64,000 nucleotides of DNA from Acidobacteriota bacterium (GTDB taxonomy: Bacteria; Acidobacteriota; Terriglobia; Acidiferrales; UBA7541): contig QHYI01000119.1 in the NCBI GenBank assembly GCA_003223245.1, positions 1 to 64,000 of the forward strand. The letters run 5' to 3'. The notes under the pieces are model-generated. The model saw only the letters and a list, made by a program, of their open reading frames with translations. It searched no databases and had not been told where the DNA came from. Shown here piece by piece: positions 1 to 64,000 of this stretch (position 1 is its first letter; every line of letters starts with the position of its first letter). The position numbers and the translations under genes are program-made.

Positions 1-825
1 CCCAAGGTTGTTAACGTCGAGATCATTCCGACCGACCAGCCCACCGCGCCGGAAATAACCGAAGCTCCCAGTTTCGAAGCGGCCTTGAAGGAGGCCTATG
101 CCAAGCGGCCAGACCTGCTCGAGCAAGAGTACAACCTGAAGAACGCCGCCCTCGATGTGAAGGCCACGCACAACGCCCTGTTGCCAACGGCGACCCTCAG
201 CGGCCAGTACGGGACTGTCGGATTGGCCGGCAATACGCGCCCCACCTCCACCTCAGGCCCTATGAGTTCCGGCTTCACCGACGCGATGAGCTCCGTTTTT
301 CATAACACGAATCCTGACTATTTAGCCCAAATCAGCATAACGATTCCGATTCGCAACCGCTCCCTGCAAGCGGACAACCAGCGCGCGCAGCTTGCTCAGC
401 GCCAGATCGAAATGGAAGTACAGCAATTGAAAAACGCGGCTTTGCTTGACGTGCGCAATAGCTACATTGCGCTGACCCAAGACCGCGCTCAAGTCGCAGC
501 CGCCAGTGAGGCGCGCCAATTGCAGCAGGAAACGTTCGATGCCGAGGAGAAAAAATACCGACTCGGTGCTTCCACGACTTACAACGTAATTCTCACGCTG
601 CGCGATCTGATTGCTGCCCAAGGCACGGAACTGCGCGCCCTCGCCAACCTCCAAGAGGCCAAAGCCAACTACGAACGCGCTCTTGGGCGCACTCTCGAAG
701 TGCATCATGTCACCATCGCCGACGCGCTCTCCGGCGATATCGAACGCGAAACTCTCATCCCGGGAACGCTTCACGGAAGGGTCGTGGGCGCCGAAGACCT
801 CTTTCGCGACGGCTCGGGACGCTAG
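1..825 (+). CDS. TolC-family outer-membrane efflux protein, 5' truncated
   Basis: Only the C-terminal part is present: the frame is open from base 1, so the start lies outside the window. The protein belongs to the OEP/TolC family, trimeric outer-membrane channels that take substrates from inner-membrane efflux pumps. The visible part carries the second OEP repeat, with a long helical stretch typical of the family (QQLKNAALLDVRNSYIALTQ, then a segment beginning EARQLQQETFDAEEKKY). It is a close paralogue of the next gene; the two share nearly identical segments such as NVEIIPTD and AQVAAAS.A.QLQQ.TFDAE.KKY. The C-terminal tail ends in LIPGTLHGRVVGAEDLFRDG, a segment the paralogue largely lacks. 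A perfect hairpin follows 15 bases after the stop. Confidence 0.9.
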   Translation, partial: PKVVNVEIIPTDQPTAPEITEAPSFEAALKEAYAKRPDLLEQEYNLKNAALDVKATHNALLPTATLSGQYGTVGLAGNTRPTSTSGPMSSGFTDAMSSVFHNTNPDYLAQISITIPIRNRSLQADNQRAQLAQRQIEMEVQQLKNAALLDVRNSYIALTQDRAQVAAASEARQLQQETFDAEEKKYRLGASTTYNVILTLRDLIAAQGTELRALANLQEAKANYERALGRTLEVHHVTIADALSGDIERETLIPGTLHGRVVGAEDLFRDGSGR

Positions 826-840
826 CGTCGCTTAGCCTTA

Positions 841-875
841 AGGGTTTGCATGGGCGTCGTGGCGATGCAAACCCT
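841..875 (+). terminator. Perfect 11-bp hairpin after the first TolC-like gene
   Basis: Bases 841-851 (agggtttgcat) pair perfectly with 865-875 (atgcaaaccct) around a 13-base loop. It begins 15 bases after the stop codon. No long T-run follows (tcctgttcg), so it may be a weak intrinsic terminator, an RNA-stabilising hairpin or a bidirectional element. The rest of the gap up to 1165 shows no gene I can support. Confidence 0.6.
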
Positions 876-1165
876 TCCTGTTCGTGCCTCTACGAATCAA
901 CTTCTCAACTTCCCGCCAGGCTTTCCCACGCACTTGCGTTAAGACGTTCCTGCTCTTGAACTCCCCGGGGACCTTGTAGCGCCTTTCTGCGTCTATTATC
1001 CTGAGTGTCCGGGGGAGTGTTTCTATTAGCGCATTAAGGCTCAGCGTTAATTTCTCAAAACCAGCCAAGAAAGTGAAACAAATTCCTTTGTTCCAACGTT
1101 TTAGATAGTTGAGTGCAAATCAAAAACGTCCCACTGGGACAGAATCGCGAGGGGTGAAAACCATT

Positions 1166-3277
1166 ATGGCAATGCTGTGGAAGACCGTTGACTCGTTCTT
1201 TCCGTGGGCAACCAGGGACCATCAGCCGCGCATGGGGCAGGCGCTTCGTTCGCTGCTTGCCGCTTTTCTTGCCGGTGCGCTTGCCGCAGGCTCCACGTCT
1301 CCGGCTTTCGCGCAAAACCCGCCGCAGAATCCACCGGCCAACCCTGCTCCAGCGCCCGCTCCGGCTTCCAGCGGCGCGAACATCGCCCCCGTCGCTTCTC
1401 TGGGCGTTGCAAGCCAACACTACTCCCGTGGGCCACGCGCTTTTCCAAACATCTTCAAGCCCTACGAATCGCAGTTCGTTCCGCCGCCCGTTCTGGTCAA
1501 TTCGCCGCGCATCGACCAGCTCATCCACGACAACAAGCTCGAAATCAGCCTACAAGACGCCATTGAGCTTGCGCTCGAAAACAACTTGGACATTGCCGTA
1601 CAGCGTTATTACCCGTGGATCTCCGACGCCGGTCTGCTCAATGCCCAGGCCGGCAGCTCTGGCTTTGCCACGCCTGGAGTAGCCATTCCCTCCTCTTCCG
1701 CCCTCGTTAATCCATTCGTGTTCTTCATTCAGAACTTCGATCCGCTCATCACCAGCTCGACTCAGATAGTAGACGCCGTGACACCGATCAACAACCCCTT
1801 CATTTCCGGCGCCGGCACTACCGGCGCTGCTTCGGTTGTTTCGCATAGCTCTCAGTTCAATAACCAGTATTCGGAGACCTTCCATACGGGAACCAACATA
1901 ACCGTGGGCTGGAACAATACGCGCAGCAGTTCCAATATCGCCAACTTCTTTAATCCGGACGTCAGTTCCAACCTTCAAGTTACTCTTTCGCAGCCTTTGT
2001 TGAACGGCTTCGGCAAGCAATTGTGGACGCGCAACATTCGCATCGCCAACAACAACCGCAAAATTGCAGACTGGGCCTTTGCTCAGCAAGCCATCACCAC
2101 CGTCACGACCACCGTGAATGACTATTGGGAACTGGTTTATGCCCGTGAAAATGTAAAAGTCAATCAGCAGGCCGTTGCGGTCGCGCAGAAGCTCTACGAA
2201 GACAACAAAAAGCAGTTGGAGATCGGAAGCTTGGCTCCTCTGGAAGTGACTCGTTCGGAATCGGAACTCGCCACGGATCAGCAGAACCTCATCTTTGCCC
2301 AGACCACGCAGCTCCAGGATGAGCAAACTTTGAAAAACGACATCTCCAAGGATCCGCTCGCTCCGAATATCATCAACGTCGAAATCATTCCTACGGATGA
2401 GCCAAAGCCCCCAGAAGTCGTCGAAGCCCCTACCTTTGAAGACGCCATTAAGGAAGCCTTCGCGAAACGGCCCGAACTTCAAGAAGAGGCCTACAACCTG
2501 AAGAACGCTGATATTGACGCTCGCGCAACCAGGAACGCCCTTCTGCCGTCACTCACTGCGAGCGCATTCTATGAATCTTCTGGGTTAGCCGGAAACTCCT
2601 TGACTCCCACGGGCTTGAAGACCATAAGCACGAAAATTCCCATCGTCGATGCTAACGGCAACCCCATTAGCGTCGACATCAACAATGTGCCAACGCCTAT
2701 CTTCGAGTCCACCACGGTTCCGACGGGCACGACCGTTTCCCAAAACGGTTTCACCACGGCGCAAAACCAGGTCTTTCACAATCGTTTTCCCGTGTACGCC
2801 GGCCAGTTGACCTTGACCCTTCCTTTGCGCAACCGCCAGGCCCAGGCCTTTCACGCCCGCGCTCTGCTCGAGCAACGGCAACTCCAAACGCAAATGCAGC
2901 AATTGCGAAACGCCGCGCTTCTCGACGTGCGCAAAAGCTATATCATGCTGACCCAAGACCGCGCGCAGGTGGCGGCCGCCAGCAAGGCACGGCAGCTTCA
3001 GCAGCAGACCTTCGATGCCGAGCAGAAGAAGTATCAGCTTGGGGCTTCCACGGTTTACCAAGTCATTTTGACGCAACGCGACCTCATTACCGCAGAAGGC
3101 AACGAGATCCGCGCCCTCGCCAATCTGGTCGAAGCCAAAGCCAGCTATGAACGAGCCGTAGGTCGCACCTTGGAGGTCAATCACGTTACGATCGCGGATG
3201 CGACGCGTCGGCGTGGACAAGCTCTTCTCCGGTTCGGATGCCGGCCAGAAGTAACGTCTGCCACCTTGTCTTTGTAG
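1166..3277 (+). CDS. TolC-family outer-membrane efflux protein
   Basis: About 703 residues. The ATG at 1166 is chosen because GAGGGGTG lies just upstream and a signal peptide follows (hydrophobic LLAAFLAGALAAG, ending ..SPAFAQ). A TTG at 1109 would add 19 residues before the signal and is less likely. After a proline/alanine-rich linker come two OEP repeats: the first around residues 110-430 starts with ISLQDAIELALENNLDIAVQ, the second from about 430 starts with FEDAIKEAFAKRPELQEEAY. The long inserts relative to E. coli TolC are common in Acidobacteria. It is a tandem paralogue of the truncated gene at the left edge. Its last 25 residues (from TRRRGQ) look frameshifted: another frame from about 3207 reads RRVGVDKLFSGSDAGQK, which matches the paralogue's tail better. 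Pump partners are not in view. Confidence 0.9.
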   Translation: MAMLWKTVDSFFPWATRDHQPRMGQALRSLLAAFLAGALAAGSTSPAFAQNPPQNPPANPAPAPAPASSGANIAPVASLGVASQHYSRGPRAFPNIFKPYESQFVPPPVLVNSPRIDQLIHDNKLEISLQDAIELALENNLDIAVQRYYPWISDAGLLNAQAGSSGFATPGVAIPSSSALVNPFVFFIQNFDPLITSSTQIVDAVTPINNPFISGAGTTGAASVVSHSSQFNNQYSETFHTGTNITVGWNNTRSSSNIANFFNPDVSSNLQVTLSQPLLNGFGKQLWTRNIRIANNNRKIADWAFAQQAITTVTTTVNDYWELVYARENVKVNQQAVAVAQKLYEDNKKQLEIGSLAPLEVTRSESELATDQQNLIFAQTTQLQDEQTLKNDISKDPLAPNIINVEIIPTDEPKPPEVVEAPTFEDAIKEAFAKRPELQEEAYNLKNADIDARATRNALLPSLTASAFYESSGLAGNSLTPTGLKTISTKIPIVDANGNPISVDINNVPTPIFESTTVPTGTTVSQNGFTTAQNQVFHNRFPVYAGQLTLTLPLRNRQAQAFHARALLEQRQLQTQMQQLRNAALLDVRKSYIMLTQDRAQVAAASKARQLQQQTFDAEQKKYQLGASTVYQVILTQRDLITAEGNEIRALANLVEAKASYERAVGRTLEVNHVTIADATRRRGQALLRFGCRPEVTSATLSL

Positions 3278-3283
3278 GCGTAG

Positions 3284-3303
3284 GGGCACGGCACGCCGTG
3301 CCC
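3284..3303. repeat. REP-like palindrome
   Basis: gggcacggc and gccgtgccc form a 9-bp inverted repeat around a 2-base centre, six bases after the TolC-like stop. Similar GC-rich palindromes occur at 16058, 35697 and 38955, which suggests small dispersed elements. It could also act as the transcription end of the gene before it. Confidence 0.55.
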
Positions 3304-3877
3304 ACTCTTGTCCCGCCTCGCAAGCGCCGTTAGGCGCGCCACACGTTAGCCCAGCGCGTGAGCGCTCGGTGGGATGTCCCAAAATCGTCCGGCGCCACAG
3401 GCGCGGCACGATTCTCTCCCGCGGCTTTCTTTTCGCGCCCTGCTTGCTATACTCCGAGACACCCCAAGCGGCCATAATGCGATTCGAAAGAGTCGGCTCG
3501 TCGCCAGGGCCGAAAGAGTGCCACAGAGAGACGGTGGCAGCCGTCCGGAGGCGGCGCAAAATCGTTTTGGTACAACCAATACCAGGTGGACTTGCTGCGC
3601 GAAAAGCCCTGAACCTGGGGTGGAGCTCAGGCCGCACGCCAGCCCCCCGCGCGAGGGAGGCGGGACGTTTTCTGCTTCCCCTACCGCCCATCAAGCAAAC
3701 GACTTCTCTTCCCAAAGTGGAACTCGTCGACCTTGCCAGCCTCAGCTTGTATCTGCTTCCAACCGAACGAATCGCAGTTTCCCGAGTGCTTGCCCGTCTT
3801 CTGCCTTTCGCATAGCATTAGTTATTGAAAATCTGAGAGGTTTTTGCTCGCATGCACGCTCGACGAGAGGTCCGGGA
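3304..3877. other. Intergenic region upstream of methylmalonyl-CoA mutase
   Basis: About 570 bases without a gene I can support. A reading frame open from 3374 runs into the mutase, but its translation is low-complexity and unlike any mutase N-terminus. The first 100 bases hold short GC-rich inverted repeats (for example cccagcgcgtgagcgctcggtggg). I looked for a cobalamin riboswitch because the downstream enzyme uses B12, and saw no convincing B12 box. Confidence 0.5.
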
Positions 3878-5596
<1,719 letters not shown>

Positions 5597-5599
5597 CCC

Positions 5600-6001
5600 A
5601 TGCCCGAAAAGAAAATCAGGGTGCTGATTGCCAAGCCGGGGCTGGACGGACATGACCGCGGCGCGAAAGTGATTGCGCGCGCCCTGCGCGATGCGGGGAT
5701 GGAAGTGATTTACACCGGTTTGCGCCAGACGCCGGAAATGATCGCCTCCGCGGCCCTCCAGGAAGACGTCGATGTGATCGGCCTGTCCATTCTGTCCGGC
5801 GCGCATAATACCATTTGCCCGCAACTCATGAATCTCCTCCACGAAAAAGGCATGAGTGACGTCACGGTCCTCGTTGGCGGCATCATCCCGGAAGCCGACA
5901 TCCCCGGGCTAAAGAAGTCCGGCATCGCAGAGATTTTTCTCCCCGGCACTTCTACGCAGGACATCGTGGACTTCATCTACAAGCGCGTTTCGCGCGCCTA
6001 A
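5600..6001 (+). CDS. Methylmalonyl-CoA mutase, small cobalamin-binding subunit
   Basis: 133 residues, a stand-alone B12-binding domain. It carries the base-off/His-on signature DxHxxG (D16, H18, G21 in [12 protein letters not shown]), the SxL segment (LSILSGAH, near 62-69) and the GG motif (VGGIIPEAD, near 92-99). H18 would replace dimethylbenzimidazole as the lower cobalt ligand. The gene starts three bases after the large-subunit stop, so the two are surely co-transcribed and probably translationally coupled. No MeaB/ArgK chaperone gene lies next to it here. The domain assignment is certain; pairing with the upstream subunit is inferred from adjacency and from the absence of a B12 domain in that chain. 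Confidence 0.93.
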
Positions 6002-6011
6002 CGCAGAACGC

Positions 6012-7091
6012 TTAACTCTGGTGGCTTTCTCTGCCGCGATACATTCGCTTCACGCTGCGCATGAGCTGCTTGATTCGCTGCTTCTCATTTTGCCGGGCTT
6101 GCGGGTCGATTTTACGTTGTAGAAATTCCATTTCCCGCTGGAGCTTCCTCCAATTCTCAAACCTTTCTCGATCCACCGTGCCCGCGGCGATGGCTGCTTG
6201 AACCGCGCAGCCCGGCTCCACTTCGTGCCCGCAATCGGCGAACCGGCATTGCGCGGCCAGAGTTTCCATGTCCGAAAATGTTTGTGAGATTCCTTCGCCT
6301 GCGTCCCACAATTGCAGTTCCCTTAAGCCCGGCGTGTCCAGGAGTAAGGCACCACCTGGCAAAACAAAGATTTGCCGCGCGGTCGTCGTGTGCCGCCCGC
6401 GGCTGTCCGCCTCGCGCACTTCCTGTACCTCTTGAACTACATGTCCCATCAAACGGTTCAAAATGGTGGACTTCCCTACCCCGGAAGAACCGAGCAGCAC
6501 AATCGTTTTTCCGCGAGCTAGTTGCTTTTCCAATTCATCGAAGCCCCGCCCCGTCTTCGCGCTGATCACGCACACGGGAGCGCCCATGGCAACCCTCTCC
6601 ATTTCCTGCAATTTTTCCTGCGTTTCTTCGCAGGCGTCTGCTTTGTTCAGAACAATCGCGGGCTTCGCGCCGGATTCCCAGCACTGCGCGAGATACCTTT
6701 CGACCCGCCGCAGATTGAAGTCGCGATCGAGTGCGGAAACCAGCAGAGCCAGGTCCACATTGGCGGCGATCACTTGCTCCGCAATCTTCTTCCCCGCCAT
6801 TTTGCGAACAAACTGGCTCCGTCGCGGTAGAACCTCGTGAATGGTCGTTGCGGCACCTTGATTGCGAAGGTCAACGGCGACCCAATCGCCGACAGCTGGC
6901 CAATCCGCGCCTTCTTCCCGCGCTAGGCGCAGCTTTCCCGCCGCTTCCGCCAGACAATCGCCGAAATCTCCAGCGACACGCCAAACTCCGCGGCCCTGCG
7001 CGACGACTCGTGCAGGAACTACGCTGTCACGTTCGGCGGACTGCCAAACTGCTTTGCAATACTCATTCCATCCCCAACGCAAAATCGACAC
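6012..7091 (-). CDS. rsgA: Ribosome small-subunit-dependent GTPase A
   Basis: 359 residues from a GTG at 7091 that has GGGAGG (7100-7105) eight bases upstream; longer readings have no such site. RsgA is a circularly permuted GTPase that helps late 30S ribosome maturation. The order is as expected: OB-fold region (about 25-90), NKAD (G4, 149-152), P-loop GSSGVGKST (201-209), DTPG (G3, 252-255), then the zinc-binding C282-x4-C287-x-H289-x5-C295 and a basic helical C-terminus that contacts rRNA. It is convergent with the mutase small subunit, 10 bases apart. Confidence 0.95.
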   Translation of the reverse strand: MSILRWGWNEYCKAVWQSAERDSVVPARVVAQGRGVWRVAGDFGDCLAEAAGKLRLAREEGADWPAVGDWVAVDLRNQGAATTIHEVLPRRSQFVRKMAGKKIAEQVIAANVDLALLVSALDRDFNLRRVERYLAQCWESGAKPAIVLNKADACEETQEKLQEMERVAMGAPVCVISAKTGRGFDELEKQLARGKTIVLLGSSGVGKSTILNRLMGHVVQEVQEVREADSRGRHTTTARQIFVLPGGALLLDTPGLRELQLWDAGEGISQTFSDMETLAAQCRFADCGHEVEPGCAVQAAIAAGTVDRERFENWRKLQREMEFLQRKIDPQARQNEKQRIKQLMRSVKRMYRGRESHQS

Positions 7092-7415
7092 GGTTGTATC
7101 CTCCCGCGGCCATGACAAAACACACGGCCGCAGCTGGCGCCAAAACAAAACTGCTCTGGTTGAATGGAAGGGACCGAAAAGCGCGGGAGGGTGACTCCGT
7201 CAGGTCGAATGCGCCGCCGAAACCGTTTATGAACTCAGTTCAAAGAAACAGCGGAGGCACACCTGCCCGCGCAAGCTTCGCTATGCGTTCGCACAGGCGC
7301 CTCCTTGGCGGAATTGAGCAGGCTTAGCAAGTGGGAAATCCTGCCCTGACTGCGATCCTATCGGGAGAATGAAGCCCCCGTCAATAATTTTCTATTTCCG
7401 TTTTGAAGTTTCGCG
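7092..7415. other. Intergenic gap between rsgA and the M16 protease gene
   Basis: About 320 bases separating two leftward genes. It should hold the rsgA promoter and the end of the protease transcript. An open frame on the plus strand begins at 7111, but it has no ribosome-binding site and no family likeness. No clear terminator was seen. Confidence 0.4.
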
Positions 7416-10241
7416 TTATTGCGCAATCCTGCCTTGCGCGTCGCGGATTTCCATTTTGCCGAGATTGAGTTTCTTCATTTCGCCCTCAATCTTGGTTTTG
7501 TCTCCCACGGCCACAACCACAATCTTTTCCGGATGAATGTATTTTTGCGCGATCGCCTGGGCTTGTTCCGGAGTTACCGCGTCGACGGCCTCCGGCAATC
7601 TCGAAAAGTAATCCAGGGGAAATCCGTAAATAAACAGTTCGGCAAAGGTCCCCGCTTCGTCCGTGCCACGTTCGAATCGCCCGGGCATGGATCGCGTGAT
7701 GGAATCCTTCGAAAGCCGCAGCTCGTCCGCAGTCATTGGTGTGTCGCGTATTTTACGCAGTTCGTTGAAGATTTCGGCAGTCGCCGGCGCGGTTACATCC
7801 GTGCGCACGGCCGAATACTCGCGCAAGTTCAAGTTGATGCGGCTCGAGAACAATCCTCCCAATTCGGTGTTCATTACTTCGAGCGGCACATAGTCCGGAG
7901 TGGTGCGGGCCGCACCTAGCTCGTAGCACTCCAAGGTGGTCTGGGGAGCGCCTGGGCGGTCAACCAAGATCAAGCGCGCGTCGCTACTTTCCAACGCACC
8001 GAACGGGGGCTCCGCCGGCTTGCCTTCTTTCCACGCGCCGAATTCTTTTTCCAATAGCGGCTTGAGCGTCTCAAGCTTAATGTTTCCCGCAATGACCAAA
8101 GCAGCGTTATTGGGGAGATAATGTTCCTGCCAGAATTTCAGCAAGTCGTCCCGCGAAATCGCTTTAAGAGACTCCGCGGTGCCGATGTCCGGATAGCCGT
8201 AAGGATTGTGAGGGCCGTAAAGCGTTATCCTCATCACACGCGTTGCTACGGAGAAAGGATCGTCCTTTTCCTGGACAAGGAAGGCTTGCCGCTCTTTGCG
8301 AACGCGCTCGCTCTCGGCCGCAGGAAAAGTCGGATGCAGCGCTACGTCGGCCAGTAATTCCAACGCATCGGGAAAATTCCGCGTTAGCGCTTGCATGCCA
8401 ACGAAGGAACTATCCATCCCAGCTCGGGACCCAAGTGACGCGCCCAGATCCGCCGAGCGATCGGCAATCTGCAAAGCGCTGCGCGTGGTGGTTCCTTGCT
8501 GCAGCATGCGCGCTGTGAAGCTTGCGAGGCCCGGCTTGTCCGCGGGATTGGCGCCGCTGCCGGAACGCAGCACCAAACTTGCGGCCACGAGCGGCAGGCC
8601 CGGCCGCTCGTTGTAGAGGACGGTCAACCCATTCGAAAGCTTGAACTCTTGCGGAATGGGCAGATGCAACGGGCTCGCCGGCGCGGGCTTTGGCGGGTCC
8701 TTCCGCCATTCCGCCTCAAGATTCACGGGCTCGCCGCCCATTTTTGCCGTGTCCTTGGCTTCCGCTTTTGGCGTCGGAACCTCCGGGCCAAGATCTTGTT
8801 TCCCTGGCTCGCCGTAGACCACAACGCGTTGGTTGTCGGCGAGTTGCGCTTGCGCAAACGCCGTTAGCGATTCGACGGTCGCGGTTTCGTAGCGCGCGAT
8901 ATCTGCACCAAGGAAATCAGGCGTCCCGAGATAGTGGTTGTAACTGTTCAAGCGGTCCGCGACGCCGCCGAATCCACCGAGCGTTTCGAGTCCCTTGATG
9001 ATTCCGGATTCCACCACGTTTCGCGCGCGCTGCAACTCCTCTTCGGTCGGTCCGCTGGTTCGGAATGCCTGCAGCTCGGTATTGATGGCTTTCTCGAGAT
9101 CTTCCGGCTTCACGCCGGGGCGAGCGGTCGCTTGTATTTGAAACTCCGAACCCAGCATCAGCGATTGCTGATTTGCGCCCACGTCCAGAGCCATCTGCTT
9201 TTCGTACACGAGTTTCTTGTACAGCCTGCTGGATTTTCCGCCCCCCAAAATTGTCGCGGTAAGGTCGGCCTCGGCGTCGCCAGGTTTGAAAATCGGCGAG
9301 GTCAGCCACGCCTCATACACGCGTGGCAATTGCACGTTGTCTTGAATCACGGCGCGGCGCTCGGCCGTGATCGGAGGCGTTTTTGCCGTAATTTTTGGCA
9401 CGTCTTCGCCCCGTTTGAGGGGACCAAAATATTTTTCAACCAGCTCTTTGGCGTGCTCCGGCTGGAAATCCCCGACGATGGCCAGGCTTGCGTTATTGGG
9501 GGCGTAGTACAGCTTAAAGAAGTTCCTTACATCTTCGAGCTTTGCGGATTGGATGTCTTGGTGCGAACCGATAACGTCGCCGTAATACGGATGACCCTTG
9601 GGATAAAGCAAGTGCACCAAACTTTCTTCGACGGCCCCGTAAGGCTGGTTCTCCACGCTCTGACGGCGCTCATTGCGGACAACGTCCTGCTGGTTGGAAA
9701 GATTGGCCTGATCCAGCTTGTCCGGCAGGTAGCCCATGCGGTCGGATTCGAGCCAAAGCGCAAGCTCCAGCTGGTTCGAAGGCAGCGTCTCGAAATAATT
9801 CGTGCGGTCAAAATCCGTCGTACCATTGATGTCGCTGGCGCCCGCGGCTTCGAGGAAACGTATGTGAGAGTTCCCGGGCACGTGGCGCGAGCCTTCGAAC
9901 ATCATGTGCTCAAAAAGATGCGCAAACCCGGTGCGGCCTGCTGTTTCATACGCCGGCCCCACGTGGTACCACAAATTCACCGCCACCATGGGCAACCGGT
10001 GATCTTCCGAAAGGATAACCACGAGTCCGTTTTGCAGTTTGTACTTCTCGAATTTGATTTGCGGCACTTGCAGCGGCGCGGGTTTGGGAGCGGCTTTCGG
10101 CGCCTGGGTCGTCGCGGCAGTCTTCTCTGTACTCTGCGCTGTCGACTGCGACGGAGCCGGCTTTTGCCCTACCGATACGACCGCACAGAGCGACAACGCG
10201 ATCGTAATTAGCAACACGACACGCCTGTAATGCGCTTTCAT
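7416..10241 (-). CDS. Secreted M16-family zinc protease, two-domain fusion
   Basis: About 941 residues. The ATG at 10241 follows GAAAGGAAAC; a TTG one codon earlier is less likely. An N-terminal signal peptide (LLITIALSLCAVVSVG) and a Pro/Ala/Thr-rich linker are followed by two M16 units. The first is catalytic: inverted zinc motif HLFEH at 108-112, with a distal glutamate in RNERRQ (E191). The second, from about residue 530 (LPIPQEFKLSNGLTVLYNER), lacks HxxEH and should be the non-catalytic partner, as in pitrilysin-like and PqqL-type proteins. It probably acts in the periplasm on peptides; the substrate is unknown. It is divergent from the PadR/ADOP operon. Confidence 0.92.
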   Translation of the reverse strand: MKAHYRRVVLLITIALSLCAVVSVGQKPAPSQSTAQSTEKTAATTQAPKAAPKPAPLQVPQIKFEKYKLQNGLVVILSEDHRLPMVAVNLWYHVGPAYETAGRTGFAHLFEHMMFEGSRHVPGNSHIRFLEAAGASDINGTTDFDRTNYFETLPSNQLELALWLESDRMGYLPDKLDQANLSNQQDVVRNERRQSVENQPYGAVEESLVHLLYPKGHPYYGDVIGSHQDIQSAKLEDVRNFFKLYYAPNNASLAIVGDFQPEHAKELVEKYFGPLKRGEDVPKITAKTPPITAERRAVIQDNVQLPRVYEAWLTSPIFKPGDAEADLTATILGGGKSSRLYKKLVYEKQMALDVGANQQSLMLGSEFQIQATARPGVKPEDLEKAINTELQAFRTSGPTEEELQRARNVVESGIIKGLETLGGFGGVADRLNSYNHYLGTPDFLGADIARYETATVESLTAFAQAQLADNQRVVVYGEPGKQDLGPEVPTPKAEAKDTAKMGGEPVNLEAEWRKDPPKPAPASPLHLPIPQEFKLSNGLTVLYNERPGLPLVAASLVLRSGSGANPADKPGLASFTARMLQQGTTTRSALQIADRSADLGASLGSRAGMDSSFVGMQALTRNFPDALELLADVALHPTFPAAESERVRKERQAFLVQEKDDPFSVATRVMRITLYGPHNPYGYPDIGTAESLKAISRDDLLKFWQEHYLPNNAALVIAGNIKLETLKPLLEKEFGAWKEGKPAEPPFGALESSDARLILVDRPGAPQTTLECYELGAARTTPDYVPLEVMNTELGGLFSSRINLNLREYSAVRTDVTAPATAEIFNELRKIRDTPMTADELRLSKDSITRSMPGRFERGTDEAGTFAELFIYGFPLDYFSRLPEAVDAVTPEQAQAIAQKYIHPEKIVVVAVGDKTKIEGEMKKLNLGKMEIRDAQGRIAQ

Positions 10242-10443
10242 CAAAGTTTCCTTTCGAATGGCTACTGATTGACGCTTAACCGCCGGACCATGCTCGCAGG
10301 TGTCCCCGAGGAACCCGTCCCTAGCTTACCCGCCTTCTGGCAGAGCGCAAGCTTTTTACTTCGCACGATATTTGACGGCTGAGAAACGGCTGAAGTTCCG
10401 GTCCCGGGCCTCCCCCATCGCTTTGGCATTACCTATGGACATC

Positions 10444-10471
10444 CCAAAGGAAGCGTGATACTGTCCTTTGG
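10444..10471 (+). promoter_or_regulatory. Inverted repeat upstream of the PadR gene, probable operator
   Basis: ccaaagga (10444-10451) and tcctttgg (10464-10471) form a perfect 8-bp inverted repeat with a 12-base spacer, ending 21 bases before the PadR start codon. The spacer holds gatact, which could be part of a -10 element. PadR-type repressors commonly control their own operon from such a site, so autoregulation is a reasonable inference. Confidence 0.55.
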
Positions 10472-10492
10472 CCATCGCAAAGGAGGCCGAGA

Positions 10493-10837
10493 ATGCCCGA
10501 GGACAAATCCGAGGTTCTTCAAGGAACGCTCGACCTCATGGTCCTGAAGACCCTGGAAGCTCTCGGCCCCTTGCACGGATACGGAATCGCGCGACGCATC
10601 GAGCAGATCAGCGAAGATCTGTTTCGCCTCAACGAAGGCACGGTGTATGCCTCCCTATTGCGCCTCTCGCAAAAGGGTTGGATCTCCTCAAAATGGGGTG
10701 CTTCGGAGAACAATCGTAAAGCCCGGTTTTACTCCCTCACGAAGGCGGGCCGCAAACAACTCTCCCATGAGACCGCAAATTGGGAGCGCGTCGCGAGTGT
10801 AATTGGAAGACTCCTGCAAGTCGCGCCTCAGAGGTGA
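10493..10837 (+). CDS. PadR-family transcriptional regulator
   Basis: 114 residues, start ATG with AAAGGAGG upstream. The winged-helix domain fills most of the chain: GTLDLMVLKTLEALGPLHGYG is the usual PadR opening, and LNEGTVYASLLRLSQKGWI is the recognition-helix and wing region. Small PadR proteins of this type typically sit directly before ADOP permeases in Acidobacteria and probably repress the operon until a signal is sensed. The permease begins three bases after its stop. The perfect inverted repeat at 10444-10471 is the likely operator. Confidence 0.93.
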   Translation: MPEDKSEVLQGTLDLMVLKTLEALGPLHGYGIARRIEQISEDLFRLNEGTVYASLLRLSQKGWISSKWGASENNRKARFYSLTKAGRKQLSHETANWERVASVIGRLLQVAPQR

Positions 10838-10840
10838 CTC

Positions 10841-13126
10841 ATGCTCTCCTTGCGAATATTACTGTCCCGCATTCGTGCCATGTTCGAGCATGCAAAGGCG
10901 GACCGCGAGCTGGATGCGGAAGTTCAGTCGCACCTGGACTTGCTGGCGAAGCGTTTCATCAGGCAGGGCATGTCTGCGGAGGAAGCCCGTTATAAAGCAA
11001 GGCGCCAGTTCGGAGGGGTCACCCAACTCAAAGAAGAGCTTCATGAGCGGCGCGGGTTTCCCTACGTCGAAACCCTGTGGCGGGATGTACGCTACGCCTT
11101 TCGCCAGCTCAGGAACGCGCCGGCCTTTAGCTCCGCCGCAGTGCTGACATTGGCGCTCGGGATCGGCACCAATATTGCCGTTTTTGCCGTGGTAGACGCT
11201 GTGGTCTTCCGTCCGCTTCCCTATCCAGAGGCGAATCGACTGGTCGCCTTCGCTTCGTGGGTGACGCGAGGCACGCCGCACCCTGACCACCTGTCTTATC
11301 CGAACTTCTTCGATTTCCGCTCCGGCAATCAGGTCTTTGAACATTTCGTCAGTTACCGCGACGAGGAGTTCAGCGTCTCGGGCCGAGGGGAAGCCATTCA
11401 TGTGGATGGCGAGATTGTTTCCTGGGACCTTTTCCCTGTTCTTCAGGTTCAACCCGAATTGGGGCGCGGCTTTCTTTCAAGCGAGGAAACACCGGGAACG
11501 CATGTTGCTGTCCTCAGCCATGAATTGTGGCAAAGCTATTTTGGCGGCGACCCTGCGGTTATTGGTCAGGGCGCTACAATCAATGGCAGGACTTTCACCA
11601 TCGTCGGGGTAGCCCCTCGTGATTTCCACTTTCCTGCCGAAAGTCCATCCGTGCAGCTTTGGACCACTCTTGCCGAAGACGCAGCCGCACCGGAACCATA
11701 CCACCCGCTCACCGAGCAACGCGGAGCACGCATACTCGACGTGATTGCGCGCCTCAAACATGGCGTCACCGTGGATCAGGCGCGAGCGCAAATGGATTCC
11801 ATCGCGGCCGCACTCGCCACTCAATATCCTGGCGAAAACAAAAACCATGCCTCAACTTATATCCTTCCGGAATTGGAACGAGTTGTAGGAGACAGCCGTC
11901 AGTCCATGTTTGTTTTGCTGGCCGCTGTCTTTGTTCTCTTACTCATCGCTTGCGCCAACATCGCCAACCTTGTTATGGCTCGCAGCGTCGAGCGGGAACG
12001 CGAGGTGGCTGTTCGCGCGGCCATGGGAGCCTCGCGCGCAAATGTCGTCCGGCAACTGCTAATGGAAGGTTTGGCGCTTGGCTTTCTGGGCAGTCTGGCG
12101 GGCCTGCTTTTGGCCTTTGCTTGTCTGCGTATCTTCTTACCTCTTGCCGGGGACAGCATTCCCCGAATCTCGCTAGCCGCGGTGGATCGGCGGGTCCTCG
12201 CTTTCTCAATCACTCTAGCCTTGTTCACGAGCATTCTCTTTAGCCTTCTGCCGGCGCTTCAAGCCGCTAAGGTGGACCTTGTCCGCTCCTTGAAGGAAGG
12301 TGCAAGAGGCATTACCGGTGGCGGCGAGCGCTTTCGCAGCGTGCTGGTCTCGGGCCAAATTACTCTCGGGCTCATGCTACTCTGTGCCGCCGGATTCTTG
12401 ATTGCGGCGTTTCTGCAACTCGAGCGCCGCGATCTCGGCTTCCGCTCCGACCATGTACTCACATTCAACCTGGACCTTCCCCAGGGGCAGTACAACGCAG
12501 CAACGGGGATTCGTTTTTCAGACGAACTCTTGAAGCGCTTGCGCGCTCTTCCCGGGGTGCAATCCGCTGCGGCGGGATGGCCACTGCCGATGCAGGGCGA
12601 TCAGGTGACTATTTCATTTGACATGGAAGAGCGGCGAGCCGGCCCATCCGACCGACCCCGCTCGGATATGGCCATCGTTACGCCGGGCTATTTTCGTACG
12701 CTAGGAATCCCCCTCCTGGAAGGGCGCGACTTTACCGAGCGGGACGATCGGCAAGCACCACCCGTTTTGGTCGTAAATCAGGCTTTTGCTGACAAATTTT
12801 TCCACGGAGAGCATGCTCTAGGTAAGCGCATTGAGCCCGGCGCAACGAATGGGGGGGACGGTACCAAGCTACACGAGATAATCGGAGTCGTGGGAAACGC
12901 CAAGCAGTCGCCTGGCGGGATGGCCCCGGATCCGATCTACTACTTCCCCTTCAAACAGCTCTCCTGGGGACTCGGAAGCATTGTTCTGCGAACGGCTGTT
13001 TCCCCGCGGTCCGAGGAATCCGCCGCGCGCGCCGTGGTTGCGTCCCTCGACAGGCAGGTGCCGGTGTACCAAGTGCGGACCATGGAAGAGTTGTCGGGTA
13101 AGGCGATTGCCAACCTCGTTTTCTGA
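10841..13126 (+). CDS. ADOP-family (MacB/FtsX-type) permease, N-terminal part of a frameshifted gene
   Basis: 761 residues. Order: an N-terminal cytoplasmic helical segment typical of ADOP proteins (LDAEVQSHLDLLAKRFIRQG, then ARRQFGGVTQLKEE), TM1 near 90-120 (FSSAAVLTLALGIGTNIAVF), a MacB-like periplasmic core, a three-helix FtsX block near 340-470, a second TM segment and a second periplasmic core. The reading ends at TGA (13124-13126), just where the last FtsX block should start, and that block is encoded in the -1 frame by the next entry. ADOP permeases usually lack a dedicated ATPase gene beside them, and none is seen here. One missing C in the run gttttctgatg would restore a single protein of about 890 residues. 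It is therefore a pseudogene, a sequence error or a split gene. Confidence 0.88.
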   Translation: MLSLRILLSRIRAMFEHAKADRELDAEVQSHLDLLAKRFIRQGMSAEEARYKARRQFGGVTQLKEELHERRGFPYVETLWRDVRYAFRQLRNAPAFSSAAVLTLALGIGTNIAVFAVVDAVVFRPLPYPEANRLVAFASWVTRGTPHPDHLSYPNFFDFRSGNQVFEHFVSYRDEEFSVSGRGEAIHVDGEIVSWDLFPVLQVQPELGRGFLSSEETPGTHVAVLSHELWQSYFGGDPAVIGQGATINGRTFTIVGVAPRDFHFPAESPSVQLWTTLAEDAAAPEPYHPLTEQRGARILDVIARLKHGVTVDQARAQMDSIAAALATQYPGENKNHASTYILPELERVVGDSRQSMFVLLAAVFVLLLIACANIANLVMARSVEREREVAVRAAMGASRANVVRQLLMEGLALGFLGSLAGLLLAFACLRIFLPLAGDSIPRISLAAVDRRVLAFSITLALFTSILFSLLPALQAAKVDLVRSLKEGARGITGGGERFRSVLVSGQITLGLMLLCAAGFLIAAFLQLERRDLGFRSDHVLTFNLDLPQGQYNAATGIRFSDELLKRLRALPGVQSAAAGWPLPMQGDQVTISFDMEERRAGPSDRPRSDMAIVTPGYFRTLGIPLLEGRDFTERDDRQAPPVLVVNQAFADKFFHGEHALGKRIEPGATNGGDGTKLHEIIGVVGNAKQSPGGMAPDPIYYFPFKQLSWGLGSIVLRTAVSPRSEESAARAVVASLDRQVPVYQVRTMEELSGKAIANLVF

Positions 13127-13515
13127 TGCTTTTGGTGGGCAGCTTTGCCGCAATTGCCGTGTTACTGATTGTGATTGGGCTCTACGGCGTTTTAGCCTAT
13201 TCGGTGGTCCGGCGAACCCGCGAAATCGGCATGCGAATCGCTCTGGGCGCTACTCGTGGTGCTGTTCTCAGGATGGTCCTTCAGCGCGCCTCGCGCCTGG
13301 TCTTTGCTGGCTTACTGGTCGGCTTGGCAGGGGCGCTCGCCGAGAGCTATTGCCTCCAAAAACTGCTCTCCACGGTTTCGGGCGTCCGCCCTGAGAGTAC
13401 CGGCCTTCTGCTTCTTGCGTGCGCCGCGATTGTCATTGCCAGCGCGATGGCCGCTTATTTTCCAGCTCGGCGCGCAGCTTCCATTGACGTGATGCAAGCT
13501 TTGAGGACCGAATAG
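13126..13515 (+). CDS. C-terminal FtsX block of the ADOP permease, in the -1 frame
   Basis: 129 residues with three or four membrane helices and the family motif RRTREIGMRIALGATRGAVL, ending in YFPARRAASIDVMQALRTE, the standard end of FtsX/MacB permeases. The first ATG overlaps the stop of the upstream reading (tgatg), so translation could in principle restart by coupling. No good Shine-Dalgarno sequence is visible. Read together, the two parts give a full ADOP permease. Whether this is a functional split, a decaying gene or an assembly indel cannot be told from sequence alone. Confidence 0.85.
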   Translation: MLLVGSFAAIAVLLIVIGLYGVLAYSVVRRTREIGMRIALGATRGAVLRMVLQRASRLVFAGLLVGLAGALAESYCLQKLLSTVSGVRPESTGLLLLACAAIVIASAMAAYFPARRAASIDVMQALRTE

Positions 13516-13568
13516 GTCGTGCCTGCAGAAGGAACGAAAAATGGGCGTGGAGGTTCGGCTTGCCCCGG

Positions 13569-13880
13569 CTAAAGTTTTACTTCGCTGATTTGGATGACGG
13601 GCTGGATGTTCGTGTAATTCGGAACGTCGCCCATGATTTCCTCGGCGTGCGGGCCAAAAGCCGATTGAAAAGCTTCCACGGAATCGAATTGCAGCTGCCC
13701 GATCGCCAGATAAGGGGCGGCGGAGCCAGGGACCCCGCCGCTGATGCCCTGTTCTACGGCGACGCCCCTTAGCGCCGGGCCCAAAAGTCGCTGGACCAGC
13801 GGGATATGTTTGTTGCAGTAATAGCTCATGTCGAAATGACTGCCTTGGTTGTTGGGGTACACCACCGTAACTTTGATCAT
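13569..13880 (-). CDS. EthD-family small protein
   Basis: 103 residues from ATG 13880, the usual length for EthD-domain proteins; a longer reading to 13946 has no support. Motifs are MIKVTVVYPNNQGSHFDMSY at the N-terminus, then YCNKHIPLVQRLLGP, and a C-terminal MGDVPNYTNIQPVIQISEV. These match the alpha/beta-barrel EthD family, named from ethyl tert-butyl ether degradation but mostly of unknown function. It is convergent with the ADOP gene and divergent from the carboxyltransferase cluster. The specific reaction is unknown. Confidence 0.85.
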   Translation of the reverse strand: MIKVTVVYPNNQGSHFDMSYYCNKHIPLVQRLLGPALRGVAVEQGISGGVPGSAAPYLAIGQLQFDSVEAFQSAFGPHAEEIMGDVPNYTNIQPVIQISEVKL

Positions 13881-14094
13881 GGTCTTCGTCGGCTGCTTTC
13901 CGTAAGGTCTGCCATTAGACTGCGGGCAAACTTCGGCGTCAAGCATAGCCGCCGTTGGCCATCCGATGACCCGGCCGCAGAGCTTCCGGCTTGCGGTTCG
14001 CGCAAGTCCGGCAAACCTCGTATACTGTGAGCCGTGACTGGGTAGCAGTCGATTTTATGAGTATCCAACGCTTATCATTGCGCGAGGCTCTAGC

Positions 14095-15771
14095 GTGGCC
14101 GCTTCCGTTCTGAAAACTGGCGCAAATCGCAAATCCCCCGACTTCGAAAAAAACACGCGCCGCATGATCGATCTGCTCACGGAAGTTAAGAACGAGGAAG
14201 AACAGATTCGGCAAGGTGGCGGAGCGAAAGCGATCGAGTCGCAGCACAAAAAGGGCCGCCTGACGGCCCGCGAGCGTATCGCGAAATTGACTGATCCCAA
14301 CTCGCACTTCTTCGAGCTTGGCATCTACGCGGCGTTCGAAATGTACGAAGAGTGGGGTGGCGCGCCTTGCGCGGGCACGATTACCGGCCTCGCCAAAGTT
14401 TGCGGCCGCACGTTCATGATTATCGCGAATGATGCCACGGTGAAAGCCGGTGCATTTTTTCCCATGACCACGAAAAAAGTCATTCGCGCGCAGAATATCG
14501 CTATCGAGAATCACATCCCCACCATTTATCTCGTCGACTCTGCAGGCGTCTTCTTGCCACTGCAGGAAGATGTTTTCCCCGACACTGACGATTTCGGCCG
14601 CGTTTTTCGCAACAATGCGGTCATGAGCGCCATGGGCATTCCGCAAATCACGGCCATTATGGGAATGTGCGTTGCCGGCGGCGCGTATCTTCCGGTGATG
14701 TGTGATCACATCCTGATGACCGAAGGCTCAGGACTCTTTCTCGCGGGGCCCGCCCTGGTGCAAGCTGCTATTGGCCAAAAATCTTCAGCGGAGGACTTGG
14801 GCGGTGCGAAGATGCACGCGCAGATCAGCGGGACGGTGGACTTTCGCGAAGCGGATGACGAAGCGTGTCTGAAACGCGTCCGTGCGCTGGTAGATAAAAT
14901 AGGGGCGCCCGCTCCTTCTCCCTTTAGCCGGGTGAAACCGCGCGACCCACTTTATTCCGCCGACGAAATCTACGGGATTTTCTCCAGCGACCCCGCAAAG
15001 CAGTACGACATGCACGAAATTCTCGCGCGCATTGTGGACGCGGGAGAATTCGAGGAATACCGTGCCGAGTATGGCGAAACGGTGCTGTGTGGCTACTCGC
15101 GCATTGGCGGGTGGGCCGTGGGCATTGTGGCGAATCAGAAGAAGCACGTACAGACGTTGGCGCGCGGTTCAGACCAGAAACGCATCGAGTTTGGCGGCGT
15201 CATCTACACGGAATCCGCGGAAAAGGCTGCGCGATTCATTTTGGATTGCAATCAGAATCGCATCCCGCTCCTGTTTTTCCACGACGTCAACGGCTTCATG
15301 GTCGGCAAAGACGCCGAATGGAGCGGCATCATTCGCGCGGGAGCGAAAATGGTTAATGCTGTAGCCAACAGCGTGGTGCCCAAAATTTCCGTGATTTGCG
15401 GAGGCAGTTTTGGCGCCGGGCATTACGCCATGTGCGGCAAAGCGTACGATCCCCGGTTCATTTTCGCCTGGCCGACCGCACGGTACGCGGTGATGAGCGG
15501 CGAGTCCGCCGCGGGCACGCTCGTCGAAATCAAACTGAAGCAGCTGGAACGCGAAGGGAAGAAAGCAGACGAAAAGCAGAAGAAAGAACTCTACGAATCC
15601 GTTCGCGCCACCTACGAGCACCAAACCGATCCGCGCTACGCGGCTGCGCGCCTTTGGGTCGATGCAATTATCGATCCTGCCCACACGCGCGAGGCCCTGA
15701 TCTGGGCGCTCGAAGCCGCCTCACTTAATCCTCAAATTCCTGAGCTCAAGACCGGTGTCCTCCAAACATGA
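14095..15771 (+). CDS. Acyl-CoA carboxylase beta subunit (carboxyltransferase), probably methylcrotonyl-CoA carboxylase
   Basis: 558 residues from a GTG at 14095. It has the crotonase-fold carboxyltransferase halves of biotin-dependent acyl-CoA carboxylases. The N-half runs from GRLTARERIAKLTDPNSHFFE to AGGAYLPVMCDHILMTEGSG; the C-half contains LLFFHDVNGFMVGKDAEWSG and GGSFGAGHYAMCGKAYDPRF, patterns nearest to methylcrotonyl-CoA rather than propionyl-CoA carboxylase. The enzyme would carboxylate 3-methylcrotonyl-CoA with CO2 carried on biotin. The matching biotin carboxylase/BCCP subunit is not in the window. The following HMG-CoA-lyase-like and enoyl-CoA hydratase genes support a leucine/isovalerate role. 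Geranyl-CoA or another branched acyl-CoA remains possible. Confidence 0.88.
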   Translation: MAASVLKTGANRKSPDFEKNTRRMIDLLTEVKNEEEQIRQGGGAKAIESQHKKGRLTARERIAKLTDPNSHFFELGIYAAFEMYEEWGGAPCAGTITGLAKVCGRTFMIIANDATVKAGAFFPMTTKKVIRAQNIAIENHIPTIYLVDSAGVFLPLQEDVFPDTDDFGRVFRNNAVMSAMGIPQITAIMGMCVAGGAYLPVMCDHILMTEGSGLFLAGPALVQAAIGQKSSAEDLGGAKMHAQISGTVDFREADDEACLKRVRALVDKIGAPAPSPFSRVKPRDPLYSADEIYGIFSSDPAKQYDMHEILARIVDAGEFEEYRAEYGETVLCGYSRIGGWAVGIVANQKKHVQTLARGSDQKRIEFGGVIYTESAEKAARFILDCNQNRIPLLFFHDVNGFMVGKDAEWSGIIRAGAKMVNAVANSVVPKISVICGGSFGAGHYAMCGKAYDPRFIFAWPTARYAVMSGESAAGTLVEIKLKQLEREGKKADEKQKKELYESVRATYEHQTDPRYAAARLWVDAIIDPAHTREALIWALEAASLNPQIPELKTGVLQT

Positions 15772-15823
15772 AGAGGTTCGGAGTCGCTAGTTTTGAAAGT
15801 CGAAAGAAGAGCAGAACCAATAC

Positions 15824-16759
15824 ATGGAAGACGTAAAGCTAATTGAATGCCCGCGAGATGCTTGGCAGGGACTTCAAGAATTCATCCCCACAGAATACAA
15901 AGCCGAGTATCTGAAGGAGCTAATGCTCGCCGGTTTTCGGCACATTGACGCAGTAAGCTTTGTTTCGCCAAAGCACGTCAAGCAGATGGCGGACAGCGAA
16001 GAGGTAATGGCAAAACTCAATGCGTCAATTGCTTCCGTGAATTCCGACCAGCAAAATCGCCGGCAAGACGCCGGCGCTGCGAGGGAACCTTCAGAAATTA
16101 TCGGCATTGTTGTGAACGAGATGGGATTACAGCGTGCTCTCGCCACGCCGGGGGTAACGACCATAGGCTACCCGTATTCCATCTCTGCGTACTTCCGCCG
16201 CGCCAACGCCAACATGACGCGCGCCGAATCCCGCACGCTCGTCGAAAGACTAAAAAAGCAAACAACTGCCGCAAATCGCGGGTTGGTAATCTATATTTCG
16301 ATGGCCTTTGGAAATCCTTATGACGAGCCCTGGGGACCGGAAATCGTGGCCGATACTTTGGAGTGGCTCAAGGACCTCCGGGTGCGCACCGTTTCTTTGG
16401 CCGATACCGTCGGCACCGCCACACCGGAACTTGTCGGCGCTCTCTATCGCCAGGTAAAAGATCACGTTGCGGGAATCGAGTTGGGCGTCCACCTGCACAG
16501 CCGCCCAGAGAGGGCCGAGGAAAAAATTCTCGCTGCGTATGAAGCGGGATGTCGCCGGTTTGACAGCGCGCTGACTGGTCTTGGCGGCTGTCCCTTTGCC
16601 GGAGACCGTCTGGTCGGCAATATCGCTACCGAAGACGTTCTTGCGGCGCTGCGCAAAGCCGGGGCCGACCCCGGAATCGAGCCGGCGGGGCTTTCGAAGG
16701 CCCTCGAAATGACCAATGAGATTCGCGCAAAATATGCTCATGCTCCACTCGTGAACTGA
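15824..16759 (+). CDS. Hydroxymethylglutaryl-CoA lyase-like protein
   Basis: 311 residues, a TIM-barrel of the DRE-TIM metallolyase superfamily. The start ATG at 15824 gives the usual N-terminus (VKLIECPRD). The glycine-rich cysteine loop GLGGCPFAGDRLVGNIATED is classical for HMG-CoA lyase, which splits HMG-CoA into acetoacetate and acetyl-CoA at the end of leucine breakdown. Two positions differ from the textbook enzyme: the opening motif reads PRDAWQGLQ instead of PRDGLQ, and the metal-site strand reads HLHSRPE instead of HFHDT. Residues 75-91 (SDQQNRRQDAGAAREP) are extra and are encoded by a small palindromic repeat. It follows the carboxyltransferase by 52 bases and precedes the hydratase by 16. 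The lyase class is secure; the exact substrate is not. Confidence 0.83.
   Translation: MEDVKLIECPRDAWQGLQEFIPTEYKAEYLKELMLAGFRHIDAVSFVSPKHVKQMADSEEVMAKLNASIASVNSDQQNRRQDAGAAREPSEIIGIVVNEMGLQRALATPGVTTIGYPYSISAYFRRANANMTRAESRTLVERLKKQTTAANRGLVIYISMAFGNPYDEPWGPEIVADTLEWLKDLRVRTVSLADTVGTATPELVGALYRQVKDHVAGIELGVHLHSRPERAEEKILAAYEAGCRRFDSALTGLGGCPFAGDRLVGNIATEDVLAALRKAGADPGIEPAGLSKALEMTNEIRAKYAHAPLVN
16058..16076. repeat. Palindromic repeat inserted in frame within the lyase gene
   Basis: cgccggc (16058-16064) and gccggcg (16070-16076) flank aagac, a 7-bp stem with a 5-base loop. The surrounding bases encode about 17 residues not expected in the lyase family. The sequence resembles small GC-rich intergenic palindromes rather than coding DNA. 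Confidence 0.6.
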
Positions 16760-16775
16760 GAGGAGATATGAATTT

Positions 16776-17561
16776 ATGTTTTCCACGCTGATTCTTGATA
16801 ACTCCGGCCCCGTCGCCACCATCACGCTGAACCGTCCGGACAAACGCAACGCCATTTCCGCCACCATGATTGCCGAGTTGCAAACCGCGCTCGACGAAGT
16901 CGAGAAAAGTCACGCGCGCGTCGTGATTCTCACCGGAGCGGGCAAGGCGTTTTGCTCAGGCATGGATCTGGAGATGCTCGCGGCTATCGCCCAGCAATCT
17001 GCCGCTGAAAACCAGGAGGATTCGCGGCGGATGGCGAAAATGCTGCGCCGTATCTGGAGTTTTCCGCGGCCGATGATCGCTGCCGTCAATGGCGCCGCTC
17101 TCGCGGGCGGGTGCGGCATCGCCACCTTGTGTGACTTTACGCTCGCCGTGCCTGAGGCTAAGTTTGGCTATACCGAAGTCAAAATTGGCTTTCTTCCCGC
17201 GCTCGTTTCCGTCTTTTTGATTCGCCAAATCGGGGAAAAACGAACCAGGGACCTCCTGCTTACGGGACGGATTATCGAGGCAGAAGAAGCCAAGGCCATG
17301 GGCTTGGTCAACGAAATTGTTCCTGCGGAAAATCTTCTTCCGCGTTCGAAGGAGCTGGCTGACCTCTTGATTGCCGCGAGTCCCGCAAGCCTCTCGCGCG
17401 CCAAACGTTTGATGACTTCTGCTGCGGCCACCAGCGTCGATCACGACCTCGAGCGCGCCATCCTCGAAAACGCGCGCATTCGTTGCACTCCCGACTTCAA
17501 GGAAGGGCTTGCCTCGTTCCTCGAAAAGCGCAAACCCGTCTGGCAAGGCAAGCCGGAATAG
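16776..17561 (+). CDS. Enoyl-CoA hydratase/isomerase family protein, probable methylglutaconyl-CoA hydratase
   Basis: 261 residues with the crotonase fold. TLNRPDKRNAIS near residue 17, GAGKAFCSGMDL (CoA and oxyanion region) and NGAALAGGCGIATLCD are the usual landmarks. The second catalytic glutamate is present in FGYTEVKIGFLPA, but the first position (GGGCE in rat enoyl-CoA hydratase) is Gly here (AGGCGI), so the chain relies on one acid. This pattern is seen in several methylglutaconyl-CoA hydratase-like proteins. Its place behind the carboxyltransferase and lyase suits hydration of 3-methylglutaconyl-CoA to HMG-CoA. It starts 16 bases after the lyase, preceded by GAGGAGA. Confidence 0.85.
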   Translation: MFSTLILDNSGPVATITLNRPDKRNAISATMIAELQTALDEVEKSHARVVILTGAGKAFCSGMDLEMLAAIAQQSAAENQEDSRRMAKMLRRIWSFPRPMIAAVNGAALAGGCGIATLCDFTLAVPEAKFGYTEVKIGFLPALVSVFLIRQIGEKRTRDLLLTGRIIEAEEAKAMGLVNEIVPAENLLPRSKELADLLIAASPASLSRAKRLMTSAAATSVDHDLERAILENARIRCTPDFKEGLASFLEKRKPVWQGKPE

Positions 17562-17576
17562 GCCGAGAGAAATCGC

Positions 17577-18014
17577 ATGCTCGAATATCACGATGCAAGA
17601 GTGCGCGTCCGCTACGCGGAGACCGATCAAATGGGCGTGGTGTATCACGCGAACTTTCTGGTGTGGTTTGAAGTCGGCCGAGTGGAATTAATGCGCGCGC
17701 TCGGCGTGGAATACAAAAAGATGGAACAAGAGGACGATTGTCACATCATGGTGGCAGACGTGCACTGCCGCTATCATCATCCCGCGCGATACGACGAGGA
17801 ACTGCGCATCCGCACGCGCATCGCCGAATCGAAGAACCGCGTGGTGGTGTTTTCCTACGAAGTCATTCGCGACTCGGATGGTACGGTTTTAGCCAACGGC
17901 GAAACAACGCACGTGATTTGCGGGGGCAATGGACGCCCGAAACTGTTGCCGGAAAAATACCGCAAGCTTATGGGAGCAGCAGGCGTGCCTGAGCCGTACC
18001 GGAGCCGCGCATGA
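17577..18014 (+). CDS. Acyl-CoA thioesterase, YbgC/FadM (4HBT) family
   Basis: 145 residues, a single hot-dog domain. The signature RYAETDQMGVVYHANFLVWF contains the catalytic aspartate (here in ETDQMG) and the conserved YHANF, followed by EVGRVELMRALGV. Such enzymes hydrolyse short- or branched-chain acyl-CoA thioesters. It lies 15 bases after the hydratase and its stop overlaps the start of hutH (atga), so it belongs to the same transcript. It probably releases CoA from intermediates of the upstream pathway; the substrate is not predictable from sequence. Confidence 0.9.
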   Translation: MLEYHDARVRVRYAETDQMGVVYHANFLVWFEVGRVELMRALGVEYKKMEQEDDCHIMVADVHCRYHHPARYDEELRIRTRIAESKNRVVVFSYEVIRDSDGTVLANGETTHVICGGNGRPKLLPEKYRKLMGAAGVPEPYRSRA

Positions 18015-19534
18015 GCGTTCTGTTGACGGGCAACGACCTGACGTTTGCGCAGCTTTATGGCGTGGCCCTGCGCCAAGAAAACGTGGGGCTCAGCCCTGCG
18101 GCTGTCGAACGAATGAAAGCGTCCCGCGCAGTAGTAGAGCACGTGGTTGCTTCTGGATCGACCGCGTACGGAATCAACACCGGCTTTGGCAAGCTTGCGT
18201 CAGTACGCATTTCTCATGAGCAAGTAAAGCAGCTGCAAGTGAATTTGGTACGTTCGCATTCAAGTGGCGTGGGCGCCCCGTTAAGCGAAGCTGAAACAAG
18301 AGCGATGATGCTGCTGCGCGCAAACGCGCTGGCCAAGGGCCTGAGTGGCGTCCGGCCGCGCGTCGTGGAAACGCTGTGCCAGATGCTGAACGCAAAACTA
18401 CACCCCGTGATTCCGTCGCAAGGTTCCGTGGGTGCTTCGGGTGACTTAGCGCCATTGGCGCACCTTGCGCACGTGATGATCGGCGAAGGCCAGGCGCTAT
18501 TTGGCGGCGAAATCTTGCCCGGAGGCGAAGCCCTGAAGCGCGCGGGCATCGTGCCGCTCGAACTGGAAGCCAAAGAAGGCCTTTCCCTGCTCAATGGCAC
18601 ACAAGCAATGCTCGCGCTGCTAAGTCTCGCGCTAGACGAAGCCGACCTGTTGGTGGACACCGGGGACGTGGCCGCCTCGCTCTCGCTCGATGCCCTGCGC
18701 GGCAGCCCGGGCGCCTTCGATGCGCGCATTATGCATGCGCGCGCCTATCCTGGCGCTGCCACGACGGCGCGCAATCTGGCGCACTTGAACGAAGGCAGCC
18801 AGATTCGTGAGTCGCATCGTGCGGCCGAGAAAGATCCGCGCGTGCAGGATGCCTACAGTTTGCGCTGCACGCCGCAAGTTCACGGCACGGTGCGCGATGC
18901 GCTGGCTCAAGCACGAGAAATTGCCGCAGTCGAGTTAAACAGTGCGACGGACAACCCGCTGGTTTTCGTGCGCAATGGCGCAGACGGCGACATTGTCAGC
19001 GGCGGCAATTTTCACGGCCAGCCACTCGCCATGGCCGCAGATCAAGTTGCGATTGCGCTCGCCACGCTCGGCGGCATTGTGGAGCGGCGCGTCGAACAGA
19101 TGACCAATCCTTTGACTAGCTTGTTGCCGGCCTTTCTGACGCCCGAGCCAGGCTTGAATTCTGGATTCATGATTGCGCAGGTAACCGCCGCCGCGTTGAC
19201 CAGCGAGAACAAGGCGCTGGCGACTCCACACTCCGTGGATTCCATTTCCACATCTGGAAATCAGGAAGATTATGTATCCATGGGAATGAGCGGGGCCCGG
19301 CGCCTCGATCGCATGCTTAAAAATCTTCGCAATACGATTGCGATTGAGCTGCTTTGCGCCTGCCAAGGGATTGATCTCCTTGCGCCGTTGAAGACTGGCA
19401 AGTTGGCCACCAAGGCCTACGAAATTGTGCGGGCGAAGTCCCGTATGCTTTCCGTTGATCGGCCGCTCGGCGCTGACATCGAAGCGGTCTCGGCGTTGAT
19501 TGCCGACGGAGCAATCGCAGCGATCTTGCACTGA
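18011..19534 (+). CDS. hutH: Histidine ammonia-lyase
   Basis: 507 residues. The enzyme eliminates ammonia from L-histidine to give trans-urocanate using the self-made MIO group. The MIO tripeptide Ala-Ser-Gly is at 142-144 within SQGSVGASGDLAPLAH. Tyr53 in GSTAYGINTGFGKLA and the NSATDNPLVF segment are also conserved. The length is normal. The ATG overlaps the thioesterase stop by four bases. No other hut gene (hutU, hutI, hutG) is nearby, so histidine breakdown is either scattered in this genome or the lyase serves another role. Tyrosine or phenylalanine lyases share the fold, but the motifs fit histidine best. Confidence 0.93.
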   Translation: MSVLLTGNDLTFAQLYGVALRQENVGLSPAAVERMKASRAVVEHVVASGSTAYGINTGFGKLASVRISHEQVKQLQVNLVRSHSSGVGAPLSEAETRAMMLLRANALAKGLSGVRPRVVETLCQMLNAKLHPVIPSQGSVGASGDLAPLAHLAHVMIGEGQALFGGEILPGGEALKRAGIVPLELEAKEGLSLLNGTQAMLALLSLALDEADLLVDTGDVAASLSLDALRGSPGAFDARIMHARAYPGAATTARNLAHLNEGSQIRESHRAAEKDPRVQDAYSLRCTPQVHGTVRDALAQAREIAAVELNSATDNPLVFVRNGADGDIVSGGNFHGQPLAMAADQVAIALATLGGIVERRVEQMTNPLTSLLPAFLTPEPGLNSGFMIAQVTAAALTSENKALATPHSVDSISTSGNQEDYVSMGMSGARRLDRMLKNLRNTIAIELLCACQGIDLLAPLKTGKLATKAYEIVRAKSRMLSVDRPLGADIEAVSALIADGAIAAILH

Positions 19535-19584
19535 GAAGCCGTGTCAATACCAGCTCCGACAAGGAAATCAAAAATGACCCGCGC

Positions 19585-20487
19585 TTAACTCCGTTTGGTC
19601 AGCATTTCGAGCTCATCGAGCGTCCGCGGCCAATCTTCGCGGAGGAGGCGCGAGAGAGCGCGGTCTGCGAGGAGTTTCCCGCCCGTCTGGCAGGTAGGGC
19701 AATAATTCGTTTCGGTGGAAGCGTAACGAATGCGCTGGATTTTTGTGCCACAGCGCGGACAGGGCTGTTTGTAGCGGCCGTGCACCGCCATCCCTTCGCG
19801 AAAGGCCGTCACGTTTTCGGGAAATTTCTCACCAGCTTCCGAGCGCAAGCGCTCGGTCCAGCGGTTGAGTGTTGTGCGAGTGGCTTCAAACAAACGATCT
19901 ATTTCCGCGACCGCAAGCTTTTGTGTTTGCGCGAGCGGTGAAAGCCTAGCTTCGTGCAGGATTTCGTCCGAGTAGGCGTTGCCAATGCCGCTGAAGAGGC
20001 GCGGGTCGGTGAGCGCGCGCTTCAGCGTATGGTTCGCGGAAACCAGAACGGCCGCAAAGCGTGAGGCATCCGAGTCGAGAACTTCAATGCCGCCAGGATC
20101 CACATCGCGAAGATCCGCCTCTCCCGAAACGACGTGAAGCGAAGCGCGCTTTTGTGAGCCAGCTTCAGTCCAGAGTAGAGAACCCGCCCGGAAATCGAAC
20201 GCCGCGAGGCCACGAGGCGGCGAGACTTTCGCTCCGCAAGCGCGCCAGTGAAGCCGGCCCGCAATCATCAGATGCAGGACGAGCCAAAGGTCATCTTCAA
20301 GCCCAATGCAGATGCGCTTTCCCAGACGCCGCAAACGGAGAACTTTTTTGCCCGCAGCACTGCTCAGCGGCGGAACCGCCGTGCGCAGTAAAAAAGGGCT
20401 GACAACCCGCACGCGTGTGAGCGTCTGCCCGAGAATGCGCCTCTCGAGCGCTTCAATGTACACGACAATGTCCGGCAACTCCGGCAT
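19585..20487 (-). CDS. Fpg/Nei-family DNA glycosylase with C-terminal extension
   Basis: 300 residues. It starts [10 protein letters not shown], where Pro2 is the catalytic N-terminal proline and Glu3 its partner after Met removal. The H2TH region ([20 protein letters not shown]) and the C4 zinc finger ([11 protein letters not shown] ... NYCPTCQ, about 243-263) are present. The enzyme would excise damaged bases and nick abasic sites. Unlike typical MutM, the chain continues about 36 residues past the finger. It is the last gene of a leftward operon, 11 bases after the aminotransferase, and is convergent with hutH. A second, more standard MutM lies at 49628. Whether this paralogue prefers 8-oxoguanine or oxidised pyrimidines is not clear. 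Confidence 0.9.
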
Positions 20488-20498
20488 GCATCAAAAGA

Positions 20499-21815
20499 TT
20501 ACCACTGGCGTTTTTCGATGCGGGGACGTTCGGCGCGGCTCATGCTCTTGCGAGCGATGGCAGGGTGCTTGAGATTACGCAGTTCGCCGATGTTCTCACA
20601 GACCCTGAGAACCGCTTCGGCAATGTCGTCCGTGTCTTTGCGCGTGCCGAGGAAGATATGGTGCGGGAGCCAGACGGCTTCCTCGTACGCGGCGCGTTCG
20701 GAGACGGGGCAATGATAAAGCGTTTTTGGATCCAGAGGCGTGGGCCGATCCCAGCTCAATGCGGGAAACTCTGCAGGATGGACGGGGAAAAGAGCGCTGC
20801 GGTAGACCGGTTCGTAGAAGAGACCGTCACAAGGGATGCCCTCCATTTCCAGAGCACCGAGAAATGCAGCGCGGAAAATTCCCCCAAAATGGCCGGACAG
20901 ATACTTGAACACATATTGGTAAGCGGCGACTTGCGTGGTGCGCGCATCGCGCTTCAAGAAGGCCAAGCCGGGAGTGCCACGGAGACGTTTTTCAAAATAA
21001 TCCATGTTGGCCCGGCGCGTTTTGGCTTGTTTTCCCAGACGTTGCAACTGCACTTCGAGGATCGCGGCTTGGAATTCGGTGATGCGATAGTTGAAGCCAA
21101 TCAAGCGGTGGCGGAACTGGTCGGTGACGCTGGCGCGTCCGCAGTTCACATAGGACTGTGCGCGCTCGTGGAATTCGAGATTGTTCGTAATAACCGCGCC
21201 GCCCTCTCCGGAAGTGATCAGTTTGCTGGACTGAAAACTGAAGCAGCCAAAATCACCGGAAGCGCCCGCACCTTTATCCCGCCACCTCCCCCCGTGAGCA
21301 TGGGCACAGTCTTCGATGACCGCCAGATCGCGCGAGCGAGCAATGCGCAGGATCTCGTCCAGATCCGCGAAGTTCATCGCCAGGTGCACGGGAAGAATGG
21401 CGCGAGTCTTGGGAGTCAAAGCCTGCTCAATAAGCTGCGCGTCCAAACAATAGGTGTCTGGATCGACGTCCACAAACACCGGGACGGCATTCAGCAACAG
21501 AATTGGGCCGACCGTGCCCTCCCAGGTGTAAGCAGGGACAATGACTTCGTCGCCTGGTTTGATACCGATCGCTTTCAGGGCGACTTCGATGGCGACCGTC
21601 CCGTTGGTCAGTGCGATGCCGTACTGTGCGCCCTGAGCTTTGGCGAATTTCGCGGCAAACGCGTTGGCATGAGTGTTGGGAAAGGGGTAGCCGCCCCAGT
21701 TGCGAGAGCGCAAAACTTGCAGCAGCGCTCGTTCTTCTTGCTTGGAGTAAACCGGCCAAGCCGGAAAAGGTTTGGAGCGAACGGGCTTGCCGCCGGCGAT
21801 TGCGAGTTTTGCCAT
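20499..21815 (-). CDS. DegT/DnrJ/EryC1/StrS-family PLP aminotransferase
   Basis: 438 residues of the sugar-aminotransferase fold. The PLP lysine is K198 in FSFQSSKLITSGEGGAV, and D169 in VIEDCAHAHGG binds the pyridine nitrogen. Family members convert keto-sugar nucleotides to amino-sugars for polysaccharides or natural products, but the N-terminus (AIAGGKPVRSKPFPAWPVYS) resembles a subgroup often found outside sugar clusters. Its start is separated by one base from the stop of the upstream glycoside hydrolase-like gene (taagatg), with AAGAGGAA as Shine-Dalgarno, so the two are coupled. The glycosylase gene follows by 11 bases. The substrate is unknown. Confidence 0.9.
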   Translation of the reverse strand: MAKLAIAGGKPVRSKPFPAWPVYSKQEERALLQVLRSRNWGGYPFPNTHANAFAAKFAKAQGAQYGIALTNGTVAIEVALKAIGIKPGDEVIVPAYTWEGTVGPILLLNAVPVFVDVDPDTYCLDAQLIEQALTPKTRAILPVHLAMNFADLDEILRIARSRDLAVIEDCAHAHGGRWRDKGAGASGDFGCFSFQSSKLITSGEGGAVITNNLEFHERAQSYVNCGRASVTDQFRHRLIGFNYRITEFQAAILEVQLQRLGKQAKTRRANMDYFEKRLRGTPGLAFLKRDARTTQVAAYQYVFKYLSGHFGGIFRAAFLGALEMEGIPCDGLFYEPVYRSALFPVHPAEFPALSWDRPTPLDPKTLYHCPVSERAAYEEAVWLPHHIFLGTRKDTDDIAEAVLRVCENIGELRNLKHPAIARKSMSRAERPRIEKRQW

Positions 21816-21816
21816 C

Positions 21817-23709
21817 TTAAAAATTCCTCTTACCGTCTATGGCTTCTCGCCAACTGATTCGAACGATATTGGAATAGGCCGATTCTCCAGCGTCGTTGAA
21901 GGCGCGAACGCGATACCCGACGGATTTTCCGCGCGGGGCGCTGGAATCCGCGTATTCGGTTGTTGCCGCGGGGAGCCGGGCGAGTCTCTCCCAATTCCCG
22001 CGGTGGCCCGAACCAGAGTTTTCGACGATCTGCCGCTCGACAATGACGCCTTTACTTTCCTCGTGGACCGCCCAGGTAAGTTTGAGAGAGCTCTCGGTGG
22101 GAACGACGTTCAGAGAACTGGGAGCTTCGGGCAGAACGGGCCAGTCAAAATAATTCTCGTCGGCAATGGCCATCACGCTATCGCCGAGGGGCAGCGCCTC
22201 GAGGGTATCGGTTGTGCCTTTCTTCCAAGTCACTCGCTTGATTTCTCCGCAGACGACATCGATTAAAACAGGATGCTCGATCCCCGTGTTTTTGAGCGTG
22301 AGATTCGAAGAGAGCGCAGGAAAAACGTTGCCCGGAGAGCTCTGGCCTGCAAGCCAGTACGCCACGATGGCTTTCCCGGAGGCGGAGCGAAAACCGTATG
22401 CCAGAAACGGATAATCGCCACGAAATTGCGCCGGCACCTCAGACCCAGCAATCTCGATCGATGGATCGAATTTTGTCTCAGAGAAAAGAGCATTGGTGTT
22501 TTGGAGTGCGCCGAAGACGGCGCGCGGAGTGAAATCGGTTTCCTGATACGTCAATCCGTGGATAACGCCGAAGTCGTCGTATTCGTTGCCGTCGGTTCCC
22601 GCAGTGAGGAGCCAAACGAAAGTTTTGACACCTGCAGCCAGATTGTAGAGGAGGCCTCGAGGAACATATTTCGCTTGGACAGATTCGTCGGAGCCTTGCC
22701 AGGATGGGATGGAATTAAACTCGTCATCAAAAAAGGGGATTTCGGCACGAATCCCCGAGTAGCCCCTGACGAACTGGCGCAGAGTCTTTGGAGATTCCTT
22801 CCCGTACGCACCGGAGTCCATCGTTTCGGGATGCAGATTCCGGCCATAGCCGGGATAGGTGTGATAGGCATAGACGTCGATGCCGGAAGCGCACTGACAA
22901 CTGTCCAGCGCGCGCTGAGTGAAGTCCCTGGTGGGATCCGCTTGGGCTCCGTAAATGACTTTCGCTTCTTGATCGGCCTCATGAACGGTTTGTACAAAAG
23001 ATTTCAGCAGCCGGCCATATTCTTCGGGATCTGGAACGGGATTCCAGTAATCGATGTCCTGCTCATTCCACAGAGCCCAGTAGGAAACGCGCCCGCGAAA
23101 ATGCTCTACCATCCATCGCGCGTAGCGGCTGAAAGCGGCGATTTGCTCCGGCGTTTTTGGCGGCCAAAAGATTGAGTAAAGGCTGCGGTCGGGGTTGTGA
23201 AAAGAACCCGGCGCGGGAACACTCGCGTCTGGAAGTTTTCCGCAGGGCGAAGTATACATGGCGTTTCCGTATAACAGCTGGACCTGGATGAGCACACCGT
23301 TATCGACAAGCGAATCTACATAATCTTCTAGCTGCTCTGGAACAGAGAAGACGCCGCGCTTTTGCTCGACCCAATCCCAGCTGGTCCTGTCCGAGCTGTT
23401 CTCATATTGGCCGATGCGGATCCATTTGAAACCCGCATCAAACATGCGCGTCCACCAGCGCCGATTCCAGGGCAGGTATGGGTCACGCGGAAGGTCAGAG
23501 TTGATTCCGAAGCCATCTCGGATTTGCGAAGATCGCTTGGGAGGAACGTGGGACGGCAGGGCTTTGATTTCCTCATTACCGGAAACCGCAGAAGCCGTTA
23601 GGAGAATGGTGAATACGAGGAACACGCAAGCACGACCGGCATGCCGCTGCTTGCGGCTGCGCCCCGACCTGAGAATGCTCTTGCTGAGAGCGCTAAATCG
23701 AGTGCTCAT
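21817..23709 (-). CDS. Secreted clan GH-A glycoside hydrolase-like protein with C-terminal fibronectin-III-like domain
   Basis: About 630 residues from ATG 23709; a GTG at 23727 is possible. An N-terminal hydrophobic segment (CVFLVFTILLTASAVSG, 28-44) should export it. The TIM-barrel (about 60-440) has the clan GH-A acid/base motif WNEQ (E216) after strand 4 and a probable nucleophile E330 in PFFDDEFNS after strand 7, resembling GH39/GH5-like proteins. A beta-sandwich region follows, and residues 520-620 look like a fibronectin type III domain (APSSLNVVPTESSLKLTWAV ... YRVRAFNDAGESAYSN). It probably acts on extracellular or envelope polysaccharide; the family number and substrate are not certain. 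It heads a three-gene leftward operon. Confidence 0.82.
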   Translation of the reverse strand: MSTRFSALSKSILRSGRSRKQRHAGRACVFLVFTILLTASAVSGNEEIKALPSHVPPKRSSQIRDGFGINSDLPRDPYLPWNRRWWTRMFDAGFKWIRIGQYENSSDRTSWDWVEQKRGVFSVPEQLEDYVDSLVDNGVLIQVQLLYGNAMYTSPCGKLPDASVPAPGSFHNPDRSLYSIFWPPKTPEQIAAFSRYARWMVEHFRGRVSYWALWNEQDIDYWNPVPDPEEYGRLLKSFVQTVHEADQEAKVIYGAQADPTRDFTQRALDSCQCASGIDVYAYHTYPGYGRNLHPETMDSGAYGKESPKTLRQFVRGYSGIRAEIPFFDDEFNSIPSWQGSDESVQAKYVPRGLLYNLAAGVKTFVWLLTAGTDGNEYDDFGVIHGLTYQETDFTPRAVFGALQNTNALFSETKFDPSIEIAGSEVPAQFRGDYPFLAYGFRSASGKAIVAYWLAGQSSPGNVFPALSSNLTLKNTGIEHPVLIDVVCGEIKRVTWKKGTTDTLEALPLGDSVMAIADENYFDWPVLPEAPSSLNVVPTESSLKLTWAVHEESKGVIVERQIVENSGSGHRGNWERLARLPAATTEYADSSAPRGKSVGYRVRAFNDAGESAYSNIVRISWREAIDGKRNF

Positions 23710-23771
23710 GAAAGTCTCGAGTGACACGGAAAAATCACGCGTATCCTAACACGACTCTTGCGCGCTACGAG

Positions 23772-24002
23772 TCACTGGCGGCGTTTCGTGTGGAAGTGCG
23801 GGAGAACTTTTTCACCGAAGAAGCGAGCTTGCTGAAGACGGTCATCGCCCCACAGTTCCAGCATCATCTGCGTGCAGCCTGCGGCGTAGTATTCCTCCAG
23901 TTTCTCGATGCATTGCCTGGGTGAGCCGGCAATGGGACAAACCTTATCGAGCGTCGCATCGGAAACCGCGCGCGCGGCCGCCTTACGCCCGCCTTTTGGA
24001 CG
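23772..24002 (-). pseudogene. C-terminal remnant of an LLM-class (flavin/F420-dependent) oxidoreductase
   Basis: Reading leftward from about 24002 to a TGA at 23772-23774, one frame gives CPIAGSPRQCIEKLEEYYAA, then GCTQMMLELWGDDR and FFGEKVLPHFHTKRRQ. This matches the usual end of luciferase-like (LLM) oxidoreductases: the IAGSP..C.EKL phosphate-loop region and a final helix. Only about 75 residues are left of an expected 300-350; no catalytic N-terminal part is present. Upstream it joins an Oar-receptor remnant on the same strand. F420 genes lie next door, so the lost enzyme may have been F420-dependent. The likeness was judged by eye. Confidence 0.7.
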
Positions 24003-24429
24003 ACCGTGCTGACCTGCGTTCTCGCGGGTTCCTGCAGCTCCGAGGTCGCTTCTACCCGGACTTTTTGTTCCATGCTCCCAGGAGTCAGCGTAAAGTTCAG
24101 TTTCGCGGCTTGTCCCACTTGTAGGGTGATTGTTTTAGTCTGCTTCCCAAAACCGCTATAAACTGTGGAGACCGAATATTCGCCCGCGGGAAGCGCGGGA
24201 TCGTATATTCGCCGGCGTCGGACGCCTGCACCGACCGCAAGAATCCCGTGGCGGTGTTGGTCGCCGTGACGGTAGCTTTGGCGATGCTTGCCCCTGAGGA
24301 ATCAACTACCTTTCCGGACAACGTCGCGTTCACCGCTTGGCCGTACGAGCTTGAAAGAGGAAGGAATGCGAGCCCAAGAATCGCGAGACCAAACAAGAGC
24401 TGCAGACAGACAAACGTTTTCTTGCTCAC
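24003..24429 (-). pseudogene. N-terminal remnant of an Oar-like TonB-dependent receptor
   Basis: A GTG at 24429 starts a signal peptide (LLFGLAILGLAFLPLSSSYG) and a carboxypeptidase-regulatory-like domain (ATLSGKVVDSSGASIAKATV, ending SDAGEYTIP). At about 24195-24198 one base is missing. Restoring it gives ALPAGEYSVSTVYSGFGKQT, then QVGQAAKLNFTLTPGS and EPARTQVSTVV, the normal lead into the plug domain. The receptor sequence then stops near 24003, where the LLM-oxidoreductase remnant begins. About 130 of some 1,050 residues survive, so the gene is dead by both a frameshift and a truncation. The intact receptor at 59323 shows what the full-length form looks like. Confidence 0.75.
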
Positions 24430-24667
24430 TCCACACCCCCGCCAACCTAAGAAGAAAGGAAGAACTGCGCTGCAGCCTCGTGCGGTCCACCTAACGTGTC
24501 AAGGGAGTGCTAACTTGCAAACTTAGCTTCAAAAAATCGTCCGTACTCACTACTATTGCCTGACCAAAGCAGTGCCGTGGAGCAAACGAGCGGGAATCTT
24601 TGCGACCTGCAAGCTATCAAGAATTCAGTTTTTTACTGGAACCTCGCAACTTAGGACTTAAAACTCC

Positions 24668-25339
24668 TTGAGCAGAAAAATTGCAATTGTCGGTGGGACA
24701 GGACCGGAGGGTTCCGGACTCGCTGCGCGCTGGGCTGCCGCCGGTGAGCACATCGTTATTGGCTCCCGCGATGCCAACCGCGCCGCAGAAACCGCCAAGC
24801 TCCTGCGCGCCCGCCTTGGCAGAAACGTCGAGATCGAAGGTACGGAAAACGCCACGGCGGTCGCTCAATGCGAAGTCGTGGTGCTGACCGTTCCCTTCTC
24901 CGGCCACGCTGCGCTGTTGAAGCAACTCAAACCGCACTGGAAACCAGGCCAAATTCTCATGGACACGACCGTGCCGCTTGCTGCTTCCGTCGGTGGGTCA
25001 CCTTCCCAAATGCTGAGCGTGTGGGAAGGCTCTGCCGCCCAGCAAACGCGCCAACTTGTCCCTTCCTCGGTAGCCGTTGCTGCCGCGTTTCACAATGTAA
25101 GTGCCGCAGCACTTGCGCAGAGCGGGCCTGTCGATTGCGACATTCTCGTTTGCAGCGATGACGATGAAGCCAAGCGTGTCACAAGCGAATTGGCTGAGAA
25201 AATTTCCGGAGCCCGCGCGCTGAACGGCGGAAAACTTGAAAACGCCCGCATCGTCGAATCCCTCACGGCTCTTTTGATCGGCCTCAACATCCGCTACAAA
25301 GTCAACACCGCCGGCATTCGTTTCACCGGCTTGCCCTGA
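24668..25339 (+). CDS. npdG: F420H2:NADP oxidoreductase (NADPH-dependent F420 reductase)
   Basis: 223 residues from a TTG at 24668. The Rossmann N-terminus is characteristic: KIAIVGGTGPEGSGLAARWA (dinucleotide loop), then IGSRDANRAAETA for the NADP 2'-phosphate region. LMDTTVPLAA and VAAAFHNVSAAAL are F420-reductase landmarks, and the C-terminus KLENARIVESLTALLIGLNI is typical. It transfers hydride between NADPH and the deazaflavin coenzyme F420. It is convergent with cofG, an F420 biosynthesis gene, and lies beside an LLM-oxidoreductase remnant, so the assignment rests on both sequence and context. Confidence 0.88.
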   Translation: MSRKIAIVGGTGPEGSGLAARWAAAGEHIVIGSRDANRAAETAKLLRARLGRNVEIEGTENATAVAQCEVVVLTVPFSGHAALLKQLKPHWKPGQILMDTTVPLAASVGGSPSQMLSVWEGSAAQQTRQLVPSSVAVAAAFHNVSAAALAQSGPVDCDILVCSDDDEAKRVTSELAEKISGARALNGGKLENARIVESLTALLIGLNIRYKVNTAGIRFTGLP

Positions 25340-25384
25340 TTCGCGAAGGGCTTACCCTGAGCCTCGAAGGGCCTGCCGCTGTAG

Positions 25385-25410
25385 CTCAGGCCTCAGCCCT
25401 GAGAGTTTTT
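25385..25410 (+). terminator. Probable intrinsic terminator after npdG
   Basis: ctcagg (25385-25390) pairs with cctgag (25398-25403), followed by ag and five T's (25406-25410). It overlaps the last codons of the convergent cofG. The short stem makes it only moderately convincing. Confidence 0.45.
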
Positions 25411-26619
25411 GCCGTTAGCAAATCCGTCAGGGCCAGCTAGCGCATTCATCTTCTCGCGCACGCGCGGCGAAAGAAATCCCTCTCGCCCCACAAATTCCGG
25501 ATACACCGCCAATCTTTCCCGCAGCACAAAACCTTTCGCTTCGGTTTCCCGCCGCAGCCGCGAAATCTGCGGCCACGCCGCCTCGGGGTTGATGAAATCC
25601 TTCGTCACCGGCGAAATCCCGCCCCAATCGTTGATTCCGGCATCGAGAAGCCGCGGAAAATCGTGATAACTCAAATTCGGCGGCGCTTGCACATTCATTT
25701 CCGGCCCCAGAATCAGCCGCGCCACCGCAATCGTCTTCAAAAACTCTTCGAGAGAAGGCTCGGCGTGCTGCGCCATGGGAATGTCCGGTTTGGCCCGAAA
25801 ATTTTGAACGATCACTTCCTGGATGTGCCCGTATTTTTCGTGCATCGTGCGGATCGCCAGCAGCGAATCGACGCGCTCTTCCAGCGTTTCCCCGATGCCA
25901 ATCAGAATGCCCGTAGTAAATGCAATCGCGCGCTTCCCCGCCTCTTCCATCGTACGCAACCGCAACGAAGGAACCTTATCCGGCGCATTCGCATGCGGCA
26001 AGCCATCGCGCATCAGCCGCAAACTGACATTTTCCAGCATCAACCCCACGCTCGCGTTCGATTCCTTCAGTTTGTCGAGCACGGCGCCGTCCATCACTCC
26101 CGGATTCGCATGCGGCAGCAGCCCCGTGCGTTCCAGCACCAACTCGCACATTGCCGCCAAATAATCGAGCGTTCGCGCGTAACCTTGCCGCCGCAAAAAT
26201 TCCCGGGCCTCTGGAAAAATCCGCTCCGGCTGATCCCCTAAACTAAACAGCGCCTCTTTGCAACCCGCGCGTTGCCCTTCTTCGGCCAGCGCCAGCACCT
26301 CCTCCGGCGTCATGAAGTGCGCGCCCGGCTGGCCTGGATCCTTTCGGAATGTGCAGTACGAACAATAGTCGCGGCACAGTGTTGTCAGCGGAATGAACAC
26401 CTTCTTCGAGTAGCTGATTGTTTCCCCTTTTCCCTGCTCGCGTACCTCCCTCGCCGCTTGCAGCAATTCGTCCAATAAAGCGTTTGTCGCTAACGCCAGT
26501 GCCTCTTGCCTTTTCAGGCCCTGGCCTTCTATTCTTTCTTGCAATCCTGTGGCGGCCATTTTTGTGGCCCACTCTAACGCCGTCTCCGCCTTCCTGCTTG
26601 CAATCCCTTGCCTCATCAT
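25393..26619 (-). CDS. cofG: 7,8-didemethyl-8-hydroxy-5-deazariboflavin synthase subunit CofG
   Basis: 408 residues from ATG 26619. This radical SAM enzyme, with CofH, builds the deazaflavin chromophore (Fo) of coenzyme F420. The 4Fe-4S motif CxxxCxxC is C82-C86-C89 in LTTLCRDYCSYCTF, and family segments follow: SLGDQPERIF, LLPHANPGVM, ASVGLMLENVS and a C-terminal DAGINDWGGISPVTKDFINP. CofH is not in the window, and this chain is too short to be the fused FbiC type. The start codon overlaps the vapC stop (atgatga), so cofG appears to be translated from the vapBC transcript. The first 40 residues before the barrel are helical and not strongly conserved. Confidence 0.93.
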   Translation of the reverse strand: MMRQGIASRKAETALEWATKMAATGLQERIEGQGLKRQEALALATNALLDELLQAAREVREQGKGETISYSKKVFIPLTTLCRDYCSYCTFRKDPGQPGAHFMTPEEVLALAEEGQRAGCKEALFSLGDQPERIFPEAREFLRRQGYARTLDYLAAMCELVLERTGLLPHANPGVMDGAVLDKLKESNASVGLMLENVSLRLMRDGLPHANAPDKVPSLRLRTMEEAGKRAIAFTTGILIGIGETLEERVDSLLAIRTMHEKYGHIQEVIVQNFRAKPDIPMAQHAEPSLEEFLKTIAVARLILGPEMNVQAPPNLSYHDFPRLLDAGINDWGGISPVTKDFINPEAAWPQISRLRRETEAKGFVLRERLAVYPEFVGREGFLSPRVREKMNALAGPDGFANGKNSQG

Positions 26620-27026
26620 CTCCACTCTTCCACCTGTAAACCAGGCACACGCTGGAATTCCTTGCGATTACTCGTTACCAGAACAGCCCCCAAGCTAACC
26701 GCTTGCGCGGCAATGAGGGTATCGAGTGCCCCGATGGGCTGCCCGGCCTGAACGAGGTGAGCGCGTACCTTTCCATACGCGGCCACCACCCTATGATCCA
26801 ACGGAAAAACGTCAAACGGTACAAGGATCATCCTAAGCAGGTGCTCCTCCCGTGCCCGCAAAAGGGGATGGTGTACCGCCCGTATCTCGATGCCATACTG
26901 CAACTCGCAGACGGTCACAATCGAAAGCCCGATCGTACTCTTGCTGTGAGCCACCAGTTTCCGTCGAATCCCAGGTGCGTTCGTACGCAGCAGGTCTAGG
27001 CACACCGTCGTGTCCAGTAGGTACAC
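26616..27026 (-). CDS. vapC: VapC-type PIN-domain toxin
   Basis: 136 residues. The PIN-domain acidic residues are visible: D5 in MYLLDTTVCLDLL, E41 in TVCELQYGIE, and D102 in PIGALDTLIAA; the fourth position is N120 (VTSNRKEF). VapC toxins are Mg2+-dependent RNases that cut tRNA or rRNA and stop translation. It lies five bases after the vapB antitoxin. Its TGA is embedded in the cofG start, which is unusual for a toxin-antitoxin pair. All expected residues are there, so it looks intact. Confidence 0.92.
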   Translation of the reverse strand: MYLLDTTVCLDLLRTNAPGIRRKLVAHSKSTIGLSIVTVCELQYGIEIRAVHHPLLRAREEHLLRMILVPFDVFPLDHRVVAAYGKVRAHLVQAGQPIGALDTLIAAQAVSLGAVLVTSNRKEFQRVPGLQVEEWR

Positions 27027-27031
27027 GCGAC

Positions 27032-27334
27032 TTATTCCTTTTCCTCACGAAAAGATTCTTCCAGCCCGCGCCTCTTGTGCTGCCGCTGATCCCGTGCCAA
27101 CTTAAAATTGTGGGGCAATTCATCAAGTGCTGCAAAGAGTCCTTTCCAGCGATCCGCCGTCTTGGGAATCAGCAGGATGCCGTCGCCGAGGCGCTTGACA
27201 TAAACGCTTTCGCCCGGCACTCGGTACTCTTTCGGGAGTCGTACCGCCTGGCTTCTTCCCGTCATGAATACCTTGGCCTCCGCTGTCCTGCGAACCTCTG
27301 GCGGCACCGCCTTTTTGCTTGTTGTGCCTGCCAT
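27032..27334 (-). CDS. vapB: VapB-type AbrB-fold antitoxin
   Basis: 100 residues with GGGAGGGG two bases before the ATG. Residues 20-60 form a swapped-hairpin AbrB/SpoVT domain (AKVFMTGRSQAVRLPKEYRV ... VYVKRLGDGILLIP), which binds DNA, and the charged C-terminal tail should bind and block VapC. The first 18 residues are an Ala/Pro/Lys-rich extension. A 12-bp direct repeat upstream (27368-27393) is the likely operator for autorepression. Confidence 0.9.
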   Translation of the reverse strand: MAGTTSKKAVPPEVRRTAEAKVFMTGRSQAVRLPKEYRVPGESVYVKRLGDGILLIPKTADRWKGLFAALDELPHNFKLARDQRQHKRRGLEESFREEKE

Positions 27335-27367
27335 TTCCCCTCCCTTGCGGCGTATTTCAAAATACCT

Positions 27368-27393
27368 ATGATATCTATCAAATGATATCTATC
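27368..27393 (-). promoter_or_regulatory. Direct-repeat operator of vapBC
   Basis: atgatatctatc occurs twice (27368-27379 and 27382-27393) with a two-base spacer, each copy carrying the palindrome gatatc. It is the most AT-rich stretch nearby and lies 34-59 bases before the vapB start, fitting promoter plus operator. Binding by VapB/VapBC is inferred. Confidence 0.65.
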
Positions 27394-27732
27394 GCCCTCT
27401 TAAACGTCAAACGTGTTTGGCTCCCCAGAAGACCGATCGACACTCCGCTGGCGGTGATCATCGGCGTCATCCCCGGCTATCTCTTCCCCAAGCAACTTGC
27501 TCCCACCGGCCATACCCCGCCGGGCGGCTGCTGTCTCCTTTGGCCTGCTCGCGAGCGGAAGACGAATTGCAGGCTCCATCTCCTTGTCGGCGAGGCTTGC
27601 CGATAGTAATCAATGGTCAGTCACGGAAACGCAGTTACTGAAACGCCAGCAACGAGGATTCTTCCTAACATTGAGACGAACCCAGCTGCCAACGCGCTTC
27701 TAAAAGCTAAACCTCTGGGCGACGAGAGGACC
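27394..27732. other. Intergenic region between vapBC and the PilZ gene
   Basis: About 340 bases with no gene I can support. Plus-strand open frames lack ribosome-binding sites and family likeness. A short hairpin (tcggc/gccga around 27585) is present. I looked for a cyclic-di-GMP riboswitch ahead of the PilZ gene and saw no convincing match. Confidence 0.4.
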
Positions 27733-35870: not shown

Positions 35871-36590
35871 TTGGCCAACCCGATCATTACGCTCACGACG
35901 GACTACGGCACGAACGATCATCTGGTCGGCACGTTGAAGGGCGTGATCCTCAAGGTCAATCCCGATGTGACCATCGTGGACATCACGCACAACGTCACGC
36001 CGTTTGATCTGCTCGACGGCGGCACGGAGCGCCGGCCAATCCTGGTGAGCGCAGGCAATCAATATTTTGTCGCGCCGGATAACGGCGTGCTGTCAGTGAT
36101 CTACGAACGCGAGCCGGAAAATCTCCTGGTGCGGCACGCCAACGCGGAGCACTATTACTTTCAGCCGGTCAGCAAAACGTTTCACGGGCGCGACATTTTC
36201 GCGCCGGTGGCGGCCTGGCTTACAAAGAATTGGCAGCCGTCCAGCATGGGCGAGGAAATTCAAGACTACAAACGGTTTGCTCTTCCCCGCCCCAAGGAGG
36301 CCGAGGGCGCGCTCAAAGGCGTCGTCCTGCGAACCGATTCGTTCGGCAACCTGGTCACGAATTTCCGGCAGGAGGATTTGCCAGAAGGCGCTCTCAACGG
36401 CGGCGCGATCAATTTGCAGATCGGAAACCAGGCCGTAACCCGCTTCGTCGAAACGTTTGCGCAAGGCAATGGCGCCGAGCCGTTTGCGTATCTGGGATCG
36501 AGCGGGTTTGTCGAAATTGGTGTAAACAAAGGCAACGCCGCCCGGACCCTTGGCTTGAATCGCGGGATGGCGGTAGTGCTGACGAAATAG
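35871..36590 (+). CDS. SAM hydroxide adenosyltransferase (DUF62) homologue with internal deletion
   Basis: 239 residues from a TTG at 35871 (GAGAG upstream). The family hydrolyses S-adenosylmethionine to adenosine and methionine. The N-terminus (PIITLTTDYGTNDHLVGTLK, then IVDITHNVTPFDLLDG) and later segments (GTERRPILVSAGNQYFVAPD, FHGRDIFAPVAAWL, TDSFGNLVTNF) are standard. Between LLDG and GTERRP the protein should have about 25-30 residues ending in VVDPGV; they are missing without a frameshift. As I recall, the catalytic triad of the family is Asp-Arg-His, with the Asp in DPGVG and the Arg seven residues later. The Arg and His remain and the Asp is gone, so the enzyme is probably inactive. 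Confidence 0.85.
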   Translation: MANPIITLTTDYGTNDHLVGTLKGVILKVNPDVTIVDITHNVTPFDLLDGGTERRPILVSAGNQYFVAPDNGVLSVIYEREPENLLVRHANAEHYYFQPVSKTFHGRDIFAPVAAWLTKNWQPSSMGEEIQDYKRFALPRPKEAEGALKGVVLRTDSFGNLVTNFRQEDLPEGALNGGAINLQIGNQAVTRFVETFAQGNGAEPFAYLGSSGFVEIGVNKGNAARTLGLNRGMAVVLTK

Positions 36591-36673
36591 TCCTTCCACC
36601 ATCCTTCGGACCAGCCCGCTGCCGAAACCGCGTATTTTGATTGCTCGGAAAAAAGCCGCCAAGGAGCGCGGAC

Positions 36674-37189
36674 TTAACTAGAGGTGGCAGCAAGGAGAGA
36701 CAGCCACTCGTCCCAATCATTCAGCACGATATTGTAATCAGCGCGCGGCAACTGACGATTGGCGGTGGGAATCAGGGCCACGATTTTCACGCTTGGATAA
36801 TTGCTTTTCAGCCAGTCGACCATCTCTTTTCTCGTTGGTTCGGGCGCCGTGTGGCCGACGACAAATACGTCGACCTTGTCAATCGCGGCCAGAGCGCGCT
36901 TTGCCGATTCGTTGTCGGGGACCGATACGACGTGATGGCCGCATCGACGAAACAACTCGGCTCTTGCGTTCAGGTCTTTTTCGTCGTATCCGATCTGAAA
37001 CACGATCTGTTTCCCTGGTGGTTTAATCCAAATTTTTTCGCCGGTGAGGTTGGTAATGACATATTCCCCCGGCGAGGATGCCAAGAGCGCTTTCGCGCGC
37101 ACCTTCGCTCGATCTAGATCAGCTGCAGCTTCCGCCCAGCGGAGGCTGCCGTCGCTCTGCACCTTAAAGATGTGGAATGGCGGGAGCAT
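36674..37189 (-). CDS. Hypothetical protein with receiver-like C-terminal domain
   Basis: 171 residues. Residues 5-55 form a small conserved unit (FHIFKVQSDGSLRWAEAAAD ... SPGEYVITNLTGEKI). Residues 60-170 have the alternating strand/helix pattern of a response-regulator receiver (KQIVFQIGYDEKDLNARAEL, DKVDVFVVGHTAP, VKIVALIPT), but the phospho-acceptor position reads VFVVGHT with no Asp, so it is a degenerate receiver. No output domain is seen. It is convergent with the DUF62 gene. The function is unknown. Confidence 0.65.
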   Translation of the reverse strand: MLPPFHIFKVQSDGSLRWAEAAADLDRAKVRAKALLASSPGEYVITNLTGEKIWIKPPGKQIVFQIGYDEKDLNARAELFRRCGHHVVSVPDNESAKRALAAIDKVDVFVVGHTAPEPTRKEMVDWLKSNYPSVKIVALIPTANRQLPRADYNIVLNDWDEWLSLLAATSS

Positions 37190-37232
37190 GCCTCACTCGT
37201 ACTCGGTGTTTGTGATTCAATCATAGTGTGGA

Positions 37233-37595
37233 TGCTATTGTCGAGAAAAGATTCGAGAGGTAATCTTTTTGGATCTTCACCTGATAGGTTATGTCTTCTT
37301 GTTACTTCATTTAAAGCTATTACTTGTCCCCTGCACCGCACGCGGCGGCGAGCTTTGCACGTGTCGGCAGAGGAGGTGGGCGAGTTCGATTTGGGCGCGG
37401 GTGCAGGGGTCGAGCCAGTCGCGCCAACTGTCGCCGAGCGGTTGAAGGAAAGCACGGCGATCATCGCGCAGAGGCGGGAAAGCCGACCATGCGCGGCGCG
37501 TCGAACAGGTGGCCGCGCGCGTCCTTGGCGCCCTGGAAACCGGTGAAGGGGCGAACGACGTGTCGCGCTCCCATACACGACCTCATCCTGGCTTA
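37233..37595 (-). other. Gene-poor gap with a possible decayed coding fragment
   Basis: An AT-rich stretch (37200-37320) is followed by a GC-rich block (37325-37560). Read leftward, the block gives two joined pieces in different frames: RPFTGFQGAKDARGHLFDAP RMVGFPA, then LRDDRRAFLQPLGDSWRDWL DPCTRAQIELAHLLCRH. The phrasing looks protein-like, with a frameshift near 37470, but I do not recognise the family. It may be the relic of a laterally acquired gene. Confidence 0.35.
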
Positions 37596-37598
37596 ATG

Positions 37599-37632
37599 AA
37601 AAAAAAGGACCGGCTTTTGTGAGTGCCGGTCC
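37599..37632 (-). terminator. Intrinsic terminator of the ACT-domain gene
   Basis: On the minus strand ggaccggc (37632-37625) pairs with gccggtcc (37614-37607) around a 10-base loop and is followed by eight T's (37606-37599). It is a textbook Rho-independent terminator. Confidence 0.88.
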
Positions 37633-37663
37633 CGGAATCATGCAGCTTGGTCTTTGTTGTTGG

Positions 37664-38083
37664 TTAAGCCTTACCACCGGCAGCGGCAGCGGCCTGCTCT
37701 AGCAGCGGCGTAGCTTTGCCAACCTCAGCGACACCAAAAATAATGAGTGGTGCGTTTGAGCTTGGCTCGGCTCCACAGTACAGGTAATTGATGTTGATGG
37801 CGGCGTCGCCCAATTTTTCTGCGGCCCGCGCCAGTTCTCCCGGTCGGTTTGCTAGTTTTACCTTAACAACGTCGGTTTCCGTGTAGGTCACTCGCTCGCT
37901 GTCGAGCACGCTCCGTGCCTTGGTTGGATCGTCGAACACGAGCCGCGTCAGGCTTTTCCCGCTGGAAGGAAACGACTGCGCGGCAACGATGTTCACGTTG
38001 CGCTCGGCCAGTGCTCGGCAGAGTTTGCCAAGCATCCCTGGCCTATCGTCCATCGTGAGGCTGAATTCTCTAGCTATAGGCAT
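37664..38083 (-). CDS. ACT-domain protein
   Basis: 139 residues with two ACT-like ligand-binding units. The first (FSLTMDDRPGMLGKLCRALA, then ERNVNIVAAQSFP) and the second (VKVKLANRPGELARAAEKLG, then DAAININYLYCG) both have the RPG-x-L turn that binds small ligands, usually amino acids. No catalytic domain is attached, so it may be a stand-alone regulator of amino-acid metabolism. A strong terminator follows. Confidence 0.85.
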   Translation of the reverse strand: MPIAREFSLTMDDRPGMLGKLCRALAERNVNIVAAQSFPSSGKSLTRLVFDDPTKARSVLDSERVTYTETDVVKVKLANRPGELARAAEKLGDAAININYLYCGAEPSSNAPLIIFGVAEVGKATPLLEQAAAAAGGKA

Positions 38084-38189
38084 ACTGAGGAACCTCCCTT
38101 TGATATTTCACATAGGGTGGAGGGCAGGATGCATCCTAGCGCTGGAGGGGCACATCATACTCCCCACCGTTGTCCGCTTCAAGGCCATC

Positions 38190-38222
38190 GTCGAGCAGGT
38201 GTCGAGCAGGTGTCGAGCAGGA
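38190..38222. repeat. Triplicated 11-bp tandem repeat
   Basis: gtcgagcaggt is present in three head-to-tail copies (38190-38200, 38201-38211, 38212-38222; the last ends in a). It lies between the VOC gene and the ACT gene, upstream of the latter. It is non-coding as far as I can see. Confidence 0.8.
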
Positions 38223-38311
38223 GGTTCATTCCAGGTGGGCGATGACGAAATGCTTTGGCTTCTTCGAGAGCAGCGATGGCGGCTTCCCGGCTGAGGGGTG
38301 GAAAAGTCATC

Positions 38312-38707
38312 CTATTCGTTGCCGGGGCGGCCAAAGCAGAGCACATATCCACTGTTATCGGTGATCTCGAAGGCCCTGAGTCCATCGTGCGTATTGGCCA
38401 GTTCCTGATGCATGGGGACTCCCCTACCTAGGAACTCCGCGTAGAGCGAGTCGGGATCATCCGTGTAGATGTAAGCATCCCAGCGAGCCCATTCGTGGCG
38501 GGAATGATTCGGCTGTGGATGGACCTCGGGCGTGATGGCCTTGAACATGAGCATGACTCGGTCGCGTCCAAGGATGGCCCAGAAGTCGTCTGCGTTTCCC
38601 TCACCTCCGCCCTTATAACGAACGTCGAACCCCAGCTTGGACTGATAGAACCTAAGCGTAGCGCTCAAGTCGTCGACAACAAAGAAGGGAGTAACACTGT
38701 TCAGCAT
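38312..38707 (-). CDS. VOC-family (glyoxalase/bleomycin-resistance fold) protein
   Basis: 131 residues. The paired beta-alpha-beta-beta-beta modules are seen: VTPFFVVDDLSATLRFYQSK LGFDVRY at the start and DAYIYTDDPDSLYAEFLGRG ... RAFEITDNSGYVLCFGRP at the end. The C-terminal D-x-x-G-x-x-L/I-x-F pattern is typical. Metal ligands are only partly evident (E in FEITD). The substrate is unknown. Confidence 0.88.
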   Translation of the reverse strand: MLNSVTPFFVVDDLSATLRFYQSKLGFDVRYKGGGEGNADDFWAILGRDRVMLMFKAITPEVHPQPNHSRHEWARWDAYIYTDDPDSLYAEFLGRGVPMHQELANTHDGLRAFEITDNSGYVLCFGRPGNE

Positions 38708-39067
38708 AGGTCGGTTGACAGTCTACCGTTAACAGTCGACAGTAGGAACCGGAAAGAGCGGGACTTGCTTGTCCATTTGAGGCCGCCCTCTGTCACATTT
38801 TACTCAGGCTTGTTAAGCGCGCGAAGCCATTTCGCGAAGGTTTGTTCGGAACGTTTCTTCTTTCTCATCAGCGCATTGTTTTCTTAGAGGACCTGCATTG
38901 CCGCAACGACAGGAATGGCTAGCGAAAAGCAGCCCCCAAAATATAACCCGCAAAGGGTGGGCCACCCAAGAGTTCTCTGCGGATCGATGGTCGGTGTTGG
39001 CGTTGAAGGGCTCGCCGCGACCGCTTCTTAGATCAAAGGGCTGGACGTCTTAGAACCGAACTGATTC
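38708..39067. other. Intergenic region with a palindromic element
   Basis: About 360 bases. gggtgg (38955-38960) and ccaccc (38962-38967) around one base lie within caaagggtgggccacccaag, a short near-palindrome of REP type. A 22-codon frame (38800-38868, minus strand) is open but lacks a ribosome-binding site. Nothing else is supported. Confidence 0.4.
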
Positions 39068-40393
39068 TTAGGCAGCGGCTGGGACGGGTTGCTTCCGCCT
39101 GTGCCAGTAACCCAATGCCGCGAACAGAAGGACCGCAGGCACGCCGGTCAGTCCGCAAGCGATAAAGAAAATGCCGTAGGCGTGAATGAGGCCGTGCGTG
39201 GTGCTCAGGCTTTCAACTGCAGCGCCGGAAAACCCCTTCAAGATCTTTCCCAGCCAGGCATAGGTTGAACTCAAGAGCGCGTACTGCGTGGCCGTGTATC
39301 CCAGATTGGTGAGGCTCGACATGTACGCAACAAGCGCAACGCCTGCAAAGCTGAAACTGAAGTTGTCGCCTACCATGACGGCCGCGAAGAGAGGAATGCT
39401 CGTGCCCGCGAACGCCAGAGTGGCATACGAGGCCGTCGCAGCTGCCTGCATAATGCCCCCGATGATGAGGGCGCGCATGTAGCCGAGCTTCAGGGAGCAG
39501 AATCCGCCCGCCGCGATGCCTGCAAACGTAGCGATGAGTCCGACGGAGCCGCGCACCGCTCCGACCGTTTGCTTCGTAAGACCGATATCGTGGTAGTAGG
39601 GATTCGCCATCGGACCCATGAGGAAGTCCGGCAACCGGTAGAGGCTGATTGCCGCCAACATCACAAACGCGAGCCAGCCATGTGTGCGGAAGAAGGCGAT
39701 GAACGGTCCCACAACGGCGTCGAGGAAACCGCGCGGCGTCCAAAGCGGCGCTTCGCGCTTTGCATCCATTACTGCATCCGCGCGCTCCGGCTCCTTCGCG
39801 AACCAGGTCGCGATCATTCCAATGGCGATACATGCGCCGTAGATACCGTAGGACATGCGCCAGCCCAGGTACGCCGCCACGATGAGGATAACGGTATCCG
39901 TAGCCAGAAGGGCCAGGCGGTAGCTGAACATCCAGGCAGACGCGAGGAGACCTTGTTCGTCTGCGTCGTCTGCCGATTCAATTCGCCAGGCATCGATGAC
40001 AATGTCCTGTGTCGATGAGGCAAATGCTGCGACGAGCGCAAGAGCGCCAAGCCGGCCGAGCCCGGCTTTCATGCCAGTTCCGCCCATGGCGGCCAGCGCC
40101 AGCCCAACGACGATCTGCGAGAACATCATCCATCCTCGCCGATGTCCAAGCCGTTTAAACAACGGCAAGTCGACGCGATCCATCAAGGGCGCCCACAGAA
40201 ACTTCAGCGAATAGGCAATGCCTACCCAGGAAAGAAACCCGATCGCCGTCAGGGAGGTGTGTTCATCGCGCAACCAGTAGCCGAATGTATTGCCGACCAG
40301 ATAAAAAGGAAGGCCGGAAGAAAACCCGAGCAACAACATCACCAGGGTTTTGGGCCGCAAGTAATCGGCGAGCCGGTGCTTGTGGGGACTCAC
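39068..40393 (-). CDS. AmpG-like MFS permease
   Basis: About 441 residues if the GTG at 40393 is the start. Twelve or more membrane helices are visible from LRPKTLVMLLLGFSSGLPFY LVG. The motifs GIAYSLKFLWAPLMDR and LGHRRGWMMFSQI and the segment ASSTQDIVIDAWRIES match AmpG, which imports anhydro-muropeptides released by peptidoglycan turnover. The frame stays open upstream to 40840. GTG 40393 has GGAGG only one base away, while ATG 40591 has a well-spaced AGGAAG and would add a 66-residue PIN-like leader. The true start is therefore uncertain. The C-terminus is rich in Lys/Pro/Ala (HRRKQPVPAAA). Confidence 0.82.
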   Translation of the reverse strand: MSPHKHRLADYLRPKTLVMLLLGFSSGLPFYLVGNTFGYWLRDEHTSLTAIGFLSWVGIAYSLKFLWAPLMDRVDLPLFKRLGHRRGWMMFSQIVVGLALAAMGGTGMKAGLGRLGALALVAAFASSTQDIVIDAWRIESADDADEQGLLASAWMFSYRLALLATDTVILIVAAYLGWRMSYGIYGACIAIGMIATWFAKEPERADAVMDAKREAPLWTPRGFLDAVVGPFIAFFRTHGWLAFVMLAAISLYRLPDFLMGPMANPYYHDIGLTKQTVGAVRGSVGLIATFAGIAAGGFCSLKLGYMRALIIGGIMQAAATASYATLAFAGTSIPLFAAVMVGDNFSFSFAGVALVAYMSSLTNLGYTATQYALLSSTYAWLGKILKGFSGAAVESLSTTHGLIHAYGIFFIACGLTGVPAVLLFAALGYWHRRKQPVPAAA

Positions 40394-40464
40394 GCCTCCA
40401 TTGTCTGCGGGGGCCTCACGGAACTCAACGCTCCTACCACCGAATGTTGTCCATGCTGACACTC

Positions 40465-40663
40465 TACCGAGTGCAGCAAGCACCCCCGCCCTCTGGTCAA
40501 AGGTCAGCGTGAAGGGACAGCCCGCCTTGGCGCCCAGAGCGGCAATCAGAGCTTCGGCAAACGCGCCGCGTCCTTCCTTGAGCGCAATCATGGCGGTAAA
40601 ACTTCCTGCTCGTTTTCTAGGTGGCCTGGCCTTTGACGGTGATTGCGGAATCCTTAGGGCCTC
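40465..40663 (-). pseudogene. PIN-domain (VapC-like) remnant in frame with the AmpG gene
   Basis: The translation contains KEGRGAFAEALIAALGAKAG CPFTLTFDQRAGVLA. This resembles the end of VapC/PIN toxins, where (G)DFADALIA...GC...TFD is usual. The first acidic residue of that block is Ala here. Preceding residues (MEALRIPQSPSK) could be part of the same relic, but the N-terminal catalytic part is not recognisable. It reads straight on into AmpG. Either it is an upstream relic that happens to stay in frame, or the permease now carries a PIN-derived N-terminal tail. Confidence 0.5.
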
Positions 40664-40751
40664 CATTACATCGGTAAGAATGTAAGACCACAGCAGAGCC
40701 CTCGAGTCCAATGCCCCGCCGATAGAGCCAGTTTCCGCAAGAAGGGCTGAT

Positions 40752-42173
40752 TTATGAATCGCCGCGGGAAGGCTTTGAGCCTTTGGCCAGTTGCAGCATG
40801 GCGTCAGCACTTGGCGAAGGCTGGGTGTCCGGTTTGCCATCTGTTTCGGTAGGACGAACGCGTTGAATTTTCACGCGAGCCACGCGCTTGCCATCCATTT
40901 CCACGACGGAAAAACGGAAATTGCCAAAGTCAAAACTCTCGCCGCCTTTGGGGATGAAGCCGAGTTGATCGAGGACAAAGCCGCCGACGGTGGCGTAAGC
41001 CGGATCTTCGGGCAAGGTGATGTTGTATTGCGCATCGAGGTCCCGGACGTTGAGCGCGGCGTCGAAGATCATCGCGCCATCGGCCAGAGGAAGCGGCTTC
41101 TCCACCACGTCGAATTCGTCGTGAATCTCGCCGACCATCTGTTCGATGATGTCTTCCATGGTCACGAGGCCAAGAATGCTGCCGAATTCGTCGACGACCA
41201 TGGCCATGCCGACGCGGCGCGTGCGGAGTTCGAAGAGCAGTTCACTGGCGGGCTTGGTTTCGGGGACGATGAGCACTTCGCGCAGGACGCGGCGCAAATC
41301 AAAAGGGGGTGCGGGAACGTTTTCTTCGAGGCGGCGCTCGCGGTCGAGAAGAACCCACATCATGTCCTTAATATGCACGAAGCCGAGAATGTGATCGAGG
41401 GAGCCACGGTAAACGGGGATGCGGGAGCGCTGCGTGGTGGCAAAGATGCGCATTACGTCATCGAGACTGGCTTCGATGGGGAGCGCGTGCATGTCCGGAC
41501 GAGGAATCATGATTTCGCGGACCTGGATTTGCGAAAGCTCAAGGGCGCTGAGGATGAATTTCTCCTCGCCTTGAGCGAGGAGACCGCGTTCACGCGCTTG
41601 CTGAATCTGGATTTGCAGTTCTTCGGTGGAGTGCGGGACGCCGTACACTGGCGGCACGGAGACGCCGAGCATTTTCACGACGGCGCCGGACATGCCGTCG
41701 AGCAAATTGATAGCCCAGCGAAAAGTATTGAGGAACCAGCGAAACGGGACGGCTACAAGCAGGGCGACGCGTTCGGCGCGGGCCAGGCTCACGGTTTTGG
41801 GAACGAGTTCGCCCATCACGACGTGCAGCGCACTGAGCGTGGCGAATGCACCAGCCAAGGCGACGCCGTGCGCCCACAAGCTTCCGTGCACGCCAGGTTT
41901 GCCGGGCCACAACACCTGGAGCTCCCTTGCCAAGGTGATTTCGCCAAGAGCGCCGATGCCGAGGCTCGTCAGCGTGATTCCGAATTGCACACCGGAGACG
42001 ACGCGGTGCAAGTCGCCGAGCAAGCTCTCGACGACGCGAGCGCGGGCGTTGCCTCGCGCCACAAGCTGGCGGATGCGCGACAAACGCACGGCTACAAGAG
42101 AAAACTCCGTCGCGGCGAAAAAGCCGTTGAGCGCGACCAAGGCCAATACGCCGATGAGGCGCACGAGAAACAT
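40752..42173 (-). CDS. CNNM/CorC-family membrane protein (DUF21-CBS-CorC_HlyC)
   Basis: 473 residues. An N-terminal DUF21 membrane domain (four helices; LIGVLALVALNGFFAATEFS, SLGIGALGE, then ALHVVMGELVPKTVSLARAE) is followed by a CBS pair (VREIMIPRPDMHALPIEASL, RIPVYRGSLDHILGFVHIKD, then GMAMVVDEFGSILGLVTMED) and a C-terminal CorC/HlyC domain (ATVGGFVLDQLGFIPKGGES). Such proteins are linked to Mg2+/Co2+ efflux; the older name hemolysin is misleading. It is divergent from the ABC operon at 42478. Confidence 0.93.
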   Translation of the reverse strand: MFLVRLIGVLALVALNGFFAATEFSLVAVRLSRIRQLVARGNARARVVESLLGDLHRVVSGVQFGITLTSLGIGALGEITLARELQVLWPGKPGVHGSLWAHGVALAGAFATLSALHVVMGELVPKTVSLARAERVALLVAVPFRWFLNTFRWAINLLDGMSGAVVKMLGVSVPPVYGVPHSTEELQIQIQQARERGLLAQGEEKFILSALELSQIQVREIMIPRPDMHALPIEASLDDVMRIFATTQRSRIPVYRGSLDHILGFVHIKDMMWVLLDRERRLEENVPAPPFDLRRVLREVLIVPETKPASELLFELRTRRVGMAMVVDEFGSILGLVTMEDIIEQMVGEIHDEFDVVEKPLPLADGAMIFDAALNVRDLDAQYNITLPEDPAYATVGGFVLDQLGFIPKGGESFDFGNFRFSVVEMDGKRVARVKIQRVRPTETDGKPDTQPSPSADAMLQLAKGSKPSRGDS

Positions 42174-42359
42174 GGCAGAGGAACTTCTCCTATGGGCTTC
42201 TCCTGCGATTGTAACAGGACAGGCGGGGGACGTTTGCGCGTGTGTTTCGTGAGAAACAGCAGAAGTTTCGCAGAAAACCGAAGGCGAAAAATTTGCAAAC
42301 CGCTTCTGTGAGCAGGCACCTTTTTTCAGAAAAATGTAATCAGAGTTTTAAAGGGAGGG

Positions 42360-42389
42360 TTGACACATGGCTTCCCGACTTTTTAGGAT
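42360..42389 (+). promoter_or_regulatory. Sigma-70-type promoter of the ABC operon
   Basis: TTGACA (42360-42365) and TAGGAT (42384-42389) are separated by 18 bases, inside an AT-richer stretch, 88 bases before the ATPase start. The -35 is a perfect consensus match; the -10 matches four of six positions. Confidence 0.6.
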
Positions 42390-42477
42390 ATGGTTTCACT
42401 GCAACGCATTCAGTGAAGCATATCGGCGGTTCTCGGCCGACTTTGGTTTGGGCACTTTCTCCTAAATTGAAAAAATT

Positions 42478-43470
42478 ATGATCAAAGTTAGCGAGCTTAC
42501 AAAAAGGTACGCACGCACGACTGCTGTCGACCATATCTCGTTCGAGGTCGAGAAAGGCCAGATCGTGGGTTTCCTCGGACCGAACGGCGCCGGGAAAACC
42601 ACGACCATGCGCATGCTGACGTGCTTTCTGCCTCCCACGTCAGGCGCAGCGACGGTGGCCGGCTTTGACGTCGTTGAACAACCCATGGAGGTCAGAAAGC
42701 GGATCGGCTATCTGCCGGAAATGCCGCCGCTGTACCAGGAGATGCGCACGACGGAGTATCTGATGTTCGTGGGAAAACTGAAGGGCTTGTCAGGTACGGA
42801 CCTGCGGCAGCGCGTGGATACGGTGTACGAGCGTTGCGCGATTACCGACGTGAAAGAAAAGCTGCTCGGCAAGCTGTCAAAAGGCTACCGGCAGCGCGTC
42901 GGGTTGGCGCAGGCGATTCTGCACAATCCGGACGTACTCATTCTGGACGAGCCAACGGCGGGACTGGATCCCAAGCAAATAAACGAGACACGTGATTTAA
43001 TCAAGAGTCTCGCGGGGGATCACACCATCATTTTGAGCACGCACATCCTGCCGGAAGTCGAGCACACCTGCCAGCAAGTGATCATCATCAATAAGGGCAG
43101 GCTCGTGGCGACGGATTCGGTGAGCAACCTGCAAAGCCGGGCGCGCGGCGCGGAAACGATGCTCGTGGAAGTGGCGTCGCGCGACGGAGCGCTGGATACC
43201 CCGTCTGTGCGCGAGCGATTGGAGAAGGTTCCCGGCGTGAGCCGCGTAACGTTCAAGGAGACGCGCGCGCGCGGAAGCACGTTTGAAGTGGAAAACCGCA
43301 AAGGCAGTTTTGCGCGAGGCGACCTGGCCCGCGCGGTAGTGCAGGCCGGGTGGGACTTGAATGAACTGCGTCCGACTTCGGTCAGCCTGGAAGAAATCTT
43401 CCTGCAACTGACGCGCGAGCAAGCGGAGGCGCCGGCGGAAAAACCAAAGGCAAAGGAAGCAGCGCAATGA
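42478..43470 (+). CDS. ABC transporter ATP-binding protein, GldA-like
   Basis: 330 residues. Walker A GPNGAGKT (34-41), Q-loop region, signature LSKGYRQR (133-140), Walker B VLILDEPTAGLDP (153 onward) and the switch His in STHILPEVEH are complete. A C-terminal extension of about 110 residues after the ATPase core is usual for ABC-2-type exporters with GldA/DrrA-like ATPases. The stop overlaps the permease start (atga). With the three following genes it forms an operon for an ABC-2-type system of unknown cargo. Confidence 0.93.
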   Translation: MIKVSELTKRYARTTAVDHISFEVEKGQIVGFLGPNGAGKTTTMRMLTCFLPPTSGAATVAGFDVVEQPMEVRKRIGYLPEMPPLYQEMRTTEYLMFVGKLKGLSGTDLRQRVDTVYERCAITDVKEKLLGKLSKGYRQRVGLAQAILHNPDVLILDEPTAGLDPKQINETRDLIKSLAGDHTIILSTHILPEVEHTCQQVIIINKGRLVATDSVSNLQSRARGAETMLVEVASRDGALDTPSVRERLEKVPGVSRVTFKETRARGSTFEVENRKGSFARGDLARAVVQAGWDLNELRPTSVSLEEIFLQLTREQAEAPAEKPKAKEAAQ

Positions 43471-44234
43471 GGAACATCTGGATCGTTTGCCAAAAAGAGC
43501 TGCGTAGTTATTTCGTTTCGCCCATCGCTTACATCTTGATCATCATGTTTGCCGTGATTTTCGGCTGGTTCTTCTGGAACACGGTGGGTGCATTCATTTT
43601 TTACAGCATGGAAGGCCAGATGCGCGGCGAGATGTTCCCCATGAACGTCAACGAGTGGGTGATTCGCCGCGTGCTCGAAAACATGAACGTGATCGGGCTG
43701 TTCTTCATCCCCATCATGACCATGCGGCTCTTCGCAGAAGAAAAACGCAACGGGACGATCGAACTTCTAGCGACTTCACCGATTAAAGACGGCGAAGTGA
43801 TTCTGGGAAAGTGGCTGGCTTCGGTCATTCTTTATGCGGCAATGCTTTTCCTGACCGGCCTGAACTTCATTTATCTTTTCAAATACGGAAACCCTGACTG
43901 GAAGCCGATGCTGGTGGGCTATTTAGGAATGTTGCTGCAGGCGGCGGGCATGCTGGCAATTGGCACGTTTATTTCCACGCTGACGAAAAACCAGATCATT
44001 GCGGGGGCAGCCACGTTTGGCGTGTGCATTCTGATTTTTGTGTTGGGCTGGGTCAGCGGTTATCGATCCGGGACCTGGGCGGATGTGCTCACCTACATGT
44101 CGGTGACCTCGCACATGGATTCGTTTGCCAAAGGCGTGATCGACACGAAGGACGCGGTTTATTACCTAAGCGTGATTTTCCTGGGGCTCTTTTTTACGGC
44201 AAGGTCGCTCGAGTCCCTGCGGTGGAGGGCATAA
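43467..44234 (+). CDS. ABC-2-type permease, GldF-like
   Basis: 255 residues with six membrane helices, starting IVCQKELRSYFVSPIAYILI, the typical GldF opening. The MTMRLFAEEKRNGTIELLAT SPI motif, conserved in ABC-2 permeases, follows TM2. It overlaps the ATPase gene by four bases and is followed within two bases by the GldG-like gene. In Bacteroidetes the homologues support gliding motility; in other phyla the cargo is unknown. Confidence 0.92.
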   Translation: MRNIWIVCQKELRSYFVSPIAYILIIMFAVIFGWFFWNTVGAFIFYSMEGQMRGEMFPMNVNEWVIRRVLENMNVIGLFFIPIMTMRLFAEEKRNGTIELLATSPIKDGEVILGKWLASVILYAAMLFLTGLNFIYLFKYGNPDWKPMLVGYLGMLLQAAGMLAIGTFISTLTKNQIIAGAATFGVCILIFVLGWVSGYRSGTWADVLTYMSVTSHMDSFAKGVIDTKDAVYYLSVIFLGLFFTARSLESLRWRA

Positions 44235-44235
44235 A

Positions 44236-45624
44236 ATGAAGCTTCCGCTGAACCTCCCACTGCTCAAAGCGAGACAAACGAAATACGTGGCCTACGCCAC
44301 GCTGTACATTGCGGTGGTGCTGGCCGTGATTGTTGTGGCGAACGTGCTGGGCGACCGTTACAACAAGACTTACGACGCGACTGCAAACAAGCGCTACAGC
44401 CTCTCCGAGCAAACTGCGAAAATCGCAAAAGGACTCAAGGAGCCGGTGACGATTTATTACTTCGACCGGCCGACGGGGTTCACTCGCGCTAAAGACACGC
44501 TCGACGAGTACGCGAATCTCTCGCATAAAGTTCACGTGGAATACGTGGACCTGGAAAAGAACCCGCTGGCCGCGCGCGAAGCCGGAATCCGGAGCCTGGG
44601 CACGGCCGTCGTGCAGATCGGCTCGCGAAAAGAAGAGGCGAAGAGTCTGGACGAAGAAGGCATTACCGGCGCTTTTATTCGCGACCTCAAGTCGACGACC
44701 AGAACCGTGTGTTTCGTGACCGGGAACGGTGAACATCAAATCGATGAAACCGGTACCGATGGGTATTCGCGGTTCAAGGGCATGCTAGGCAAGGAAGGTT
44801 ATGAAACCAAGTCCATCGACTTACTGACGAAGGCGGAAATTCCCAGCGAGTGCACGGTTGTGGTTGTCGGTGGACCGAAGTCGGATTATCAGCAGCCGGA
44901 AGTGGACGCCATCAAGAAGTATGTCGAGGGCGGCGGGCGGGCCATGTTTTTGCTCAATCCCCCCTTGAAGATGGGCCGAAGCGAAATTGCCGATAACGAA
45001 GGGCTCTCGAAGGTTCTGGAAGATTGGGGCGTCACACCGGACAAGGATTTGATCCTGGACTTAAATCCCATTGGGCAAATCGCAGGGCTTGGCCTCGAAG
45101 ACGCACTAGTGACGCACTACGATTCACAGGAGATCGTGAACCCGTTGAAAGGCACGGGCACGGCTTTCCCTTATTCGCGTTCGCTGGCAGTGAAAAATGG
45201 CGACAAGACCACGGTCGATAAATTGTTCGAGACTTCCGGGCAAAGCTTCGCGACGCCGAAGCTGGATACCCCGCGCATCAATGAAAACGATCCCAACAAT
45301 AAGAAAGGGCCGCTGACGCTCGCAGCAGCGGGCTCGTACCGAACAGCAAAAGAGAATACGCAGGGCCGGTTTGTGGTGGTTGGGAGCTCCGACTGGGCCT
45401 CCAATGCCTACCTTCCTTTCGGTGGAAACCGGGATCTGGCAATGAACGCCATCAACTGGCTGGCGTCGGATGAAGAGTTGATTTCGATTCGTCCCAAGGA
45501 CCGCGACAACCGCACCGTCACGATGACGCGCGCGCAACTCAATTGGGTGGGAATCACAAGTTTGGGGATTCTGCCGATCGGAATCGCCGTCGCCGGAGTC
45601 TGGGTATGGTGGCGGAGAAGGTAA
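44236..45624 (+). CDS. GldG-like ABC-system membrane protein
   Basis: 462 residues. An N-terminal helix (YATLYIAVVLAVIVVANVLG), a large extracytoplasmic region with a GldG-type fold (RYSLSEQTAKIAKGLKEPVT IYYF, then CFVTGNGEHQIDETG and VVVGGPKSDYQQPEVDAIKK YVEGGGRAMFLL), and a C-terminal helix (GITSLGILPIGIAVAGVWVW) ending in WRRR. It is the third component of the GldA/F/G-type set. Its role is thought to be structural or substrate-binding. Confidence 0.88.
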   Translation: MKLPLNLPLLKARQTKYVAYATLYIAVVLAVIVVANVLGDRYNKTYDATANKRYSLSEQTAKIAKGLKEPVTIYYFDRPTGFTRAKDTLDEYANLSHKVHVEYVDLEKNPLAAREAGIRSLGTAVVQIGSRKEEAKSLDEEGITGAFIRDLKSTTRTVCFVTGNGEHQIDETGTDGYSRFKGMLGKEGYETKSIDLLTKAEIPSECTVVVVGGPKSDYQQPEVDAIKKYVEGGGRAMFLLNPPLKMGRSEIADNEGLSKVLEDWGVTPDKDLILDLNPIGQIAGLGLEDALVTHYDSQEIVNPLKGTGTAFPYSRSLAVKNGDKTTVDKLFETSGQSFATPKLDTPRINENDPNNKKGPLTLAAAGSYRTAKENTQGRFVVVGSSDWASNAYLPFGGNRDLAMNAINWLASDEELISIRPKDRDNRTVTMTRAQLNWVGITSLGILPIGIAVAGVWVWWRRR

Positions 45625-45667
45625 CCGGCTGCGCTTTGCGCGCGAAAGTATTTTCGGGAAACAATTT

Positions 45668-47005
45668 ATGAAGGGAAAAGGACTGCTTGTAGCCGCGATT
45701 GTGCTCGCGGCGCTGACGGGAACGCTGTACTGGTCGAATCATCGCAAGCCGGCGTCGAGCAGCTCGGCTTCCGCGGCGGAAGCCTCCCCGAAAATTCTGG
45801 ACATCAAGCCGGTAGACGTTACGAGCATCACGATTTCGAAGCCCGGCGCGTCGGAATTGAAGCTGGCGAAAAACGATGCGGGCAAATGGCAAATCAGCGC
45901 GCCGAACCCTCTGACAGCCGACCAGGATTCGGTTTCGAGCCTACTCTCCACGCTCTCGCCGCTCGATTCCGACCGCCTCCTGGAAACGAAAGCCACGGAC
46001 ATTGGCAATTACGGGCTGGCGAAGCCGGCAGTTGAGATCGACATCACCGAGAAAAATAAAAAGTCCGCGGACTTGCTGTTGGGCGACGATACGCCCACGG
46101 GAAACGGAGCGTACGCCGCGTTGAAGAGCGATCCACGCGTTTTCGTCATCGCCAGCTACAAGAAAAACAGCCTCAACAAGGGCGAAAACGATCTGCGCGA
46201 CAAGCGCTTGTTGACGTTCGATGCAGACAAGCTGAGCCGCCTGGAATTGACCGCCAAGAAACAAACCATCGAGTTTGGCCGCAACAAAGAGCAATGGCAA
46301 ATCCTGAAGCCCCAGCCGATGCGGGCGGATCAAACGGCCGTTGAGGATCTGGTGCGGTCCCTGGGCGACGCAAAGATGGAGCTGAGCGCGTCGGACGATC
46401 AGAAGAAAGATGTGAGCGCGTTCAACGCGGGCACGCCGGTGGCCAGCGCGAAGCTGACGGATGTTAGCGGGACGCAAGAATTCCAGGTGCGCAAAAATAA
46501 GGACGACTATTACGCAAAGTCCAGCGCAGTGAGCGGCGTCTACAAGGTGGTGTCGTCGGTGGGCACATCTCTGGACAAAAGCCTCGACGATTTTCGGAAC
46601 AAGAAAGTGTTTGATTTCGGATGGGCCGATCCGGAGAAGATCGAATTGCACGATGGCGCGAAGAGCTATTTCCTGACGCGCAGCGGATCGGATTGGTGGT
46701 CCAACGGTACGAAGATGGATGAAAGCAACGTGAGCACGCTGGTGGCGGACATCCGCGCGCTGACCGCAACAAAATTCCCAGAGAAAGGCTTTACCAACCC
46801 CTTGATCGACATCACGGTGACCTCCGACGGCGGCAAGCGCGTGGAAAAAGTACAAATCGCAAAGAACGGAGACGATTACATCGCGAAGCGCGAGAATGAA
46901 CCGGCGCTGTATGAATTGAGCGCTACCTCGATCAAGGACCTGCAAGATGCCGCTGCCGGCTTGAAGCCCGCCGCGCCGCCTGCGCCCGCGGCGAAGAAAA
47001 AATAG
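45668..47005 (+). CDS. DUF4340-domain protein of the Gld-like ABC operon
   Basis: 445 residues. An N-terminal helix (GLLVAAIVLAALTGTLYW) anchors the protein; the rest is two or three repeated beta-rich DUF4340 units, each with the pattern SDxVxSLLSTLSxLxSDRLL or VEDLVRSLGDAKMEL, seen at about 65-130, 195-255 and 300-370. These proteins commonly follow GldG-like genes. The final AAPPAPAAKKK is low-complexity. It begins 43 bases after the GldG-like stop. The function is unknown. Confidence 0.85.
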   Translation: MKGKGLLVAAIVLAALTGTLYWSNHRKPASSSSASAAEASPKILDIKPVDVTSITISKPGASELKLAKNDAGKWQISAPNPLTADQDSVSSLLSTLSPLDSDRLLETKATDIGNYGLAKPAVEIDITEKNKKSADLLLGDDTPTGNGAYAALKSDPRVFVIASYKKNSLNKGENDLRDKRLLTFDADKLSRLELTAKKQTIEFGRNKEQWQILKPQPMRADQTAVEDLVRSLGDAKMELSASDDQKKDVSAFNAGTPVASAKLTDVSGTQEFQVRKNKDDYYAKSSAVSGVYKVVSSVGTSLDKSLDDFRNKKVFDFGWADPEKIELHDGAKSYFLTRSGSDWWSNGTKMDESNVSTLVADIRALTATKFPEKGFTNPLIDITVTSDGGKRVEKVQIAKNGDDYIAKRENEPALYELSATSIKDLQDAAAGLKPAAPPAPAAKKK

Positions 47006-47140
47006 ACAAGGTCTCTTTAAGCGGACTGAAATCCAGGTTTCGCGAAGATTGATTTATTCCCGCAGAGCGCACGGCCTTTCCCCCGCGCGGTTGCGCATGG
47101 GGAATGGCTCCTCTAAACTGATTCTTCTTCACAATTCGGA

Positions 47141-49606
47141 GTGAAATTGCGAACCTTCGTCCGAGTCGTTTCCTGGCTTCTGGGGTCAGTTGTCCTTTTT
47201 GCCGGCGGATTGGCGTGGTGGGTTGTCTACCGGCCGCTGCCGCAACTCGATGGCAGCATTTCCCTTACCGGCCTTCAGCAACAGGTTACGGTGGGCCGCG
47301 ACGGCTGGGGCGTCCCGCACATCCGCGCTCGATCGGTGGGGGATTTGGCCGAGGCGCAAGGTTACGTCATGGCGCAGGACCGGCTGTGGCAGATGGATTT
47401 GTTGCGGCGTGTGGCCCGCGGACAACTCTCCGAAGTTCTGGGGGAGAGGACCCTTCGCTTTGACCGAGACTTCCGCACATTGGGGATTGGCCGGGCGGCG
47501 GACCGCGAAGCGACGACGCTTGATCCAGAGACACGCAAGATTTTCGAAGCGTACGCCCGCGGCGTGAACCAGTTCATCGAGCAGCACAAGAACAATTTGC
47601 CGCTGGAATTTTCGCTGCTGCGCTACAAGCCGCAGCCCTGGAACCCGGCGGACACTCTGGCGATTTCCGGCTACATGTATCGCACTTTGGCGGACACGCG
47701 GGAGCGCGAGATAAACCGCGCAAAAGTCACCGAGCGTGCAGGGCCGGATCTCGCTAAGGATCTGTTTTCTCAACAATCCCCGATGGACCATTTCGTTGTT
47801 GGCGATCCGAATGTTCCAAATGATGGCTCGCAGCGCTCTGGAACAGACCCAGACGATGACGATGAGGACGACATGCAGCCGGATACGGTCTTCAAGGCAG
47901 GGCTGGGAACAGCCACGGGCGAGTCGGCCTACCGTGGGGCCGTCGATTTAACTACGGCGTTGGCGCAATCGGTCGGGAAATTTCTGGCGGAATCCCGAAG
48001 CGAAATTCGGCAGGGGCTCGGCAGCAACAATTGGGTTGTCAGCGGCGCGCACACAGCCACAGCGAAGCCGCTGCTCGCAAACGACACACATCTCGATTTG
48101 ATGATGCCTTCCATCTGGTATGAAGTGCACCTAACCGCTCCGGGCTGGAACGTCAAGGGGTTTACTCTGCCGGGCGCACCCATGGTCATTATTGGCCACA
48201 ACGACCACATCGCGTGGGGCTTCACCAACAACGGCGCCGATGTGCAGGACCTCTATATTGAGACGTTCAATCCGACTTCGCCAGACCAGTATCGCGTGAA
48301 AGGCTCGTGGGTAAATGCGCAAGTCATCGACGAGGTCATTCACGTCAAAGGGCAGTCTGACGAACACCTTCCTGTCACCATCACGCGCCACGGGCCGGTC
48401 GTCCATCGCGAAGCAGGTAAGGGCTACGCGATGCGCTGGACGGCCACAGAGCCTGGCGCGCTGGCCAACACCTACGACTGGCTGGGCAGTGCCCGCAACT
48501 GGAAAGAGTTTCGTGAAGCGATGAAACGCGTTTGGGGGCCGGCGCAAAATACGGTGTACGCCGACGTGGAAGGGAATATTGGTTACATCATGGCGGCGCG
48601 CGTGCCCGTTCGGAAGAAAGGGCATGGCGAAGTACCGGAACCGGGAGACACGGATGACTACGAGTGGACGGGGTACATTCCGTTTGATCAACTCCCGCAG
48701 GCGCTTGATCCTGCGAGCGGGCTAATCGTCACCGCGAACGCGCGCGTGGTGGGGCCAAATTATAAGCCCCATTTGACCGACCGCTGGGAAGATCCGTACC
48801 GCACGGCTCGCATCTACGATTTGTTGCACGACCGCCGCGATTTGCGCGCGGAGGACATGCTGAAAGTGCAGACCGACACGTACAGCTATCCACATGTTTT
48901 TCTCGCCGAGCAATTGCAGGCCGCGGCAAAGGCCGTGAGGCCAAAAGATCCGCGCACGCAACAGCTTATTGCCGGCCTGAAAGATTGGAACGGGATTGCC
49001 GATGCCAATTCGCCTGAAATTTCCTTCCTTCACAACGTGCGGCTTACGGCGCTCAGGCTGCTCCTCGAGCCGGTTCTTGGGGAACAGACAAGCCTCTACC
49101 AATGGCGTAGCATGACATTTCTCCAGAAAACATTGACCGATCGTCCCGCCAAGTGGCTTCCAGCAACTTACAAAAACTACGATGAACTACTGGTTGTGGC
49201 AGCAGACATTGCAGTGAAGAGACTCGCGGAAGACAGCAAGAGCGAACGCGTCCAAGAGTGGGCGTGGAAGAATTTCAATTCGCTGGATATGTTCCATCCG
49301 CTCGGGCACGAGGGGCTCTTGAAAAGGTTTTTGAGCATTACGGGTAAGCCGCAGTCGGGGACCGTTTACAGCGTGCGCGCAGCGACGAGGACGCATGGGC
49401 CGGCGATGCGCTTTGTAGCGAATCCTGCAGATTGGGACGACTCCATTTTGCTGATCACTTCCGGTGAATCAGGCCAGCCTGGAAGCAACCATTATGCCGA
49501 CCAGTTTTCTTTTTGGTACGAAGGCAAGCCGATTCTCGCTCCATTTAGCGATGCCGCCGAGGCCAAAGCGGCGAAGCATACGCTCAGGCTCAAGCCAGGT
49601 TCCTGA
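47141..49606 (+). CDS. Penicillin acylase family N-terminal-nucleophile hydrolase
   Basis: 821 residues from a GTG at 47141. An N-terminal hydrophobic segment (VVSWLLGSVVLFAGGLAWWV) targets the periplasm. DGWGVPHIRARSVGDLAEAQ GYVMAQDRLWQMDL is the usual start of the alpha chain. Maturation should cut before S295 in GLGSNNWVVSG, making Ser the catalytic N-terminus of the beta chain; GHNDHIAWGFTNNGADVQDL Y follows. The spacer before the cut contains an Asp/Glu run (SGTDPDDDDEDDMQ), which is not typical. Natural substrates may be acyl-homoserine lactones or other N-acyl amides; sequence does not decide. Confidence 0.92.
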   Translation: MKLRTFVRVVSWLLGSVVLFAGGLAWWVVYRPLPQLDGSISLTGLQQQVTVGRDGWGVPHIRARSVGDLAEAQGYVMAQDRLWQMDLLRRVARGQLSEVLGERTLRFDRDFRTLGIGRAADREATTLDPETRKIFEAYARGVNQFIEQHKNNLPLEFSLLRYKPQPWNPADTLAISGYMYRTLADTREREINRAKVTERAGPDLAKDLFSQQSPMDHFVVGDPNVPNDGSQRSGTDPDDDDEDDMQPDTVFKAGLGTATGESAYRGAVDLTTALAQSVGKFLAESRSEIRQGLGSNNWVVSGAHTATAKPLLANDTHLDLMMPSIWYEVHLTAPGWNVKGFTLPGAPMVIIGHNDHIAWGFTNNGADVQDLYIETFNPTSPDQYRVKGSWVNAQVIDEVIHVKGQSDEHLPVTITRHGPVVHREAGKGYAMRWTATEPGALANTYDWLGSARNWKEFREAMKRVWGPAQNTVYADVEGNIGYIMAARVPVRKKGHGEVPEPGDTDDYEWTGYIPFDQLPQALDPASGLIVTANARVVGPNYKPHLTDRWEDPYRTARIYDLLHDRRDLRAEDMLKVQTDTYSYPHVFLAEQLQAAAKAVRPKDPRTQQLIAGLKDWNGIADANSPEISFLHNVRLTALRLLLEPVLGEQTSLYQWRSMTFLQKTLTDRPAKWLPATYKNYDELLVVAADIAVKRLAEDSKSERVQEWAWKNFNSLDMFHPLGHEGLLKRFLSITGKPQSGTVYSVRAATRTHGPAMRFVANPADWDDSILLITSGESGQPGSNHYADQFSFWYEGKPILAPFSDAAEAKAAKHTLRLKPGS

Positions 49607-49627
49607 TTTGCATTTCTTCTCCCGCTG

Positions 49628-50467
49628 ATGCCGGAATTGCCCGAAGTCGAAGCAGTGGTACGCACGCTGCGCCCAATCCTGGAAGGGCAGCGCATTCGCT
49701 GCGTGCACGTTTTTCATCCGATCGCGCTGAAACCGCAGCGCGCGCCTTGCTTGGCCGAGTTGGCAACCGATCAATGCATTCAGCGCGTGGATCGCAAAGG
49801 GAAATACGTACTTCTGCTGCTCGACCGTGGGTTGCTTACACTGCACTTCCGGCTGGATGGGCAACTGGTGTGGTTCGCGAATGGAGCAGAGTTGCTCGAA
49901 CGCGCGAACGTCAAGGAAAATGGAACTCATGTGGATGTGGCATTCGAATTTGGGAAGGGCGTTTTAGGGTTTGCTGACCGTCGGCACTTTGGGCGCGTGC
50001 ATGCGTGGGATCGTTGGGAAGATAGCTCCGGGCTCGCATCCCTTGGCGTCGACGCGCTGTCCAAAGATTTCACCGTCGCGCGATTTCGCGACCTGCTGGC
50101 TGCCTCCGTACGGCCGTTGAAAGATTTCTTGCTAGACCAGACATGGGTCGCGGGGCTGGGAAATATTTATTCGTGCGAAGCCCTCTGGCACGCCCGGCTC
50201 GACCCGCGGCGGCGAGCTAAATCGTTGAGGCCGGAAGAGGCGCGGCGCCTGCACAAAGCAATTGTGTCGGTTCTCAGGCGTGCCTTAGAATGCTGCCTGC
50301 ACCCGGCCCCGGACTTTCACGATTCGCAGTGGTGGTTTCAGGGACTGCAGAAGATTTTGCGCGCCTACGACCGCGAGGGAGAGCCCTGCCGCCGGTGCGG
50401 AGCGGCGATTCGGCGCATCGAACAAAGCGGCCGCTCGACCTACTGCTGCCGGAAGTGCCAGAAATGA
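49628..50467 (+). CDS. mutM: Formamidopyrimidine-DNA glycosylase
   Basis: 279 residues. MPELPEVEAVVRTLRPIL supplies Pro2/Glu3, VDRKGKYVLL the conserved lysine, H2TH region LLDQTWVAGLGNIYSCEALW, and C-terminal zinc finger CRRCGAAIRRIEQSGRSTYC CRKC. It removes 8-oxoguanine and FaPy lesions. It is the standard-length paralogue of the gene at 19585. It starts 22 bases after the acylase and is followed by xseB at 28 bases. Confidence 0.92.
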   Translation: MPELPEVEAVVRTLRPILEGQRIRCVHVFHPIALKPQRAPCLAELATDQCIQRVDRKGKYVLLLLDRGLLTLHFRLDGQLVWFANGAELLERANVKENGTHVDVAFEFGKGVLGFADRRHFGRVHAWDRWEDSSGLASLGVDALSKDFTVARFRDLLAASVRPLKDFLLDQTWVAGLGNIYSCEALWHARLDPRRRAKSLRPEEARRLHKAIVSVLRRALECCLHPAPDFHDSQWWFQGLQKILRAYDREGEPCRRCGAAIRRIEQSGRSTYCCRKCQK

Positions 50468-50495
50468 ACCGAGCGACGGAGCGAAGGTTTATTTT

Positions 50496-50768
50496 GTGAA
50501 TACGCCTGTACCCAAGAAGCCTGAACCGCCGAAGAAGCCGGACTTCGAGCGCTCGCTCGCGCGCCTAGAGGAGGTTGTGCGGCGCTTGGAGAGCCCGCAA
50601 CTTTCTTTGGACGACGCCATGAAGCTCTTCGAGGAAGGCGTGGCGCTTTCTCGCGAATGCCAAAAACAGCTCGAAGAAGCCGAGGGCCGCGTCGAGATCC
50701 TTTTGAAAAAGGCGGACGGCAAGTTGAGCGCAGAACCGTTCGATCCAGAGCGGGAGGGCGAATCGTGA
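50496..50768 (+). CDS. xseB: Exodeoxyribonuclease VII small subunit
   Basis: 90 residues, probably from a GTG. The body FERSLARLEEVVRRLESPQL SLDDAMKLFEEGVALSREC is the classical XseB helical hairpin that binds the large subunit. A Pro/Lys-rich N-terminal tail (PVPKKPEPPKKP) precedes it. The large subunit xseA is not in the window. It is followed 40 bases later by the prenyl synthase, a conserved order in bacteria. Confidence 0.92.
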   Translation: MNTPVPKKPEPPKKPDFERSLARLEEVVRRLESPQLSLDDAMKLFEEGVALSRECQKQLEEAEGRVEILLKKADGKLSAEPFDPEREGES

Positions 50769-50808
50769 TGCATGGCACGCTACCTGCCCAAGCGGGTTCC
50801 ATCCCACG

Positions 50809-51690
50809 ATGAAACTTTCCCCTTTTTTTGAAGAGGATCGGCTCGCGGTCGACGCCGCGCTGGACCGGCTGCTGCCCCCCGAGACCGCGCAGCCCGTTTC
50901 CATTCACACGGCCATGCGCTACAGCGTTTTTGCGGGCGGCAAACGCATGCGGCCGATTCTATGCCTTGAAACTGCACGCATTTTTGCGAGCGACGTCACG
51001 CCCACGCTGCATCCGGCTTGCGCGCTCGAATTCATCCACACCTACTCTCTGATTCACGACGACTTGCCCGCGCTTGACAATGATGATCTGCGCCGTGGCA
51101 AACCAACGTGCCACAAAAAATTCGGCGAAGCCCTCGCGATTCTCGCGGGCGACGGGCTGCTGACGCTGGCGTTCGAAACGATCGGTGCGACACCCGTGCC
51201 CGCGGAGCGCCGAGCGGCTATCTTGAGTGAGGTTGCGGCTGCCGCTGGAACCATCAATGGGATGGTTGGCGGCCAAGTAGCCGACATCGAAGCGGAACGT
51301 AAGCCCGTTGACGAAAAGATGCTCGAATACATTCACCGATCGAAGACGGCGGCGCTGATCCGCGCTTCCGTCACTGCGGGCGCGTTGTGCGCCGGCGCCG
51401 GTGCGGAGGACGTTAGGCGACTGCGGCGCTTTGGCGAAACCATTGGCTGGGCATTTCAGGTCACGGATGACATTCTTGACGTCGAGGAATCATCCGCCGC
51501 CCTGGGCAAAACAGCCGGCAAAGACTTGGCGCAACAGAAAGCGACTTACCCTGCGGTGTATGGACTCGAGCGCTCGCATCAGATTGCCAATGAACTTGCG
51601 ACGAAAGCCATTGCCGAACTGTCACCCTACGGCGAGTGCGCCTCGCGCCTGCGCGAAATCGCCGAATTTCTGGTCCTGCGCAGAGCCTGA
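50809..51690 (+). CDS. ispA: Polyprenyl diphosphate synthase (farnesyl/geranylgeranyl type)
   Basis: 293 residues. The first aspartate-rich motif is DDLPALDND (84-92, the DDx4D bacterial FPP-synthase type), the second is DDILD near 221, and GGKRMRP (43-49) binds diphosphate. It condenses isopentenyl with allylic diphosphates to give C15 (or C20) products. The usual partner dxs, which often sits between ispA and tlyA, is absent. Confidence 0.9.
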   Translation: MKLSPFFEEDRLAVDAALDRLLPPETAQPVSIHTAMRYSVFAGGKRMRPILCLETARIFASDVTPTLHPACALEFIHTYSLIHDDLPALDNDDLRRGKPTCHKKFGEALAILAGDGLLTLAFETIGATPVPAERRAAILSEVAAAAGTINGMVGGQVADIEAERKPVDEKMLEYIHRSKTAALIRASVTAGALCAGAGAEDVRRLRRFGETIGWAFQVTDDILDVEESSAALGKTAGKDLAQQKATYPAVYGLERSHQIANELATKAIAELSPYGECASRLREIAEFLVLRRA

Positions 51691-51708
51691 AGACATCCGG
51701 GACCCCCC

Positions 51709-52527
51709 ATGAAGGAAAAGAAGGAAAAGAAGGAAAAGAAGGAAAAGCCAGTTCGACAGCGCCTGGACTTACTTCTTGTGGAGCGCACGCTTGCCGAAAC
51801 CCCCGAAAAAGCCGCGGCGATGATTCTTGCGGGCGAGGTGCAAGTAGACGGCAGGCGCTCCGACAAGGCGGGCGCGCCTGTCGAATGTGACGCAAAAATT
51901 GAAATTGCGAGCCGGCACCAAAAATATGTGAGTCGCGGCGGGTTCAAGCTGGAAGGCGCGCTCAAGGATTTTCGTATCAACCCCGCAAGCCTGATTTGTC
52001 TGGATATTGGTTCCTCGCATGGCGGATTCACGGATTGCCTGTTGCAGCGTGGCGCCTCCCGCGTTTACGCCGTGGACGTAAACGTTGAACAACTTGACTG
52101 GAAATTACGGCAGGATGCGCGCGTAGTACCGGTGGAGAAAAACGCTCGCGATTTGCAAGCTGCCGATATTCCGGAACCGGCGGACCTGGTGGTCATCGAT
52201 GTCTCTTTCATCTCCGTGGAAAAAGTCCTGGAACCTGCGGCCAGGCTGGTAAAACCTCGCGCAATATTCGTGATCCTGATCAAGCCCCAGTTCGAATTGC
52301 CTCGCAAGCAAGTTGGCACAGGCGGAATCGTGAAGAGCAAAAGGCTACGCGAGAAGGCGGTTCTATCTGTGAGCAAACATACAAAATCTCTGGGCTTCCA
52401 ATTTCTCAAGGTTCGCCCCAGCCGGGTTGCCGGCGCGGAAGGCAATCAGGAGTATTTTCTGCACGCGCGAAAAAATCCGAGTAGAATGCAAGACCCATGC
52501 AGGCTGGAAAATCTTTTCAAAGCATAG
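51709..52527 (+). CDS. tlyA: TlyA-family RNA 2'-O-methyltransferase
   Basis: 272 residues. After a repetitive KEK tail (residues 2-13) comes an S4 RNA-binding domain (RQRLDLLLVERTLAETPEKA AAMILAGEV) and an FtsJ-like methyltransferase with the SAM motif LDIGSSHGGFTDCLLQRGA and the catalytic strand DLVVIDVSFISVEKV. TlyA enzymes methylate rRNA (C1409 of 16S and C1920 of 23S in mycobacteria); the name hemolysin is historical. The N-terminal four-fold 9-bp repeat is unusual. The 3' end overlaps nadK by 31 bases. Confidence 0.9.
   Translation: MKEKKEKKEKKEKPVRQRLDLLLVERTLAETPEKAAAMILAGEVQVDGRRSDKAGAPVECDAKIEIASRHQKYVSRGGFKLEGALKDFRINPASLICLDIGSSHGGFTDCLLQRGASRVYAVDVNVEQLDWKLRQDARVVPVEKNARDLQAADIPEPADLVVIDVSFISVEKVLEPAARLVKPRAIFVILIKPQFELPRKQVGTGGIVKSKRLREKAVLSVSKHTKSLGFQFLKVRPSRVAGAEGNQEYFLHARKNPSRMQDPCRLENLFKA
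51712..51747 (+). repeat. Four copies of a 9-bp repeat in the tlyA N-terminus
   Basis: aaggaaaag is repeated four times directly after the start codon, encoding KEK four times. Copy-number change would keep the reading frame, so it alters the tail length only. Confidence 0.9.
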
Positions 52528-53372
52528 GCATTCTTTCACGCCCGCGCCGGGAACAACTCACTGCGGTCGTTCCGCCTCTTTTGAAATGGCTCCAAGCCCG
52601 CGGGATCAAGACGATTCTGGATGAAGAAACGGCGGCGGGGCTGACCGATGGGTCGAAAGGCCAACCGCGTTCGGTGGTAGCGGATCTTTCACAGCTCCTG
52701 CTGGTTCTGGGCGGCGATGGCACGATGCTCGCTGCCGCGCGCCTGGCTGCGCCGCGACAGATTCCGATTTTGCCTATCAATATGGGCAGTCTGGGGTTTC
52801 TTACAAGCTTCACCGTGGACGAACTGTATCCCGCGCTCGAAGACACGCTCGCAGGAAAATCTTCCATCAGCCAGCGCGTCATGCTGCAGGCGGAAATCGT
52901 TCGTGCCGGCTCGGCGATTGAAAGGCAACGCGCGCTAAACGATGTGGTCATCACCAAGGGCGCGCTGGCGCGCATGATTCAACTGCAGCTGAACATCAAC
53001 TCCGATTTTGTTTGCCGGTATCGCGCCGATGGATTGATCGTTGCGAGCCCCACCGGCTCCACTGCTTATTCGCTTTCCGCTGGCGGGCCCATCGTGCAGC
53101 CGGCCGTCGAGGCTTTCATCATCACGCCGATTTGCCCGCATATGCTGAGCGACCGGCCGCTGGTAGTTCGCGATTACTGTCAGATTGAAATCAAGCTGAA
53201 TGGCGACGCCGACTCGGTTTATCTGACGTTGGATGGCCAGCGCGGTATTCCGCTACAGCCGACCGACATTCTGCGTGTGCAGCGAGCTAAAGAACAGTTG
53301 CAATTGATTCAACCACCGAAGAAGCCGTATTTCGACATTCTGCGCAACAAGCTGAAATGGGGCGAAGCTTGA
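52497..53372 (+). CDS. nadK: NAD kinase
   Basis: 291 residues. GGDGT (72-76) in LLLVLGGDGTMLAAARLAA is the ATP/NAD-binding signature, and MGSLGFLTSF, ALNDVVITKG and YRADGLIVASPTGSTAYSLS AGGPIV complete the family set. It makes NADP+ from NAD+. The start lies inside the 3' end of tlyA (31-base overlap in another frame), consistent with coupling in the xseB-ispA-tlyA-nadK run. Confidence 0.94.
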   Translation: MQAGKSFQSIGILSRPRREQLTAVVPPLLKWLQARGIKTILDEETAAGLTDGSKGQPRSVVADLSQLLLVLGGDGTMLAAARLAAPRQIPILPINMGSLGFLTSFTVDELYPALEDTLAGKSSISQRVMLQAEIVRAGSAIERQRALNDVVITKGALARMIQLQLNINSDFVCRYRADGLIVASPTGSTAYSLSAGGPIVQPAVEAFIITPICPHMLSDRPLVVRDYCQIEIKLNGDADSVYLTLDGQRGIPLQPTDILRVQRAKEQLQLIQPPKKPYFDILRNKLKWGEA

Positions 53373-53427
53373 TTGCGCGGCCCTTGTTCTTTTATTTCCC
53401 AGCGCAAAACTCATTTGGAGCGATTCA

Positions 53428-55107
53428 ATGAGACTTGCTTCTGTCGTTGGGACGTTTCTTCTGTTCTGCTGCGGTGCCATGTGCGCGCAAGAGCCTTGTT
53501 TCGCGGACCTGGTCATTGTCCACGGCCACCTGTGGACCGTGGACCCGCAGCACCCACGCGCCGAAGCTCTGGCTATCCGTGGCGGTCGAATCGTTGCCCT
53601 GGGCTCCGACGCCGAAATTGCCCAATGGATTGGCCCGGCAACAAAGAAGATCGATGCGCAAGGCAAAAGCGTTCTGCCTGGATTCATCGACTCGCATGTG
53701 CATTTCAGCAGCGGCGGAGGCGAAATCAGCAGCGTGCAATTGCGCGATGCCAACACGCCGCAGGAATTTGCGCGCCGCATCGGCGAACAAGCCAAAAAAC
53801 TCCCCAAAGGGGAATGGATGCTCGGTGGAACGTGGGACCACGAACTTTGGGGCGGTACGCCACTCCCTTCGCACGATTGGGTCGACGCGCTAACTCCCAA
53901 CACTCCTGTTTTTGTCAGTCGCTATGACGGACACATGGCCATGGCCAATGCGCTTGCGCTACGGCTCGCCGGAATCACCCGTGAAACCGAGGATCCTCCC
54001 GGCGGCACCATCGTTCGCGACAAAGACGGCAATCCCACAGGCCTTCTCAAAGACGCGGCGATGGATCTTGTCTATCGCGTCATTCCGCCGCCAAGTGAAG
54101 AGCAGCTTCTCCGCATGATTCATGCCGCGATGGACGAAGCGCGCCGCTTCGGCGTGACCAGCATTCATGACATCAGCTCGACCGAAGACGTCCGGGGCTA
54201 CCAAATTCTCGCGGCGCGCGGCGAATTGACGCTGCGCATCTACTGCATCACTCCGCTGCCGCAATGGCAAGCTCCGGCCACTGCGGGAATCCGCGCGGGC
54301 TTTGGCAATGATTGGATACATGTGGGCGCGCTAAAAGGATTTGCTGACGGCTCGCTGGGCTCGACTACTGCGCTATTCGAGCAGCCTTACAACGATGCTC
54401 CCAACACCTCCGGCCTGCGCAACGAAATGATGCTGCCCGAAGGCAACATGCTGAAGATGGCTCTAGGCGCGGACAAGGCCGGCTTGCAACTTGCCGTTCA
54501 TGCCATCGGCGACAAGGCTAACCGCATCATGCTGGATATTTATACGGAAGTCGCGAAGCAAAACGGCCCGCGCCAGGACCGCCGCTGGCGCATTGAACAT
54601 GCGCAGCACGTTCGTCCGGAGGATTTTGCGCGTTGCGCGCAGCTTGGGGTTATCGCCTCCATGCAACCGTATCACGCGATCGACGACGGGCGCTGGGCGG
54701 AGAAGCGCATCGGCCACGAACGCGCCAAAACGTCATATGCATGGCGGACTTTTCTTGACCAGGGTGTACGGCTCGCTTTTGGCAGTGATTGGACCGTGGC
54801 TCCGCTGAATCCTATGACTGGCCTCTATGCGGCAGTAACTCGCGCGACGCTCGATGGGAAGAACCCTGGCGGCTGGTTTCCGGAGCAAAAACTGACGCTC
54901 GAGGAAGCGATTCAGGCATATACGATGGGTTCGGCCTATGCGGAGTTTCGCGAAAAGGAAGAAGGCTCACTCACAGTCGGCAAACTGGGGGACGTGGTCG
55001 TGCTTGATAGTGACTTGTTTTCGATTGCAGCCGAAAGATTAAAAGATGCGGCAGTCCGCTACACCATTGTCGGCGGGAAGGTCGTCTACGAAGCTGCAAA
55101 GAACTAG
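53428..55107 (+). CDS. Exported amidohydrolase, YtcJ-like
   Basis: 559 residues. A signal peptide (LASVVGTFLLFCCGAMCAQE) suggests the periplasm. The amidohydrolase signature GFIDSHVHF (metal site 1) follows an N-terminal beta-sandwich (ADLVIVHGHLWTVDPQHPRA). Later metal or catalytic segments are VHAIGDKAN, RIEHAQHV and FGSDWTVAPLNPM. YtcJ-like proteins usually hydrolyse N-acylated or cyclic amides; the substrate is unknown. It begins 55 bases after nadK with TTGGAGCG upstream. Confidence 0.88.
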   Translation: MRLASVVGTFLLFCCGAMCAQEPCFADLVIVHGHLWTVDPQHPRAEALAIRGGRIVALGSDAEIAQWIGPATKKIDAQGKSVLPGFIDSHVHFSSGGGEISSVQLRDANTPQEFARRIGEQAKKLPKGEWMLGGTWDHELWGGTPLPSHDWVDALTPNTPVFVSRYDGHMAMANALALRLAGITRETEDPPGGTIVRDKDGNPTGLLKDAAMDLVYRVIPPPSEEQLLRMIHAAMDEARRFGVTSIHDISSTEDVRGYQILAARGELTLRIYCITPLPQWQAPATAGIRAGFGNDWIHVGALKGFADGSLGSTTALFEQPYNDAPNTSGLRNEMMLPEGNMLKMALGADKAGLQLAVHAIGDKANRIMLDIYTEVAKQNGPRQDRRWRIEHAQHVRPEDFARCAQLGVIASMQPYHAIDDGRWAEKRIGHERAKTSYAWRTFLDQGVRLAFGSDWTVAPLNPMTGLYAAVTRATLDGKNPGGWFPEQKLTLEEAIQAYTMGSAYAEFREKEEGSLTVGKLGDVVVLDSDLFSIAAERLKDAAVRYTIVGGKVVYEAAKN

Positions 55108-55120
55108 CTTCTATCTATCG

Positions 55121-56521
55121 TTAAGCGGTCTTCGAAATTTCTCTCTGGTCCAGCATATCGGTGCGCTGCAGATCCTCCTGCGTCTCGCGTCGGCGAATCA
55201 GACGAAACGAGTCGCCTTCGACGAGCACTTCGGCCGGGCGATAACGCGCATTGTAATTAGAGGCGAGCGCCATTCCGTAAGCGCCGGCGCCCCAAATCGC
55301 CAGCAAGTCCCCCGCTTGGACTTCGCCCAACGGCCAATCGTGCAGAAAACAATCTCCGGTCTCGCAAACCGGGCCAACAATGTCTGCTCGTTGCTGCTTG
55401 GTCTTCCGTTCTTTTCCGTCGCGGGTCACTTTTGTGATCGGATGGATTGCGCCATAGAGGGAAGGCCGCATCAAATCATTCATCGCGCCGTCCACAATCA
55501 CGAACCGCTTGCCGCGATTCGTTTTGGTATACACGACCCTGGTGAGCAGAACGGCTGATTGCGCAATCATCGAACGCCCGGGCTCTAGCAAAATCTCGAC
55601 GTCGATCTCGCGTACGAGTTCCTTGATCAGTTTTGCGTACTCGATTCTCTTTGGCGGTTTTTGATCCGAGTAGCGCACCCCCAAGCCGCCACCGACATCG
55701 AGATAGCGCAGCTCGATTCCCTGCGACTGCAATTCCTTGACATAGCCCCCCAGGCGTTTCACGGAGCGGCGAAAAGGATCGAGCGTGGTGATCTGCGAAC
55801 CGATGTGCGCGCTGAGCCCAGCCCAGCGAATCCATTTCGAATCCCGGTGGGCCAGGTAGAGCCGCTTTGCTTCTTTCCAATCCAAGCCGAATTTGTGCTC
55901 GTGCCGGCCGGTGGCTATGTGCGGGTGGCCGCCGGCGAGCACGTCCGGATTCACGCGGATCGCGGCTCCCGGAGGCTTTCCGCCTCTTTCCACGATACGC
56001 GCAGCTTCTTCGGTCAAAATCTCGAGTTCGGCTTCGGATTCCGCATTGAAAAGGAGAATCCCTGACTCACTTTCGCACGCTCCGACGCGGTAATTCAATG
56101 CTTCCCGAACTTCTTCGCGGCTCTTGCCCACTCCGGAGAAAACGATTCGGTCGCCACGCACTCCAATGTGCTGCAAGAGCCGCAACTCGCCCCCGGAAAC
56201 AATGTCGAAGCCACTACCCAGATCGGCAAGCCGACGCAATATGGAAAGATTTCCGTTGGACTTCACCGCAAAGCAGATCGTATGCCGAGCTCCGTGCAAA
56301 CCCTCACAAAATTCTCTATATGCATCTTCGATGGCTGCGCTACTGTACAAATACGTTGGCGTCCCAAACTCGCGAGCTACAGGCTCGAGCGACACTCCTT
56401 CGCAAAACACCTGTTCACCGGATTGCGCGGTTGAAACCTTCTTCCAGGCAAAGTGCGGCGTGAAGTCAACAGGATCGACAAATTTCAATTTGCGGGCGGG
56501 CGCGGAAGTGGAATGGCTCAT
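55121..56521 (-). CDS. lysA: Diaminopimelate decarboxylase
   Basis: 466 residues, a fold-III PLP enzyme. The PLP lysine is K87 in TICFAVKSNGN, with AHIGSQI, DVGGGLGV, LEPGRSMIAQS and the C-terminal CETGDCF (substrate-side cysteine) as landmarks. It makes L-lysine from meso-diaminopimelate. Its start overlaps the stop of the upstream phosphatase gene (atga), an unexpected coupling. Confidence 0.92.
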   Translation of the reverse strand: MSHSTSAPARKLKFVDPVDFTPHFAWKKVSTAQSGEQVFCEGVSLEPVAREFGTPTYLYSSAAIEDAYREFCEGLHGARHTICFAVKSNGNLSILRRLADLGSGFDIVSGGELRLLQHIGVRGDRIVFSGVGKSREEVREALNYRVGACESESGILLFNAESEAELEILTEEAARIVERGGKPPGAAIRVNPDVLAGGHPHIATGRHEHKFGLDWKEAKRLYLAHRDSKWIRWAGLSAHIGSQITTLDPFRRSVKRLGGYVKELQSQGIELRYLDVGGGLGVRYSDQKPPKRIEYAKLIKELVREIDVEILLEPGRSMIAQSAVLLTRVVYTKTNRGKRFVIVDGAMNDLMRPSLYGAIHPITKVTRDGKERKTKQQRADIVGPVCETGDCFLHDWPLGEVQAGDLLAIWGAGAYGMALASNYNARYRPAEVLVEGDSFRLIRRRETQEDLQRTDMLDQREISKTA

Positions 56522-58290
56522 CGGACTTTCATCACCACCAGCGTCCGGTCATCCGACAGGGGTGCGCTTTTCGAAAACCAATCCACTTCGCTCAGAATCC
56601 TGTCAGCTAACTCCGCCGCAGCCAATTTGTGATGCTTTTCAATCAATTCGCGCAGACGCGTAGTCCCAAAGAATTGTCCTTCGCTGTTTGCAGTTTCCGT
56701 GATGCCGTCCGAGTGAAATACCAGAATGTTCCCCGGCGCGAGCGTCACTCCCCATTCGTCGTAAGTGACCTCTTCGTAGATTCCCAACGGAAATCCCGTC
56801 AATTCGATTTTCCCGCAGCGATCGTCTTTGTACAGTAGCGGTTGCGATTGCCCAGCGTTGGCTACGCGCAGCTTTTGCCGGCCTTTCTGCCATGTCGCGA
56901 AGCACGCAGTCATAAACCGCCCTTCGATGCGCCGTTCGCCCACGAGTTGATTCATCTGTTTGAGCATCTCGGCAGGCTGAAGCTTTTGCGGCGCAAGGCT
57001 GCGCATAATCCCAATCGCCACGGCGCCATACAATGCCGCGGCAGTTCCCTTCCCGCTCACGTCGCCCAGCGCGATGCCCAATTGCTGCGGGCCATAGCGC
57101 AGAAACTCGTACAAATCACCGCAGACTTCCCGAGCGGACAAGTATCGCGCGGCGACGTCCACGCCGTAATCTTCCGTGGGCACCGGTCGGAGCAGCGCGC
57201 CTTGAATTCTCTTTGCGGCCTGCAGGTCGCGCTCCAGCCGCGCCTCGTCCTTGGCGAGCTGCTGATACAGACCCGCATTTTCCAGGGAGACCGCCAGATT
57301 CGCCGCAAGGATCGAAAGCGTTTGCACGTGGTCCTCGGTGAAATAATTGGGAATCGGGCTTTCTAGGTCCAGCACGCCAATGACTTTTCCCTGATGCATC
57401 ATGGGAATCGCAAGTTCCGAGCGGGTCTCCGGATTCACCATGATGTAGCGGGAATCTACGGTGACATCAGGAACCAGGACCGGCTCTTTCAGCGTTGCAG
57501 CGGCGCCCACGATGCCCTCGGTCGCGGAGGAGCGCAATCTGCCTTGCACACTCTGTCCGTGTTTCACGTCCACGCGATGGCGAAAAACCTTTTGCTCTTC
57601 GTCATAGAGCATAATGCTCAAAATCTGGTAATCAATCACGCGCTTGGTTTGCTCGGCCGCGCGGCGCAACAATTCTTCGACGTCCAGGATGGCGCTCATC
57701 TCGCGCCCCACTTCGCTTAGCAAGAGCAGTGTATCCGCCTGCTCTTTCACTCTTTCGAACAGCCGTGCATTCTCAATCGCGATGGCCAAGCGGCTGCCCA
57801 GCAGCGTCAAAATGTTTTGCTGGTCGCGCGTAAAGTAATCGAGGTGTCGACTCTGAATATCCAGCACGCCTACCACTTTGCCGCGCACGATCAGGGGCAC
57901 CGCGAGCTCGGAACGCACGCTCTCGATGGCGTTGATGTAGCGCGGATCCTTGGACGTGTCGCTTACGCGAACAGAATGGCCGGTGGCGGCCGCCGTTCCC
58001 GTAATTCCCTGCCCCACGGGAATGCGCAGATTGTCCGCTAATTCCCGGGGATACCCGATGGCGAAGCGGTGGCGAAGGTAGCGCCCGTCGCCTTCGATCA
58101 TCAGCACGCCAAAAATTTCGTAGTCAATGTGGCGCTTGATGAGGGCAGCGGCGCGCGCCAATACCTCGTCCAGATCGAGCGAAGCATTCACCTCTTCGCC
58201 GATTTCGGTTAGCGTGGCCAGCACTTCCGCGGAGATTTCCGGATCGCCGTTCAAGGCGGCGATGGCTGTGTGTTCATCTGTTGGGTTCAT
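56518..58290 (-). CDS. GAF-GAF-PP2C (SpoIIE/RsbU-type) serine phosphatase
   Basis: 590 residues. Two GAF domains (about 30-180 and 200-345; each with a pattern like RSELAVPLIVRGKVVGVLDI QS and RSELAIPMMHQGKVIGVLDL ES) lead by a helical linker (DEARLERDLQAAKRIQGALL) into a PP2C/SpoIIE catalytic domain (REVCGDLYEFLRYGPQQLGI ALGDVSGKGTAAALYGAV). Metal-binding Asp residues in GDLYEF and GDVSGKG and the final DDRTLVVMKVR are present. Such proteins dephosphorylate anti-sigma-factor antagonists. No STAS or anti-sigma gene is adjacent. The gene ends in the lysA start. Confidence 0.9.
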   Translation of the reverse strand: MNPTDEHTAIAALNGDPEISAEVLATLTEIGEEVNASLDLDEVLARAAALIKRHIDYEIFGVLMIEGDGRYLRHRFAIGYPRELADNLRIPVGQGITGTAAATGHSVRVSDTSKDPRYINAIESVRSELAVPLIVRGKVVGVLDIQSRHLDYFTRDQQNILTLLGSRLAIAIENARLFERVKEQADTLLLLSEVGREMSAILDVEELLRRAAEQTKRVIDYQILSIMLYDEEQKVFRHRVDVKHGQSVQGRLRSSATEGIVGAAATLKEPVLVPDVTVDSRYIMVNPETRSELAIPMMHQGKVIGVLDLESPIPNYFTEDHVQTLSILAANLAVSLENAGLYQQLAKDEARLERDLQAAKRIQGALLRPVPTEDYGVDVAARYLSAREVCGDLYEFLRYGPQQLGIALGDVSGKGTAAALYGAVAIGIMRSLAPQKLQPAEMLKQMNQLVGERRIEGRFMTACFATWQKGRQKLRVANAGQSQPLLYKDDRCGKIELTGFPLGIYEEVTYDEWGVTLAPGNILVFHSDGITETANSEGQFFGTTRLRELIEKHHKLAAAELADRILSEVDWFSKSAPLSDDRTLVVMKVR

Positions 58291-58301
58291 GGACTTGAGC
58301 T

Positions 58302-58310
58302 ATTATAGCA
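58302..58310 (-). promoter_or_regulatory. Extended -10 promoter of the phosphatase gene
   Basis: On the minus strand TGC TATAAT reads from 58310 to 58302, a perfect extended -10 (TGnTATAAT). Only 11 bases separate it from the ATG at 58290 and no Shine-Dalgarno sequence is present, so the transcript may be nearly leaderless. No good -35 is seen, which an extended -10 can tolerate. Confidence 0.55.
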
Positions 58311-58431
58311 GGCGCCAGAAGTGGCCTCTGCCGAGCCCTCTTCGAATCGTCTTATTAGCCCACAGTCCTTTTTGGTCCGCGCGTACGTTGCTTGTCATTT
58401 CTGAAAGGGTAAATTCCGCCTTGTTTTTCTC

Positions 58432-59019
58432 TTACTTCCGCACCTTCTCACCACTTCTCAATGTGAGAACGCCGACGTAAGGCAGATTTCGGTAGCGCTC
58501 CGAATAGTCCAGCCCGTATCCCACGACAAATTCGTTCGGAATCGTAAAGCCCACGTAATCCGCATGCACGGGCGCAAGCCGACGCCCGACCTTGTCCAAC
58601 AAAACCGCAACCCGCAGGTGCTTTGGCTTGCGCTGATGAAAAAGCCGCAGCAAATATTGCAGGGTCATACCCGTGTCCAGGATATCTTCGACGACGATCA
58701 CCGTTTGGCCTTCGATGCTCGAGTCCAGGTCTCTTGTCAGCCGCACTTGCCCGGAAGAATGCGTGTTCTGTCCGTAGCTTGCAACAGCAATAAAATCAAA
58801 AGAAACTTCTCCGGGAATGCTCCTTGCAAGATCCGTCAAAAAGAACACTCCACCTTTTAGAACGCTTACCAAGTGCAGCCGTTCTTCGGGAAAATCTTTG
58901 CGAATCTCTGTCGCCAGCGCGCGGATCCTTTTCTGAATGCGATCTCCGGTGATCAGCACGCGAACGCGCTCTTCCCGGCCCTGCTTGCTTTTCTTCCTCG
59001 CCGCTCTTGGCTCGGCCAT
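58432..59019 (-). CDS. hpt: Hypoxanthine phosphoribosyltransferase
   Basis: 195 residues from ATG 59019, which has GGGGAAAGGG before it; a longer reading to 59091 lacks that support. The PRPP loop is VIVVEDILDTGMTLQYLL; other landmarks are LVSVLKGGVFFLTDLARSI, ASYGQNTHSSGQV and the C-terminal YVGFTIPNEFVVGYGLDYSE RYRNLPYVGVL. It salvages hypoxanthine (and guanine) to IMP/GMP. A basic Lys/Arg-rich N-terminal tail is an add-on. Confidence 0.92.
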   Translation of the reverse strand: MAEPRAARKKSKQGREERVRVLITGDRIQKRIRALATEIRKDFPEERLHLVSVLKGGVFFLTDLARSIPGEVSFDFIAVASYGQNTHSSGQVRLTRDLDSSIEGQTVIVVEDILDTGMTLQYLLRLFHQRKPKHLRVAVLLDKVGRRLAPVHADYVGFTIPNEFVVGYGLDYSERYRNLPYVGVLTLRSGEKVRK

Positions 59020-59322
59020 TCCCTTTCCCCGTTCACGGAACCGAGACTCTACTCCACACTCCTCATGACGGCAAGGTGCACTCTTTTGCATCGCAAAACA
59101 GGTACAAGACGAGCCGCGATTTCCACCGCCCGGTCCTTAACTGGGACTGTTTTCCTGTGATAAAAAGTTGGTCCAGTAGATGGGCTTATCGGCGTCGTTC
59201 ATGCGCTGCAAATTTTCAGCAATTACAGCCAGTCTAACTTTGCGGTACAAATTAAAGTCCGTCCATCCGGACCGGAGGGCTCGGGCGCAAATGGCTCAAG
59301 TACAAAATAGGGGAGGTCCTTC
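59020..59322. other. Divergent intergenic region hpt / Oar-like receptor
   Basis: About 300 bases that must hold both promoters. An AT-rich patch near 59240-59260 (ttgcggtacaaattaaag) is the best candidate for the receptor promoter. No gene is supported. Confidence 0.4.
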
Positions 59323-62300
59323 ATGAAAGCCAATCATCGGCGAGTGTTCATTTCAGATTGCATTCTTCGTTGCATGACGACACGTGCGCTTACTCTTAGC
59401 CTCTCACTACTCCTTGCTGCCTTATTGACGGTACCGACTGCTTTGAGCCAGGGGAATCAGGCTACTTTGGAAGGTGCAATCGTCGATCAATCAGGCGCGG
59501 GAGTGCCTAATGCCAAGCTGATAGCCACGAACGATGCGACGGCCATCAAGTTCTACGCGACGAGCGACGCCAATGGGCTGTTCACCTTCCCCGTGCTTCC
59601 CGTGGGGACGTACACTATTGAGGTCGAACATCCGGGTTTCGCGAAGCTGACGCAAAAGAATGGGACGTTAACCGTCGGCGCACGCCTGAATCTCACCCTT
59701 ACCCTTACGGTCGCGGGGCAAGCAGCGGCGGTAACCGTCACGAGCGAGCCGCCCATACTCGAAACTACCCGCAGTCAGGTCAGCACCACGGTCAACGACA
59801 CGGCCGTTGAAAATCTACCGACCAACGGTCGCAACTTCATCAATTTCGCCTTGCTCACGCCGGGCGTCACTCTCGACGTTCGCGGCGGAGATATCAGCTT
59901 TGCGGGTCAGCGCGGCACTCTCAATTCGCTCATCGTCGATGGCTCGGATAACAACAATACGTTCTTCGGCCAGTCCATTGGCCGCACGGGCTCGGGCCGC
60001 GCTCCTTATCAATTCAGCCAAGACGCCGTCCAGGAATTCCAGGTCAACTCCAACGCTTATTCCGCCGAATTGGGCCACGCCGGCGGGGCGGTCATCAACG
60101 TGGTGACCAAGTCCGGCACCAACGATTTTCACGGCACCGGGTTCGAGTTTTACCGCGACCAAAGCCTCAACGCCAATGATCCCATCAACATCATCCATAA
60201 CCGCCCCAAATCGCCCTACCACTTCAATCAATTCGGCGGCGACCTGGGTGGGCCGGTTCTGCGCGACAAGATGTTTTTCTTTTTTGACTACGACGGCCAG
60301 CGCAATACCTTACCCAATCTGGTCTTCCTTCCGGTCGCGCCGCCTGCTAATCCGACCCCTAATCAGCAAGCCGCGCTCGCCTATCTGCAGGCCCGTGCCG
60401 GCTCCTGGACCCGCACTCAGAATCAAAACGTCTACCTGGGTAAAGTGGATTGGCGCGTAGGGGCTAACGAGTTGCTCGGTGTCCGGTACAACTCGCAGCG
60501 TTTCGTCGGCAACGGTTTTGAAAACAGCGGGCCACAGAACAGCCTGGAACACACCGGGGCTTCCGATGTCACCACGGATACTTTGAGCGGCTCGCTCACT
60601 TCCACGATCGCCTCCAGCATCGTGAACGTTGCCCGCGCCGGCTACACCCGGGACAACGAGCCCGGCCAGGCCAACAGCAGCAATCCCGAGGCTACCGTCC
60701 GCGAAGGTGGCGTCACCGATCTTGTTGTCGGGCGCAATTTCTTCAGCCCGCGTTTCACGAACATCCACCGCGGCGAGTTCGGCGACACCGTTTCTTTGAT
60801 CCACGGACGACACACCATCAAGACAGGCCTCAACGTCATGGTTGACAAAATCGCGAACTTCTTTCCTGGAAATTTCTCGGGGGCGTACGTTTTCAATAGC
60901 CTGGAAGGATTTGGATGCGACTTGAACGGGGGAGGCGCCGCCTGCTTCACCGGAGCCGACGCCGCGGACACCTTCACGCAAGCTTTTGCAGGTACGGGCA
61001 CGACCGGTCCCACGACGAATCCGAATCTTCAGGAATATTCTTTCTTCGGTCAGGATGAATGGCGCTTCCGCAATGACCTCACGCTGAACCTCGGTTTGCG
61101 CTACGACCTAGACTTGATTGCCCAGCCGCCCACGCGCAATCCCAGCGCCAGTCTTACGGCAGCGGGAATCTTAACGAACAGAATTCACAACGATCACGCC
61201 AGTTTCGGCCCGCGCATCGGCATTGCCTGGACTCCCCTTGGCAATCGGCTCGTGGTGCGCACCGGCTACGGCATCTTCTATGGGCGCACTCCCGCCATTA
61301 CCGTGGGCACGGCATTTTCCAATAATGCGTTGAACGTTCAGACCTTGACCTTCACGGGCGCGGGCATCCCGCAATATCCAAACACCAAGTGCGGCGCGCC
61401 TGTCACGAGCCCGGATTGCGCTGCGCCAGCAGGCGGTACGTCGGGGGTTCCATCGATTTTCGTTTTCCAGACGAACTATCATGAACCGGACGTGCAACAA
61501 AGCAACTTGGGCCTGGAATACCAAATCCAGCCGACGATGTCTCTCCAAGTGAACTATCTCTGGGTGAAGGGCACGCATCTCACGCGCACGCGCGATATCA
61601 ACCTCCAGGGGCCCGAGGCCCCAACGGTCATTGGACTTGTCGGATCAACGCAAACCTTCACGGTGGACCGCATTACGCAGCCTCGGCCTATCGCTGGTTT
61701 TGCGCGCATCGCGGCATTGGAAAGCAACGCCAACTCCGTTTATAACGGCCTCACGGTTCAGGCGAACAAGCGCTTTTCTAAGAATTATCAGTTCCTTGCT
61801 TCGTATACCTTTGGAAAGGTTATCGACGATAACCCGGATGCCACGGCCGTCGTGCCCTTCTCCTCGGATGACGCAAAAATGGTGCAAGACCCGCTCAACA
61901 TCCGCGGTGACCGCGGGCCGGGGGTCAATGATCAGCGGCACCGTTTTGTCGTGAGCGCTATTTGGGACCTCGACAGCTACGCTCACTCCTTTTCACAAGG
62001 TTGGCGTTACCTGCTCGCTGGGTGGCAGATCAGCGGAATCCTCACAGCCGAGACTGGACAGCCGTACTCGGCTCTGGTCAACTTCGACCTGAACAACGAC
62101 AGCAACAGCCGCACCGATCGCACTCCCGGCATCGGGCGCGACACGTTCTATCTCCCGCGGTTCGTTTCGCTTGATCCGAGAATCACGAAGAGCATCGCCC
62201 TTACCGAGCGCGTCAAGGCCCAGTTGATCCTCGAAGCTTACAATTCGCTTAACACGACCAATTTCACGTCGGTAAGTACCACCCAGTTCTCCGCGTCCAG

Positions 62301-62445
62301 GAGCACCACCGCCTGCGCAGGGACACCGGACCCCAATCTCTGCCTGGTTCAACCAAGGACCGTGTTTCAAACTCCCTTGAGCACGCAACTGAATTTCAAC
62401 CCCGGCGCGAGAATCGTCCAGCTCTCCGCCAAAATCTCGTTCTAG
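59323..62445 (+). CDS. Oar-like TonB-dependent receptor with N-terminal carboxypeptidase-regulatory domain
   Basis: 1,040 residues from ATG 59323 preceded by GGGGAGG. A signal peptide (LTLSLSLLLAALLTVPTALS) is followed by a CarboxypepD_reg/CNA-B-like domain (about 48-130; ATLEGAIVDQSGAGVPNAKL, then LFTFPVLPVGTYTIEVEHPG F), a plug domain (VENLPTNGRNFINFALLTPG, QEFQVNSNAYSAELGHAGGA VINVVTKSGTNDFHG) and a long beta-barrel ending in VQLSAKISF with a C-terminal aromatic. This family is greatly expanded in Acidobacteria and is thought to take up carbohydrates or peptides, but ligands are unknown. It is complete, unlike the relic at 24003-24429. Confidence 0.93.
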   Translation: MKANHRRVFISDCILRCMTTRALTLSLSLLLAALLTVPTALSQGNQATLEGAIVDQSGAGVPNAKLIATNDATAIKFYATSDANGLFTFPVLPVGTYTIEVEHPGFAKLTQKNGTLTVGARLNLTLTLTVAGQAAAVTVTSEPPILETTRSQVSTTVNDTAVENLPTNGRNFINFALLTPGVTLDVRGGDISFAGQRGTLNSLIVDGSDNNNTFFGQSIGRTGSGRAPYQFSQDAVQEFQVNSNAYSAELGHAGGAVINVVTKSGTNDFHGTGFEFYRDQSLNANDPINIIHNRPKSPYHFNQFGGDLGGPVLRDKMFFFFDYDGQRNTLPNLVFLPVAPPANPTPNQQAALAYLQARAGSWTRTQNQNVYLGKVDWRVGANELLGVRYNSQRFVGNGFENSGPQNSLEHTGASDVTTDTLSGSLTSTIASSIVNVARAGYTRDNEPGQANSSNPEATVREGGVTDLVVGRNFFSPRFTNIHRGEFGDTVSLIHGRHTIKTGLNVMVDKIANFFPGNFSGAYVFNSLEGFGCDLNGGGAACFTGADAADTFTQAFAGTGTTGPTTNPNLQEYSFFGQDEWRFRNDLTLNLGLRYDLDLIAQPPTRNPSASLTAAGILTNRIHNDHASFGPRIGIAWTPLGNRLVVRTGYGIFYGRTPAITVGTAFSNNALNVQTLTFTGAGIPQYPNTKCGAPVTSPDCAAPAGGTSGVPSIFVFQTNYHEPDVQQSNLGLEYQIQPTMSLQVNYLWVKGTHLTRTRDINLQGPEAPTVIGLVGSTQTFTVDRITQPRPIAGFARIAALESNANSVYNGLTVQANKRFSKNYQFLASYTFGKVIDDNPDATAVVPFSSDDAKMVQDPLNIRGDRGPGVNDQRHRFVVSAIWDLDSYAHSFSQGWRYLLAGWQISGILTAETGQPYSALVNFDLNNDSNSRTDRTPGIGRDTFYLPRFVSLDPRITKSIALTERVKAQLILEAYNSLNTTNFTSVSTTQFSASRSTTACAGTPDPNLCLVQPRTVFQTPLSTQLNFNPGARIVQLSAKISF

Positions 62446-62589
62446 AAGCGCCAACAAGCTGTGGCCAGCGCGCGGTGAAATGGACGCCACATCGAAAAAG
62501 GAGTACAGGTTCGGCGCAACCTTCTCCTGGGAAACTGGCCGATCTCTGATCCATGACCGCACACTTTGTCGCTCGGCTATACTCTCGGA

Positions 62590-63279
62590 ATGCTCGAAAC
62601 CGCCAAAAACATATTGTTGATCCTGAGCGCGCTTTTTCCCATCGTGAACCCGCTCGGCGGCAGCCCTGTCTTCCTTCGACTGACCGAGGACTATCCAGCC
62701 ACGGCGCGCCGCGCCCTCGCGCGTCAAGTGGGGGTGAACAGCTTCATCCTGCTTATAGCTTCCTTCCTGGTTGGCACGCACATCTTGAACTTCTTTGGCA
62801 TTTCCATTCCAGTGGTGCAGGTCGGCGGCGGCCTGGTGGTCGTTGCGAACGGATGGGCCATGCTGAACCAAAAGCCCGAGCCCGACCGCGGACGCGAAGT
62901 ACAGAAAAAGGTGGACCTGCACGATATCTTTCGAAACGCGTTTTATCCTTTGACGCTGCCGCTCACCGTCGGCCCAGGCTCCATCTCTGTCGCCATCACG
63001 CTCGGTGCAAACCTCCCGCACCACCTGGGGCCAAATTTGCGCGCCATTCTTGCCACGGTGATCGGGGCTGCGGTCGTGGCAGTCAGTATTTATCTCTGTT
63101 ATGGCTTTGCCGATCGCCTCGCCGCCGTGGTCGGCGAAAGCGGCATGAGCATCATTCTGCGGCTGTCTTCGTTTCTTCTTCTTTGCATCGGCGTGCAGAT
63201 TATGTGGAATGGGGTCAGCGCGCTCATACGTTCGTTCATGGCAGTGGCTCACGAATATGCCCAATCTCCCGTTCACTGA
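62590..63279 (+). CDS. MarC-family integral membrane protein
   Basis: About 229 residues from ATG 62590 (a TTG 24 bases upstream is possible). Six membrane helices are visible, beginning NILLILSALFPIVNPLGGSP VFL, the MarC signature, and NAFYPLTLPLTVGPGSISVA ITLG in the second half. Despite the name, MarC is not tied to multiple antibiotic resistance and its function is unknown. Confidence 0.9.
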   Translation: MLETAKNILLILSALFPIVNPLGGSPVFLRLTEDYPATARRALARQVGVNSFILLIASFLVGTHILNFFGISIPVVQVGGGLVVVANGWAMLNQKPEPDRGREVQKKVDLHDIFRNAFYPLTLPLTVGPGSISVAITLGANLPHHLGPNLRAILATVIGAAVVAVSIYLCYGFADRLAAVVGESGMSIILRLSSFLLLCIGVQIMWNGVSALIRSFMAVAHEYAQSPVH

Positions 63280-63434
63280 GGCCGCGAGCTCACGCACAGA
63301 AAATTTGCCGGAGTCACTCCAGTCTTACGTTGCGGTTGAGCTGTGACACCAGATACACTTTATGGTCGAATCTTTCTCAAAAGTCTAGGTGATCATGCGC
63401 GAGAGCATCGCGCAGCAGGGAGGGGCGCCGAGCG

Positions 63435-64000
63435 TTGTGCGGAATTGCGGGGTTCACCACTAAAAATTGGAGCGCACCGCCGGAAAGAATCCGGCAGGCA
63501 ACAGCCACACTGATTCACCGCGGGCCCGACCAGCAAGGCGTCTTTCAATCCGAACTTTTTTCGTTGGGCGCGGCGCGGCTGAAAATCATCGACTTGGATC
63601 ATGGCAATCAGCCCATTCTTACCGAAGACGGCGATAGTGGGATCGTCTTCAACGGAGAGATTTACAATCACCTCGAGTTGCGCGCCGAACTGGAAAACCT
63701 GGGACATCACTTCGAATCCCATTCCGATACGGAAACCGTCCTGCGTGCCTTTCTGCAATGGGACAAAGAGTGCTTCGCCAAATTGCGAGGAATGTTCGCT
63801 GTCGCATTGTGGAGCAAATCCAAGCACCGCATCGTCCTTGCACGGGACCGCATGGGGATCAAACCGCTCTACATCACGCGGCAGGACGACGAATTGTTTT
63901 TTGCTTCCGAGTTAAAGGCTCTCTTTGTCCATCCCGAGATTGACCGCCGCCTGAGCCTCGCGGGCCTGGATTGCTACCTCGCTTTGAATTACATCCCCTC
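63435..64000 (+). CDS. asnB: Asparagine synthetase (glutamine-hydrolysing), 3' truncated by the window
   Basis: The TTG at 63435 is chosen because it places Cys second (LCGIAGF; Met after initiation, then the catalytic N-terminal Cys of the GATase-II domain) and has GGGAGGGG at nine bases. Conserved segments follow: LIHRGPDQQG, VFNGEIYNHLELRAEL, HSDTETVLRAF, LRGMFAVALW, LARDRMGIKPLY and FASELKAL. The AsnB-type ATP-binding domain lies beyond the edge. It may be biosynthetic AsnB or an AsnB homologue of a polysaccharide cluster; the truncated gene cannot tell. Confidence 0.9.
   Translation, partial: MCGIAGFTTKNWSAPPERIRQATATLIHRGPDQQGVFQSELFSLGAARLKIIDLDHGNQPILTEDGDSGIVFNGEIYNHLELRAELENLGHHFESHSDTETVLRAFLQWDKECFAKLRGMFAVALWSKSKHRIVLARDRMGIKPLYITRQDDELFFASELKALFVHPEIDRRLSLAGLDCYLALNYIP

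Follow-up and report, generated by a model that had tools for sequence, protein, structure and literature searches.

The segment at positions 23772–24429 of the window (the whole stretch of DNA analysed here, 64,000 nucleotides) is very probably the scar left by the loss of a gene block of 15–17 kb. It holds the front of an Oar-type receptor gene and the tail of an LLM-class oxidoreductase gene, set end to end on the minus strand. Five genomes of the same genus (G024, G012, G008, G018 and G030) have collinear flanks and carry both genes at full length. In these relatives, the two genes are the first and the last of a same-strand block and lie 15.4–16.9 kb apart. They are thus not neighbors but the ends of a block, and nine further genes are gone from the window. 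The coordinates of the relics, the junction and the flanking genes are given in Table 1.

Table 1. Features of the scar and its flanks, in positions of the window
Feature	Position	Strand	Evidence
Intact gene directly downstream of the LLM relic, left flank	21817..23727	-	Weak glycosyl hydrolase 1 match only, E 0.047
LLM-class oxidoreductase 3' relic, 74 codons and stop	23772..23997	-	Translation; Pfam; NCBIfam; orthologues in relatives
Junction of the proposed deletion	23997..23999	-	Base-by-base comparison with five relatives
Oar-type receptor 5' relic (carboxypeptidase-regulatory domain / TonB-type)	23999..24429	-	Translation; Pfam PF13620 in two pieces; blastn; alignment to relatives
One-base frameshift in the Oar relic	between 24196 and 24197	-	Alignment, relative to all five relatives; frame change also in translation
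npdG (NADPH-dependent F420 reductase), intact, right flank	24668..25339	+	TIGR01915, E 7.8e-72, over cut-off; conserved in relatives
cofG (F420 precursor biosynthesis), intact, right flank	25393..26625	-	TIGR03550, E 7.1e-141, over cut-off; blastn

Two relics and the junction between them

The Oar relic starts at GTG 24429, and the stretch next to it looks like a signal peptide when the minus-strand translation is judged by eye. The relic comprises approximately 143 codons, against 1040–1108 codons for the full gene in the five relatives, and it ends at about residue 146 of the G024 protein. Using Pfam, we matched the piece before the frameshift to positions 1–43 of PF13620 (E 6.3e-10, over the cut-off) and the piece after it to positions 47–82 (E 3.9e-5, alone under the cut-off). 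The two pieces, in two frames, therefore cover one domain together. Oar-type receptors combine PF13620 with a barrel (PF25183 or PF00593). The relic likewise retains PF13620 almost whole, with the start included, but it is frameshifted and lacks the plug and the barrel. The outer-membrane barrel that is absent from the relic is found, together with PF13620, in the G024 orthologue (PF25183, E 7.6e-91). The first-pass annotation had read, leftward, an Oar-like front with a signal peptide and a regulatory domain and a one-base frameshift near 24196; the Pfam matches and the alignment to the five relatives bear this out. When the Oar protein was used as a query against the genome of the window (G000), 104 matching stretches were found at E ≤1e-5. 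These are stretches and not genes, with the scar pieces counted in, and they show that the Oar family is greatly expanded in G000.

The frame of the LLM relic ends at the TGA at 23774–23772. In Pfam, this tail aligned with the final 40 positions of PF00296 (Bac_luciferase) at E 5.4e-5, which falls short of the cut-off. The full-length domain is present in the G024 orthologue and is not in the relic, which is without approximately 287 of the 361 residues of an LLM-class oxidoreductase. In NCBIfam, LLM families rank first, with TIGR03885 (FMN-type, 1.1e-5) ahead of TIGR03842 (F420-type, 1.7e-4), all under their own cut-offs, as is expected for a fragment. A phmmer search of solved structures gave one match below 0.001, to 1ezw (E 3.8e-4), a methylenetetrahydromethanopterin reductase that depends on F420. 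In a set of 61 genomes that included that of the window, 16 matched the tail at E ≤0.001. The tail is 81–90% identical in amino acids to the LLM genes of the five same-genus genomes, and on this sequence comparison, the orthology is the decisive evidence for its identity. The G024 orthologue is nearest to models of 5,10-methylenetetrahydromethanopterin reductase (TIGR03555, E 1.1e-42, under the cut-off). Judging by the family and by the nearby npdG and cofG, the intact LLM enzymes would use F420. The proposed luciferase-like tail thus holds at the level of both families and orthologues, in a frame (23772–24002) that could have been without any LLM similarity, though its length is 74 residues and not the 75 first counted.

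Base-by-base comparison with the five relatives resolved the junction. The sequence is Oar-like through 23999 and LLM-like from 23997, with one base (23998) between them. Positions 23999 and 24000 agree with Oar in all five relatives, and 23996 and 23995 agree with LLM in all five; 23997 agrees with LLM in four, and 23998 matches neither parent in any of them. By blastn, the left arm ends at 23996 or 23997 and the right arm begins at 23999–24003. The switch originally placed near 24003 was therefore right to approximately five bases. The two relics are both on the minus strand, as had been noted, and this is also the strand of the full genes within the relatives' block. Both align to their orthologues without gaps, except for the frameshift.

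The block in related genomes and its absence here

In all five relatives, the LLM gene and npdG are on one contig, 16–18 kb apart, in the same relative orientation as in the window. The bases between the two arms that are missing from the window number 15416, 15440, 15644, 16311 and 16869 in these genomes. The earlier reading had looked for one match to the N-terminus of Oar, a separate one to the C-terminus of LLM, and intact genes at the syntenic site of a relative; PF13620 and PF00296 with the LLM families provide the matches, and the five genomes the intact genes. The regions of six relatives were compared in all. In the sixth, G032, the Oar gene is gone and the contig ends inside the LLM gene.

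The order of the block in G024, from Oar to LLM and on one strand, is as follows: Oar (1075 residues), a 411-residue gene, a 162-residue gene, a Mo-hydroxylase FAD subunit, a Mo-hydroxylase large subunit, ApbA, an M24 protein with a creatinase N-domain, M20, M24, ApbA and LLM. The 411- and 162-residue genes have no Pfam match. The Mo-hydroxylase subunits were typed from the G032 copy, and no iron–sulfur subunit was identified in the block. The large subunit scores nearest to the NCBIfam models of aerobic CO dehydrogenase and of glyceraldehyde dehydrogenase, without reaching either cut-off. The content is not identical across the five relatives, as G018 and G030 have one or two extra reading frames in the block.

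The flanks vary on the left. The gene at 21817–23727 flanks LLM in G012, G024 and G030. In G008 and G018, it is missing from this place, and the LLM alignment instead adjoins a gene for an Fpg/Nei-type glycosylase. On the right, behind cofG, the window encodes a PIN-domain protein (PF01850, E 1e-16) and a protein with a MazE-type antitoxin domain (PF04014, E 2e-8) at 26616–27334 on the minus strand, and their domains suggest that they are likely a toxin–antitoxin pair. This stretch gave no blastn alignment to the regions of the five relatives.

The window is part of a 137,616-base contig. Its assembly totals 6,311,796 bases in 237 contigs, with a completeness of 95.8% and a contamination of 0.3%. 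As a DNA query against this genome, we took 11,300 bases of the G032 block, which extend from within LLM to the region of the 162-residue gene. The query gave two short matches, both on contig C9: one of 270 bases (67%) and one of 37 bases (89%). The matched region encodes a Mo-hydroxylase paralogue (34% identity), which G024, G012 and G008 have besides the orthologue. The protein search for an orthologue of the Mo-hydroxylase large subunit likewise gave a best match of 34%. The LLM protein found the scar (82%) and one match of 22%, and one of the M24 proteins had a best match of 29%. The Oar protein found the scar pieces (68% and 74%) and paralogues of up to 46%, the best-scoring of which was at 40%. 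The two ApbA genes, M20 and the other M24 gene were sought by DNA search, which at 95.8% completeness could miss a moved copy. As far as these searches reach, we rejected a move of the block to another contig, since only the scar and remote paralogues were found.

To place the loss, we used a protein tree of npdG from 12 genomes. The genome of the window groups with G032, G024, G030, G012 and G018 (96/94), and G008 is next (100/98 for the seven). The tree is small, is made from a single protein, and has six of its nine inner branches drawn open. G008 and five of the six other genomes of the tree clade have the block at the site of the scar. The genome of the window is thus nested among block-bearing species, which makes the loss the derived state. 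Across the genus, the block is patchy, because the Mo-hydroxylase large subunit is found at ≥65% identity in 14 of 36 genomes; the fifteenth match is the 34% paralogue in the genome of the window.

How the junction could have formed

The ancestor would have had a one-strand block running from Oar to LLM, between npdG/cofG and a downstream gene. A deletion would have begun approximately 430 bases into the Oar gene and ended 226 bases before the LLM stop, with everything between removed and the ends joined. The first-pass annotation had offered one deletion or recombination between the two genes; the collinear block in five relatives supports the deletion, and the breakpoints give no support to homologous recombination. 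The words common to both breakpoints are 6–7 bases long within 50 bases on either side, in the sequence of the relatives, which stands in for the lost parental sequence. This is the control level, as random pairs have a mean of approximately 6.6 and a maximum of 9–11. Homologous recombination would therefore have nothing to act on, and we rejected recombination between repeats. The genome of the window encodes Ku (PF02735, 169 bits), and this profile responds in one of 14 genomes of the control set. With one unmatched base at the junction, no repeat beyond chance and Ku encoded, end joining of the Ku type is the likely route of the deletion. It resembles the Ku/LigD-type end-joining deletions in bacterial chromosomes, where breakpoint homology is likewise absent; a Ku gene is present here too, and the protein would presumably have taken part in the repair. 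End joining of this sort is placed in nearly a quarter of bacterial species by the account in PMC10932983.

An assembler could also have joined the ends of a block that is present in the organism but failed to bin. The assembly is of the metagenome type, in 237 contigs and 95.8% complete, and the block was found nowhere in it. A 40-base pattern spanning the junction had no match in the collection of genome contigs, which may omit the genome of the window, so the junction is seen in no second genome. We also counted private substitutions. After the frameshift, the Oar relic has 3 silent and 8 replacing changes, and the five relatives taken together have 11 and 13, respectively (Fisher p 0.46). 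The LLM tail has 3 silent and 3 replacing changes, similar to the relatives. Neither relic thus has significant signs of decay. This fits a recent loss, but it would fit an artefact too. However, false joins usually need a common word or a gap, and here no word exceeds chance and positions 23000–25500 are free of N. In five relatives, the sequence on both sides of the join is collinear, and the Oar relic is also frameshifted, though a frameshift alone could be a sequencing error. Because of the lack of a common word and of N, and because of the collinearity, we hold a false join to be very unlikely.

The loss could instead have been stepwise, with Oar and the downstream genes decayed or deleted in several steps and the last step setting the present ends. 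The sister species G032 has its own smaller loss at the same place (approximately 4.4 kb relative to G024), with the rest of the block still there, and the frameshift in Oar could predate the large deletion. Yet a single junction is visible, and both pieces are free of gaps against their orthologues bar the frameshift, so a single large event would suffice. We regard a series of steps, such as several deletions nested within common outer ends, as rather unlikely, and one event would be the simplest reading of the loss.

That the join makes a functional chimeric Oar–LLM protein or peptide is hardly credible, even with both relics on the same strand and the sequence upstream of the Oar gene kept (it aligns to G030 as far as 24516). 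Translation from the Oar start terminates at 24097. A second frame, opening with GTG 24118, runs through the join and gives 84 residues, but not in the LLM frame; the latter offers no start codon until 23867. A scan of 23650–24700 found no sigma-70-like promoter and two terminator-like sites, with 1.3 expected. No fusion can be read, and we rejected the chimera. Both relics are probably untranslated leftovers of the deletion, and the scar is a case of ordinary gene loss. The gene at 21817–23727 is now approximately 0.7 kb behind the old Oar start and not approximately 16 kb, and one might speculate that its expression has changed.

The lost block in other acidobacteria

A query with the G024 LLM protein found 66 loci (L072–L137) in named acidobacterial genomes. 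The order Mo-hydroxylase large subunit, ApbA, M24, M20, M24, ApbA and LLM, on one strand, is kept in 33 of the 35 loci with at least 9.9 kb upstream; the exceptions are L077 and L096. Six of these 35 loci are from sister species, and without them, the count is 27 of 29. Of the 60 loci whose upstream flank spans 1.2 kb or more, 59 have ApbA immediately before LLM. A single locus showed Oar, encoded on the opposite strand, though a 10 kb flank would mostly be too short to include this gene.

In G032, the loss is at approximately 11150–11390 of contig C262 (L069), where Oar and part of the 411-residue gene are gone beside npdG; the remainder of the block continues to where the contig stops. This seems to be a separate deletion.

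A tentative reading, which we consider possible rather than probable, is that the lost block encodes a widely conserved and undescribed acidobacterial pathway. One substrate, perhaps an N-heterocycle or a modified dipeptide, would be acted on in turn by the Mo-hydroxylase, two ApbA-type reductases, three peptidase-family hydrolases (M24 twice and M20 once) and an LLM enzyme of the F420 type, and this clade would have recruited the outer-membrane receptor to take it up. Our searches of the literature found no description of the block and nothing relevant on comparable deletion scars.

On this reading, sister species would have lost the receptor end at least twice, a sign that the pathway may become dispensable where its substrate is unavailable. 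The main use of the scar is that it points to a lost block with a conserved seven-gene core. It is also a clean case of an operon lost from an uncultured lineage of soil acidobacteria, with end points placed to approximately one base. It dates and polarizes the loss, and it accounts for two odd fragments of genes that would otherwise go unnamed in annotation.
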